Source: Microbacterium sp. (lineage in GTDB: Bacteria > Actinomycetota > Actinomycetes > Actinomycetales > Microbacteriaceae). Taken from it: a stretch of DNA of 51,214 nucleotides. Shown here piece by piece: positions 1-51,214 of the stretch (its first letter is position 1; every line of letters begins with the position of its first letter). The stretch covers positions 52,607 to 103,820 of the forward strand of contig NZ_WOYP01000067.1 of the NCBI RefSeq assembly GCF_011620715.1, given 5' to 3'. Below the pieces are notes generated by a model. It made no database searches and had not been told where the DNA came from. It was given only the letters and a program-made list of their open reading frames with translations. Both the position numbers and the translations under genes were made by a program.

Positions 1-27
1 GGGACGCGGCGCTTCGCGCAGCGTCCC
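1..27 (-). terminator. Hairpin downstream of rpsD, possible terminator
   Basis: gggacgc / gcgtccc stem (1-7 with 21-27) with inner GC pairs; lies just after the rpsD stop on the minus strand; cut by the window edge. Confidence 0.45.
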
Positions 28-36
28 GGCGCGGCG

Positions 37-666
37 CTAGCGCGCCGCGTAGTACTCGACCACGAGCTGGACGTCACCGGTCACGGGGACCTCGGCGCGC
101 TTCGGACGACGCAGCAGCGTCGCGTGCAGCTTGTCGAGCTCGACCTCGAGGTAGCCCGGAACCGGAGGCAGAACGTCGGCGTGACCGCCCGCCGCTGCCA
201 CCTGGAAGGGCTCGGTGCCCTCGCTCTTGGCCTTGACGTGGATGAGCTGACCCGGCTTCACGCGGAACGACGGGCGGTCGACGGTCTGGCCGTCGACGAG
301 GATGTGGCGGTGCACGACGAGCTGGCGGGCCTGCGCGGTGGTGCGGGCGAAGCCGGCGCGCAGCACGAGCGCGTCCAGACGCATCTCGAGGAGCTCGACC
401 AGGTTCTCACCGGTCAGTCCCTGGGTGCGGCGAGCCTCGTTGAACGTGTTGCGCATCTGCTTCTCACGGATGCCGTACTGCTCGCGCAGACGCTGCTTCT
501 CACGGAGGCGGACGGCGTAGTCGCTGTCCTGCTTGCGCTTGGTGCGGCCGTGCTCGCCCGGAGCGTACGGACGCTTCTCGAGGTACTTGGCGGCCTTCGG
601 CGTCAGCGGGATGCCGAGCGCTCGGGAGAGGCGGACCTTGCGGCGGTCCTGGGACTTCGTGGGCAC
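37..666 (-). CDS. rpsD: 30S ribosomal protein S4
   Basis: Translation VPTKSQDRRKVRLSRALGIPLTPKAAKYLEKRPYAPGEHG... with S4 domain (MRLDALVLRAGFARTTAQARQLVVHRHILVDG); GTG start preferred over the ORF-track ATG. Confidence 0.97.
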   Translation of the reverse strand: MPTKSQDRRKVRLSRALGIPLTPKAAKYLEKRPYAPGEHGRTKRKQDSDYAVRLREKQRLREQYGIREKQMRNTFNEARRTQGLTGENLVELLEMRLDALVLRAGFARTTAQARQLVVHRHILVDGQTVDRPSFRVKPGQLIHVKAKSEGTEPFQVAAAGGHADVLPPVPGYLEVELDKLHATLLRRPKRAEVPVTGDVQLVVEYYAAR

Positions 667-842
667 GGATGTGTCCTTCCAAAACAACATGGCCGCGTCT
701 TTCGCGGACTCATGGACGTATCTCCCGACCTGCCCTGACGGAGCGCACGTCGGGGCGCACCGAAGGTGTTGTGGGGGAAGGAGATACCCGAAAACTGCGT
801 TTCGAGCCGGTCCAGCTTAGCAGATCGGCGCCCAGCGCCTGG

Positions 843-2195
843 TCAGGCGCCGGAACCGAGGATGCGGCGGATCTTGTCGAGGCGGCCCTGCACATCGCGT
901 TCCTGCCCGTGGCTGGTCGGTTCGTAGTACCGCTTCGATGTCAGTTCGTCTGGCAGATACTGCTGGGCTACGACGCCGACATCGGAGTCGTGCGGGTACC
1001 GGTAGTCCTTGCCGTGGCCGAGCCGCTTCGCGCCCGGGTAGTGCGCGTCGCGCAGGTGGGGCGGGACGCGGCCGAAGCCGCCGGCGCGCACGTCCGCGAT
1101 CGCCTTGTCGATCGCCAGGTATGCGGCGTTCGACTTCGCGGTGGTCGCGAGATAGGCGGTCGCCTCGGCGAGCGGGATGCGGCCCTCCGGCATCCCGATG
1201 AAGGCAACAGCGTCGGCGGCGGCGACCGCGATAACGAGGGCTTGCGGATCGGCGAGTCCGATGTCTTCGGATGCCGAGATCACGAGGCGCCGCGCGATGA
1301 ACCGGGGGTCCTCTCCCGCCTCGACCATGCGCGCAAGATAGTGCATCGCCGCGTCCACATCGGATCCGCGGATCGACTTGATGAATGCGCTGATCACGTC
1401 GTAGTGCTCGTCGCCCTGGCGGTCGTAGCGCAGCAGCGCGCGATCCACGGCACTGGCCACATGGTCGGCGGTGATCTCCGATAGGGCCGGATCCGACGCC
1501 TCGTGGGTGTCGTCGTCCTCGACCGGCTCGGCGAGGGATGCCGCGGCCTCCAGCGCGGTCAGGGCTCGTCGCGCGTCGCCGGAGGCCAGTCGCACCAGGG
1601 CGTCGCGCGCCTCGGGCAGGAGTGTCACACCACCGCCCAGTCCGCGAGGGTCGGCGATCGCGCGGTCCAGCAGCATGCCGAGATCCTCGTCGGTCAGCGG
1701 CCGCAGGGTGAGCAGCAGCGACCGCGAGAGCAGCGGCGAGATCACCGAGAACGACGGGTTCTCGGTCGTGGCGGCGATCAGCACGACCCAGCCGTTCTCG
1801 ACTCCGGGCAGGAGCGTGTCCTGCTGCGCCTTCGTGAAGCGGTGGATCTCGTCGAGGAAGAGGATCGTCGACTGGCCGTAGAGGTCACGCTGAGTCAACG
1901 CCTCCTGCAGGACCTCCCGCACGTCCTTCACGCCCGCCGTCACCGCCGACAGCTCGACGAAGCGGCGACCGGACGAGCGGGCGATCGCCTGCGCGAGCGT
2001 CGTCTTGCCGGTGCCGGGGGGTCCCCACAGGATCACCGATGCCGCCGCCCCCGTCGAGATGTCGGGCCGGGCCAGCAGCACGAGAGGTGAGCCGGGCCGC
2101 AGCAGGTGCGCCTGGCCGGCGACCTCGTCCAGCGACGTCGGTCGCATGCGCACGGCGAGGGGGGTCTGCCCCTGGAAGAGCGCGGCGGAGGTCAC
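843..2195 (-). CDS. rarA: Replication-associated recombination protein A (RarA/MgsA AAA+ ATPase)
   Basis: [15 protein letters not shown], Walker [12 protein letters not shown], Walker [10 protein letters not shown]-terminal [19 protein letters not shown]. Confidence 0.95.
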
Positions 2196-2307
2196 GCACC
2201 CAGGCTAACGGCCGCATCCGACCCTCGGTGCGGCGCGGGTTTGGCCCCCGTCTCGGCGGCCCGTATGATCAACCCGCCCGGGTTGCCCGGCGAGCAAGGG
2301 AGGTCCC

Positions 2308-2553
2308 GTGGCGACCGGTGGAAAGCAGCGTGACACGCGTGCGGAGCGAGAGCGCGTGCGGGTCTATCAGGCCCGCCGGGCGCTTCACGTTGAGCAGTCA
2401 CGGCGCCGCACGCGCGACAATCTGATCGCCGGCATCGGTGGCGGACTGCTGATCCTCGCGGTCATCGGAGGCCAGGTGGCGTACTTCATGGCCGGGCCCG
2501 GCGCCCCGGTCCCGACCCCCTCGGCGACACCGTCCGCGACGCCCACCCTCTGA
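2308..2553 (+). CDS. Small single-TM protein with N-terminal basic region and Pro/Thr/Ala tail
   Basis: GTG start; RRRTRDNLIAGIGGGLLILAVIGGQVAYFMAGPGAPVPTP, one TM helix. Confidence 0.65.
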   Translation: MATGGKQRDTRAERERVRVYQARRALHVEQSRRRTRDNLIAGIGGGLLILAVIGGQVAYFMAGPGAPVPTPSATPSATPTL

Positions 2554-2660
2554 CCCGCCGACGGCGTCCTCTGCGCCCTCGGTGAGAGCTTCCGCCCGTA
2601 CTAGGCTTGGGAGCCGTCCATCCCCCACAGGCGGCGAGAGCCGCGATGAGGTGCATCCCG

Positions 2661-3937
2661 TGACTGCCGCAGCAGAGTCCACTCCCGAATCCGCCACCGA
2701 ACCCGCTCCTGAGACCGAACCGTGGGGACGCGTCGACGACGACGGCACCGTCTCGGTGCGCGAGGCCGACGGATGGCGCGTGGTCGGCCAGTATCCCGAC
2801 GGTTCGGCTGAGGAGGCGCTCGCGTACTACCGCCGCAAGTTCTCCGATCTGGCCAGCGAGGTCGCGCTCCTCGAGGTGCGCCATCGTCACGGTGGCGCAT
2901 CGACGGCAGACCTTCGCGCTGCCGCGAAGGCGCTGCACGCCAAGCTCCAGGACGCGGCCGCGGTCGGCAACCTCGCCGCGCTCGATGCCCGCGTGCTCTC
3001 GCTGACCGGAGCGCTCACGGAGGCAACCGCCACTGAGGCCGCCGCACAGCGTCTGGCAGTCGAGGACGCTGTGCGCGCGCGCACCGAGCTCGTCGAGAAG
3101 GCCGAAGCGCTCGCCGCCCGCGACCCGCACAGTGTGCAGTGGAAGCAGGCATCCGCCGATCTCGCATCGCTGTTCGACCAGTGGCAGGCGCAGCAGCAGA
3201 ACGGACCTCGTCTGCCGAAGTCGACCGGTCAGCAGCTGTGGAAGCGCTTCCGCGATGCGCGGGCGACCGTCGACAAGCACCGTCGCGAGTTCTACGCCGA
3301 GCAGGACGAGGCGCACAAGACCGTTCGCGACCAGAAGGTGCGTCTCGTCGAGAAGGCCGAGGCGCTGGCGCCGAAGGGCGAGGACGGCATCGCGACCTAC
3401 CGCGAACTGCTCGACCAGTGGAAGACCGCCGGCCGCGCCGGCAAGAAGGCCGACGACGCACTCTGGGCCCGGTTCAAGGCCGCTGGTGATGCCCTCTACG
3501 GCGCCCGCGGGGAACGCGAGGCAGCGGACGCCGAGGCATCGCGCGAGAAGTTGCACGCCAAACGCGCCCTCCTCGACCAAGCCCGCGTGATCGCCGACGA
3601 GCCGGATCTGGTCAAGGCCCGCAGCGCACTGACGGAGATCCAGCGTCAGTGGGACGACATCGGGCGGGTCTTCCCGCAAGACAAGGAGCGCGCGCTAGAG
3701 GACGACCTGCGCCGGATCGAGACGGCCCTTCGCGGTCGCGAAGAGACGGACTGGAAGCGCAACAACCCCGAGACCAAGGCGCGCGCGGACGAGATGACGC
3801 GTCAGCTGACCGAGGCGATTCAGAAGCTCGAGGATGAGCTGAGCAAGGCGAACAAGTCGGGCGATGAGGCGGCGATCGCCAAAGCGACCGAGGCGCTGGA
3901 TGCGCGACGCGCCTGGCTCACCGCCCTCGGCGGCTAG
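2661..3937 (+). CDS. DUF349 domain-containing protein
   Basis: Repeated coiled helical units with WK.A..A (e.g. LLDQWKTAGRAGKKADDALWARFKAAGDALY); GTG start MTAAAEST preferred. Confidence 0.85.
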
Positions 3938-4033
3938 GCCGCGGCTGGTCCCCGCGCCACCCTCCCGTCGCGGCGGGCGGCTTGTCCACAGACTCGCCGG
4001 GCGCGGTCCTGGGAGGACCACCCGTCGGGCACA

Positions 4034-4618
4034 GTGGCTCTCATGCCTTCACCGTTCCTGTACTTCGCGAATGATCGACTTTCGCCTGCCGAGCTGTCCG
4101 CCGCGCGCCTGGACGGGCACCTCGTGGAACTCGGTGAGGCCTACATCCCCGCCGACGCCGTTGAGACCCGCGCGCTGCGCGCCGGCTCGCTGAGCGGACT
4201 GCTGGGCGACAGCCTGGCGGCCACTCACCTCAGTGCGGCGTGGATTCATGGTGCGCTGCACGAGCCGCCCGCCCGTCACACCGTGCAGCGCGCTGTCGCG
4301 CGTCGTCTGCACCACGTGATCGGCCGCCGCCTGCAATACCGGGATCTCCGCGTGGATCCCGATGACCTGACGACGATCGGCGGGGTCCTGGTGACCCTTC
4401 CCGAGCGCACACTCGCCGACCTCTCGCGGGTGCCCGACGCCGAGTATGCTGCGGCGGGGAGGATGCTGGCGGATGCCCTCCCTGGGCTGGCGGCGCGCTC
4501 CATCCTCTGGCTCGAGTCCCACGGCGCCCTCCCCCACAAGCGGTCAGCTCTGGCATTCCTGCGCGAACTCGCCGAGCGCGAAAGCGCAGGCGCGGGTCAG
4601 GACGACGTGACGCGGTAG
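4034..4618 (+). CDS. Conserved actinobacterial protein, possibly AbiEi-antitoxin-like
   Basis: [10 protein letters not shown]...[15 protein letters not shown] arrangement resembles AbiEi-type proteins; no second toxin gene next to it. Confidence 0.5.
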
Positions 4619-6861
4619 ACGTCGTACACGGCGTCGATGCGCCTCACGGCGTTGAGCACGCGCTCGAGGTGGACGATGTCGCCCATCTCGAAGACGAAGC
4701 GGCTCAGTGCGAGCCGGTCGTTGGTCGTCGAGACCGTGGCTGAGAGGATGTTCACGTGGTGCTCGCTCAGCACGCGCGTGACATCGCTCAGCAGCCCGGA
4801 GCGATCCAGCGCCTCGATCTGGATCTGCACGAGGAAGATGCTCTTGGCCGTGGGCGCCCATTCGACCTCGATGAGCCGCTCGGCGTCGTTCATGAGCGAT
4901 TGCACGTTCGTGCAGTCGGTGCGGTGCACTGATACGCCGCTGCCGCGGGTGACGAAGCCCAAGACCTCGTCGCCGGGGACCGGCGTGCAGCACTTGGCGA
5001 GCTTCACGAGGATGTCGGGCGATCCGCGCACGAGCACGCCGGAGTCGCCGCCGCGCGGCTGACGGGAACGCCCCACATGCGGAATGTCGATGGGTCCGGT
5101 CGAGGTGTCGTTCGCGCTGACGGCAGCGGTGACCTTTTCGATGACCGATTGCGTCGAGACGTGCCCCTCGCCGACGGCGGCGTACAGCGCGGTTACGTCC
5201 TCATAATTGAGCGCGCGAGCCACCTCGCCGAACGAGTCCTGGCTCATCAGGCGCTGCAGCGGCAGGTTCTGGCGGCGCATCCCGCGCGCGATCGCCTCCT
5301 TGCCCTGCTCGATGGCCTCTTCGCGGCGCTCCTTGGTGAACCAGCCGCGGATCTTGCTGCGGGCTCGGGTGCTCTTGACGAAGGTCAGCCAGTCCTGACT
5401 GGGCCCGGCATCCGGATTCTTCGAGGTGAAGACCTCGACCACGTCACCGCTCTGCAGTTCTGATTCGAGGGGCACGAGGCGGCCGTTGACCTTGGCGCCC
5501 ATCGTGCGGTGGCCAACCTCGGTATGCACGGCGTACGCGAAATCGACCGGGGTCGCGCCGGCGGGAAGGCCGATCACGCGGCCCTTCGGGGTGAAGACAT
5601 AGACCTCTTTGGCGCCGATCTCGAAGCGCAGGGAGTCCAGGAACTCGCCCGGATCGGCCGTCTCGGCCTGCCAGTCCGAGATGCGTGCCAGCCACGCCAT
5701 GTCGGTGTCGACCGACTTCGCGTCGGGCTTGCCGCCGGTCAGGCGCTCCTTGTACTTCCAGTGCGCAGCCACCCCGTATTCGGCCTGCTGGTGCATCTCG
5801 TTCGTGCGGATCTGGATCTCCACCGTCCGGCCGCCGGGCCCGATGACGGTCGTGTGCAGCGACTGGTACAGGTTGAACTTGGGGGTCGCGATGTAGTCCT
5901 TGAAACGGCCCGGCAGCGGCGTCCAGCGCGCGTGGATCGCGCCGAGGACGGCGTAGCAGTCGCGGACGCTCCCGACGAGGACGCGGATGCCGATGAGGTC
6001 GTAGATGTCGTCGAACTCGCGGCCGCGAACGACCATCTTCTGGTAGACCGAATAGAGCTGTTTCGGACGGCCCATGACGCGCCCGCGAATGCGCAGTTCC
6101 CGCAGGTCGGTTTCGACCGCGTCGATGACGCTCTGGACGTACTGCTCGCGCTGCGGCGTGCGCTGCAGGACGAGGCTCTCGATCTCGGCGTAGAGCTTCG
6201 GATGCAGCACCGCGAACGAGAGGTCCTCGAGTTCGGACTTGATCGTCTGGATGCCGAGCCGATGCGCGAGCGGCGCGTAGATCTCGAGGGTCTCGGTGGC
6301 CTTCTTCTGCGCCTTCTCGGGCGGCACGAAGCCCCAGGTGCGAGCGTTGTGCAGACGGTCGGCGAGCTTGATGAGCAGCACGCGGATATCGCGCGACATC
6401 GCGACGATCATCTTGCGCACCGTCTCGGCCTGCGCGCTCTCACCGTACTTGACCTTGTCGAGTTTGGTGACGCCGTCCACCAGCATCGCGACCTCGTCGC
6501 CGAATTCGGCGTTCAGCGTTTCAAGGGCGTACCCGGTGTCTTCCACCGTGTCGTGCAGGAGCGCTGCGGCTATCGCCTTCGGGCCGAGGCCGAGGTCCGC
6601 GAGGATCTGAGCCACGGCGAGCGGGTGCGTGATGTACGGTTCACCGCTCTGCCTGGTCTGGCCTTGGTGTGCCTCGTCCGCGACCGTATAGGCGCGCTCG
6701 ATGATCGACAGGTCACCTTTGGGGTGGTGGGTGCGCACCGTCCGAAGCAGCTGTTCGACATCATCGCGTCGTGCGGACCGCGAGAATATGCGTGGGACGA
6801 GCCGGCGCAGCGACGATGCTTGGGCGGGCGGCGACTGGGCGGGAGGAACGGTCTCGGCCAT
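4597..6861 (-). CDS. rel: Bifunctional (p)ppGpp synthetase/hydrolase Rel
   Basis: HD domain ([37 protein letters not shown]), synthetase RVLVG...[20 protein letters not shown] and ACT domains. Confidence 0.97.
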
Positions 6862-6934
6862 CCGATACTCCCCTCCGCTGGACCTCAATCCTACGCCCGC
6901 GGCGGTCAGCCCCCGCTGCAGGGAGAACCGGTGC

Positions 6935-7924
6935 TCAGACCGGCGCTCCGGCCCGCTCGCGTGCGCTCAGAGCCCGAGCATCGCGGGCCTTGACGTCTGC
7001 CTCGTTCTCGCGGAAGAGCGAGTACAGCGGAGCTGCGACGAACAGCGTGGAGTAGGCCGCGACGATCGTGCCGACGAAGATCGCCAGTGAGATGTCGGTC
7101 AATGTCTGCGCACCGAGCCAGAGCGCTCCGATGAAGAGAATCGCCCCGGTGGGGAGGATCGCCACGACCGTGGTGTTGATCGACCGGATCAGGGTCTGGT
7201 TCACGGCGAGGTTCACCGATTCGCCGAACGTGCGCCCCGAGATCTCACCGTCCTCGGTCGTGTTCTCCCGGATCTTGTCGAACACGACGGTCGTGTCGTA
7301 CAGCGCATACGACAGGATCGTGAGAAATCCGATGACCGCCGCGGGCGAGATCTCGAAGCCCCAGAGAGCGTAGACGCCGACCGTGATGACCAGCACGTCG
7401 AGCAGTCCGATGATCGAGGTGACAGACATCTTCCAGGTGCGGAAGTAGAGGGCAAGAATCAGGAAGGTCAGGGCGAGGAAGATCGCCAGACCCCAGAGCG
7501 ACTGGCGGGTCACGTCGGCGCCCCAGCTCGGTCCGATGAACGAAGAGGTGACCTCGCTGACCGGCACGGCGTAGGCCTCGGCGAGCGCGTCGGTGACCTG
7601 CTGCGTCTCGACGGGGGTGAGCTGATCGGTCTGCACCCGCACGGTGGCGTCGCCGACGGTGGTGACCTTGGTGGTCGCGTCCGGGACGACGGTGTGCACC
7701 GCGTCGGTTGCGAGCTGCTGATCGGGCGACGAGACCCCCGACACGGTGAACTGCGAGCCGCCGGTGAACTCGATGGAGAACTGGATGGGGCGAAACAGCG
7801 GCACCAGGGCGGACCCGATCACGAGGATCGACGCGATGATGAACCACAGGCGGCGTCGACCCACGAAGGGGAACGAGGTCTTGCCGGTGTAGAGATCGTT
7901 GCCGAGCTGGCTCATCGAGCGCAT
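6935..7924 (-). CDS. secF: Protein translocase subunit SecF
   Basis: [37 protein letters not shown]...IEFTGGSQF; the ORF track extends it spuriously upstream; start overlaps the secD stop (ATGA). Confidence 0.95.
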
Positions 7925-9657
7925 CAGAGCTCTGCCCCCTTGTCGGTCTTCGACGGTTTGCCGGTGTCGGGCACCTTCGTCAGCTCGGCCTGCTTCCGCT
8001 CGGCGATCGTCTGACGGCGCTCCGCTTCGCCCCGCGAACGAGACGCGCGGCGATCTGCCTGGGTCTTCGTGCTCTGGGCCACCGGGGCACGGAACCGGGC
8101 GCGCCCGCGGTAGACGGCGCCGAGCGCGGCGGGATCCATTCCGGAGAGCGGATGCCCCGACCCGAAGAACTTGGTGCGGGCAAGCAACTGCATGACCGGG
8201 TGGGTGAACAGGATGAAGATCATGACGTCGATCACCGTGGTGAGTCCCAGTGTGAATGCGAAGCCCTTCACCGTGGCGTCGGCCAGGATGTACAGCACGA
8301 CGGCGGCGAGGATGTTGATCGACTTGGAGATGTAGATCGTCCGCTTCGCGCGTCCCCAGCCGTCCTCGACGGCGCCGGTGATCGACTTGCCGTCGCGCAG
8401 CTCGTCTCGGATGCGCTCGAAATAGACGATGAAGGAGTCGGCTGTGAATCCGATCGAGACGATCAGGCCGGCCACTCCGGCCAGTGACAGGCGGAAGCCC
8501 AAGCGCCACGCCAGGATGGAGATCGTGATGTACGTCAGCACACCCATGACCGCGAGCGAGGCGATGATCACGAGTCCGAGCGCGCGGTAGACGATGAGCA
8601 CGTAGATCGCGACCAGAGCCAGGCCGATCAGACCCGCAATGAGGCCGATCATGAGCTGCTGGGAGCCGAGTGTGGCCGAGATGGTGTCGGAGCTGACGAC
8701 CTCGAAGCTGAGCGGCAGCGCGCCGTACTTCAGCTGATCCGCGAGCACCTTGGCGCTGTCCTGCGTGAAGCTGCCCGTGATGCTGGGGTCGCCGCCGAGG
8801 ATGACCGCGTTCATCGACGGTGCGGAGAGCACATAGCCGTCCAGGACGAAGGCGAACTGGTTCAGCGGCGGGTTGGCGCCGTACAGGCGCTGGCTGATCT
8901 CGCCGAACGTCTTGGTGCCGGCGTCGTCGAACTTGAGGTTGACCGCCCACTGGCCATTCGTCTGCTGCAGGCCGAACGTCGCGTCGCTGATCGAGGATCC
9001 GTCGAGCTCGACCGGCCCGAGGATGTATTTCACCGTGCCGTCCGGGTCGCACGTGATGAGCGGCTCGTCCTTGGGCGCGTTGGCCGGATCGTTGTCGGGG
9101 TTCGCGCAGTCATACGCGAGGTACTCGGCCTGCAGGGCGGGGGTGATCCACGCGAGGTCGCTGCCGTTGGTCGGCGACGTCGTCGGGGTGGCCTCGAGCG
9201 AAGGGTCGGGGCTCGGATACGGCGTCTCCTTGCCGTCCTCGCCGACGAAGGTGGTCGCGGGCTGCCCGGCCACGAGCACGGCACGCAGCTGCAGCTGAGC
9301 GGATGCCTCGATGCGCTGACGGGTCTGCTCGTCTGCTTGACCAGGGATCTGAACGACGATGTTCTTGCCGCCCTCGGTGGTCACATCCGCTTCACCGACA
9401 CCTGAGGCGTCGACGCGCTGGCGGATGATCGTGACGGCCTGGTTCAGCTGGTCTTCTGTCGGTGCGGTGCCGTCGGCCGTCTGCGCCTCGAGGATGATCT
9501 GCGTGCCGCCCTGGAGGTCGAGCGCGAGCTCGGGAGTCCACGAACTCGCCTTGAACACATAGACGCCGAGCGCGTTGATGCCGAACAGGACGGCGGTGAT
9601 GATCAGAAGACCGGTCAGCGCACGCCAGGCATGCCGGACAGGAGTGGGGGTCGCCAC
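7924..9657 (-). CDS. secD: Protein translocase subunit SecD
   Basis: ALDLQGGTQIILEAQ, multiple TM helices, FERIRDELRDGKSI. Confidence 0.96.
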   Translation of the reverse strand: MATPTPVRHAWRALTGLLIITAVLFGINALGVYVFKASSWTPELALDLQGGTQIILEAQTADGTAPTEDQLNQAVTIIRQRVDASGVGEADVTTEGGKNIVVQIPGQADEQTRQRIEASAQLQLRAVLVAGQPATTFVGEDGKETPYPSPDPSLEATPTTSPTNGSDLAWITPALQAEYLAYDCANPDNDPANAPKDEPLITCDPDGTVKYILGPVELDGSSISDATFGLQQTNGQWAVNLKFDDAGTKTFGEISQRLYGANPPLNQFAFVLDGYVLSAPSMNAVILGGDPSITGSFTQDSAKVLADQLKYGALPLSFEVVSSDTISATLGSQQLMIGLIAGLIGLALVAIYVLIVYRALGLVIIASLAVMGVLTYITISILAWRLGFRLSLAGVAGLIVSIGFTADSFIVYFERIRDELRDGKSITGAVEDGWGRAKRTIYISKSINILAAVVLYILADATVKGFAFTLGLTTVIDVMIFILFTHPVMQLLARTKFFGSGHPLSGMDPAALGAVYRGRARFRAPVAQSTKTQADRRASRSRGEAERRQTIAERKQAELTKVPDTGKPSKTDKGAEL

Positions 9658-9695
9658 GAAGGGTCAGCTTTCTGAGAGCCCCGGAGGGCGTTCGG

Positions 9696-10151
9696 TCAGG
9701 CCTTGGGCTTGGTGTCCGCGTCGGTGTCGGGGTCGGCGGTGTGCTCAGCCTCGACGGCGCGTGCGTGGTCGTCGCTGATCGAGCTGATCGACCCGCTCGC
9801 GACACCGGCGATGTAGCCCGCCTCGTTCGCCTCGGCCTCGATGAACTCGTCCTCGGTGACCGTTCCCTCGGTCGGGTCCACGACACGGAGGATGGCCTGG
9901 CTGTGCACCTTGATCTCGACGCCCGGCGCGATCTCGACGACAGCGGGGCGGTCGAGATTGTCGGGGTCGAAGGAGACGATCGTGCCGTACAGGCCGCCCT
10001 GCATCAGCACCTCGGCGCCGGGGACCGTTTCGCGCGCCTTCTTCTCCTGCTCGATCTTCTGCTTCTGCGTGCGTCGGCGCGAGCTCCAGAACATGAAGCC
10101 GAGCAGGACGACCAGCAGGATGATGAGGCCGTAGTTGGAGAGGAATTCCAT
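9696..10151 (-). CDS. yajC: Preprotein translocase subunit YajC
   Basis: Short N-terminal TM, FWSSRRRTQKQKIEQEKKARETVPGAEVLMQGGLYGTIV; directly upstream of secD. Confidence 0.93.
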   Translation of the reverse strand: MEFLSNYGLIILLVVLLGFMFWSSRRRTQKQKIEQEKKARETVPGAEVLMQGGLYGTIVSFDPDNLDRPAVVEIAPGVEIKVHSQAILRVVDPTEGTVTEDEFIEAEANEAGYIAGVASGSISSISDDHARAVEAEHTADPDTDADTKPKA

Positions 10152-10232
10152 GGAGGCGAGAGCCTTTCGAATCAGGCGTGTGCCGTGGCGGCGCTGCCTT
10201 GCAGGAGGGAGTTAGGCGAGAGCCTCCAGCGA

Positions 10233-11255
10233 TTATAGATCATCGAATCTGAGCGCCGAGTCGACGTGTGAGGCGCCCATGTGCGCGAACGCCGACGGCA
10301 TCGCGATACGGCCGCGCGGTGTGCGGCCCATGAAGCCGATGCGCACGAGGTATGGCTCGACGACGGATTCGATCGTTTCGGCCTCCTCTCCGACGGCGAC
10401 CGCGAGCGTGCTGAGCCCGACCGGCCCCCCGCGGAACCGCCGTACGAGCGCATCGAGGACGGCGCGGTCGAGTCGATCGAGCCCGATCGCGTCGACATCG
10501 TACAGGTCGAGTGCGGCATCGACGGTCGTCGTGTCGCCGGCGCCCCCGCGAACGACCATGAAATCCCGCACGCGGCGCAGCAGCCGGTTGGCGATGCGCG
10601 GCGTGCCGCGCGACCGCCGGGCGATCTCGGCGCGCGAGGCGGGCGGCAGGTCGACCGAGAGCATGGCGGCCGAACGCTCGATCACCCGCTCCAGCTCATG
10701 TGGCTCGTAGTACTCGAGATGCGCGGTGAACCCGAACCGATCGCGGAGGGGGTTGGGCAGCAGCCCGGACCGCGTCGTCGCGCCCACGAGGGTGAACGGC
10801 GACAGATCGATCGGGATGCTGGTGGCACCGGCGCCCTTGCCGACCATGATGTCGATCCGGAAGTCCTCCATCGCGAGGTAGAGCATCTCTTCGGCGGAGC
10901 GTGCCATGCGGTGCACCTCGTCGATGAACAGCACCTCGCCGGGCGTGAGGCTGGACAGGAGCGCTGCCAGGTCGCCCGCGTGCTGGATCGCCGGGCCGCT
11001 CGAGAGCCGCAGCGGCCGGGCGCTCTCGTGCGCGACGATCATCGCGAGCGTGGTCTTGCCCAGGCCCGGCGGGCCGGACAGCAGGATGTGGTCGGCGGGC
11101 CGCTGCTGGATGCGGGCCGCGTCCAGCAGCAGCTGCAGTTGCCCGCGCACCTTCTGCTGGCCGACGAACTCCGCCAGGGATGCCGGCCGCAGGGCGCCTT
11201 CGATCGCGAGCTCCGCCTCGTCGACGGGCTCGTCGGCGTCGTGCACGTCATCCAC
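10233..11255 (-). CDS. ruvB: Holliday junction branch migration helicase RuvB
   Basis: [56 protein letters not shown]. Confidence 0.98.
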
Positions 11256-11868
11256 CGGTGCGCTCCTTCCGCGCCGGACCGAGCGTCGCGAGCGTCAGGC
11301 GCAGGAGTGCCGGAACGGCCGCGCGCTCTGCGGGGCTCGCCTCCTCGACGGCGGATGCCACCGCCTCGCTCGCGGCGCGCTCGCTCCAGCCGAGGCCGAC
11401 GAGCGCCTGCGTGACCTGCGCGGCCACGCCGGGCGCGGCATCGGCACGCGCGGCTCCGCCCGAGCGCGGCGCGACGACCCTGCCGGCGAGCTGGACCACG
11501 ATGAGCTTCGCGGTCTTCGGTCCGATGCCCGACACCCTGCGAAACGGGGAATCGTCGTCGGCGGTGACCGCCTCCGCGATCTGCCCGACACTGAGGGCTG
11601 CGAGCACTCCCAGGGCCGACTTGGGACCGACGCCCGTGACGCTCAGCAGCTGCGTGAAGACGACGAGCTCGTCGTGGCTCTCGAAGCCGAACAGCGAGAG
11701 CGCGTCCTCCCGCACGATCAGGTTCGTGTGCAGATGCACGTCGTCGCCGACGTTTGTGGCGGCGGCGACATGCGGCGTGACCGCGACGGCCAGTCCGATC
11801 CCCCCCACCTCCACCACCAGCGAGTCCGTGTCGACGTGGGCGGCCCGACCGCGCAGCGAGGAGATCAT
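11248..11868 (-). CDS. ruvA: Holliday junction branch migration protein RuvA
   Basis: [28 protein letters not shown]...[18 protein letters not shown]; adjacent to ruvB. Confidence 0.96.
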
Positions 11869-11889
11869 GTGCTCAGCCTACGAGCCGGT

Positions 11890-11905
11890 TCGCAGATTTG
11901 TTCGA
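11890..11905 (-). promoter_or_regulatory. Putative LexA/SOS box upstream of ruvAB
   Basis: TCGCAGATTTGTTCGA; 10/12 to TCGAAC-N4-GTTCGA with a perfect right half-site; 22-37 bp upstream of ruvA. Confidence 0.4.
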
Positions 11906-11914
11906 CCGACACGC

Positions 11915-12475
11915 TCATCGGCGGGCGAGACGTTCAGCGTCCGCCCACGCCCGCTGCGCCGGGGTCAGCGAACCACCGGTTGCCGCCTGGGCGGCGCCGC
12001 CGCGCCACGCGTGGCACAGCGCGAGAGCGAGCGCGTCGGCGGCATCTGCGGGCTTCGGCACCTCATCCAGCCGCAGGATCCGCACGATCATCGCCTGCAC
12101 CTGCCGCTTGTCGGCCGCTCCGTAGCCCGTCACGGCGGCCTTCACCTCGGTCGGGGTATGGGTCGTGGCGGGCAGGCCCCGTTCGCCGGCGATGAGCAGT
12201 GCGATGCCGCTCGCCTGCGCGGTTCCCATCACGGACTGGCGGTTGTGCTGCGAGAAGACGCGCTCCACCGCCATCACCGACGGGCCGTGCTCGTCGATCA
12301 CGGCGCGGATGCCGGCCGCGATGGTCACCAGGCGGCGCTCGATCCGCTCACCCGGGTCGGAGCGGATCACGCCGACGTGCACCAGCGTGGCCGATCGGTC
12401 GCGCGCCACATCCACGACCCCGATGCCGCAGCGGGTCAGCCCGGGGTCGATGCCGAGAACACGCAGAGCTGCCAC
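11915..12475 (-). CDS. ruvC: Crossover junction endodeoxyribonuclease RuvC
   Basis: [30 protein letters not shown]; order ruvC-ruvA-ruvB. Confidence 0.97.
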
Positions 12476-12522
12476 TCCCCCACGCTAAGCGGCGGAAGGG
12501 AAGGAGTCGTCAGCGGCGCGCC

Positions 12523-13281
12523 CTACTCGTCGGTCTCGAGCTCGGCCTGCACCTCGGCCGACAGGTCGAAGTTGCTGTAGACGTTCTGCACGTCGTCGCT
12601 GTCTTCGAGTGCGTCGATCAGCCGGAAGACCTTGCGCGCCGTGTCGGCGTCGATCTCGACCTTGAGGCTCGGGACGAACTCGACGTCGGCGGACTCGTAG
12701 TCGATGCCGGCGTCCTGCAGCGCGGTGCGGACCTTGACGAGGTCGCTCGCGTCGGTGAGCACCTCGAATCCGTCGGAATGGGGCGCGATCTCTTCGGCTC
12801 CGGCATCCAGCACCGCGAGCATGACGTCGTCCTCGCTGGTTCCCTCGCCGCCGACGACGATGACGCCCTTGCGGTGGAAGTTGTAGGCGACGCTCCCCGG
12901 GTCGCCCATGGTCCCGCCGTTGCGGGTCATCGTGGTGCGCACTTCCGCCGCCGCGCGGTTCTTGTTGTCGGTGAGGCACTCGATCAGCAGCGCGACGCCG
13001 TTGGGCCCGTAGCCCTCGTAGATGATCGTGGCGTAGTCGACGGACTCACCGGTGAGCCCCGCCCCCCGCTTTACGGCGCGGTTGATGTTGTCGATCGGGA
13101 CCGACGTCTTCTTCGCCTTCTGGATGGCGTCGACCAGGGTCGGGTTGCCCGAGAGGTCGGCACCGCCCATCTTGGCTGCGACTTCGATGTTCTTGATGAG
13201 TTTGGCGAACGATTTGGCACGGCGCGAATCGATGATCGCCTTCTTGTGCTTCGTCGTCGCCCACTTGGAGTGGCCGGACAT
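12523..13281 (-). CDS. yebC: YebC/PmpR-family DNA-binding regulatory protein
   Basis: [40 protein letters not shown]. Confidence 0.97.
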
Positions 13282-13415
13282 GGCTCCAGTTTACGCGGGC
13301 AGGGCGACTGTCTCGAAGCCGAAGCGCAATGAGGTCACGCCGCACCCTGCTGAGGCACGCCGGCGCGGGCGCGGGGGTCGGCCGCGCGATCAAGGGGGTG
13401 CACCCGCGAGCGTCG

Positions 13416-14012
13416 TCAGGCGGCGCGCACGGTGTCGAGGAAGAGCTCGTGAAAACGACGCTCCCCGGTGACCTCCGGGTGGAACGACGTGCCCAGCAGC
13501 TGGGCGTGTCGGACGGCCACGACCCGGCCGTCCGCGAGCCGCGCGAGCGGCTCCACGCCGGAGCCGACCTCTTCGACCAGCGGCGCGCGGATGAACACCG
13601 CGTGCACGGGGGGGTCGCCCAGCGCGGGAACGTCCAGGTCCGTCTCGAACGATTCCAGCTGACTGCCGAATGCGTTCCTGCGCACCACGACGTCGAGGCC
13701 GCCGAAGGTCTCCTGGCCCTGGATGCCGTCGGTGATCCGGTCGGCCAGGAGGATGAGCCCGGCGCACGTGCCGTACATCGGCATGCCCGCGGCAATCGCG
13801 TCGCGGATGGGCCGCTGCATCCCGAACGCGCGGGAGAGCTTGTCGATCACGCTCGACTCGCCGCCGGGGATCACGAGCCCCTCGACCGCCGTCAGCTCGT
13901 TCGGACGCCGGACGAGTTCCACGTCGGCGCCGAGGTCGCTCAGCACGCGGGCGTGCTCGCGAACGTCGCCCTGCAGAGCGAGCACTCCGACGTGCGGCCG
14001 CCTACCAGCCAC
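13416..14012 (-). CDS. pdxT: Pyridoxal 5'-phosphate synthase glutaminase subunit PdxT
   Basis: [51 protein letters not shown] start overlaps the pdxS stop. Confidence 0.96.
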
Positions 14013-14916
14013 GCTCGGAAAGGCGGTGCGGCGCGGGCAGGTCCGACACGTTGATGCCGACCATCGCTTCGCCGAGGCCCCGCGACACATCCGCGACGAC
14101 CTTGGCGTCGTCGAAGAAGGTCGTCGCCTTCACGATCGCCGCGGCGCGCTGTGCGGGGTTGCCCGACTTGAAGATGCCCGACCCGACGAAGACGCCGTCC
14201 GCGCCGAGCTGCATCATCATGGCTGCGTCGGCCGGCGTGGCCACGCCTCCGGCGACGAACAGCACCACGGGAAGCGTGCCGGTCTCGGCGATCTCGGCGA
14301 CCAGCTCGTAGGGCGCCTGCAGCTCTTTGGCCGCGACGTAAAGCTCATCCTTGGTCAGCGAGCGCAGGACGTTGATCTCGCCGGAGATCTTTCGGATGTG
14401 CTTGGTGGCCTCCGAGACATCGCCCGTGCCGGCCTCGCCCTTGGAGCGGATCATGGCCGCACCCTCGTTGATGCGGCGCAGAGCCTCCCCGAGGTTGGTT
14501 GCACCGCACACGAACGGGACGGCGAAGCGCCATTTGTCGATGTGGTTCATGTAGTCGGCCGGCGACAGGACCTCGGACTCGTCGATGTAGTCGACGCCCA
14601 GCTCCTGCAGCACCTGCGCCTCGACGAAGTGCCCGATGCGGGCCTTGGCCATCACGGGGATCGACACCGATGCGATGATGCTCTCGATCATGTCGGGGTC
14701 GCTCATGCGTGACACCCCGCCCTCGGCGCGGATGTCGGCGGGCACGCGCTCCAGCGCCATCACCGCGACGGCTCCGGCATCCTCCGCGATCTTGGCCTGG
14801 TCCGCGGTGACGACGTCCATGATGACGCCGCCCTTGAGCATCTCTGCGAGACCGCGCTTGACGCGGCTCGATCCATGTTGCGCGGCCGCGTTCGAGGGAG
14901 TGGTGCTGTCAGTCAT
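14002..14916 (-). CDS. pdxS: Pyridoxal 5'-phosphate synthase lyase subunit PdxS
   Basis: [56 protein letters not shown]. Confidence 0.98.
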
Positions 14917-15002
14917 AATCATCGATTCTAGTTGGGCGCGGATGCCGCTCCAGCCGTGCCTGAGGGGCCACGGGCGATCGGCTGGACCGGGTCGGATCTG
15001 GT

Positions 15003-15547
15003 TCAGGCGTGCCAGGCGTCGGCGACCGTGCGACGGACTTCGCCCAGCAGCTGCGGCAGCGCCTTGGTCTTCGCGATGATCGGGAAGAAGTTCGCATCGG
15101 CCGTCCACCGCGGGACGATGTGCTGATGCAGGTGGCCGTCGATCCCGGCTCCAGCGACGTGGCCCTGGTTCATGCCGATGTTGAAGCCATCGCACCGCGA
15201 CACCTTCCGCAGGACGGCCATGCCGCGCTGGGTGAGGGCGCCGATCTCGGCGACCTCCTCCCCGGTCGCCTCGTCATACTGAGAGATGTGCCGGTACGGG
15301 CACACCAGCAGGTGGCCGGAGTTGTACGGGAAGAGGTTCAGCAGCACGAACGCCGTCGTGCCGCGGGCGACGATGAGCGAGTCCTCATCCGACATCTGCG
15401 GCGCCGCGCAGAACGGGCACGCGTCGCGCAACGGCTGCGGGCCGGCTGCGATATACGCCATCCGGTGAGGCGTCCACAGCCGCTGGAACTCATCAGGGAT
15501 GCCGGCGAGGGTGGCGGCGTCGACGAGCCCCTCGACAGGCGCGTCAG

Positions 15548-15551
<4 letters not shown>
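15003..15551 (-). CDS. HIT family protein
   Basis: CPFC...[20 protein letters not shown]...[15 protein letters not shown] overlap with the thrS stop. Confidence 0.93.
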
Positions 15552-17566
<2,015 letters not shown>

Positions 17567-17634
17567 GGAACTCTCCAGAGGGTGGCTCGGATCAAAGGCT
17601 GCTCAGCTTCAGGCGCGCGCTGCGCCCCGCCCGC

Positions 17635-17892
17635 TCAGGCGCCGAGCGTTCGCGTGCCGGCGACGGCGACGACGGTCGCATTCGGCAGGTGGCGCAATCC
17701 CATGCACCACAGTCTAGTTCCGGGTCGACGCGCACATTCGCGCAGCGCCCATCCGATCGCCGCGCGGGTGAAGAACTCGCGGTCGTCGAGGTTTCGAGCG
17801 ATCATCGCCGCGAGAAGCCCTCGATCGACGCTTTTTGCGGCCCTCGGGAGTTGCCACTCCACGAGCGCGGGGCGCACCGTGGCCCCCGACAC
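17635..17892 (-). pseudogene. Remnant of an AlkD-type DNA alkylation repair protein
   Basis: LLAAMIARNLDDREFFTRAAIGWALRE matches the AlkD core motif (NL...EFFIRKAIGWALREYA.TDPE); motif continues as RVDPE in another frame, then similarity stops. Confidence 0.6.
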
Positions 17893-17924
17893 GTTGAACC
17901 CGGAATTCCGGCGGCTTCTCTCTG

Positions 17925-17996
17925 TGCGCGATACTGGGATCGAACCAGTGACCTCTTCCGTGTCAGGGAAGCGCGCTACCGCTGCGCCAATCGCCC
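17925..17996 (-). tRNA. tRNA-Val(GAC), CCA not encoded, G2-G71 mismatch in acceptor stem
   Basis: Cloverleaf GGGCGAT TG GCGC AGCGGTA GCGC G CTTCC CTGACAC GGAAG AGGTC ACTGG TTCGATC CCAGT ATCGCGC A; anticodon GAC. Confidence 0.85.
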
Positions 17997-18020
17997 AAGT
18001 CCGCCGGCTCGCGCCGGGAG

Positions 18021-18094
18021 TGGAGGTGGCGACGGGATTCGAACCCGTGTAAACGGCTTTGCAGGCCGGTGCCTAGCCGCTCGGCCACGCCACC
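18021..18094 (-). tRNA. tRNA-Cys(GCA), CCA encoded
   Basis: GGTGGCGTGGCCGAGCGGCTAGGCACCGGCCTGCAAAGCCG...GGGTTCGAATCCCGTCGCCACCTCCA. Confidence 0.95.
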
Positions 18095-18149
18095 GTGTGG
18101 ATTGACCCCACGTGCCGTGATTCCTCCGAAGAGGGATCCCTGCACTCGA

Positions 18150-18222
18150 GCGGATGACGAGACTCGAACTCGCGACCCCAACCTTGGCAAGGTTGTGCGC
18201 TACCAACTGCGCTACATCCGCG
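18150..18222 (-). tRNA. tRNA-Gly(GCC)
   Basis: GCGGATGTAGCGCAGTTGGTAGCGCACAACCTTGCCAAGGTTGGGGTCGCGAGTTCGAGTCTCGTCATCCGCT. Confidence 0.95.
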
Positions 18223-18369
18223 TTCCCAGAATTGCTCCAGGCGCTTGAACGACTTTAGCCGATGATCCAGGACTCGCCAAACCAGCGCGGGCATGCGCGT
18301 GTCATATGAGCGGGTTCGCTCGCGCTTCAGGCATCCGGTAACATCGTGAGTCGACCCCGCAGGGGTCTG

Positions 18370-18445
18370 GGGCGATTGGCGCAGTTGGTAGCGCGCTTCC
18401 TTCACACGGAAGAGGTCATCGGTTCGAGTCCGGTATCGCCCACCA
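18370..18445 (+). tRNA. tRNA-Val(CAC), CCA encoded
   Basis: GGGCGATTGGCGCAGTTGGTAGCGCGCTTCCTTCACACGGAAGAGGTCATCGGTTCGAGTCCGGTATCGCCCACCA; fully paired acceptor stem. Confidence 0.96.
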
Positions 18446-18456
18446 CGCACCGCAGT

Positions 18457-18975
18457 TCAGTTCCCGACATCCCAGCCGTAGCGGCGGTGCAGCGCGTCAG
18501 CGACCCGCGCGAACCGCTCCAGATCCAGCTCAGATGCTTCACGCCGCATGCCTTGCCGATGCACGCTGTACAACTGATCGATGTCCACCCACGACGGGCG
18601 ACCCTGTGAGTCCCACGGACCCGCACCGATCGCAATGAAGTCCCGATCCGCTTCGTGCGACCTGCTCGTCAGCCGCACCGCGTAGACGTGTTCGTCATCC
18701 CACCGGCCGATCACCAGGACCGGACGGTCCTTCCCGCGGCCGTCGTTCTCGGTGTACGGCACCCACGTCCAGACGATCTCGCCCGCGTCGGGGTCGCCGT
18801 CGCGGTCGGGCGCGTAGCTGATGCGCAGGCCATTCGGTCGAGGCGGGTCTATCTCCACCGTCGAGGTCGAGGTCGAGGTCGAGGTCGACGGCGGGGCCGG
18901 GGTGGGTGTGGTGCGGAACAGGCGTGACAGTGCCCCGAGGAGACCCCTGCGCCGCATTGCCATGCCCTCATGCAC
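18457..18975 (-). CDS. PemK/MazF-family-like protein
   Basis: GEIVWTWVPYTENDGRGKDRPVLVIGR...VRLTSR...PSWVDIDQLYSVHRQGM, with N-terminal low-complexity linker. Confidence 0.75.
   Translation of the reverse strand: MHEGMAMRRRGLLGALSRLFRTTPTPAPPSTSTSTSTSTVEIDPPRPNGLRISYAPDRDGDPDAGEIVWTWVPYTENDGRGKDRPVLVIGRWDDEHVYAVRLTSRSHEADRDFIAIGAGPWDSQGRPSWVDIDQLYSVHRQGMRREASELDLERFARVADALHRRYGWDVGN
18860..18889 (-). repeat. 6-bp tandem repeat (gtcgag x4 + gtcgac) encoding an (ST)n linker
   Basis: gtcgaggtcgaggtcgaggtcgaggtcgac within the PemK-like CDS. Confidence 0.9.
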
Positions 18976-19000
18976 ACTCAGACCCTATCCGGACGCAGGG

Positions 19001-19036
19001 CAGAACGCCCCGCGTCCGAAGTCGCGGGGCGTTCTG
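19001..19036 (-). terminator. Strong hairpin terminator downstream of amtB
   Basis: Perfect 14-bp inverted repeat cagaacgccccgcg - tccgaagt - cgcggggcgttctg. Confidence 0.85.
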
Positions 19037-19050
19037 GAATGGTGCGGGTG

Positions 19051-20325
19051 TCAGGCCCTCGCGTCGGCGAGGACGTAACCCTCTTCGCCGTGCATGATGG
19101 TGTCGATACCCGCGATCTCATCCTCGTTCTTGACGCGGAAGCCGATCGTCTTCTGAATCGCGAACCCGATGATCCAGGCGAGGACGAACGAGTAGATGAG
19201 GACCGCGAAGGCCGCGATCGCCTGGACGAGCAGCTGAGCGCCGCTGCCGCTGTAGATGAGGCCGGTGCCGTTGGCGAAGAAGCCCAGGTACAGGGTTCCG
19301 ATCAGACCGCCGACGAGGTGGATGCCCACCACGTCGAGCGAGTCGTCGAAGCCGAGCTTGTACTTCAGTTCGATCGCCAGGGCGCAGACCGCACCGGCGA
19401 CCAGACCGAGCACGATCGCCCAGATCGGCGTCAGTGAGGCGCAGGCGGGGGTGATCGCGACCAGGCCGGCGACAGCACCCGACGCGGCTCCGACGGAAGT
19501 CGGCTTGCCGTCCTTGATCTTCTCGACGATGAGCCACGCCAGCAGAGCCGCTGCCGGTGCCGCGAGCGTGTTGACGAACGCGATTGCGGCGGTGTTGTCG
19601 GCGGCGAGCTCGGAGCCGGCATTGAAGCCGAACCAGCCGAACCACAGCAGACCGGCGCCGAGGAGCACGAAGGGCGGGTTGTGCGGGACGTTCACGCCCT
19701 TCTGGAAGCCGACGCGCTTGCCGAGCACGAGTGCGAGTGCGAGGGCTGCGGCACCAGCGTTGATGTGGACGGCGGTACCACCGGCGAAGTCGATCGCACC
19801 GACTCCGAACCAGGTCTGCATGCCGTAGGTGATCCAGCCGCCGTAGGAGAAACTGCCGTCCTCGGCGAGGCCGAAGTTGAAGACCCAGCTCGCAACCGGG
19901 AAGTAGACGACGGTCGCCCAGACCGCGGCGAAGATCATCCACGCCCCGAACTTCGCGCGATCTGCGATCGCGCCGGAGACCAGCGCGACCGTGATGATCG
20001 CGAAGGTCGCCTGGAAGGCCACGAACGCGAGCGGTGGGTACGCGGCGCCCTCGGGCGTGACGAGGAGACTGGACAGGCCGAATTCGGAGGGGTCGATCGT
20101 CCAAGGGAAGTTGATCGTGCCCACGTCCGTGGTCGGGAAGGCGATCGCGTAGCCGTAGAGGACCCAGAGGACCCCGATGATGCCCATCGCGCCGAAGCTG
20201 AGCATCATCATGCTGATGACGCTCTTTGCCTTGACCAGGCCTCCATAGAAGAAGGCGAGTCCTGGGGTCATCAACAGAACGAGTGCGGCGGATATCAGGA
20301 TGAATGCTGTATTGCCTTGATCCAT
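19051..20325 (-). CDS. amtB: Ammonium transporter (Amt family)
   Basis: MDQGNTAFILISAALVLLMTPGLAFFYGGLVKAKSVISMMM...DFAGGTAVHINAGAAALALALVLGKR. Confidence 0.96.
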   Translation of the reverse strand: MDQGNTAFILISAALVLLMTPGLAFFYGGLVKAKSVISMMMLSFGAMGIIGVLWVLYGYAIAFPTTDVGTINFPWTIDPSEFGLSSLLVTPEGAAYPPLAFVAFQATFAIITVALVSGAIADRAKFGAWMIFAAVWATVVYFPVASWVFNFGLAEDGSFSYGGWITYGMQTWFGVGAIDFAGGTAVHINAGAAALALALVLGKRVGFQKGVNVPHNPPFVLLGAGLLWFGWFGFNAGSELAADNTAAIAFVNTLAAPAAALLAWLIVEKIKDGKPTSVGAASGAVAGLVAITPACASLTPIWAIVLGLVAGAVCALAIELKYKLGFDDSLDVVGIHLVGGLIGTLYLGFFANGTGLIYSGSGAQLLVQAIAAFAVLIYSFVLAWIIGFAIQKTIGFRVKNEDEIAGIDTIMHGEEGYVLADARA

Positions 20326-20392
20326 CTCGAATGAACCTCTCTGCAGGGACGCAGGGTAAAAGCGTCGGGTGGTCTCAGTGTCGAGGGTGCGG

Positions 20393-20431
20393 GTTTCCTC
20401 CGACGGTCACACGGTGTTTCGCGCGTGTTAC
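20393..20431 (-). promoter_or_regulatory. Putative GlnR-type nitrogen-control sites upstream of amtB
   Basis: Minus strand: GTAAC-acgcgc-GAAAC-accgt-GTGAC-cgtcggag-GAAAC; first unit fits GTnAC-N6-GaAAC exactly. Confidence 0.55.
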
Positions 20432-20511
20432 ACAACCCCGACCGAGGTAAACATCAAGTTTCGGGACGCCGTGAGCAACGGCGGAATCTCGCGGATCGGC
20501 GGCGCGGCCCG

Positions 20512-21546
20512 CTAGTCGAGGGTAGAGGCCACGAGCCGCGAGATCGCGCGCAGGTACTTCTTGCGGTAGCCGCCGGCCAGCATCTCATCCGGGAAGACCA
20601 GATCGAGCGTCTCGCCGGTGGCGCGGATCGGCATCTGCGCGTCGTACACCCGATCGACGAAGGCCACGAACCGCAGCGCCGCGGACTGATCGGTCAGCGC
20701 CGCGACATCGCGCAGTCCGACCATCGACAGTCCGTCGATGAGCCGAATGTAGCGGGACGGATGCACGGTGGCCAGGTGTGCGACCAGGTCGGCGAACCCG
20801 TCATCGGAGACCACGCCACGCGTGCCTGCATCCGCGATCGCGGCCTCATACTCCGCGGAGCTCAGCGCCGCGGCATGGCCGTCGAGCTGTCGATGGCGGT
20901 AGTCGGTGCCGTCGATGCGGATGGTCTCGAAGCTCGCGGCCATCGCGTGGATCTCGCGGAGGAAGTCCTGTGCGGCGAACCGGCCCTCGCCCAGTGCGTT
21001 CGGCGGCGTGTTGGATGTCGCGGCCAGGCGCGTGCCCGAGGCCACGAGCTCGCCGAGCAGCCGGGTCATGACCATCGTGTCTCCGGGGTCATCGAGCTCG
21101 AACTCGTCGATGCAGAGCAGGTCGGACCCGCGGAAGAGCTCCACCGTGTTCTGGTAGCCGAGGGCGCCCACCAGCGCCGTGTACTCGATGAACGAACCGA
21201 AGTACTTCCGCCGCACGGGCATCGCGTGGTAGGTCCCCGCCAGCAGGTGCGTCTTGCCGACGCCGAACCCGCCGTCCAGGTACACGCCTGGCCTGGGCGC
21301 GGGGCCTTTCTTCGCACGCCGGAGGAACCCACCCCGTGCCTCAGGCTGACCGAGCCCCGCGAACGCCATGAGTGTGCTCTTGGCATTCTGCTGCGATGGG
21401 AAGGCCGCATCCGCGCGGTAGGACTCGAAGGTGGCGTCTTCGAACTGGGGCGGGGGAACCAGCGACGCGACCATCTCGGCACCGGAGATCTGCGGAGTGC
21501 GCTCGGTGAGTCGAACGATTCCCGTGGGGGTCGCGGAGAGTGTCAT
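20512..21546 (-). CDS. zapE: AFG1/ZapE-like AAA ATPase
   Basis: PRPGVYLDGGFGVGKTHLLAGTYHAMP...LLCIDEFELDDPGDTMVMTRLLGELV. Confidence 0.92.
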   Translation of the reverse strand: MTLSATPTGIVRLTERTPQISGAEMVASLVPPPQFEDATFESYRADAAFPSQQNAKSTLMAFAGLGQPEARGGFLRRAKKGPAPRPGVYLDGGFGVGKTHLLAGTYHAMPVRRKYFGSFIEYTALVGALGYQNTVELFRGSDLLCIDEFELDDPGDTMVMTRLLGELVASGTRLAATSNTPPNALGEGRFAAQDFLREIHAMAASFETIRIDGTDYRHRQLDGHAAALSSAEYEAAIADAGTRGVVSDDGFADLVAHLATVHPSRYIRLIDGLSMVGLRDVAALTDQSAALRFVAFVDRVYDAQMPIRATGETLDLVFPDEMLAGGYRKKYLRAISRLVASTLD

Positions 21547-21668
21547 CCTGCTGATCCTGTGTCGCCTTCTTACAGAGTGAGTGCGTTCCTGGGCCCGGGA
21601 ATCTAGGGTCGAAGAGACGGTCCAACCCTATGCCGTCGCTTCCGCCATCCTGACCCGAGGAGCAGCCG

Positions 21669-22568
21669 GTGTCCGTCGAGTTCGACACGTCATCCCCCAA
21701 GTTCGCCGAGTACTCCGAGCCCGGCCGGCTCGTCACCGGAGATTGGCTCGAACATCACCTCGGGCAGCCCGGCCTGGTCGTGGTCGAATCCGACGAGGAT
21801 GTGCTCCTCTACGAGACCGGCCACATCCCCGGCTCGGTGAAGGTGGACTGGCACACCGAGCTGAACGATCCCGTCGTCCGCGACTATGTCGACGGCGTGG
21901 GATTCGCCGAACTACTGAGCCGCAAGGGCATCTCGCGCGAAGACACCGTTGTCATCTACGGCGACAAGAACAATTGGTGGGCCGCCTACGCGCTGTGGGT
22001 CTTCTCGCTGTTCGGCCACGAGGACGTGCGGCTGCTGGACGGCGGTCGCGACAAGTGGATCGCGGACGGGCGACCGATCACCACGGACGCCGCGGTGCGC
22101 GAACCGACCGACTACCCCGTCGTGTCCCGAGACGACAGCAGGCTGCGCGCCTACAAGGACGACGTGCTCGCCCACCTCGGCAACCCCCTGATCGATGTCC
22201 GCTCACCCGAGGAGTACGAAGGCTCGCGAACGTCCGCGCCGGCCTACCCTGAAGAGGGCGCGCTCCGGGCCGGCCACATCCCGACCGCGAAGAGCGTGCC
22301 GTGGGCGCGCGCGGTGGCCGCGGACGGCGGCTTCAAGACGCGCGCCGAGCTGGACGCGATCTACCGTGACGAAGTCGGGCTCTCCGACGGCGACGAGGTC
22401 GTCGCCTACTGCCGGATCGGCGAGCGTTCGAGCCACACCTGGTTCGTGCTCCATCACCTGCTCGGCTTCGAGAAAGTCCGCAACTACGACGGATCGTGGA
22501 CCGAGTGGGGCAGCGCGGTGCGGGTGCCGATCGCGACAGGCGCCGAACCCGGCGGGCTCCCGGGCTGA
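21669..22568 (+). CDS. Thiosulfate/3-mercaptopyruvate sulfurtransferase (two rhodanese domains)
   Basis: [21 protein letters not shown]; catalytic loop [24 protein letters not shown]. Confidence 0.93.
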
Positions 22569-22599
22569 GCCTGCGCCGCGGTGATCGGCGCGTGGGAGG

Positions 22600-23049
22600 A
22601 TGAGAGGGATGACCACCCACGTCCTGCCCGCTTCCCTCGCCGAGATTCGCGACGAGTTCCTCGAGCTGCCCGAAGCCGACCGGCTGCAGCTGCTGCTCGA
22701 GTTCTCGAACGAGCTGCCCGCGGTTCCGGAGAAGTACGACGGCCACCCGGAGCTGCGGGAGCGGGTCGCGGAGTGCCAGTCGCCTGTCTACATCATCGTC
22801 GACGTCGACGACGACGGCGTGGTCGCGATGCACGCGACCGCGCCCAGGGAAGCGCCGACCACGCGCGGCTTCGCGAGCATCCTCGTGCAGGGGATCGCCG
22901 GGCTCACCGCCGACGCCGTGCTCGCGATCCCCGACGATTTCCCGCAGAGCATCGGATTGACGCGGGCGGTCTCGCCGCTGCGCATCGCGGGGATGGCGGG
23001 GATGCTGCGACGCGTCAAGCGCCAGGTCGCAGAGAAGCGTCCCGCCTGA
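22600..23049 (+). CDS. sufE: SufE family cysteine desulfuration protein
   Basis: LAEIRDEFLELPEADRLQLLLEFSNELP...VAECQSPVYI. Confidence 0.92.
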   Translation: MRGMTTHVLPASLAEIRDEFLELPEADRLQLLLEFSNELPAVPEKYDGHPELRERVAECQSPVYIIVDVDDDGVVAMHATAPREAPTTRGFASILVQGIAGLTADAVLAIPDDFPQSIGLTRAVSPLRIAGMAGMLRRVKRQVAEKRPA

Positions 23050-23053
23050 ACGG

Positions 23054-24256
23054 TCACGCGCCGGTGAGCCCCTGTCGCGCGAGCCAACCGCGGATGCTGT
23101 CGCTCCAGCGCTCCTGGTCGTAGTTCCACAGCTTCGTGTGGCGAGCGACTTCGAACACCGGCATCTCGACGAGATCGGGTCGCGCCACGACGAGATCGTG
23201 GGAGGCGTGCGATGGCACGAATTCATCGTCGTCGCTGTGCAGGATCAGGATCGGATGCCGCAGCTCGGCAGCCCGCGCTACGACATCGAGCCGATCGAAC
23301 GGAATGGCCGCACCGGCGCCGGTCATCGGGGTGGCCCACTCGGTCTGCAGCGCTCCGATGGCGAGCCCGGTCACCGCTGCGGGCAGCCGCAGGAGCTTCG
23401 CCTGGTGCCCGAGCACGATTCGCCAGTCCACGACCGGCGACTCCAGGATCAGCCCGGCGAGCGCGTCGCGGTGGGCCGAGTTGAGCTCGAGCTGAAGTGC
23501 GATCGCACCGCCCATCGACCAGCCCATCAGCAAGATGCGCCGTGCACCGTGGCGCCGGGCGAATCCCACTGCGGCATCGACGTCCCGCCACTCGGTCGCG
23601 CCGAGCGCGTATGTCCCTGCCCGGCTGCGCGGGGCATCGCCGTCGTTCCGGTAGGAGACCACGAGCGTGGTGATGCCCAGCGAGTCGAACACCGGAACCG
23701 CGCGCAGGCATTCGGCGCGGGTCGTGCCGCGTCCGTGCACCTGGATCACCCAGACCTGACCGTCACCCGCGGGAAACAGCCAGGCCGGACAAGGCCCCAC
23801 GGCAGACCCGATGAGCTCCGAGGTGAACGGGATGTGCAGCTCTTCGGGGTGGTCGTAGTACCAGCCGCTGAAGGCCGCGTCGGCCGAGATCCGCGTCTGC
23901 GCGCCGATCTGGGTGAGGAGCTTGCGCTTGACACTGGTGGCGTCCTCGGCGAGGACGGAGCCGAGCTTGAAGTAGCTCTCCGTGCCGCTGGTGAACAGCC
24001 CATACCTGCCGGGCAGCTCGGTATCGGCCGTGCGGCCCAGCGTGATGGTCTGCGCGCCGGTGTCGAGGGCGAGGATGCGGGTGTCGGGCGTGCGCACGGC
24101 GGGGGTCACGACCCGCCGAGCCACGCGCAGCGATACGACGGCGAGAGCGGACAGCGTGAGGCCGAGGGCGGCGCTCAACACGGCCAGGGCAGCCCTCACT
24201 CCGGCCAGGAGTGCGGGAGAGGGGGCAGGCATCGCGGCGCGCCTGGAGTCGACCAT
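23054..24256 (-). CDS. Alpha/beta hydrolase
   Basis: N-terminal TM; nucleophile elbow ILLMGWSMGGAIALQ; ILILHSDDDEFVP. Confidence 0.85.
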   Translation of the reverse strand: MVDSRRAAMPAPSPALLAGVRAALAVLSAALGLTLSALAVVSLRVARRVVTPAVRTPDTRILALDTGAQTITLGRTADTELPGRYGLFTSGTESYFKLGSVLAEDATSVKRKLLTQIGAQTRISADAAFSGWYYDHPEELHIPFTSELIGSAVGPCPAWLFPAGDGQVWVIQVHGRGTTRAECLRAVPVFDSLGITTLVVSYRNDGDAPRSRAGTYALGATEWRDVDAAVGFARRHGARRILLMGWSMGGAIALQLELNSAHRDALAGLILESPVVDWRIVLGHQAKLLRLPAAVTGLAIGALQTEWATPMTGAGAAIPFDRLDVVARAAELRHPILILHSDDDEFVPSHASHDLVVARPDLVEMPVFEVARHTKLWNYDQERWSDSIRGWLARQGLTGA

Positions 24257-24281
24257 CGAGACCCCACTCTAGTCTTTCGGC

Positions 24282-24872
24282 GTGGCAGACCTTCGTCCTC
24301 CGAGTGCGCCGCCGTTGTTCGAGCGTGCGGCAGCTGAGGTCCGTGCGACCGCATTCCGGGGTGACCTGTCGGTTCGCGAGATCCCTGCGCCCGCGGGACT
24401 CGCACCGGATTGCCTGGCGCTGGCGGGCGATGTGCGGCCCGAGGAGCACGGCCTGGACTCTCCGTACGGGACCGGGCGGTTCATCCTGCTGCACGACCCC
24501 GACGAGCCTGCGCCGTGGAACGGCCCGTGGCGGATCGTCTGCTTCGCGCAGGCCCCGCTCGAGCCCGACATCGGCATCGATCCCATGCTCGCGGACGTGG
24601 CGTGGTCGTGGCTGATGGACGCGCTGGGTTCGCGTCGCGCGCAGTTCCACTCGGCGTCGGGAACGGCCACCAAAACGCTGTCCAAGGGATTCGGCTCGCT
24701 CGCCGCCGAAGGAGACGGCGCGCAGATCGAGCTGCGGGCGTCGTGGTCACCGTCGGGCCCGACCGCCCCCCACGTCGAAGCGTGGTCTGAGCTGGTCTGC
24801 ATGCTGGCCGGCCTGCCGCCGGGTTCCGAGCAGATCGCCGTGCTCGGCTCACGCAGGGCTGCGCGTGACTGA
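24282..24872 (+). CDS. DUF3000 domain-containing protein
   Basis: Family-like sequence (GTGRFILLHDPDEPAPWNGPWRIVCFAQA) and position upstream of the HRDC/RNase D gene. Confidence 0.8.
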   Translation: MADLRPPSAPPLFERAAAEVRATAFRGDLSVREIPAPAGLAPDCLALAGDVRPEEHGLDSPYGTGRFILLHDPDEPAPWNGPWRIVCFAQAPLEPDIGIDPMLADVAWSWLMDALGSRRAQFHSASGTATKTLSKGFGSLAAEGDGAQIELRASWSPSGPTAPHVEAWSELVCMLAGLPPGSEQIAVLGSRRAARD

Positions 24873-26082
24873 ATACACCGTCATCACGGATGCCGAGGGA
24901 CTGGCCGACGCCGTGCAGAAACTGGCGGCCGGAACCGGACCCGTCGCGGTCGATGTCGAGCGCGCATCCGGGTTCCGCTACTCGCAGCGCGCCTATCTCG
25001 TGCAGGTCTTCCGTCGTGGCTCCGGGGTGTTCCTGTTCGATCCGCCCGCGGTCGGCGACTTCACCGCCCTGCAGGATGCTATCGGCGACGAGGAGTGGGT
25101 GCTCCACGCGGCGAGTCAGGATCTGCCGTCGTTGCGCGAACTCGGCCTCGAGCCGGTCACGCTGTTCGACACCGAGCTGGCCGCACGTCTGCTGGGCCAC
25201 GCGCGGGTGGGCCTCGGAGCGGTCGTGGCGGATACTCTCGGCATCGTTCTGGCCAAGGCCCACTCGGCCTCCGACTGGTCCACCCGGCCACTCCCCCAGT
25301 CCTGGCTGGAGTATGCCGCGCTCGATGTCGACTACCTCGTCGACGTGCGCGATGCGCTCGTTGCAGAGCTCGCCGCGCAGGGCAAGACCGACTATGCCGC
25401 GGAGGAGTTCCGCGCCGTGCTCGACCGCACGCCGAAGCCGGCCCGGGAGGACCCGTGGCGCCGCCTGAGTGGTCTGCACGCCGTTCGCGGGCGCAAGGCA
25501 CTCGCGGTCGCGCGCGAGCTGTGGACCGCGCGTGAGGACTACGCCCGCGAGCAGGACATCGCGCCCGGGCGCCTCGTCCCCGACCGCGCGCTGGTAGCGG
25601 CCCTGCTCGCCGATCCGAAGACCAAGCAGGAGCTCGCGCAGGTGAGGGAATTCACCGGCCGCGCAAGCCGGAGCCAGCTGGATCGGTGGTGGGCGGCTTT
25701 CGAGGCGGGGCGCGCCGCCACCGATCTTCCGCTCGAGCGCGCGCCCGGCGGCGAATCCATCCCGCCCGCTCGCGCGTGGGCGGACCGCAACCCCGCGGCC
25801 GACGCCCGGTTGAAGGCGGCCCGTCCCGCCGTGGAGGCGCTCGCCGAAGAGCTCCAGATGCCGACCGAGAACCTCATCACGCCCGACCTCCTGCGCCGGG
25901 TGGCCTGGACGCCGCCCGAGCCGCTGAGTGCGGCATCCGTCGGCGAATTCCTCGCCGAACTCGGCGCCCGACCGTGGCAGATTGCGCAGACTTCGCAGCT
26001 GATAGCGGATGCCTTCGTGCAATCAGCGCAATCGGCGCAATCAGTGCAAGGCCCGCATCCCGGCCCGGACAACCCTTCGTAG
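24865..26082 (+). CDS. Ribonuclease D-like 3'-5' exonuclease with HRDC domain
   Basis: VAVDVERASGFRYSQRAYLVQVF, LHAASQDLPSLRELGL, HRDC region; overlaps DUF3000 by 8 nt. Confidence 0.92.
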   Translation: MTEYTVITDAEGLADAVQKLAAGTGPVAVDVERASGFRYSQRAYLVQVFRRGSGVFLFDPPAVGDFTALQDAIGDEEWVLHAASQDLPSLRELGLEPVTLFDTELAARLLGHARVGLGAVVADTLGIVLAKAHSASDWSTRPLPQSWLEYAALDVDYLVDVRDALVAELAAQGKTDYAAEEFRAVLDRTPKPAREDPWRRLSGLHAVRGRKALAVARELWTAREDYAREQDIAPGRLVPDRALVAALLADPKTKQELAQVREFTGRASRSQLDRWWAAFEAGRAATDLPLERAPGGESIPPARAWADRNPAADARLKAARPAVEALAEELQMPTENLITPDLLRRVAWTPPEPLSAASVGEFLAELGARPWQIAQTSQLIADAFVQSAQSAQSVQGPHPGPDNPS

Positions 26083-26113
26083 ATCGGCTGCGCTTCGATG
26101 TCGGAGCGAGTCG

Positions 26114-28078
26114 CTAGGCGTCGCGGACCTCGTCATGCTGCGTGGTTCTGACGCCGGTCAGCCAGTCGGGGTGCTGCTCGGTGGGCCGGGCTACCGGGAT
26201 CCGGGTGCCGAGCACCTGGGAGACGACGTCCTGTGCGATCTTCGCGGGCGTGAGACCGGCATCCTCGAGGATCTGCTCGCGAGTCGCGTGATCGATGAAC
26301 TCGTCGGGAAGGCCTAGCTCGTCGACCGCGGTGTCGACGTTGGCCTCGCGGAGCACCTGGCGAACGCGCGTGCCGATCCCGCCGACGCGGATGCCGTCTT
26401 CGATCGTGATGACAAGGCGATGGGATGCGGCGAGTTCGATGATCGACGGCTGCACCGGGATGACCCAACGGGGGTCCACCACGGTGGCGCCGATCCCCTG
26501 GGCGCGGAGTCGGTGCGCGACGTCGACCGCGATGTGCGCCATCGGGCCGATGCCGACGATGAGCACATCCTGCGCGTCCGAACGGACGAGGACATCGACG
26601 CCGTCGCTCAGCCGCTCGAGAGCGGGCAGGGTGGGGCTGACCGATCCCTTGGGGAAGCGGATCACCGTCGGTGCATCATCGACCGCGACGGCTTCGCGCA
26701 GCTCTTCCTGCAGGCGCTCCGCGTCGCGCGGCACAGCGATGCGGATGTGCGGGACGATCTGCAGCATCGCGAGGTCCCAGATGCCGTGGTGGCTGGGGCC
26801 GTCGGGCCCGGTCACCCCGGCTCGGTCCAGGACGAACGTGACGCCGGCGCGATGCAGGGCGACATCCATCATGACCTGGTCGAATGCCCGATTCATGAAG
26901 GTGGCGTAGATCGCGACGACCGGATGCAGGCCGCCGTATGCGAGTCCGGCTGCCGCAGCCACCGCGTGCTGCTCGGCGATGCCGACGTCGTAGACGCGGT
27001 CGGGGAAGCGCTGCGCGAACGGCAGGAGGCCCGTGGGGCGCAGCATCGCCGCAGTCACGCCGATCACATCCGGACGGTCCTCCCCCACCGCGACGAGCTC
27101 CTGGGCGAACACGTCCGTCCACGCCGTCGCGGGGAAGCTTCCGACCGGCTCGCCCGAGAGCGGGTCGATGCGACCGACCGCATGGAACTGATCGGCCTCG
27201 TCATCGCGAGCCGGCTGATAGCCGCGACCCTTCTCGGTGATCGCGTGCACGATCACCGGAGCACCGAAGTCCTTGGCCAGTTCCAGCGTCTCGATGAGCA
27301 TCGGCAGGTCGTGGCCGTCGACCGGGCCGAGATACTTGATGTCGAGGTTCGAGTACAGTGCCGCGTTGTTCGTGAACCGAGACAGGAAGCCGTGCGTTCC
27401 TCCGCGTACGCCCCGGTAGAACGCCCGGGATGCCGGACCGAGCTTGCCGAAGAGCGAGTCCGAACTCCGATGGAGCGTGCGATAGCTCTCAGCGGTGCGC
27501 ACGCGGTTGAGGTACCGGGCCATGCCGCCGATCGTCGGTGCATACGACCGGCCGTTGTCGTTCACGATGATGACCAGATTGCGGTCGTTGTCGTCGGAGA
27601 TGTTGTTGAGCGCTTCCCAGGTCATCCCGCCGGTGAGCGCGCCGTCGCCGACGACGGCGACCACGTGGCGGTCCTTGCGGCCGGTGCGTGTGAGTGCGCG
27701 CGAGACGCCGTCGGCCCAGCTCAGCGAGCTGGACGCATGCGAGGACTCCACCACGTCGTGCGGACTCTCTGAGCGCTGCGGGTAGCCGGCCAGGCCTCCT
27801 CGAGACCGCAGCCCGCTGAAGTCCTGGCGGCCGGTCAGCAGCTTGTGCACGTAGGACTGGTGGCCCGTGTCGAAGATCATCGGATCGTCCGGCGAGTCGA
27901 AGACCCTGTGCATCGCGATCGTCAGTTCAACCACGCCGAGGTTCGGACCGAGGTGCCCGCCGGTGCGGGAGACGTTCTCGATCAGGAAGGCGCGGATCTC
28001 CCCGGCGAGCTGCGCCAGCTGTTCCGGTGTCAGCGCGTCGAGGTCGCGGGGGCTCGAGATCGACGACAGCAACGACAT
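26114..28078 (-). CDS. dxs: 1-deoxy-D-xylulose-5-phosphate synthase
   Basis: GGHLGPNLGVVELTIAMH, VVGDGALTGGMTWEALNN, VYDVGIAEQHAVAAAAGLA. Confidence 0.97.
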   Translation of the reverse strand: MSLLSSISSPRDLDALTPEQLAQLAGEIRAFLIENVSRTGGHLGPNLGVVELTIAMHRVFDSPDDPMIFDTGHQSYVHKLLTGRQDFSGLRSRGGLAGYPQRSESPHDVVESSHASSSLSWADGVSRALTRTGRKDRHVVAVVGDGALTGGMTWEALNNISDDNDRNLVIIVNDNGRSYAPTIGGMARYLNRVRTAESYRTLHRSSDSLFGKLGPASRAFYRGVRGGTHGFLSRFTNNAALYSNLDIKYLGPVDGHDLPMLIETLELAKDFGAPVIVHAITEKGRGYQPARDDEADQFHAVGRIDPLSGEPVGSFPATAWTDVFAQELVAVGEDRPDVIGVTAAMLRPTGLLPFAQRFPDRVYDVGIAEQHAVAAAAGLAYGGLHPVVAIYATFMNRAFDQVMMDVALHRAGVTFVLDRAGVTGPDGPSHHGIWDLAMLQIVPHIRIAVPRDAERLQEELREAVAVDDAPTVIRFPKGSVSPTLPALERLSDGVDVLVRSDAQDVLIVGIGPMAHIAVDVAHRLRAQGIGATVVDPRWVIPVQPSIIELAASHRLVITIEDGIRVGGIGTRVRQVLREANVDTAVDELGLPDEFIDHATREQILEDAGLTPAKIAQDVVSQVLGTRIPVARPTEQHPDWLTGVRTTQHDEVRDA

Positions 28079-28134
28079 CCAGGCTCCTTCTTGTGCGCCC
28101 GCAGTGGGCCTGGCAAGTCTACCTGCGGCGGATA

Positions 28135-28174
28135 CGACGAAGGGGCGGGGCGCTCTGGCCCGGCCCCTTCGTCG
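28135..28174 (-). terminator. Hairpin terminator downstream of acnA
   Basis: Perfect 12-bp stem cgacgaaggggc / gccccttcgtcg between the acnA stop and the dxs start. Confidence 0.8.
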
Positions 28175-28180
28175 CAGTTC

Positions 28181-30991
28181 TCAGACGAGCGAGCGCAGCA
28201 CGTACTGAAGGATGCCGCCATTGCGGTAGTAGTCCGCTTCACCGGGCGTATCGATGCGAACGACCGCGTCGAACTCGATCGTGGCCTTGCCGGGCTCCGA
28301 GAACTCGCTCGGCGCCGCCGTGACGTGCACGGTCTTGGGCGTGACGCCCTCGTTGAGCTGCCCGAGCCCCGAGACGGAGACGATCTCGGTGCCGTCCAGA
28401 CCGAGCGAGGCCCAGGTGGCCCCGGCGGGGAACTGCAGCGGCACCACGCCCATGCCGATCAGGTTCGAGCGGTGGATGCGCTCGAAGCTCTCGGTGATGA
28501 CGGCCTTGACGCCCAGCAGGCTCGTTCCCTTGGCCGCCCAGTCGCGTGACGATCCGGAGCCATACTCCTTGCCGCCGAAGATGACGAGCGGTATGCCGCC
28601 GGCCTGGTAGTTCTGGCTCGCATCGTAGATGAACGACCGCGGTCCGCCCTCCTGGGTGAAGTCGCGCGTGTAGCCGCCTTCGACACCGTCCAGCAGCTGG
28701 TTCTTGAGGCGGATGTTCGCGAAAGTCCCGCGGATCATGACCTCGTGGTTGCCGCGACGGGAACCGTAGGAGTTGTAGTCTTTGCGGCTCACCCCGTGGG
28801 CATCGAGATACTGTCCGGCCGGGCTGTCGGCCTTGATGTTGCCGGCCGGGCTGATGTGGTCGGTGGTGACAGAGTCGCCGAGCGTGGCCAGGACCCTGGC
28901 GCCGACGATGTCGGTGACCGGACTCAGCTCCATGGTCATGCCATCGAAGTACGGGGGCTTGCGCACGTACGTCGAGTCGGCATCCCACTCGAACACGTCA
29001 CCGGTCGGGGTGGGCAGGGTCCTCCATCGCTCGTCACCTTCGAACACGCTCGCGTACTGATGCGTGAACATGTCCTTGTTGATCGACGAGTCGATCGTGG
29101 ACTGCACCTCTGCGGCATCCGGCCAGATGTCCTTCAGGAACACGTCGTTTCCGGCCTGGTCCTGTCCGAGCGGATCCGTCTCGAAGTCGAAGTTCATCGA
29201 ACCGGCCAGCGAGTACGCGATCACCAGCGGCGGGCTGGCGAGGTAGTTCATCTTGACGTCGGGGTTGATCCGCCCCTCGAAGTTGCGGTTTCCGGAGAGG
29301 ACGGCGGTTACCGCGAGGTCGTTCTGCTGGATCGCCGCCGAGACCTCTTCGATGAGGGGGCCGGAGTTGCCGATGCAGGTCGTGCAGCCGTAGCCCACCG
29401 TGTAGAAGCCGAGGTCTTCGAGGTCCTGGGTCAGTCCGGCCTTCTCGTAGTAGTCGGTGACGACCTTCGACCCGGGGGCGAGGGTCGTCTTGACCCACGG
29501 CTTGGCCTTGAGGCCCTTCTTGACCGCGTTGCGGGCGAGGAGCCCCGCGGCGAGCATGACGGAGGGGTTCGAGGTGTTGGTGCACGAGGTGATCGCGGCG
29601 ATCGTGACGGCGCCGTGGTCGAGAGTGAACTTCTCGCCGTCGGGCATGATCACCGGCGTCGGCTTGGACCCCTTGGCGGGAGCGTGGCTGTGGTCGTGGT
29701 GCTCATGGGTGTTGTATTCGTCTTCGGGTGAGTTCGACGGCGGGTCGGATGCCGGGAACGACTCGGAGCCTTCCAGGTCGACGAGGTCGTGCTCGACGTC
29801 GGCGTAGTTGGTCAGGTCGCTCGCGAACTGGGTCTTCGCATTCGCGAGGATGATCCGGTCCTGTGGCCGCTTCGGCCCGGCGATCGAGGGCACCACGGTG
29901 GACAGGTCGAGTTCGAGGTACTCGCTGTACACGGGCTCCTCGCCGGCGTCGTGCCAGAGCTTCTGCAGCTTGGCGTACGCCTCGACCAGCGCGAGCTGCT
30001 GCTCGTCACGACCGGTGAGGCGCAGGTAGTCGATCGTCACCGCGTCGATGGGGAACATCGCCGCGGTCGAGCCGAACTCGGGGCTCATGTTGCCGATCGT
30101 CGCGCGGTTGGCCAGCGGCACAGAGGCGACGCCTTCGCCGTAGAACTCGACGAACTTGCCGACGACGCCGTGCTTTCGCAGCATCTCCGTGATCGTGAGC
30201 ACGACATCGGTCGCGGTGACGCCGGTCGGGATGGCGCCGGAGAGCTTGAAGCCGACGACCTTGGGGATGAGCATCGACACGGGCTGGCCGAGCATCGCCG
30301 CCTCGGCTTCGATTCCGCCGACGCCCCAGCCGAGGACGCCGAGTCCGTTGACCATCGTGGTGTGCGAGTCGGTGCCGACGCACGTGTCGGGGTAGGCGCG
30401 CAGCACGCCGTCGACGCTGCGGTCGTAGATGACCTTCGCCAGGTGCTCGATGTTGACCTGGTGCACGATGCCGGTGCCGGGCGGGACGACCTTGAAATCG
30501 TCGAACGCGGTCTGACCCCAGCGCAGGAACTGGTACCGCTCGCCGTTGCGCTCGTACTCGATCTCGACGTTGCGCTCGAGAGCGTTCTCGGTGCCGAACA
30601 GGTCGGCGATGACGGAGTGGTCGATGACCATCTCTGCCGGGGAGAGCGGGTTGATGCGCTTCGGGTCTCCCCCGAGCGCCTCGACCGCTTCGCGCATCGT
30701 CGCGAGATCGACGATGCAGGGCACACCGGTGAAGTCCTGCATGACGACACGGGCCGGGGTGAACTGGATCTCGGTGTCGGGCTCGGCAGCGGCATCCCAC
30801 GATCCGAGTGCCTCGATCTGCGCCCTCGTGACGTTCGCGCCGTCCTCGGTGCGGAGCAGGTTCTCCAGCAGCACCTTCAGGCTGAACGGGAGCTTCTCAT
30901 AACCGGGCACGGAGTCGATGCGGAAGATCTCGTAGTCGGTGCTGCCGACTGTCAGGGTGCTCTTGGCACCGAAGCTGTCAACCGTGGACAC
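28181..30991 (-). CDS. acnA: Aconitate hydratase
   Basis: [16 protein letters not shown]...[31 protein letters not shown]...[14 protein letters not shown]...[15 protein letters not shown] start. Confidence 0.97.
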
Positions 30992-31071
30992 GTGTGTCTC
31001 CTTCGTCGGCGGCGGAGCGGGCGCACGGCCCGGCACTCCCCATCTTCCCTGTCCCCGGACGCAGTGGCTAG

Positions 31072-31090
31072 TGAGGTTGGCCTAACTGTT
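31072..31090 (-). promoter_or_regulatory. Putative DtxR/IdeR-like iron box upstream of acnA
   Basis: TGAGGTTGGCCTAACTGTT; 13/19 to TTAGGTTAGCCTAACCTAA, with core AGGTTGGCCTAAC. Confidence 0.45.
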
Positions 31091-31103
31091 CGGAGGGGAT
31101 GTT

Positions 31104-31125
31104 TTTATCTTGATATCAAGATAAA
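31104..31125. promoter_or_regulatory. 22-bp perfect AT-rich palindrome, putative operator
   Basis: TTTATCTTGATATCAAGATAAA, perfectly self-complementary, in the acnA upstream region. Confidence 0.7.
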
Positions 31126-31129
31126 TGTA

Positions 31130-31893
31130 TCACCTCGCCGAGGGGGAATAGAGTGCCCTCACGGCGAGCCAGGTGACGGCGACGAGCGGCGCGAACAGCG
31201 GAAGTCCCATGATCAGCTTCAGGGTGCCCAGCGCGGTGACGTCACCGGAGAAGTAGAGCGGCAGCTGCACGGCGAGGCGGAACGCGAACAGTCCCGCCCA
31301 CGAGATCGCGAGCCAGAAGAACACCCGTCGCTTGCGCTTGTCGGCGCGCCAGCGCGTTCCTTCGCTCATCAGGAACCCCACCGCAAGCCCGATCAGGGAC
31401 CACCCGATCAGGGCCGAGACGAGGAGCGCGGTGCCGTAGACGGCGTTCGTGACGAAGCCGAAGACGAAGTTGTCCTGCCCGCGGCCGGTGAACAGAGCCA
31501 GGGCCGCGGCACCGGCGGTCGCGACCAGGCCGCCGATCGCCGCAGCCGGCGGCGACTTGGTGACGAGCCGGATGATGGTGAAGACGGCGGCCAGCCCGAC
31601 CGACAGGCCCAGCGACAGCCACAGATTGCCGGTCTGCGTGGTGCGGTCGTATGTGACCGTGAAGACAACGACGAAGACGAGGCTCGGCAGGACGGATTCG
31701 AGGATGCCGCGCCAGCCGCCCATGGCACGCCACACCACATGCCCGGTCGGTGCGTCCTCCGCCGGATCAAGGCCGGCGCGCTTGGCCGCCTCGCCCAGCG
31801 CGGCCCCCACCAGCGCGGATGCCGACGGCGGCGGTGTCAGGGAGGGGGCCGGATCCGGCTCACGATCGGAGCCCGCAGGCGGGGCGCCGGTCA
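31130..31893 (-). CDS. DUF3159 domain-containing membrane protein
   Basis: GGWRGILESVLPSLVFVVVFTVTYDRTTQTGNLWLSLGLSV, multiple TM helices; GTG start. Confidence 0.87.
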
Positions 31894-32490
31894 CGCTGCG
31901 CCCGGGGTCGAGGGCATCCGCAGCGGAATGAGATCGCGAGGGGGCATCGGTGTGCCGCCGCGCACCACGACGATCGACCGGAACAGGTCCTCGACCTGGG
32001 CGGCGGCATCCACGTCGGCGGTGGCCGCGCCGCCGATCACGCCGCGCAGGAACCAGCGCGGTCCGTCCACGCCCACGAATCGCGCCAGCCGCTTGCCGGC
32101 CGCACCGTCCGCGGCCGCAACGACGGGCACCTCGGCCAGGAGTTCCGGTCCGAGCGGACCCTCGCGCTCCTCGACGCGTCCGCCCTGCTGGCGGATCTGC
32201 GCGCGGATCTGCTCGCGCGTCTCCTCCCACAGGCCGATGGTGCGAGGCGCCGCGAACGGCTGCACCTGCAGCGTGGAGTCGACGTAGTCGAGGCCGACCG
32301 CGACGATCCGCTTGGTCTGCTCCTCAACCTCCAGTCGCAGGTTGAGTCCGTCGCGCGGCAGTATCTTGATCCCGCCGAGGTCGATGTAGGGCCGGACCGG
32401 GTTCGCCTCGGACTCGTCGAAGGGTCCCGCTGTCGCCCGGTCTTCAGGGGCGTCGGGCAGCGGTGCGTCCGTGGGTGTTGCGTCGGTCAT
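31891..32490 (-). CDS. DUF3710 domain-containing protein
   Basis: RPYIDLGGIKILPRDGLNLRLEVEEQTKRIVAVGLDY; ATG at 32490. Confidence 0.87.
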   Translation of the reverse strand: MTDATPTDAPLPDAPEDRATAGPFDESEANPVRPYIDLGGIKILPRDGLNLRLEVEEQTKRIVAVGLDYVDSTLQVQPFAAPRTIGLWEETREQIRAQIRQQGGRVEEREGPLGPELLAEVPVVAAADGAAGKRLARFVGVDGPRWFLRGVIGGAATADVDAAAQVEDLFRSIVVVRGGTPMPPRDLIPLRMPSTPGAA

Positions 32491-32555
32491 TCCTGCGCTC
32501 CGTTCCTTGGTCTTTTCGGTCGCGGGGAGATCCCCTCGAGGACGCTCGTCGGCGG

Positions 32556-32999
32556 CTACGCCGCGCCCCCGTGGTAACCCGTCGAGCCGAATCCGCCGTC
32601 CCCGCGGGCGCTGTCGGGAAGCTGCTCGACCGGAATGAAGTTGGCGCGCGACACCGGCATGACGATCAGCTGTGCGATGCGGTCTCCGATTCCGATTTCG
32701 TATGGCTCGCGGGCATCGGTGTTCAGGAGCGTCACCTTGAGCTCGCCACGGTACCCCGCGTCGACCGTGCCGGGACTGTTGACGATCGTGATCCCGTGCT
32801 TGGTGGCCAGACCGCTGCGCGGCACCACGAAGGCGACGTAGCCGTCCGGGAGCGCGATGCGCACCCCGGTGCGGACGAGCGCGCGCTCCCCGGGTTCCAG
32901 TCGCAGGGCCTCGGCGGAGACGAGATCGGCCCCTGCGTCGCCGGGATGCGCATAAGCCGGAACGTCGGGGGCGATAATGAGGACGTCCACAGTTTCCAT
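32556..32999 (-). CDS. dut: dUTP diphosphatase
   Basis: HPGDAGADLVSAEALRLEPGERALVRTGVRIALPDGYVAFVVPRSGLA...GDGGFGSTG. Confidence 0.97.
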   Translation of the reverse strand: METVDVLIIAPDVPAYAHPGDAGADLVSAEALRLEPGERALVRTGVRIALPDGYVAFVVPRSGLATKHGITIVNSPGTVDAGYRGELKVTLLNTDAREPYEIGIGDRIAQLIVMPVSRANFIPVEQLPDSARGDGGFGSTGYHGGAA

Positions 33000-33014
33000 C
33001 ACGCAACGAGGGTA

Positions 33015-33512
33015 ATGCAGAAGACAGTGAGCAGTATCCGTAGCGGTGCCGCCGTCCTCTACCGCGAGCGGCTGAGCCCGTCGCTCTGGGTGATCGTGAG
33101 CGCGGCTGTCGCCGCCCCGATGGCGGCGCTGGTGGTGGCGCCGATCGACACCACACTCGCGCTGGTCGCCGGAGCGGTTGTCGGCGTCGCGATCGTGGCG
33201 TTCCTCATCGCCGGCTCCCCTACCGTGGCGATAAGTGATGGTGTGCTCACGGCGGGTCGCGCCCACATCGACGTGGCCTTCACGGGTGAGGTCGTCGTGC
33301 TCACCGGCGAGGAGGCGCGGCACGCACGCGGACCGGGACTTCAGCCTCGCTCGTGGCATGTGATCCGCGGTGGGATCGACGGTATCGTCATCGTCGCGAT
33401 CACCGACCCCGACGATCCCGCGCCATCATGGGTGATCTCCACGAGGACTCCGGACCGGCTTGCCGCAGCCCTGCGTAGGGCGCAGGCTACGCCGCGCACT
33501 CCGAGCAGATAG
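33015..33512 (+). CDS. DUF3093 domain-containing protein
   Basis: YRERLSPSLWVIVSAAVAAPMAALVVAPID with two TM helices; divergent from dut. Confidence 0.85.
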   Translation: MQKTVSSIRSGAAVLYRERLSPSLWVIVSAAVAAPMAALVVAPIDTTLALVAGAVVGVAIVAFLIAGSPTVAISDGVLTAGRAHIDVAFTGEVVVLTGEEARHARGPGLQPRSWHVIRGGIDGIVIVAITDPDDPAPSWVISTRTPDRLAAALRRAQATPRTPSR

Positions 33513-33780
33513 GTCCACCGGCGTCCTCGTGGTCCAGCTGCGAGCGGTGCTTGACCAGGAAGCAGTTCACGCACGTGAACTCGTCTTCCTGCGCGGGCAG
33601 CACCACGACGTCCAGCTCGAGGTCGGACAGGTCCGCCCCGGGCAGTTCGAAACCCGAGGGGTTGTCCGCGTCCTCCACGTCGACGGAGCCCGACAGCTTG
33701 TCGGGCACGCGCTCCTTCAGAGCCTCGATCGACTCGCTGTCGTCTTCGGTCTTGCGGGGGGCGTCGTAATCCGTGGCCAT
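33487..33780 (-). CDS. DUF4193 domain-containing protein
   Basis: MATDYDAPRKTEDDSESIEALKER...DEFTCVNCFLVKHRSQ...ICSECAA; CxxC pairs. Confidence 0.9.
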   Translation of the reverse strand: MATDYDAPRKTEDDSESIEALKERVPDKLSGSVDVEDADNPSGFELPGADLSDLELDVVVLPAQEDEFTCVNCFLVKHRSQLDHEDAGGPICSECAA

Positions 33781-33990
33781 GCGTAAAAGTCTCAACTTCC
33801 GGGGAATATAGGTGGTGCGCTGACCCTGTCGGGCGGCGATAGTTTGCATGACCTGAACCCTTTTCGCAAATGCGCGATTGGTCCGGGGCCCGCGCTGCCG
33901 TGAAACTCGCGGCGCGCGCCGGATATTCCCGGCACGAGGCGACCCCTGTGACAACATGGGCGCAACCGCTGGATCGGAGGGGCGTTTCGC

Positions 33991-35025
33991 ATGGAACAGC
34001 TCAAAATCATCGGAACCGAAGACGATGTCCTCGTCCTGGTCACCGAGTCGGGTGATCGGTTCTCACTGGCCGTCGACGACGTGTTGCGCATCGAGTTGCG
34101 CAAGGCGCGCAGGGATCGCGACGGCGACCCGCAGGTCGTTCGCCCGAGCCCGCGAGAGATCCAGATGCACATCCGCGCCGGAATGTCGGCCGACGAGGTC
34201 GCGGCTCTTCTCGGCGCGCGCGTCGAGGATGTCGCCCGCTTCGAGGGACCTGTGCTGGCCGAGCGCGAACACGTCGTCAGCCAGGCCCTCGCGGTGCCCG
34301 TTCTGCTCGGCGCCGAACTCGATCCCGACGTGCACCCGACATTCGGCGGCGCCGTGCGCGCCAAGCTGGCCGAGGCCGGCGCCTCCGGCGAACGCTGGAC
34401 GAGCTGGAAGGAACCGACCGGCTGGGTCGTCAAGCTCGAGTTCTCCGCGAATCAGGTGGATCATGATGCGCGCTGGGGGTTCGATCCACGTCGCAGCACC
34501 CTGTCGCCGCTGAACGCCGACGCGATTCAGCTCTCGCGGCAGGGTTCGCTCCCGGAAGGCCTTATCCCCCGCCTGCGTGCGCTCGATTCTGCCTCCGCGA
34601 AGGACGACACGCGTTTCGACAGCGGTGCGTTCGGCCCGCGGCGCATGCCGGATGCCGACCTCGAGTCGCCCGATCTTCGGGAGCCGGTCGCACCTGCCGT
34701 GCAGGAGGCGGCGATGAAGCGGGCCAGCGCGCCCGCAGTCACCTCGTCCGAGACGGCGGATCTGCTGGAGGCGCTGCGACGTCGGCGCGGTCAGCGCGAA
34801 CCACTCCCCGGATCTGAGGAGCTGGCGCCCACGCGCAATCACGCCCCCGTCGCGCTGTTCGATGCGCTCGAGCCGGGCTACGACGAGACTCCGCGCGACC
34901 TCCACGACGAGACGGAGAGCGAGATCGCGCAGGCCGCGGCCGCCGAGGCGTCTGGGCGGCGCAAGGGCCGCACCTCGATGCCGTCGTGGGATGAGATCGT
35001 GTTCGGAGCCCGCACCGACGACTGA
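33991..35025 (+). CDS. sepH: Septation protein SepH
   Basis: MEQLKIIGTEDDVLVLVTESGDRFSLAVDDVLR...LSPREIQMHIRAGMSADEVA-type region. Confidence 0.9.
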   Translation: MEQLKIIGTEDDVLVLVTESGDRFSLAVDDVLRIELRKARRDRDGDPQVVRPSPREIQMHIRAGMSADEVAALLGARVEDVARFEGPVLAEREHVVSQALAVPVLLGAELDPDVHPTFGGAVRAKLAEAGASGERWTSWKEPTGWVVKLEFSANQVDHDARWGFDPRRSTLSPLNADAIQLSRQGSLPEGLIPRLRALDSASAKDDTRFDSGAFGPRRMPDADLESPDLREPVAPAVQEAAMKRASAPAVTSSETADLLEALRRRRGQREPLPGSEELAPTRNHAPVALFDALEPGYDETPRDLHDETESEIAQAAAAEASGRRKGRTSMPSWDEIVFGARTDD

Positions 35026-35031
35026 GGAGGC

Positions 35032-36156
35032 TCAGGCGAATGCCCCCAGGCGGATCAGCGGAACGGTGCGCTCCTCGTTCGTGAGGGAGCCGTGCTGGCC
35101 GACCATGCGCTGGGCGCCCTTGTCGTCCAGCCGATCGTCGTAGTAGGCGATGCCCGACCGCGCGGCGACGATCACGTCGCCGATGCGCGGAAGCACGGGC
35201 GAGGCCACCGGCCCGAACAGGTGCGCCGCCACCGCCTCGTCGCGGGACAGCACCCAGGATCGGGAGGCCTCTGCGTTCTGCCATCGGGCCAGCAGGTCCG
35301 CTCCAGCGCCGTTCTCGGCGTAGAGGTGCAGCATCCGCGGCTCGCCGCCGATGTGACGGACACCGTCGAGGAGGTCGCTTCCCTCCTCCAAGAGCACATG
35401 GCGGTGGCGGGGAACATCGATCATCCCGTGGTCCGCGGTGACGAGCGCGCCCGTGCCGGGTGCGAGCGCGCCCGCAAGCGCACGAGTCGCGGCATCCACC
35501 CGCTCCAGCTCGGCGACCCACTCGCCGGACTGCCAGCCGCGCTTGTGGCCGATCGCGTCGAGGGCGGGTGAGTAGACGTAGATGAATGCACCCGGATGCC
35601 GCACCGCGAGGTCGGCGGCGACGCGCACGCGCTCGGCGATGTCCGGTGCGGCGACGAACTGCGCGCCGCGCATCGTCGCGTGCGTGAATCCGGTGCCCGC
35701 GTACTCGGGCTCCGACACGATGAAGCAGGGTCGCCCGGAGGTGGCCCATCGCTCGGTGAGCGGCTGTGCGCGCTGAAATGACGGGTCCAGGCCGTCGGTG
35801 TCCCATCCCCGCAGCTGATTGAGGACCTCGTCGGTGTCCGGAACGAGGGCGCGATAGCCGACGATGCCGTGCTCGCCGGGCGCGGCCCCGGTCAGCAGAC
35901 TCGTCAGGGCGGACGCCGTCGTCGAAGGGAAGACCGTGCGGACGAGGTCCCTCTTGGACCCGGCGGACGAGAGGAACCGGGCGTGGCCCGAGCGCGCCGC
36001 GAGGTTGTGGGCGCCCAGCCCGTCGACGACGAGGACGATCGCACTCCGGGCCGGCGCGAACCACTGCGATGTGCCGTCCAGAGCTGCGAGCATCTGGGGA
36101 ACGACACCGGTGAGGCTCCGGGCTCGCGGCGGCTCCGCGGGTAGGCTGAGGGACAT
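35032..36156 (-). CDS. Alkaline phosphatase family / nucleotide pyrophosphatase-like protein
   Basis: [12 protein letters not shown]...[28 protein letters not shown]...TADHGMID. Confidence 0.9.
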
Positions 36157-36233
36157 CGGGGCCAGTCTCGCACACCCGCGGGAACCGCTCCCCGACCGCT
36201 CCCACAGACGCCGTCACCCGAGGCCAGATCGCT

Positions 36234-38687
36234 ATGCCCGCAGCGCCCACCGATTCCTCTCCCGACGCAGAGGAGCGCATCGAAGACGTCGACGTCTCGA
36301 CCGAGATGCAGGGGTCCTTCCTCGAGTACGCCTACTCGGTCATCTACTCGCGCGCGCTGCCCGATGCGCGCGACGGACTGAAGCCCGTCCAGCGCCGCAT
36401 CCTTTACCAGATGGCCGACATGGGGCTGCGCCCCGACCGCGGTCACGTGAAGAGCGCTCGTGTCGTCGGCGAGGTCATGGGCAAGCTGCATCCCCACGGC
36501 GATGCGCCCATCTACGATGCGCTCGTCCGTCTCGCGCAGTCGTTCTCCCTGCGCGTACCGCTCGTGGACGGCCACGGCAACTTCGGGTCGCTCGACGACG
36601 GCCCCGCCGCGCCGCGGTACACGGAGGCACGCCTGGCGCCGGCGGCGCTCGCCCTCACCGAGAACCTCGACGAGGATGTCGTCGACTTCATCCCGAACTA
36701 CGACGGGCAGTTTCAGCAGCCCGCCGTCCTCCCGGCTGCCTACCCGAACCTCCTGGTGAACGGGGCGACCGGCATCGCCGTCGGCATGGCCACCAACATG
36801 GCGCCGCACAACCTCATTGAAGTCGTCTCCGCCGCGATCCATCTGCTGGACCACCCCGAGGCGACCGTCGAAGAGCTGATGGACTTCGTGCCCGGGCCCG
36901 ACTTTCCCTCCGGTGGCATCGTGATGGGCCTGGAAGGCGTCAAGGACGCGTACACGCGAGGGCGCGGCGCGTTCAAGGTGCGCGGCAAGGTCTCGGTCGA
37001 GTCGCTCGGTCCCCGTCGCACCGGTCTGGTCGTGACTGAGCTGCCCTATCAGGTGGGCCCCGAGCGGGTCATCGAGAAGATCAAGGATGCGGTCCAGGCC
37101 AAGCGCCTGACCGGCATCGCCGATGTCACCGACCTGACCGATCGCAACCACGGCCTGCGTCTCGTGATCGGCATCAAGACCGGGTTCGACCCGCAGGCCG
37201 TGCTGGACCAGCTGTACCGGCTGACCCCGCTCGAGGACTCGTTCAGCATCAACAACGTCGCGCTCGTCGAGGGACAGCCCCAGACACTGGGCCTCAAAGA
37301 GCTGCTCCGGGTCTACATCGACCACCGCATCCAGGTCGTCACGCGGCGCAGCCGCTTCCGGCTCGCGCGGCGCCGGGAGCGTCTTCACCTGGTGGAGGGA
37401 CTCCTGGTGGCGATCCTCGACATCGACGAGGTCATCCAGGTCATCCGCACCTCCGACGACAGCGAGCAGGCCCGCGCACGGCTGCGCGATGTCTTCGACC
37501 TCAGCGAAGTGCAGGCAGAGTACATCCTCGAACTGCGACTGCGCCGCCTCACCAGGTTCTCCCGCATCGAGCTCGAGAGCGAGCGCGACGCCCTCACGGC
37601 GGAAATCGCCGAGCTCGAGCAGCTGCTCGGCAGTGAGGCGCTGATCCGCGCGCAGGTCGCCCGCGAGCTCGAGGCCGCCTCCGATGCGTACGGGACGCCG
37701 CGGCGCACGCTGCTGATGAATGCCAAGCCTGCAGCTCCCCGCCCCACGCGCGGCGCCCCCGCACCCGACCTGCAGATCGCGGACGCGCCGACGGTCGTCG
37801 TGCTCTCCACGACCGGGCGCGCGGTGCGGGTCGACCTGGTCGAAGGGCAGGAGCTGGCGGCTCCCGCGCGCCGCAGCAAGCATGACGCCGTCCAGGCGAC
37901 CGCGGCATCGACCAGCCGCGGCGAGCTCGGAGCGGTCACGACCGCGGGCCGCGTGCTGCGGTTCTCCCCGGTCGACCTGCCCTCCGTGCCGCCGGCCTCG
38001 GTGCAGCTGGCCGCCGGGGTGATCCTGCGCGACTACCTGGGGATCACCGACAAGAGCGAGCGCGTCCTCGCGCTCATCCGGTTCGACGACACCACCCCGC
38101 TCGCGCTCGGCACCCGCCAGGGCGTGGTCAAGCGGATCGTGCCCGCCACGCTGCCGCCCAAGCCCGAACTCGAGATCATCGGGCTCAAGCCGGGCGATGC
38201 CGTCGTGGGCGCGGCGGCGGCGTCTGACACCGCGGAGGTCGTGTTCGTCACGAGCGACGCGCGGCTGCTGCATTTCGCCGCCTCGGCGGTGCGCCCGCAG
38301 GGTCCGCCCGCCGGCGGTATGGCCGGCGTGAATCTGTCGACGAACGCGAGCGTCGTCTTTTTCGGCGCAGTCGACAGCGGCGGCGAGATCGTCGCCGTCA
38401 CCATCTCGGGAGCCGAGGGCGTACTGCCCGGCATCGATCCGGGGCGCATAAAGGTCTCGAGGTTCGAGGAGTTCCCCGGCAAGGGCAGAGCCACCGGCGG
38501 CGTGCGGGCGCACGCGTTCCTCAAGGGCGAAGATCGGCTGACCCTGGCCTGGGTCGGCTCAGCGAACGCGAGGGCCGTGGGCACGGACGGCGCTGCGCGC
38601 GCGCTGCCGGAGGCGAATGCGAAGCGTGATGGTTCGGGTCAGCCGCTCGACGCGGCGATCGGCTCGATCGGCGGAACGCTGGTCTGA
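36234..38687 (+). CDS. parC: DNA topoisomerase IV subunit A
   Basis: [27 protein letters not shown]...[25 protein letters not shown] catalytic Tyr; paired with parE. Confidence 0.93.
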
Positions 38688-38701
38688 CCAGGACCGTGCG
38701 G

Positions 38702-40804
38702 CTATGCGTCGATCGCCTCACGGGACAGCCGATCCGAGGACTCGACGATGAACTCGCGGCGCGGAGCCACCTCATTGCCCATCAGCAGCTCGAAAACGCT
38801 CCCAGCCACCTCGGCGTCCTGCAGGCGCACACGGCGCAGCATCCGCCCCGACCGATCCATCGTGGTCGTCGCCAGCTGGTCGGCATCCATTTCGCCGAGG
38901 CCCTTGTACCGCTGGACGGGCTCGTGCCAACGGCGGCCCGATTTCGTGACCTTGGCCAGCAGTGTGTGCAGCTCGTCCTCGCTGTACGTGTAGATCGTCT
39001 CGTTCGGCTTCGTGCCAGGGTTCATCACGATCACACGGTGCAGAGGCGGCACTGCCGCGAACACACGACCGTCCTCGATGAGCGGGCGCATGTAGCGGAA
39101 GAACAGTGTGAGCAGCAGCGTTCGGATGTGCGCGCCGTCGACATCGGCGTCGCTCATCAGGATCACCTTGCCGTACCGCGCGGCGCTCAGGTCGAACGTT
39201 CGGCCGGAACCGGCCCCGATCACCTGGATGATGGACGCGCACTCCGCGTTGCCCAGCATGTCGCTGACCGACGCCTTCTGCACGTTCAGGATCTTGCCGC
39301 GAATCGGCAGCAGCGCCTGGAACTCGCTGTTTCGCGCAAGCTTGGCGGTACCGAGGGCGGAGTCGCCCTCCACGATGAACAGCTCGGACTGCGCGACGTC
39401 GGAGGAGCGGCAGTCGACGAGCTTCGCCGGCAGGGATGAGGATTCGAGCGCGTTCTTGCGACGCTGGGTCTCTTTGTGGGCGCGCGCCGAGATGCGCGCC
39501 TTCATCTCGGCGACGATCTTGTCGAGCAGGAGCGCGGTCTGGGCCTTGTCATCGCGGTGGGGCGAGGAGAACCGTGCGGAGAGCTCCTTGCGCACGACCT
39601 GCGTGACGATCTGACGCACGGCCGGCGTACCGAGCACCTCTTTGGTCTGCCCCTCGAACTGCGGCTCGGGCAGACGCACCGTCAGCACGGCGGTCAGGCC
39701 CGCCATGACGTCGTCCTTCTCGAGCTTCGGCAATCCACCGGAAGCAGGGCCGACCTTCAGGCGCCGGGCGTTCTGCTCCACCTGGGTGCGCAGAACGCGC
39801 AGCAGTTCCTGATCGAAGCCCTGCTGGTGGGTGCCGCCTTTCGGCGTCGCGATGATGTTCACGAAAGAGCGGGTGATCGTGTCGTAGCCGGTCCCCCACC
39901 GCACGGCGATGTCCACCTGGCACTCCCGCTCGAGTTCGGTCGGCACCATGGCGCCGTTCGGCTGCAGCACGGGAACGGTCTCGGTGAAGGTGCCGGAGCC
40001 GGTCAGGCGCCACGTGTCGGTGATCGCGGCATCCGTCGCGAGATACTCGGCGAACTCGGAGATGCCGCCGTCGAAGCGGAACGAGGTCTCATTGTGCTCC
40101 TGATGGCGCTGGTCGCGCACGACGATCTCAAGACCCGGAACGAGGAAAGCGGTCTGCCGGGCACGGGTGGCGAGCTCATCGAGCTGGAACGCCGCATCCT
40201 TCGTGAAGATCTGCCGGTCGGCCCAGTACCGGATGCGGGTGCCGGTGACCCCGCGCGGGGCTCTGCCCTTCACGCGCAGCTCGCTGCGCAGCACGAAGGG
40301 CGTGAAGGGCGAGTCGGGTGACGGCTCGCCCTTGTCGGCGAACACCCCGGGCTCGCCGCGGTGGAAGGACATCGCCCAGGTCTTGCCGCCGCGATCGACC
40401 TCGACGTCGAGCCGCTCGGACAGAGCGTTCACGACCGAGGCGCCCACTCCGTGCAGGCCGCCCGACGCCGCGTAGGAACCCCCGCCGAACTTGCCGCCGG
40501 CGTGCAGTTTCGTGAAGACGACCTCGACCCCTGACAGCCCCGTGCGGGGCTCGATGTCGACCGGGATCCCGCGACCGGTGTCGTGCACCTCGACACTGGC
40601 ATCGGCATGCAGGATGATGTCGATGCGCTTGCCGTTGCCGGCCAGGGCTTCATCGACCGCGTTGTCGATGATCTCCCAGACGCAGTGCATGAGACCCCGG
40701 GAATCGGTCGAGCCGATGTACATGCCGGGACGCTTGCGGACCGCCTCGAGCCCCTCGAGCACCTGCAGGTGATGGGCGGAATACTCGGAGGTCACAATCC
40801 TCAA
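38702..40804 (-). CDS. parE: DNA topoisomerase IV subunit B
   Basis: LEGLEAVRKRPGMYIGSTDSRGLMHCVWEIIDNAVDEALAG...VEGDSALGTAK...LMSDADVDGAHIRTLLLT. Confidence 0.95.
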   Translation of the reverse strand: MRIVTSEYSAHHLQVLEGLEAVRKRPGMYIGSTDSRGLMHCVWEIIDNAVDEALAGNGKRIDIILHADASVEVHDTGRGIPVDIEPRTGLSGVEVVFTKLHAGGKFGGGSYAASGGLHGVGASVVNALSERLDVEVDRGGKTWAMSFHRGEPGVFADKGEPSPDSPFTPFVLRSELRVKGRAPRGVTGTRIRYWADRQIFTKDAAFQLDELATRARQTAFLVPGLEIVVRDQRHQEHNETSFRFDGGISEFAEYLATDAAITDTWRLTGSGTFTETVPVLQPNGAMVPTELERECQVDIAVRWGTGYDTITRSFVNIIATPKGGTHQQGFDQELLRVLRTQVEQNARRLKVGPASGGLPKLEKDDVMAGLTAVLTVRLPEPQFEGQTKEVLGTPAVRQIVTQVVRKELSARFSSPHRDDKAQTALLLDKIVAEMKARISARAHKETQRRKNALESSSLPAKLVDCRSSDVAQSELFIVEGDSALGTAKLARNSEFQALLPIRGKILNVQKASVSDMLGNAECASIIQVIGAGSGRTFDLSAARYGKVILMSDADVDGAHIRTLLLTLFFRYMRPLIEDGRVFAAVPPLHRVIVMNPGTKPNETIYTYSEDELHTLLAKVTKSGRRWHEPVQRYKGLGEMDADQLATTTMDRSGRMLRRVRLQDAEVAGSVFELLMGNEVAPRREFIVESSDRLSREAIDA

Positions 40805-40975
40805 GATTATCGCCGGATGCCGACACCCCCGCGCACAGACACGGGTCTCGGATCCGCGTACGCGGTGAGCGAAATGTCATGCCATCGCGCCATTCTCGTA
40901 ACGAACGCGTGGTTGTATGTGATGGACCCGACAGGGCGAACGAGATGCGAGCGACGCTTACGAGGAGGACCTGAG

Positions 40976-41197
40976 ATGACCGCGCTATCCACCCCCACCG
41001 AGCCCGCCGTTCTCGAATACCGCCTGACGGCGCTTGATCGTTGCGACTCGTGCGGGGCCCAGGCCTACATCGCGGCCGAGGTCAACGGCAGTGAGTTGCT
41101 GTTCTGTGCCCACCACGGCCGCAAGTACGAAGAGAAGCTGCGCGCGATGGCGACCAGCTGGCACGACGAGACGGCCCGGCTGCTCGAGTCCGTCTGA
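40976..41197 (+). CDS. Small zinc-ribbon-like actinobacterial protein
   Basis: MTALSTPTEPAVLEYRLTALDRCDSCGAQAYIAAEVNGSELLFCAHHGRKYEEKL; CxxC...CxHH; RBS aggagg upstream. Confidence 0.85.
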   Translation: MTALSTPTEPAVLEYRLTALDRCDSCGAQAYIAAEVNGSELLFCAHHGRKYEEKLRAMATSWHDETARLLESV

Positions 41198-42241
41198 TCA
41201 CTCGCCGCGGTACACCCGCGGCACGAGCGGTGAGACGCGGACGAGGATCTCCTCGCCCACCGTCCCGATCGTCTCGGCGAGATCCGTCGCCGACGCAGCA
41301 TCCGGTCCGAAGACGGTGACATCTTCGCCGACGGCGGCGTGCGGCCACGGGGAGACGGTGGTGTGGAACGGGCCGATGTCCTCGACGGCGATGCGGCCCT
41401 GCGCAGGCGCGAGCACAGCGTGCCGCGCCAGCGACGAGGGCAACCCGTGCAGGGCGCCCACACCGATGCTGACCGCGTGGTCGGCGACGTGCGTCACCGG
41501 CGCGAGAAGCGTGGCGACGGGACGGACTCCGAGATCCGCCTCCGCAGGGCCCCCCGCCGAACGCACGCCGTAGCAGAAGGCGCCCACCCGGACGAGGTCG
41601 TACCGGAACTGCGGCCGTGCGAACGACGCGGCGCTGGCGGCGAGATGACGCACCTCGAGCGCGAAACCGGCGTCTTCAGCCGCACGGACCGCCTCGTCGA
41701 AGATGCCGCGCGCAGCGTCGTCCTCCTGATCGCTCGCCTCGGCGAGGTGGCTCCACACGCCCACGACCCGAATCCGTCCCGCCCGCTCGAACGCACGTGC
41801 CCGATCGACCACCATGGGCCAGTCCTCGGGCCGGATGCCGTTTCGGTGCAGTCCGGTGTCGATCTTGAGATGAACCCGCGCCGTCTCCTCGCTCGCACCG
41901 GCGACCGCGGCGACGTCGTCGAGGAACTCGGCGTCGCCGACACCCAGGTCGATGTCAGACGACAGCGCATCCGCGATCTGGTCTCGGCCCACCGTGAGCC
42001 ACGAGAAGACGCGCGCCCGCGGCCCGGCCGCCCGCCGAGCGCGCAGCGATTCGCGCACATCGAACGCACCGAACCAACCGATGCCTTCGACCACAGCCCG
42101 GCGGATGATCTGCTCGAGTCCGTGCCCGTAGGCGTCGTCCTTGACGATCAGCATGAGCTGTGCCGGAGCGACGTGCGCGCGCACGACGGTGAGATTCGCG
42201 GCGAAGTCGTCGAGGTCGATCCGCAGCTCCGGTTCGTTCAT
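41198..42241 (-). CDS. Alanine racemase-like protein B: full barrel with PLP Lys, divergent C-terminal domain lacking the Tyr motif
   Basis: VKDDAYGHGLEQ, LKIDTGLHRNG, YDLVRVGAFCYG; C-terminal VGALHGLPSSLARHAVLAPAQG where SYGRTYR-type motif is expected. Confidence 0.88.
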   Translation of the reverse strand: MNEPELRIDLDDFAANLTVVRAHVAPAQLMLIVKDDAYGHGLEQIIRRAVVEGIGWFGAFDVRESLRARRAAGPRARVFSWLTVGRDQIADALSSDIDLGVGDAEFLDDVAAVAGASEETARVHLKIDTGLHRNGIRPEDWPMVVDRARAFERAGRIRVVGVWSHLAEASDQEDDAARGIFDEAVRAAEDAGFALEVRHLAASAASFARPQFRYDLVRVGAFCYGVRSAGGPAEADLGVRPVATLLAPVTHVADHAVSIGVGALHGLPSSLARHAVLAPAQGRIAVEDIGPFHTTVSPWPHAAVGEDVTVFGPDAASATDLAETIGTVGEEILVRVSPLVPRVYRGE

Positions 42242-42966
42242 GCGACGTACTCCCGGTCGTTGCGCAGTCCGATGGCGGTGACGAGCTCGGCGGGGGTCAG
42301 ACCGGTCGCGGCGCTCCATTCCGCCAGTGTCGGAGAGCCTGGCGCCCCCTCGCCGAAGAAGACGACATCGTCCCCGCGGTGCACGGCATCATGCGACCCG
42401 ACCTCGACCACGCAGACATCCATCGCGACGCGTCCGATGATCGGATGCCGCTCGCCTGCGATCAGCACCGATGCGGCGTTGCCGAGAGAGCGCACCACCC
42501 CCTGCGCATAGCCCCCGGTGATCAGGGCGACCACGGTGTCGCGAGGAGCGCGATACGTGTAGCCGTAGGAGATGCCCTCCCCCGCGCGAAGGCTCTTGAA
42601 GCTGAGCACCGTGCCGCGCAGACTCAGCACGGGTGTGAAGCCCGCGGTCAGTCCGTACACGGCTTCTGGCTTGGTTGCTTCGCCCGTCACCTCAAGCAGT
42701 GCCGGATCGACTTCGCCGGTCAGGGCCGTTCGGGCGTGCTCGTCGACGAGCAGGCCCGCGGCACCCGCCGCGATCGCCCGGCCCGCCACCACGTTCACGC
42801 CATGGCCCCAGGCGTCCGCGCGCACGTCGACGACAGCGCTGCGAGTGCTGGCGACGACGGCACGCAGATTGAGGTCGAGTGCGCCGAGCGAGATCCGCGC
42901 CGCGGGTGCGGTGCGTCCCGGCATGCCCGGGCCGCGTGCCGGGCGCCCGCGGATGCCGAAGGTCAC
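42238..42966 (-). CDS. Alanine racemase-like protein A: shortened barrel with Lys->Arg, intact C-terminal domain
   Basis: ISLGALDLNLRAVVASTRSAVVDVRADAWGHG then LSLRGTVLSFKSLRAGEGISYGYTYRAPRDTVVALITGGYAQGVVRSLGNAASVLIAGERHPIIGRVAMD; ATGA overlap with the downstream gene. Confidence 0.88.
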   Translation of the reverse strand: MTFGIRGRPARGPGMPGRTAPAARISLGALDLNLRAVVASTRSAVVDVRADAWGHGVNVVAGRAIAAGAAGLLVDEHARTALTGEVDPALLEVTGEATKPEAVYGLTAGFTPVLSLRGTVLSFKSLRAGEGISYGYTYRAPRDTVVALITGGYAQGVVRSLGNAASVLIAGERHPIIGRVAMDVCVVEVGSHDAVHRGDDVVFFGEGAPGSPTLAEWSAATGLTPAELVTAIGLRNDREYVA

Positions 42967-43031
42967 GGCATCTAGACTATCCGGGGCCCTCTGCCCATCG
43001 CCCGCCCATCCCGTCCCACCCCGGAGCATCA

Positions 43032-44054
43032 ATGCCTCAGAAAGGCCTCGGCCTCTCGCCCCGCCTTCGCTACCTCGCCGGCCGCGCGCGACGGATCGAC
43101 GTCAAATCCGTCATCGAGCGCGCGAAGCAGTCCTCCGCCCAGCATGACAAGTGGACCCCCGCGATCGTCGTCGACATGCTGTGGCAGGCGGGCTTGCGCA
43201 ACGTCGGCTTTCAGGACTACATCGACTACGACTTCGCCATCCTGAGCCGCGACGAGCGGGCCACCTACATGACCCACCCGGTCTCGAACCAGCTCTCGCA
43301 GAAGTTCGATCATCCCGATTTCCGGTACATCTTCCAGGACAAGGTCGAGTTCGACCGCGTCTTCAGCGAGCACCTGCACCGGGACTGGATGGTCGTCGAA
43401 CCCGGCAATGCGGCCGACGTGCGCGCATTCGCGCAGGGCCACGGCACGATCGTCACGAAGGAACCGGTCGGACAGGCCGGCACCGGAGTGCATCGCTTCC
43501 GCGCAGCCGAGATCGATGATTGGGATGCCTTCCACGAGGGCCTGCTCGAGCGCGGAGAGCTGCTCATCGAAGAGGTCATCGTCCAGCATCCCGATCTCGC
43601 CGACGTTTGCTCCGGAACGGTCAACACCACCCGCATCACGGCGTTCTTCGATGGCGAGCGAGCCCACATCCTCGCGATGGCCCAGAAGTTCGGGCGCGGC
43701 GCGGTCAGCGATCAGATGACGTTCGGCGGCTTCTACACGATGCTCGACGAGAGCGGCCATGCGGTCGGTCCCGGATACGACTCGCACGGGCACGTGTACG
43801 AGAAGCACCCCGACTCGGGGTTCGTCATCGGCGAGTTCCAGCTGCCGATGATGGACGATGTTCGTGCATTCATCGACCGCGTCGCGCGCGTCGTGCCCCA
43901 GGTGCAGTACGTGGGCTGGGATGTCGTGGTGACGCCTGACGGTCCTGTGCTCGTCGAGGGAAACTGGGGCGCGGGCGTGTACGAAAACAAGCCCAGCGCC
44001 ACCGGCATCCGCACCGGGCACAAAGCGCGGTACCGCGAAGCGATCGGATTCTAG
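43032..44054 (+). CDS. ATP-grasp protein (sugar-transfer-associated / alpha-L-glutamate ligase-related)
   Basis: IVTKEPVGQAGTGVHRF, LLIEEVIVQHPDLADVCSGTVNTTRITAF, YVGWDVVVTPDGPVLVEGNWGAG. Confidence 0.8.
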   Translation: MPQKGLGLSPRLRYLAGRARRIDVKSVIERAKQSSAQHDKWTPAIVVDMLWQAGLRNVGFQDYIDYDFAILSRDERATYMTHPVSNQLSQKFDHPDFRYIFQDKVEFDRVFSEHLHRDWMVVEPGNAADVRAFAQGHGTIVTKEPVGQAGTGVHRFRAAEIDDWDAFHEGLLERGELLIEEVIVQHPDLADVCSGTVNTTRITAFFDGERAHILAMAQKFGRGAVSDQMTFGGFYTMLDESGHAVGPGYDSHGHVYEKHPDSGFVIGEFQLPMMDDVRAFIDRVARVVPQVQYVGWDVVVTPDGPVLVEGNWGAGVYENKPSATGIRTGHKARYREAIGF

Positions 44055-44746
44055 GCGGCTCGGACGACGCCCAGCGGCGTCGACTGGTGGCCCTGGCCGA
44101 GCGGGTTGTCCTTGAGGATCGCCACGAGTCGCTTCTCGCCGGCCTTGTCGAGCGTTGAGCCGAGGATGTTGCCGCCCAGGTCGTTGATGTCGACGACGGC
44201 GACCTCGGCCGACCCGCCGATCAGCTCTTTGATGTGGCGCGCGACCTCACGCGGGCGCTCGGGACCGAGCACGACCGCCTTGTTGTACGGGGGGATCGTT
44301 CCGCTGGTCGGGCCGTCGATCGCGCGGGCCTTATCGCCGGCGATGCGGTAGAAGTCGCCCTTGCGGCCGAAGAGCTTCGTGACGGCCGACACTGCTGCGG
44401 CGAACAGGATGCGGATCGTGCCGCACTCGCGCAGCGCCATCTCCATGGTCTCGGGCATGCCGAGTCCGATTCCGTACGGCGTGCGCACCACGAACTTCGA
44501 GAGGAAGATCGCGAGCCGGCGGGGCCGGATCTCCTCGACCAGGTAGGAGCGGCGCTGCGTGATCGCGACGATCTTCTCGGTCACGAACAAGGTGTCGCCC
44601 GGCGCGACCACACCGGTCGCGTACTCGCGGATGAACGCGTCGAGGTCGTCACCGGGCATCACGACACGCGTTCGGATGGGGATGCGGGAGTACTTCGCGC
44701 CGTCGACCTCGACCGTGAGCGCCTTGCCGGCGTTGGCCTCGGCCAT
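44051..44746 (-). CDS. Coenzyme F420-0:L-glutamate ligase (CofE)-like protein
   Basis: VVAPGDTLFVTEKIVAITQ, GDFYRIAGDKARAIDGPTSGTIPPYNKAVVLGP, VAVVDINDLGGNILG; start overlaps the sigA stop (TGATG). Confidence 0.75.
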   Translation of the reverse strand: MAEANAGKALTVEVDGAKYSRIPIRTRVVMPGDDLDAFIREYATGVVAPGDTLFVTEKIVAITQRRSYLVEEIRPRRLAIFLSKFVVRTPYGIGLGMPETMEMALRECGTIRILFAAAVSAVTKLFGRKGDFYRIAGDKARAIDGPTSGTIPPYNKAVVLGPERPREVARHIKELIGGSAEVAVVDINDLGGNILGSTLDKAGEKRLVAILKDNPLGQGHQSTPLGVVRAA

Positions 44747-46170
44747 CACTCGAGATAGTCGCGCAGCGACTGCGAGCGCGACGGGTGGCGCAGCTTCGCC
44801 ATCGTCTTGGATTCGATCTGACGGATCCGCTCACGGGTGACCCCGAACGTGTCGCCGATCTGGTCGAGCGTCTTGGGCTGGCCGTCACCGAGGCCGAAGC
44901 GCATGCGGATCACGCCCGCCTCGCGCTCCGAGAGCGAGTCCAAGAGCGATTCGAGCTGACGCTGCAGCATCGTGAAGCCCACCGCATCGGCCGGCACGAC
45001 CGCCTCGGTGTCCTCGATGAGGTCGCCGAACTCACTGTCGCCGTCCTCGCCGAGGGGAGTGTGCAGCGAGATGGGCTCGCGCCCGTACTTCTGCACCTCG
45101 ATGACCTTCTCGGGGGTCATGTCGAGCTCGCGGCTGAGCTCCTCGGGCGTGGGCTCGCGGCCCAGGTCCTGCAGCATCTGCCGCTGCACGCGGGCGAGCT
45201 TGTTGATGACCTCGACCATGTGGACGGGGATGCGGATCGTGCGCGCCTGGTCGGCCATGGCGCGGGTGATCGCCTGGCGGATCCACCACGTCGCGTACGT
45301 CGAGAACTTGAAGCCCTTGGTGTAGTCGAACTTCTCGACCGCGCGGATCAGGCCGAGGTTCCCCTCTTGGATGAGATCCAGAAACTGCATGCCTCGGCCG
45401 GTGTAGCGCTTGGCGAGAGAGACGACCAGACGCAGGTTCGCGCCGAGCAGGTGGCTCTTGGCGCGCTGACCATCGCGGGCGACCCACTGCAGGTCGAGCC
45501 CGGTCTGGTGGGACTTCTCGGCGGGGGTCATGTGCGAGAGCTTCTCTTCGGCGAACAGACCCGCCTCGATCCGCATCGCCAGCTCGACCTCTTCGGCCGC
45601 GTTCAGCAGCGGCACCTTGCCGATCTGCTTCAGGTAGTCCTTGACCGGGTCGGCCGTCGCGCCGGTGATCATCGTCGAGTAGACGGGCACGTCGTCTTCG
45701 TCGGTCGACGAGATGACGATCGCTCCGGTCGGAAGCGGCTCCGAGAACGCCGGCTTGGTGTCCTCTTCGTCGTCGTCCTCTTCTTCGGACTCGGACGCCT
45801 CCCCTTCGGGCTCCGCGGCGGGGGCCGCTTTGGCCCGACTCCGAGTCGCCTTGGGCTTCTCGTCGTCGTCGCTGATGTCGAGTTCCACGACGACGCCGTC
45901 GAGCTCGATGACATCGTCGATCTCGACCTCGTCCGCGAGGTCCTCTGAGTCGTCGTCGGTCGCGGGAGTGGTGCGCGCCTTGGTCGGCTTCGCCACCGCC
46001 TTCGGGGCCACCGCGGTCTTGGTCGTCGTCTTGGCCGCCGTGGTCTTGTCGGTGGCCGGCTTCGTCACGGTCTTCTTCGCGACGATCGTCGCGGGCTCGA
46101 CCGCGGAGGAGTCTGCCGCGGTGTCCTTCGCGCCGGTCGCGCGGTTTGTGGTCTTCGTGCCTGAGGTCAC
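44746..46170 (-). CDS. sigA: Primary RNA polymerase sigma factor (SigA/HrdB/RpoD)
   Basis: [16 protein letters not shown]...[61 protein letters not shown]...[23 protein letters not shown]; acidic/Lys-rich N-terminus. Confidence 0.97.
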
Positions 46171-46300
46171 GGTTCGCCTTTCACCGTCGGACGCGTGTCG
46201 CACGCCCTCCGGTAGATTTCGGACACTAGTAAGACCCTTGTCAAGTCCCCACTCTGCTGAGAAATGCTCGCAGAGTCGGTTGACAACGGGTCAGGTCATC

Positions 46301-46341
46301 CATTGTCGCACATCCGTCGCGCACATCCGACGTGCGCAATG
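46301..46341. repeat. Imperfect inverted repeat upstream of sigA
   Basis: CATTGtCGCAC ... GTGCGCAATG arms in the PAC2-sigA intergenic region. Confidence 0.4.
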
Positions 46342-46388
46342 GACACATCTGGAACAACACCCGGGCGGGGATGGGAATTCCGCCGAGG

Positions 46389-47312
46389 TCAGGCTCCACG
46401 CTTCTCGTCGTCGCCCGACGGCCGATTCGCGAGGAAGCGCTCCAGCTCGGCTGCGAGCTCATCCGCGCTGGGAAGATCGCCCGTGTGGATGATCGGAGTC
46501 GCGAGCGTGGACCCCGCCATGTAGGAGTCGTATCGCTCTTCCAGGCCCTGCACCATGCGGGAGAGCTCGTCGCTGCCGGCGACCTGCTCTTCGACCTTCG
46601 TGAGGTACTCTCGGTTCTCCTCGCGGAGTTCATCGCCGGCGAAGACCAGGCCGGTCGCCACCGTCAGACTGTCGAGGCCGGCCATCGCGCCCGCCGGGTA
46701 CTCTGTGTCACCCAGGTAGTGCGGAATGAGCAGGACGAAGCCGACGACGAGCGCGCCGGCCTCTGCGAAGCGGTATTCGAGGAGGTGACCCGCGGTGGCC
46801 GGAACCTGCGTGTGCGGCTGCCATACCGAATGGGCCGTGGTCAGCTCTTTGCGCGTTCCGCTCACCGTCGTGCCGATCGGTCGTGTGTGCGGAACGGGCA
46901 TGGGGATGGCATGCACCCACGTCACCGAATGCACGTCGTAGGCTGCGGCGAAGTCGAGCACCGCGTCGGCGAACGCGTCCCAAGCGAAATCGGGCTCATA
47001 GCCGGCGAGAAGGAGAAAGGGCTGCCCGAGCGAGTCGTGCGCGAAGGAGAGCTCGAGTCGCGGCGGCCGGTAGTCGGTGAGGTGATCCTGTTCGAACGAG
47101 ATCAGCGGCCGGCGGGCGCGATAATCCAGCAGCACATCGTTCGAGAACACCGCCACCGGGGTGGGCTCGAGACCATTGCGGAAGTAATCGACCATGCGGC
47201 TGACCGCGCTCCCGGCGTCGGTGAAACCCGTGAGCGCGATGATGAGCGGGAGTCCCCGTGGGATCGGCGGCGCGGATGCCACACGCTCGTAGAGCGGAGC
47301 GGAAAGAGCCAT
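46389..47312 (-). CDS. PAC2 (proteasome assembly chaperone) family protein
   Basis: LPLIIALTGFTDAGSAVSRMVDYFRNGLEPTPVAVFSNDVLLDYRARRPLISFEQDHL. Confidence 0.88.
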   Translation of the reverse strand: MALSAPLYERVASAPPIPRGLPLIIALTGFTDAGSAVSRMVDYFRNGLEPTPVAVFSNDVLLDYRARRPLISFEQDHLTDYRPPRLELSFAHDSLGQPFLLLAGYEPDFAWDAFADAVLDFAAAYDVHSVTWVHAIPMPVPHTRPIGTTVSGTRKELTTAHSVWQPHTQVPATAGHLLEYRFAEAGALVVGFVLLIPHYLGDTEYPAGAMAGLDSLTVATGLVFAGDELREENREYLTKVEEQVAGSDELSRMVQGLEERYDSYMAGSTLATPIIHTGDLPSADELAAELERFLANRPSGDDEKRGA

Positions 47313-47406
47313 GCCCCCATGCTACGAGTCGCGCCCGTCGGAGCAGACCTCGCGCATCCCGCTCACAGCGAACACGGCAAAGGGCGGCATACCTAGGATG
47401 GAGGTC

Positions 47407-48975
47407 ATGCCGTTTCCCGATCTCGTGTTCAGCGCCGCCCCCGTTCAGGAATCCGAAGCCGACGCCATCCTGCTGGCCCTGCCTCCGCTCGATCGTGACG
47501 ACGCGCCCACGCTGGCAGCCTGGCCGGGACTGCGCGACGCACTCGCCGGCACCGGTTTCACCGGCGGTCTGGCATCGTTCCAGCGGGTCTATGCGCCCGA
47601 CATCACCCTGCTTCCGCTGGCCGTCGTCGGCACAGGCGCGAATCCGGATGCCGCGGCCGTCCGTGACGCGGTGGGCGCCGGCATCCGTCTTCTGACCGGC
47701 TATGCGACCGTGAGCGTCGCGGTCGTCGCCGACGACGTCGGCCTGTGGCGCGCGGCGGCGGAGGGTGCGACCCTCGGCGGCTACCGTTTCGAGGGCTACA
47801 AGACCGAGTCCCCCAGGGCGCGCGCGAGCACTGTCATCGTCCACGGTCCGCAGGAGCCGCCCGCCGACGAACTGGCCGCGGTCCTCGCCGCAGCGGACGC
47901 CGTCGCACTCGTGAAGGACCTGGTCGCGACCCCGGCGGAATGGCTGGGACCGGCTGATTTCGCCGAACGCGCCGTCGAGTCCGTAGAGGGGCTTCCTGTC
48001 ACCGTCGAAGTCCTGGACGAGACCGCTCTGCGCGACGCAGGCTACGGCGGCATCCTGGGTGTCGGCCAGGGATCCGACCGGCCGCCGCGGCTGGTCCGGC
48101 TCGAGTACGCACCCGCCGAGGCCGTGCGGCATGTCGCGCTGGTCGGAAAGGGCATCACGTTCGACACCGGCGGCTTGTCGCTGAAGCCGGCCGGATCGAT
48201 GGTCGGCATGAAATACGACATGTGCGGCGCCGCGACGGTGCTCAGCGTACTGCGCGCCGTGGCGACGCAGGGCCTGCCGGTGCGCGTGACCGCATGGCTG
48301 TGCATCGCCGACAACATGCCCTCTGGTCGAGCGACCCGCCCCGGCGATGTGCTGCGCATGCTCGACGGGACGACGGTGGAAGTGCTGAACACAGATGCCG
48401 AGGGGCGGCTCGTGCTCGCCGACGGTCTCGTGGCCGCAAGCCGGGAGCACCCGGATGTGATCGTGGACGTCGCCACCCTGACGGGCGCGATCTCGACTGC
48501 CCTGGGTACGCGGCATGCCGGGGTGATGGGCGAGGACGCTGCCGTCGCCGAGTATCTCGCGGCCTCCGCGGAGACCGGCGAGCTCGCCTGGCAGCTGCCG
48601 CTTCCGGCCCACATGGTGGATGAGCTCGACTCCCCCATCGCCGACCTGCAGAACGCCAAGATCGGCGACTCGGCCGGCGGCTCGCTCTTCGCCGGTCTGT
48701 TTCTGCGCCACTTCGTCGGTCGCGTGTCGGACGAGGCGGAGGCGCCGCGAATCCCCTGGGTTCATCTGGATATCGCCGGAGTCGGAATGAACAAGGGCGG
48801 CGGCTATGGGTTCACCGATAAAGGCCCCACGGGAGCGACCGTCCGGTCGCTCATCCGCTTCGTCGCCGGGGCGCGCGTCAGCGAGCCGGGGGTCTGGGGC
48901 GGAGCCCCGGAGGGGGCGCGCGTCAGCGAGCCGGGGGTCTGGGGCGGAGCCCCAGAGGGTGAGGAGACCCCATGA
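47407..48975 (+). CDS. pepA: Leucyl aminopeptidase (M17)
   Basis: LVGKGITFDTGGLSLKPAGSMVGMKYDMCGAATVL...NTDAEGRLVLADGL; C-terminal tail from the 45-bp repeat. Confidence 0.95.
   Translation: MPFPDLVFSAAPVQESEADAILLALPPLDRDDAPTLAAWPGLRDALAGTGFTGGLASFQRVYAPDITLLPLAVVGTGANPDAAAVRDAVGAGIRLLTGYATVSVAVVADDVGLWRAAAEGATLGGYRFEGYKTESPRARASTVIVHGPQEPPADELAAVLAAADAVALVKDLVATPAEWLGPADFAERAVESVEGLPVTVEVLDETALRDAGYGGILGVGQGSDRPPRLVRLEYAPAEAVRHVALVGKGITFDTGGLSLKPAGSMVGMKYDMCGAATVLSVLRAVATQGLPVRVTAWLCIADNMPSGRATRPGDVLRMLDGTTVEVLNTDAEGRLVLADGLVAASREHPDVIVDVATLTGAISTALGTRHAGVMGEDAAVAEYLAASAETGELAWQLPLPAHMVDELDSPIADLQNAKIGDSAGGSLFAGLFLRHFVGRVSDEAEAPRIPWVHLDIAGVGMNKGGGYGFTDKGPTGATVRSLIRFVAGARVSEPGVWGGAPEGARVSEPGVWGGAPEGEETP
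48871..48960. repeat. 45-bp direct tandem duplication with internal hairpin at the 3' end of pepA
   Basis: gcgcgcgtcagcgagccgggggtctggggcggagccccggagggg followed by a copy with two mismatches; each copy contains ctggggc-gga-gcccc(a/g)g. Confidence 0.92.
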
Positions 48976-50345
48976 CAGATCACCAATTCGATATCGTCGT
49001 GCTCGGTGGTGGCAGCGGTGGATATGCCGCGGCATTGCGGGCTGCGGAGCTGGGCAGGTCGGTCGCCCTCATAGAGAAGGATAAGGTCGGCGGAACCTGC
49101 CTGCACCGCGGCTGCATCCCCACGAAGGCGCTGCTGCACGCAGCCGAGGTCGCGGATGTCGCCCGGGATGCCGCCGTCATCGGCATCCGCGCCACGTTCG
49201 ACGGCATCGACCCGGACGGTGTGCGCGCCTACCGGGAAGGCATCGTAGCCAAGAAGTACAAGGGGCTCGAGGGGCTCATCAGGGCGCGCGGGATCACCGT
49301 CGTCGCCGGCGAGGGCATGCTCGAGGCGGGTCCGGCGGTGCGCGTCGGCGACGATCTGTACCGTGGAGCGGACGTCATCCTTGCGACCGGCTCGTACAGC
49401 CGGACGCTGCCCGGTCTCGAGATCGGAGGGCGGGTCCTCACCAGCGAGCATGCCCTTGATCTGGCCGAGATCCCCCAGCGGATCGTCATCCTCGGCGGTG
49501 GTGTGATCGGCGTCGAATTCGCCAGCGTGTGGCGCTCGTTCGGCGTGGACGTGACGGTCGTGGAAGCTCTCGACCATCTCGTCCCGAACGAGGACGTGAC
49601 GATGAGCAAGGCGCTCGAGCGGGCATTCCGTCGACGCGGCATCGCCTCGTCCCTCGGCGTGCGCGTGGCCGGTGTGTCGCAGAGCGCGGATGCCGTCACA
49701 GTGACGCTCGAGAACGGCTCGACCTACGAGGCCGACTACCTTCTGGTGGCCGTCGGCCGCGGCCCGGTGACCGCCGGACTCGGCTTCGAGGAGAATGGCG
49801 TCACGCTCGATCGCGGCTTCGTCACCATCGACGAGCGCCTGCGCACGAGCGCCGAGCACGTCTGGGCTGTGGGTGACATCGTCGCCGGCCTCCAGCTGGC
49901 GCACCGCGGATTCCAGCAGGGGATCTTCGTCGCTGAGGAGATCGCGGGCCTGCGGCCGGTGCTGGTCCCCGACTCGCAGATCCCCAAGGTGACCTACAGC
50001 CACCCGGAGGTGGCCTCGGTCGGTCTGACCGAAGCCCAGGCCGTAGAAGCGAACGGCGCTGCAGAGGTCGTCTCGTACGAGTACAACCTCGCGGGCAATG
50101 GCAAGAGCGAGATCATCGGCACTTCGGGGCTCGTGAAGGTCGTCAGGCTGAAGGAGGGTCCGGTCCTCGGCGTGCATCTGGTCGGCGATCGCGTCGGCGA
50201 GCTGATCACCGAGGGGCAGCTCGCAGTCGCGTGGGAAGCACACCCCGAGGACATCGCACCGTTCATCCATGCGCACCCCACCCAGAGCGAAGCGCTCGGC
50301 GAAGCGTTCCTCGCACTCGCGGGAAAGCCCCTGCATGCGCTCTGA
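48972..50345 (+). CDS. lpd: Dihydrolipoyl dehydrogenase
   Basis: VVLGGGSGGYAAALRAAELG, GGTCLHRGCIPTKALLH; ATGA overlap with pepA. Confidence 0.96.
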   Translation: MTDHQFDIVVLGGGSGGYAAALRAAELGRSVALIEKDKVGGTCLHRGCIPTKALLHAAEVADVARDAAVIGIRATFDGIDPDGVRAYREGIVAKKYKGLEGLIRARGITVVAGEGMLEAGPAVRVGDDLYRGADVILATGSYSRTLPGLEIGGRVLTSEHALDLAEIPQRIVILGGGVIGVEFASVWRSFGVDVTVVEALDHLVPNEDVTMSKALERAFRRRGIASSLGVRVAGVSQSADAVTVTLENGSTYEADYLLVAVGRGPVTAGLGFEENGVTLDRGFVTIDERLRTSAEHVWAVGDIVAGLQLAHRGFQQGIFVAEEIAGLRPVLVPDSQIPKVTYSHPEVASVGLTEAQAVEANGAAEVVSYEYNLAGNGKSEIIGTSGLVKVVRLKEGPVLGVHLVGDRVGELITEGQLAVAWEAHPEDIAPFIHAHPTQSEALGEAFLALAGKPLHAL

Positions 50346-50413
50346 CGCGCGCCGACGCGCTACGACGACAGCATCACTAAGCTGGAAAGCGACATCGGCA
50401 TTCTGAAGGAGTC

Positions 50414-51214
50414 ATGCACATGAGCACTTCTGTGGTCCTCCCCGCGCTCGGCGAGAGCGTCACCGAGGGAACGGTCACCCGCTGGCTCAAGAAGGTCGGC
50501 GACACCGTGGAGGCGGACGAAGGACTGCTCGAGATCTCGACCGACAAGGTCGACACCGAGATTCCATCGCCGGTGAGCGGCGTGATCGAGGAGATCTTCG
50601 TCCAGGAGGACGAGACCGTCGAGGTCGGTGCTGTGCTGGCGAAGATCGGCGAGGTCGGGTCCGCCTCGGCGTCGGATGAAGCCCCCGACACTGCCGAGCA
50701 TGTCGCGACCGCGCCCGAGGCGCCCTCGACCGAGGGCTTCGCCCCGGAACCCGCGTCTGCCGAGTCCGAGGCGCCCGCTGCGGAGGCACCGCCTGCGGGT
50801 GCCCCTGTTGCCGAGGCCCCGGCTGCGGGCGGGGCGCCCGACGGCAAGGACGTCGTGCTTCCCGAACTCGGCGAGAGCGTCACCGAGGGCACCGTCACGC
50901 GCTGGCTCAAGAATATCGGCGACACGGTCGAGGTCGACGAGGCGCTGCTCGAGATCTCGACCGACAAGGTCGACACCGAGATCCCCTCGCCCTTCGCGGG
51001 CGTGCTGCAGCAGATCTTCATCCAGGAGGATGAGACGGTCGCCGTCGGCTCGCCGCTCGCGCGCATCGGCGACAGCGTCGCCGCCCCCGCGGAATCATCT
51101 GCCGTTGCACCTGTCGCGGAGGTGGCGCCTGTCGCGGAGGTGGCTCCGCCCGCGCAGGAGGCTCCGCCCGCGCAGGAGGCTCCGCCCGCGCAGGAGGCTC
51201 CGCCCGCGCAGGAG
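50414..51214 (+). CDS. sucB: 2-oxo acid dehydrogenase E2 (dihydrolipoamide acyltransferase) N-terminal part, truncated by the window end
   Basis: Open frame from ATG 50414 (RBS gaaggag) with two lipoyl domains, each [14 protein letters not shown]; Ala/Pro-rich linker. Confidence 0.9.
51143..51214 (+). repeat. 18-bp tandem repeat x4 (APPAQE) in the E2 linker, running to the window end
   Basis: gctccgcccgcgcaggag repeated four times without mismatch, preceded by related gcacctgtcgcggaggtg-type units. Confidence 0.95.

Follow-up and report, generated by a model that had tools for sequence, protein, structure and literature searches.

The two adjacent genes designated A and B, on the minus strand of the window (the whole stretch of Microbacterium sp. 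DNA analysed here, 51,214 nucleotides), very probably encode the partners of an obligate heterodimer with one composite active site, represented in some relatives by a one-chain pseudodimer. Alanine racemase (Alr), an antibiotic target (of D-cycloserine), is the textbook case of a homodimeric enzyme. The ordinary homodimer has two sites, each composed of the barrel of one subunit and the C-terminal domain of the other; the barrel contributes Lys39, Arg136, His166 and Arg219, and the C-terminal domain of the partner contributes Tyr265', Met312' and Asp313'. As judged from sequence comparisons, A and B would together make up one PLP-dependent amino-acid racemase with the alanine-racemase fold, an obligate heteromer; B would provide the lysine-bearing barrel and A the tyrosine, giving one two-base site, and the opposite site would be lost. 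The overlapping stop and start codons would hold A and B near a 1:1 ratio, and in lineages without a canonical alr D-alanine would be made by the split enzyme, encoded by two genes or as a single B-A chain. Physical assembly of A with B, catalysis, translational coupling and the substrate are what we infer from these comparisons. No description of a heteromeric or split alanine racemase was found in the open-licence literature.

Gene A (42238..42966, minus strand, GTG start, 242 aa) encodes the predicted tyrosine-donor subunit and gene B (41198..42241, minus strand, ATG start, 347 aa) the predicted PLP-barrel subunit. The stop codon of A and the start codon of B overlap in the tetranucleotide ATGA (42238..42241, minus strand), presumably with translational coupling; the first-pass annotation had described two minus-strand open reading frames sharing this ATGA, and both were found where it had placed them. 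The A protein consists of a remnant barrel (residues ~20-93) followed by a complete alanine-racemase C-terminal domain, and its sole Pfam match was Ala_racemase_C (119 bits). The shortened barrel with a Lys to Arg change ascribed to A by the annotation was borne out, VDVRADAWGHG (K39 to R) being read and no barrel domain being matched in Pfam, as was the retention of the C-terminal tyrosine motif (SYGYTYR, within GEGISYGYTYR) and of GRVAMD. The B protein has a complete N-terminal barrel (Ala_racemase_N, 174 bits), with the motifs IVKDDAYGHG, LKIDTGLHRNG and YDLVRVG all present as had been noted, and a C-terminal domain without the tyrosine loop (second half of Ala_racemase_C matched weakly, 26 bits). 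The annotation had also stated that VGALHGLPSS replaces the SYGRTYR motif in B. The tyrosine motif is indeed missing, but VGALHGLPSS aligns with the downstream GYADG-P and the tyrosine segment is deleted, not replaced. In searches of the PDB, A matched the C-terminal domains of Alr proteins (best E 2.4e-31) and B matched the Alr 1vfh (E 8.6e-46). Scores against the NCBIfam alanine racemase model TIGR00492 (cut-off 168 bits) were 116.7 bits for A and 138.2 bits for B, both below the cut-off. Since neither chain holds a whole active site or reaches this cut-off, A and B are not filed as Alr; the pair lies outside the family as filed and would work like a member of it.

Active-site residues were compared in 41 A/B sets and 16 canonical Alr proteins from the same family. 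The catalytic Lys39, which forms the Schiff base with PLP, is present in 16/16 Alr and 41/41 B proteins (Lys34 of the window's B, 42140..42142, minus strand) and in none of the 41 A proteins, where the equivalent position (Arg49 of the window's A, 42820..42822, minus strand) is R in 33, S in 5 and D, I or A in one each. K129, R136, H166 and R219 are likewise present in all 41 B proteins, and the segment bearing K129, R136 and H166 is deleted from the A proteins. The reverse holds for the tyrosine side. S264-Y265-G266 is present in every A protein, the catalytic Tyr265' equivalent being Tyr134 of the window's A (42565..42567, minus strand), and falls in a gap in every B protein; in the window's B the deletion lies at 41485..41486 (minus strand) and removes ~19 residues (equivalents of ~255-275). 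Met312' is conserved in 41/41 A and 0/41 B proteins (Met182 of the window's A, 42421..42423, minus strand), and position 313 is D in 38/41 A proteins. Equivalents of Y354 vary and are uninformative, the surrounding C-terminal region aligning poorly. Compared with the closest named relative, the two genes gave dN/dS values of 0.30 and 0.26, and A and B are both under purifying selection. A complementary pattern without exception in 41 sets, together with purifying selection, makes the pair more than the product of chance or decay. With B as the only PLP-capable barrel and A as the only source of the tyrosine, an A:B dimer would have a single complete site, with Lys from B and Tyr from A.

The survey of co-occurrence across the Microbacteriaceae that the annotation had proposed was carried out by searching 400 genomes with A. 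The 40 loci retrieved, with the window, make up the 41 A/B sets (20 genera); B directly adjoins A at 40/40 of these loci, so that linkage of the two genes was upheld throughout, and the pair lies nearly always between parE/parC and rpoD. The overlap is exactly 4 nt in 32 of the 39 two-gene sets. For the window, the ParE protein encoded beside the pair indicates the genus Microbacterium, the nearest named genome being that of Microbacterium sp. cf046 (95% in ParE). Within Microbacterium, B was found in 163 of 197 genomes and was absent from 34. In a class-wide search (297 genomes), A-type proteins occurred only inside the Microbacteriaceae among the matches listed. A second A-B pair was observed ~5 kb past the first in one genome (G221; L101, 11640-12598), and the B match of M. 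caowuchunii (G556:C1:1735073-1736095) contains one in-frame TGA, which may reflect an error of sequencing, a change of frame or a pseudogene.

Natural fusions of the two genes occur in both orders. A and B form a single A-B frame in one genome (L099), and single B-A chains were found in three genera (g68, g19 and g46; L187-L194, L214 and L224-L231), in which the Lys half precedes the Tyr half and each half carries the same losses as in the pair. In the g46 fusions (L228-L231, four genomes) one open frame joins a B half, the C-terminal domain of A and a TsaE-like P-loop domain; here the A part is cut down to the catalytic C-terminal domain, with SYG and MD retained. The B-A fusions exceed the TIGR00492 cut-off (274 and 209 bits). 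That fusions exist in either order argues strongly, if circumstantially, that A and B act together. One genome (G230) contains both the A-B fusion (L099) and a B-A fusion (L192).

Canonical alr genes were also searched for. No other alanine racemase was found in the assembly that contains the window (2.36 Mb in 124 contigs, 94.7% complete). All close relatives of the window genome have a canonical Alr, 73-76% identical to that of another Microbacterium, and given this and the completeness of 94.7% the missing alr is probably an assembly gap. The full-genome search suggested in the annotation thus returned no canonical alr from the assembly, and the notion of an organism without one was not accepted, on the same two grounds. 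A control search with PF00842 gave a hit in only 8 of the 14 known genomes; among those missed was Corynebacterium glutamicum, which has an Alr structure in the PDB (2dy3). Because this control was incomplete, absence of alr was rechecked with a full-length Alr query. With that query the A-B pair was the sole match in G013 (identified as Tropheryma whipplei Twist; one contig, 927,303 bases), and the B-A fusion was the sole match in G133 and in two single-contig genomes, G108 and G091. The T. whipplei pair adjoins parE, and a candidate D-Ala-D-Ala ligase is present in that genome. T. whipplei has two class-IV aminotransferases: one scores as an aminodeoxychorismate lyase (452 bits against a cut-off of 273) and the other resembles IlvE in size. 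G133 has a single protein of this class. The split form was thus the sole candidate for D-Ala synthesis to be found in these genomes. Genome content points to alanine racemisation in T. whipplei, in g46 and in parts of g19 and g68; it carries no such implication in Microbacterium. Uptake of D-Ala from a host is conceivable for T. whipplei. The testable parts of the heterodimer reading put forward in the annotation (complementary loss, adjacency, the 4-nt overlap, fusions in both orders and sole-copy genomes) all favour it at the level of sequence.

Structures were predicted with AlphaFold2 for the natural B-A fusion L224, using an alignment of 16 natural fusions, and for the A protein of the window alone. 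The L224 model (pLDDT 83.8, pTM 0.87) superposes over ~350 residues of its N-terminal half on the M. tuberculosis Alr 1xfc (TM 0.88, rmsd 2.7); longer Foldseek alignments (~596 columns, necessarily spanning both halves) gave an rmsd of ~16.5. This value fits a placement of the A domain other than that of the barrel's own C-terminal domain, and the position of a partner subunit is not proven thereby. The model of the window's A (pLDDT 83.5) has 3-4 beta-alpha units ahead of an Alr-type beta domain, and matched Alr 5fac with a Foldseek TM of 0.79 over the query.

Two other accounts of the pair bear on these results. B alone might be the enzyme, using another base or catalysing a changed reaction, with A as a non-catalytic, prozyme-like stabiliser or regulator. 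B does retain a complete barrel, and tyrosine-less PLP proteins of fold type III exist (PLPBP/YggS), though these are not racemases of such a kind. This account is nonetheless quite improbable, as A keeps just what B has lost (Y265 and M312 in all sets, D313 in nearly all), which would be needless in a structural partner, and the g46 fusions have reduced A to precisely the domain with the intact SYG and MD. That the pair is a decaying alr duplicate, split by mutation and non-functional, might be thought because each half looks broken alone and most relatives have a canonical alr; it is scarcely credible in view of the dN/dS of 0.26-0.30, the complementary residues in every set, the spread over 20 genera and the status of the pair as sole such sequence in T. 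whipplei. Decay was rejected for the family as a whole on dN/dS, conservation and sole copies.

The heterodimer so favoured resembles several known systems in part. It shares with Alr/DadX (fold type III; TIGR00492, PF01168 + PF00842) the fold, the total set of catalytic residues and a site built from two chains, and differs in dividing these residues between two different chains, with one predicted site per dimer against two. The Bar/Lyr and BsrV racemases are homodimers. Bar/Lyr (4dyj, 4dza) and BsrV (7agz) have the same fold and make amino acids of the D-Lys/D-Orn type, but their active-site residues are complete in one gene. PLPBP/YggS proteins have, like B, a PLP barrel without the catalytic tyrosine; in contrast to these, B is not single-domain (PF00842 is matched over its last 69 residues, and full-length Alr chains are matched to residue 346), is nearest to Alr and always stands with a tyrosine-bearing partner. 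In the trypanosomatid AdoMetDC with its prozyme, and in ODC with antizyme inhibitor, a former homodimer has acquired a paralogous partner partly stripped of its active site. One subunit there is essentially dead or regulatory, whereas here each is predicted to hold an indispensable half-site. If the heterodimer reading is true, the pair would be a clean example of the passage from homodimer to obligate heterodimer through complementary loss, with possible intermediates extant as tandem loci of full-length genes, as split two-gene pairs and as A-B or B-A fusions; T. whipplei would then depend on a split enzyme for D-alanine.

Trees were built with FastTree and as quick trees, separately for the barrel and C-terminal domains. 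The barrel tree grouped the B proteins of the operons (0.989) together with the second gene of tandem loci with two full-length alr genes (L014, L016, L026, L028, L250 (G023) and L251 (G032)); this B-clade second gene retains both Lys39 and Tyr265, and these tandem loci may represent either the ancestor before the split or a return to the full-length form. K129 is replaced by T, N or C in some copies at the tandem loci. The B halves of the fusions fell with canonical Alr in the same tree, away from operon B, and a mixture-model tree agreed in outline. This placement suggests an addition to the main reading, in which the heterodimer stands and canonical alr gave rise to the B-A fusions independently, the split having occurred at least twice. 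Such a separate origin is a serious possibility, though one that stops short of being favoured: an AU test did not reject a tree that unites every B type and the tandem genes in a single clade (p = 0.75), and in the short C-terminal tree the A proteins and the A halves of the fusions stood together on one side of a 0.944 branch. TsaE, which the g46 fusions include, is the usual neighbour of alr.

Cell-wall chemistry was compared with the occurrence of the pair as a guide to substrate. The wall diamino acid of Microbacterium is D-Orn, L-Lys or Dab, by species (PMC10757982). The pair is present in M. schleiferi (Orn wall; pair located away from parE), M. hatanonis (Orn wall; G374), M. caowuchunii (Orn wall; G556) and M. 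galbinum (D-Orn wall; L138) and was not found in M. saccharophilum (Lys wall; L155/G402), the wall chemistry of these five species being taken from PMC10978784 (Table 2) and PMC10757982. It is also present in M. flavescens, M. trichothecenolyticum and M. resistens, and was not found in M. lacticum (G448) or M. hominis. The walls of the former three contain D-Orn and those of the latter two L-Lys. None of the 10 species conflicts with a pattern of presence with Orn and absence with Lys; the contrast, uncorrected for relatedness, gave p = 0.2 (Fisher) for the five cited species and p = 0.008 for all 10. Agromyces and Cryobacterium have B2-type walls with D-diaminobutyric acid. No pair was found at the same locus in these two genera, and a search of one whole genome of each gave a canonical-type match only. 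A role of the pair as general marker of D-diamino-acid walls in the Microbacteriaceae is thus unsupported, and the absence from these samples argues against a universal role of the pair as D-diamino-acid racemase.

As Microbacterium keeps a canonical alr, the product of the pair there is probably a second D-amino acid. D-ornithine, plausibly for the cross-bridge of type-B2 peptidoglycan, is the foremost candidate, and as substrate in this genus ornithine appears somewhat ahead of alanine. The split racemase might instead act on alanine everywhere, serving in Microbacterium as a second source of D-Ala, with the match to ornithine walls coincidental. In genomes with no other such enzyme D-Ala would have to come from the split form, and the Orn/Lys sample is small. 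Alanine as the universal substrate is nevertheless rather doubtful, because a canonical alr stands alongside the pair in every pair-bearing Microbacterium checked, the window assembly excepted, and the pair is missing from the 34 Microbacterium genomes noted above, Lys-wall species among them. The full combination, in which the pair supplies the missing D-ornithine racemase activity for type-B2 peptidoglycan in Microbacterium and the split arose at least twice, once as the A-B operon and once by conversion of the housekeeping alr into one-chain pseudo-heterodimers that replaced it, is unlikely as a whole. If the pair does make D-ornithine, it would give the D-diamino acid of type-B peptidoglycan a first gene. 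This D-diamino acid has been a classification trait for decades, and to our knowledge no gene has been assigned to it.

Two neighbouring genes are possible functional partners. An ATP-grasp protein (PF14397, ATPgrasp_ST; 43029..44054, plus strand) is encoded divergently 62 bp upstream of A, followed by an F420-0:gamma-glutamyl-ligase-like protein (PF01996; 44051..44749, minus strand). The latter often accompanies the pair in several genera and also occurs in Microbacterium without the pair. The ATP-grasp protein of the window shares 68-86% identity with its counterpart in most pair-bearing Microbacterium, and mostly 50-56% with its counterpart in Microbacterium without the pair at the same locus. 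It might ligate the bridge amino acid, with a specificity tracking that of the racemase; phylogeny alone could also explain the pattern of identities. A contig labelled Stenotrophomonas maltophilia P13 (JACEFY010000023.1, L163) bears a Microbacterium-type rpoD/CofE/parE/parC region and is probably a case of contamination or mislabelling. In T. whipplei (L244, 7633-9788), the pair is followed on the opposite strand by GatD/MurT-like genes (wall glutamate amidation; named by eye).
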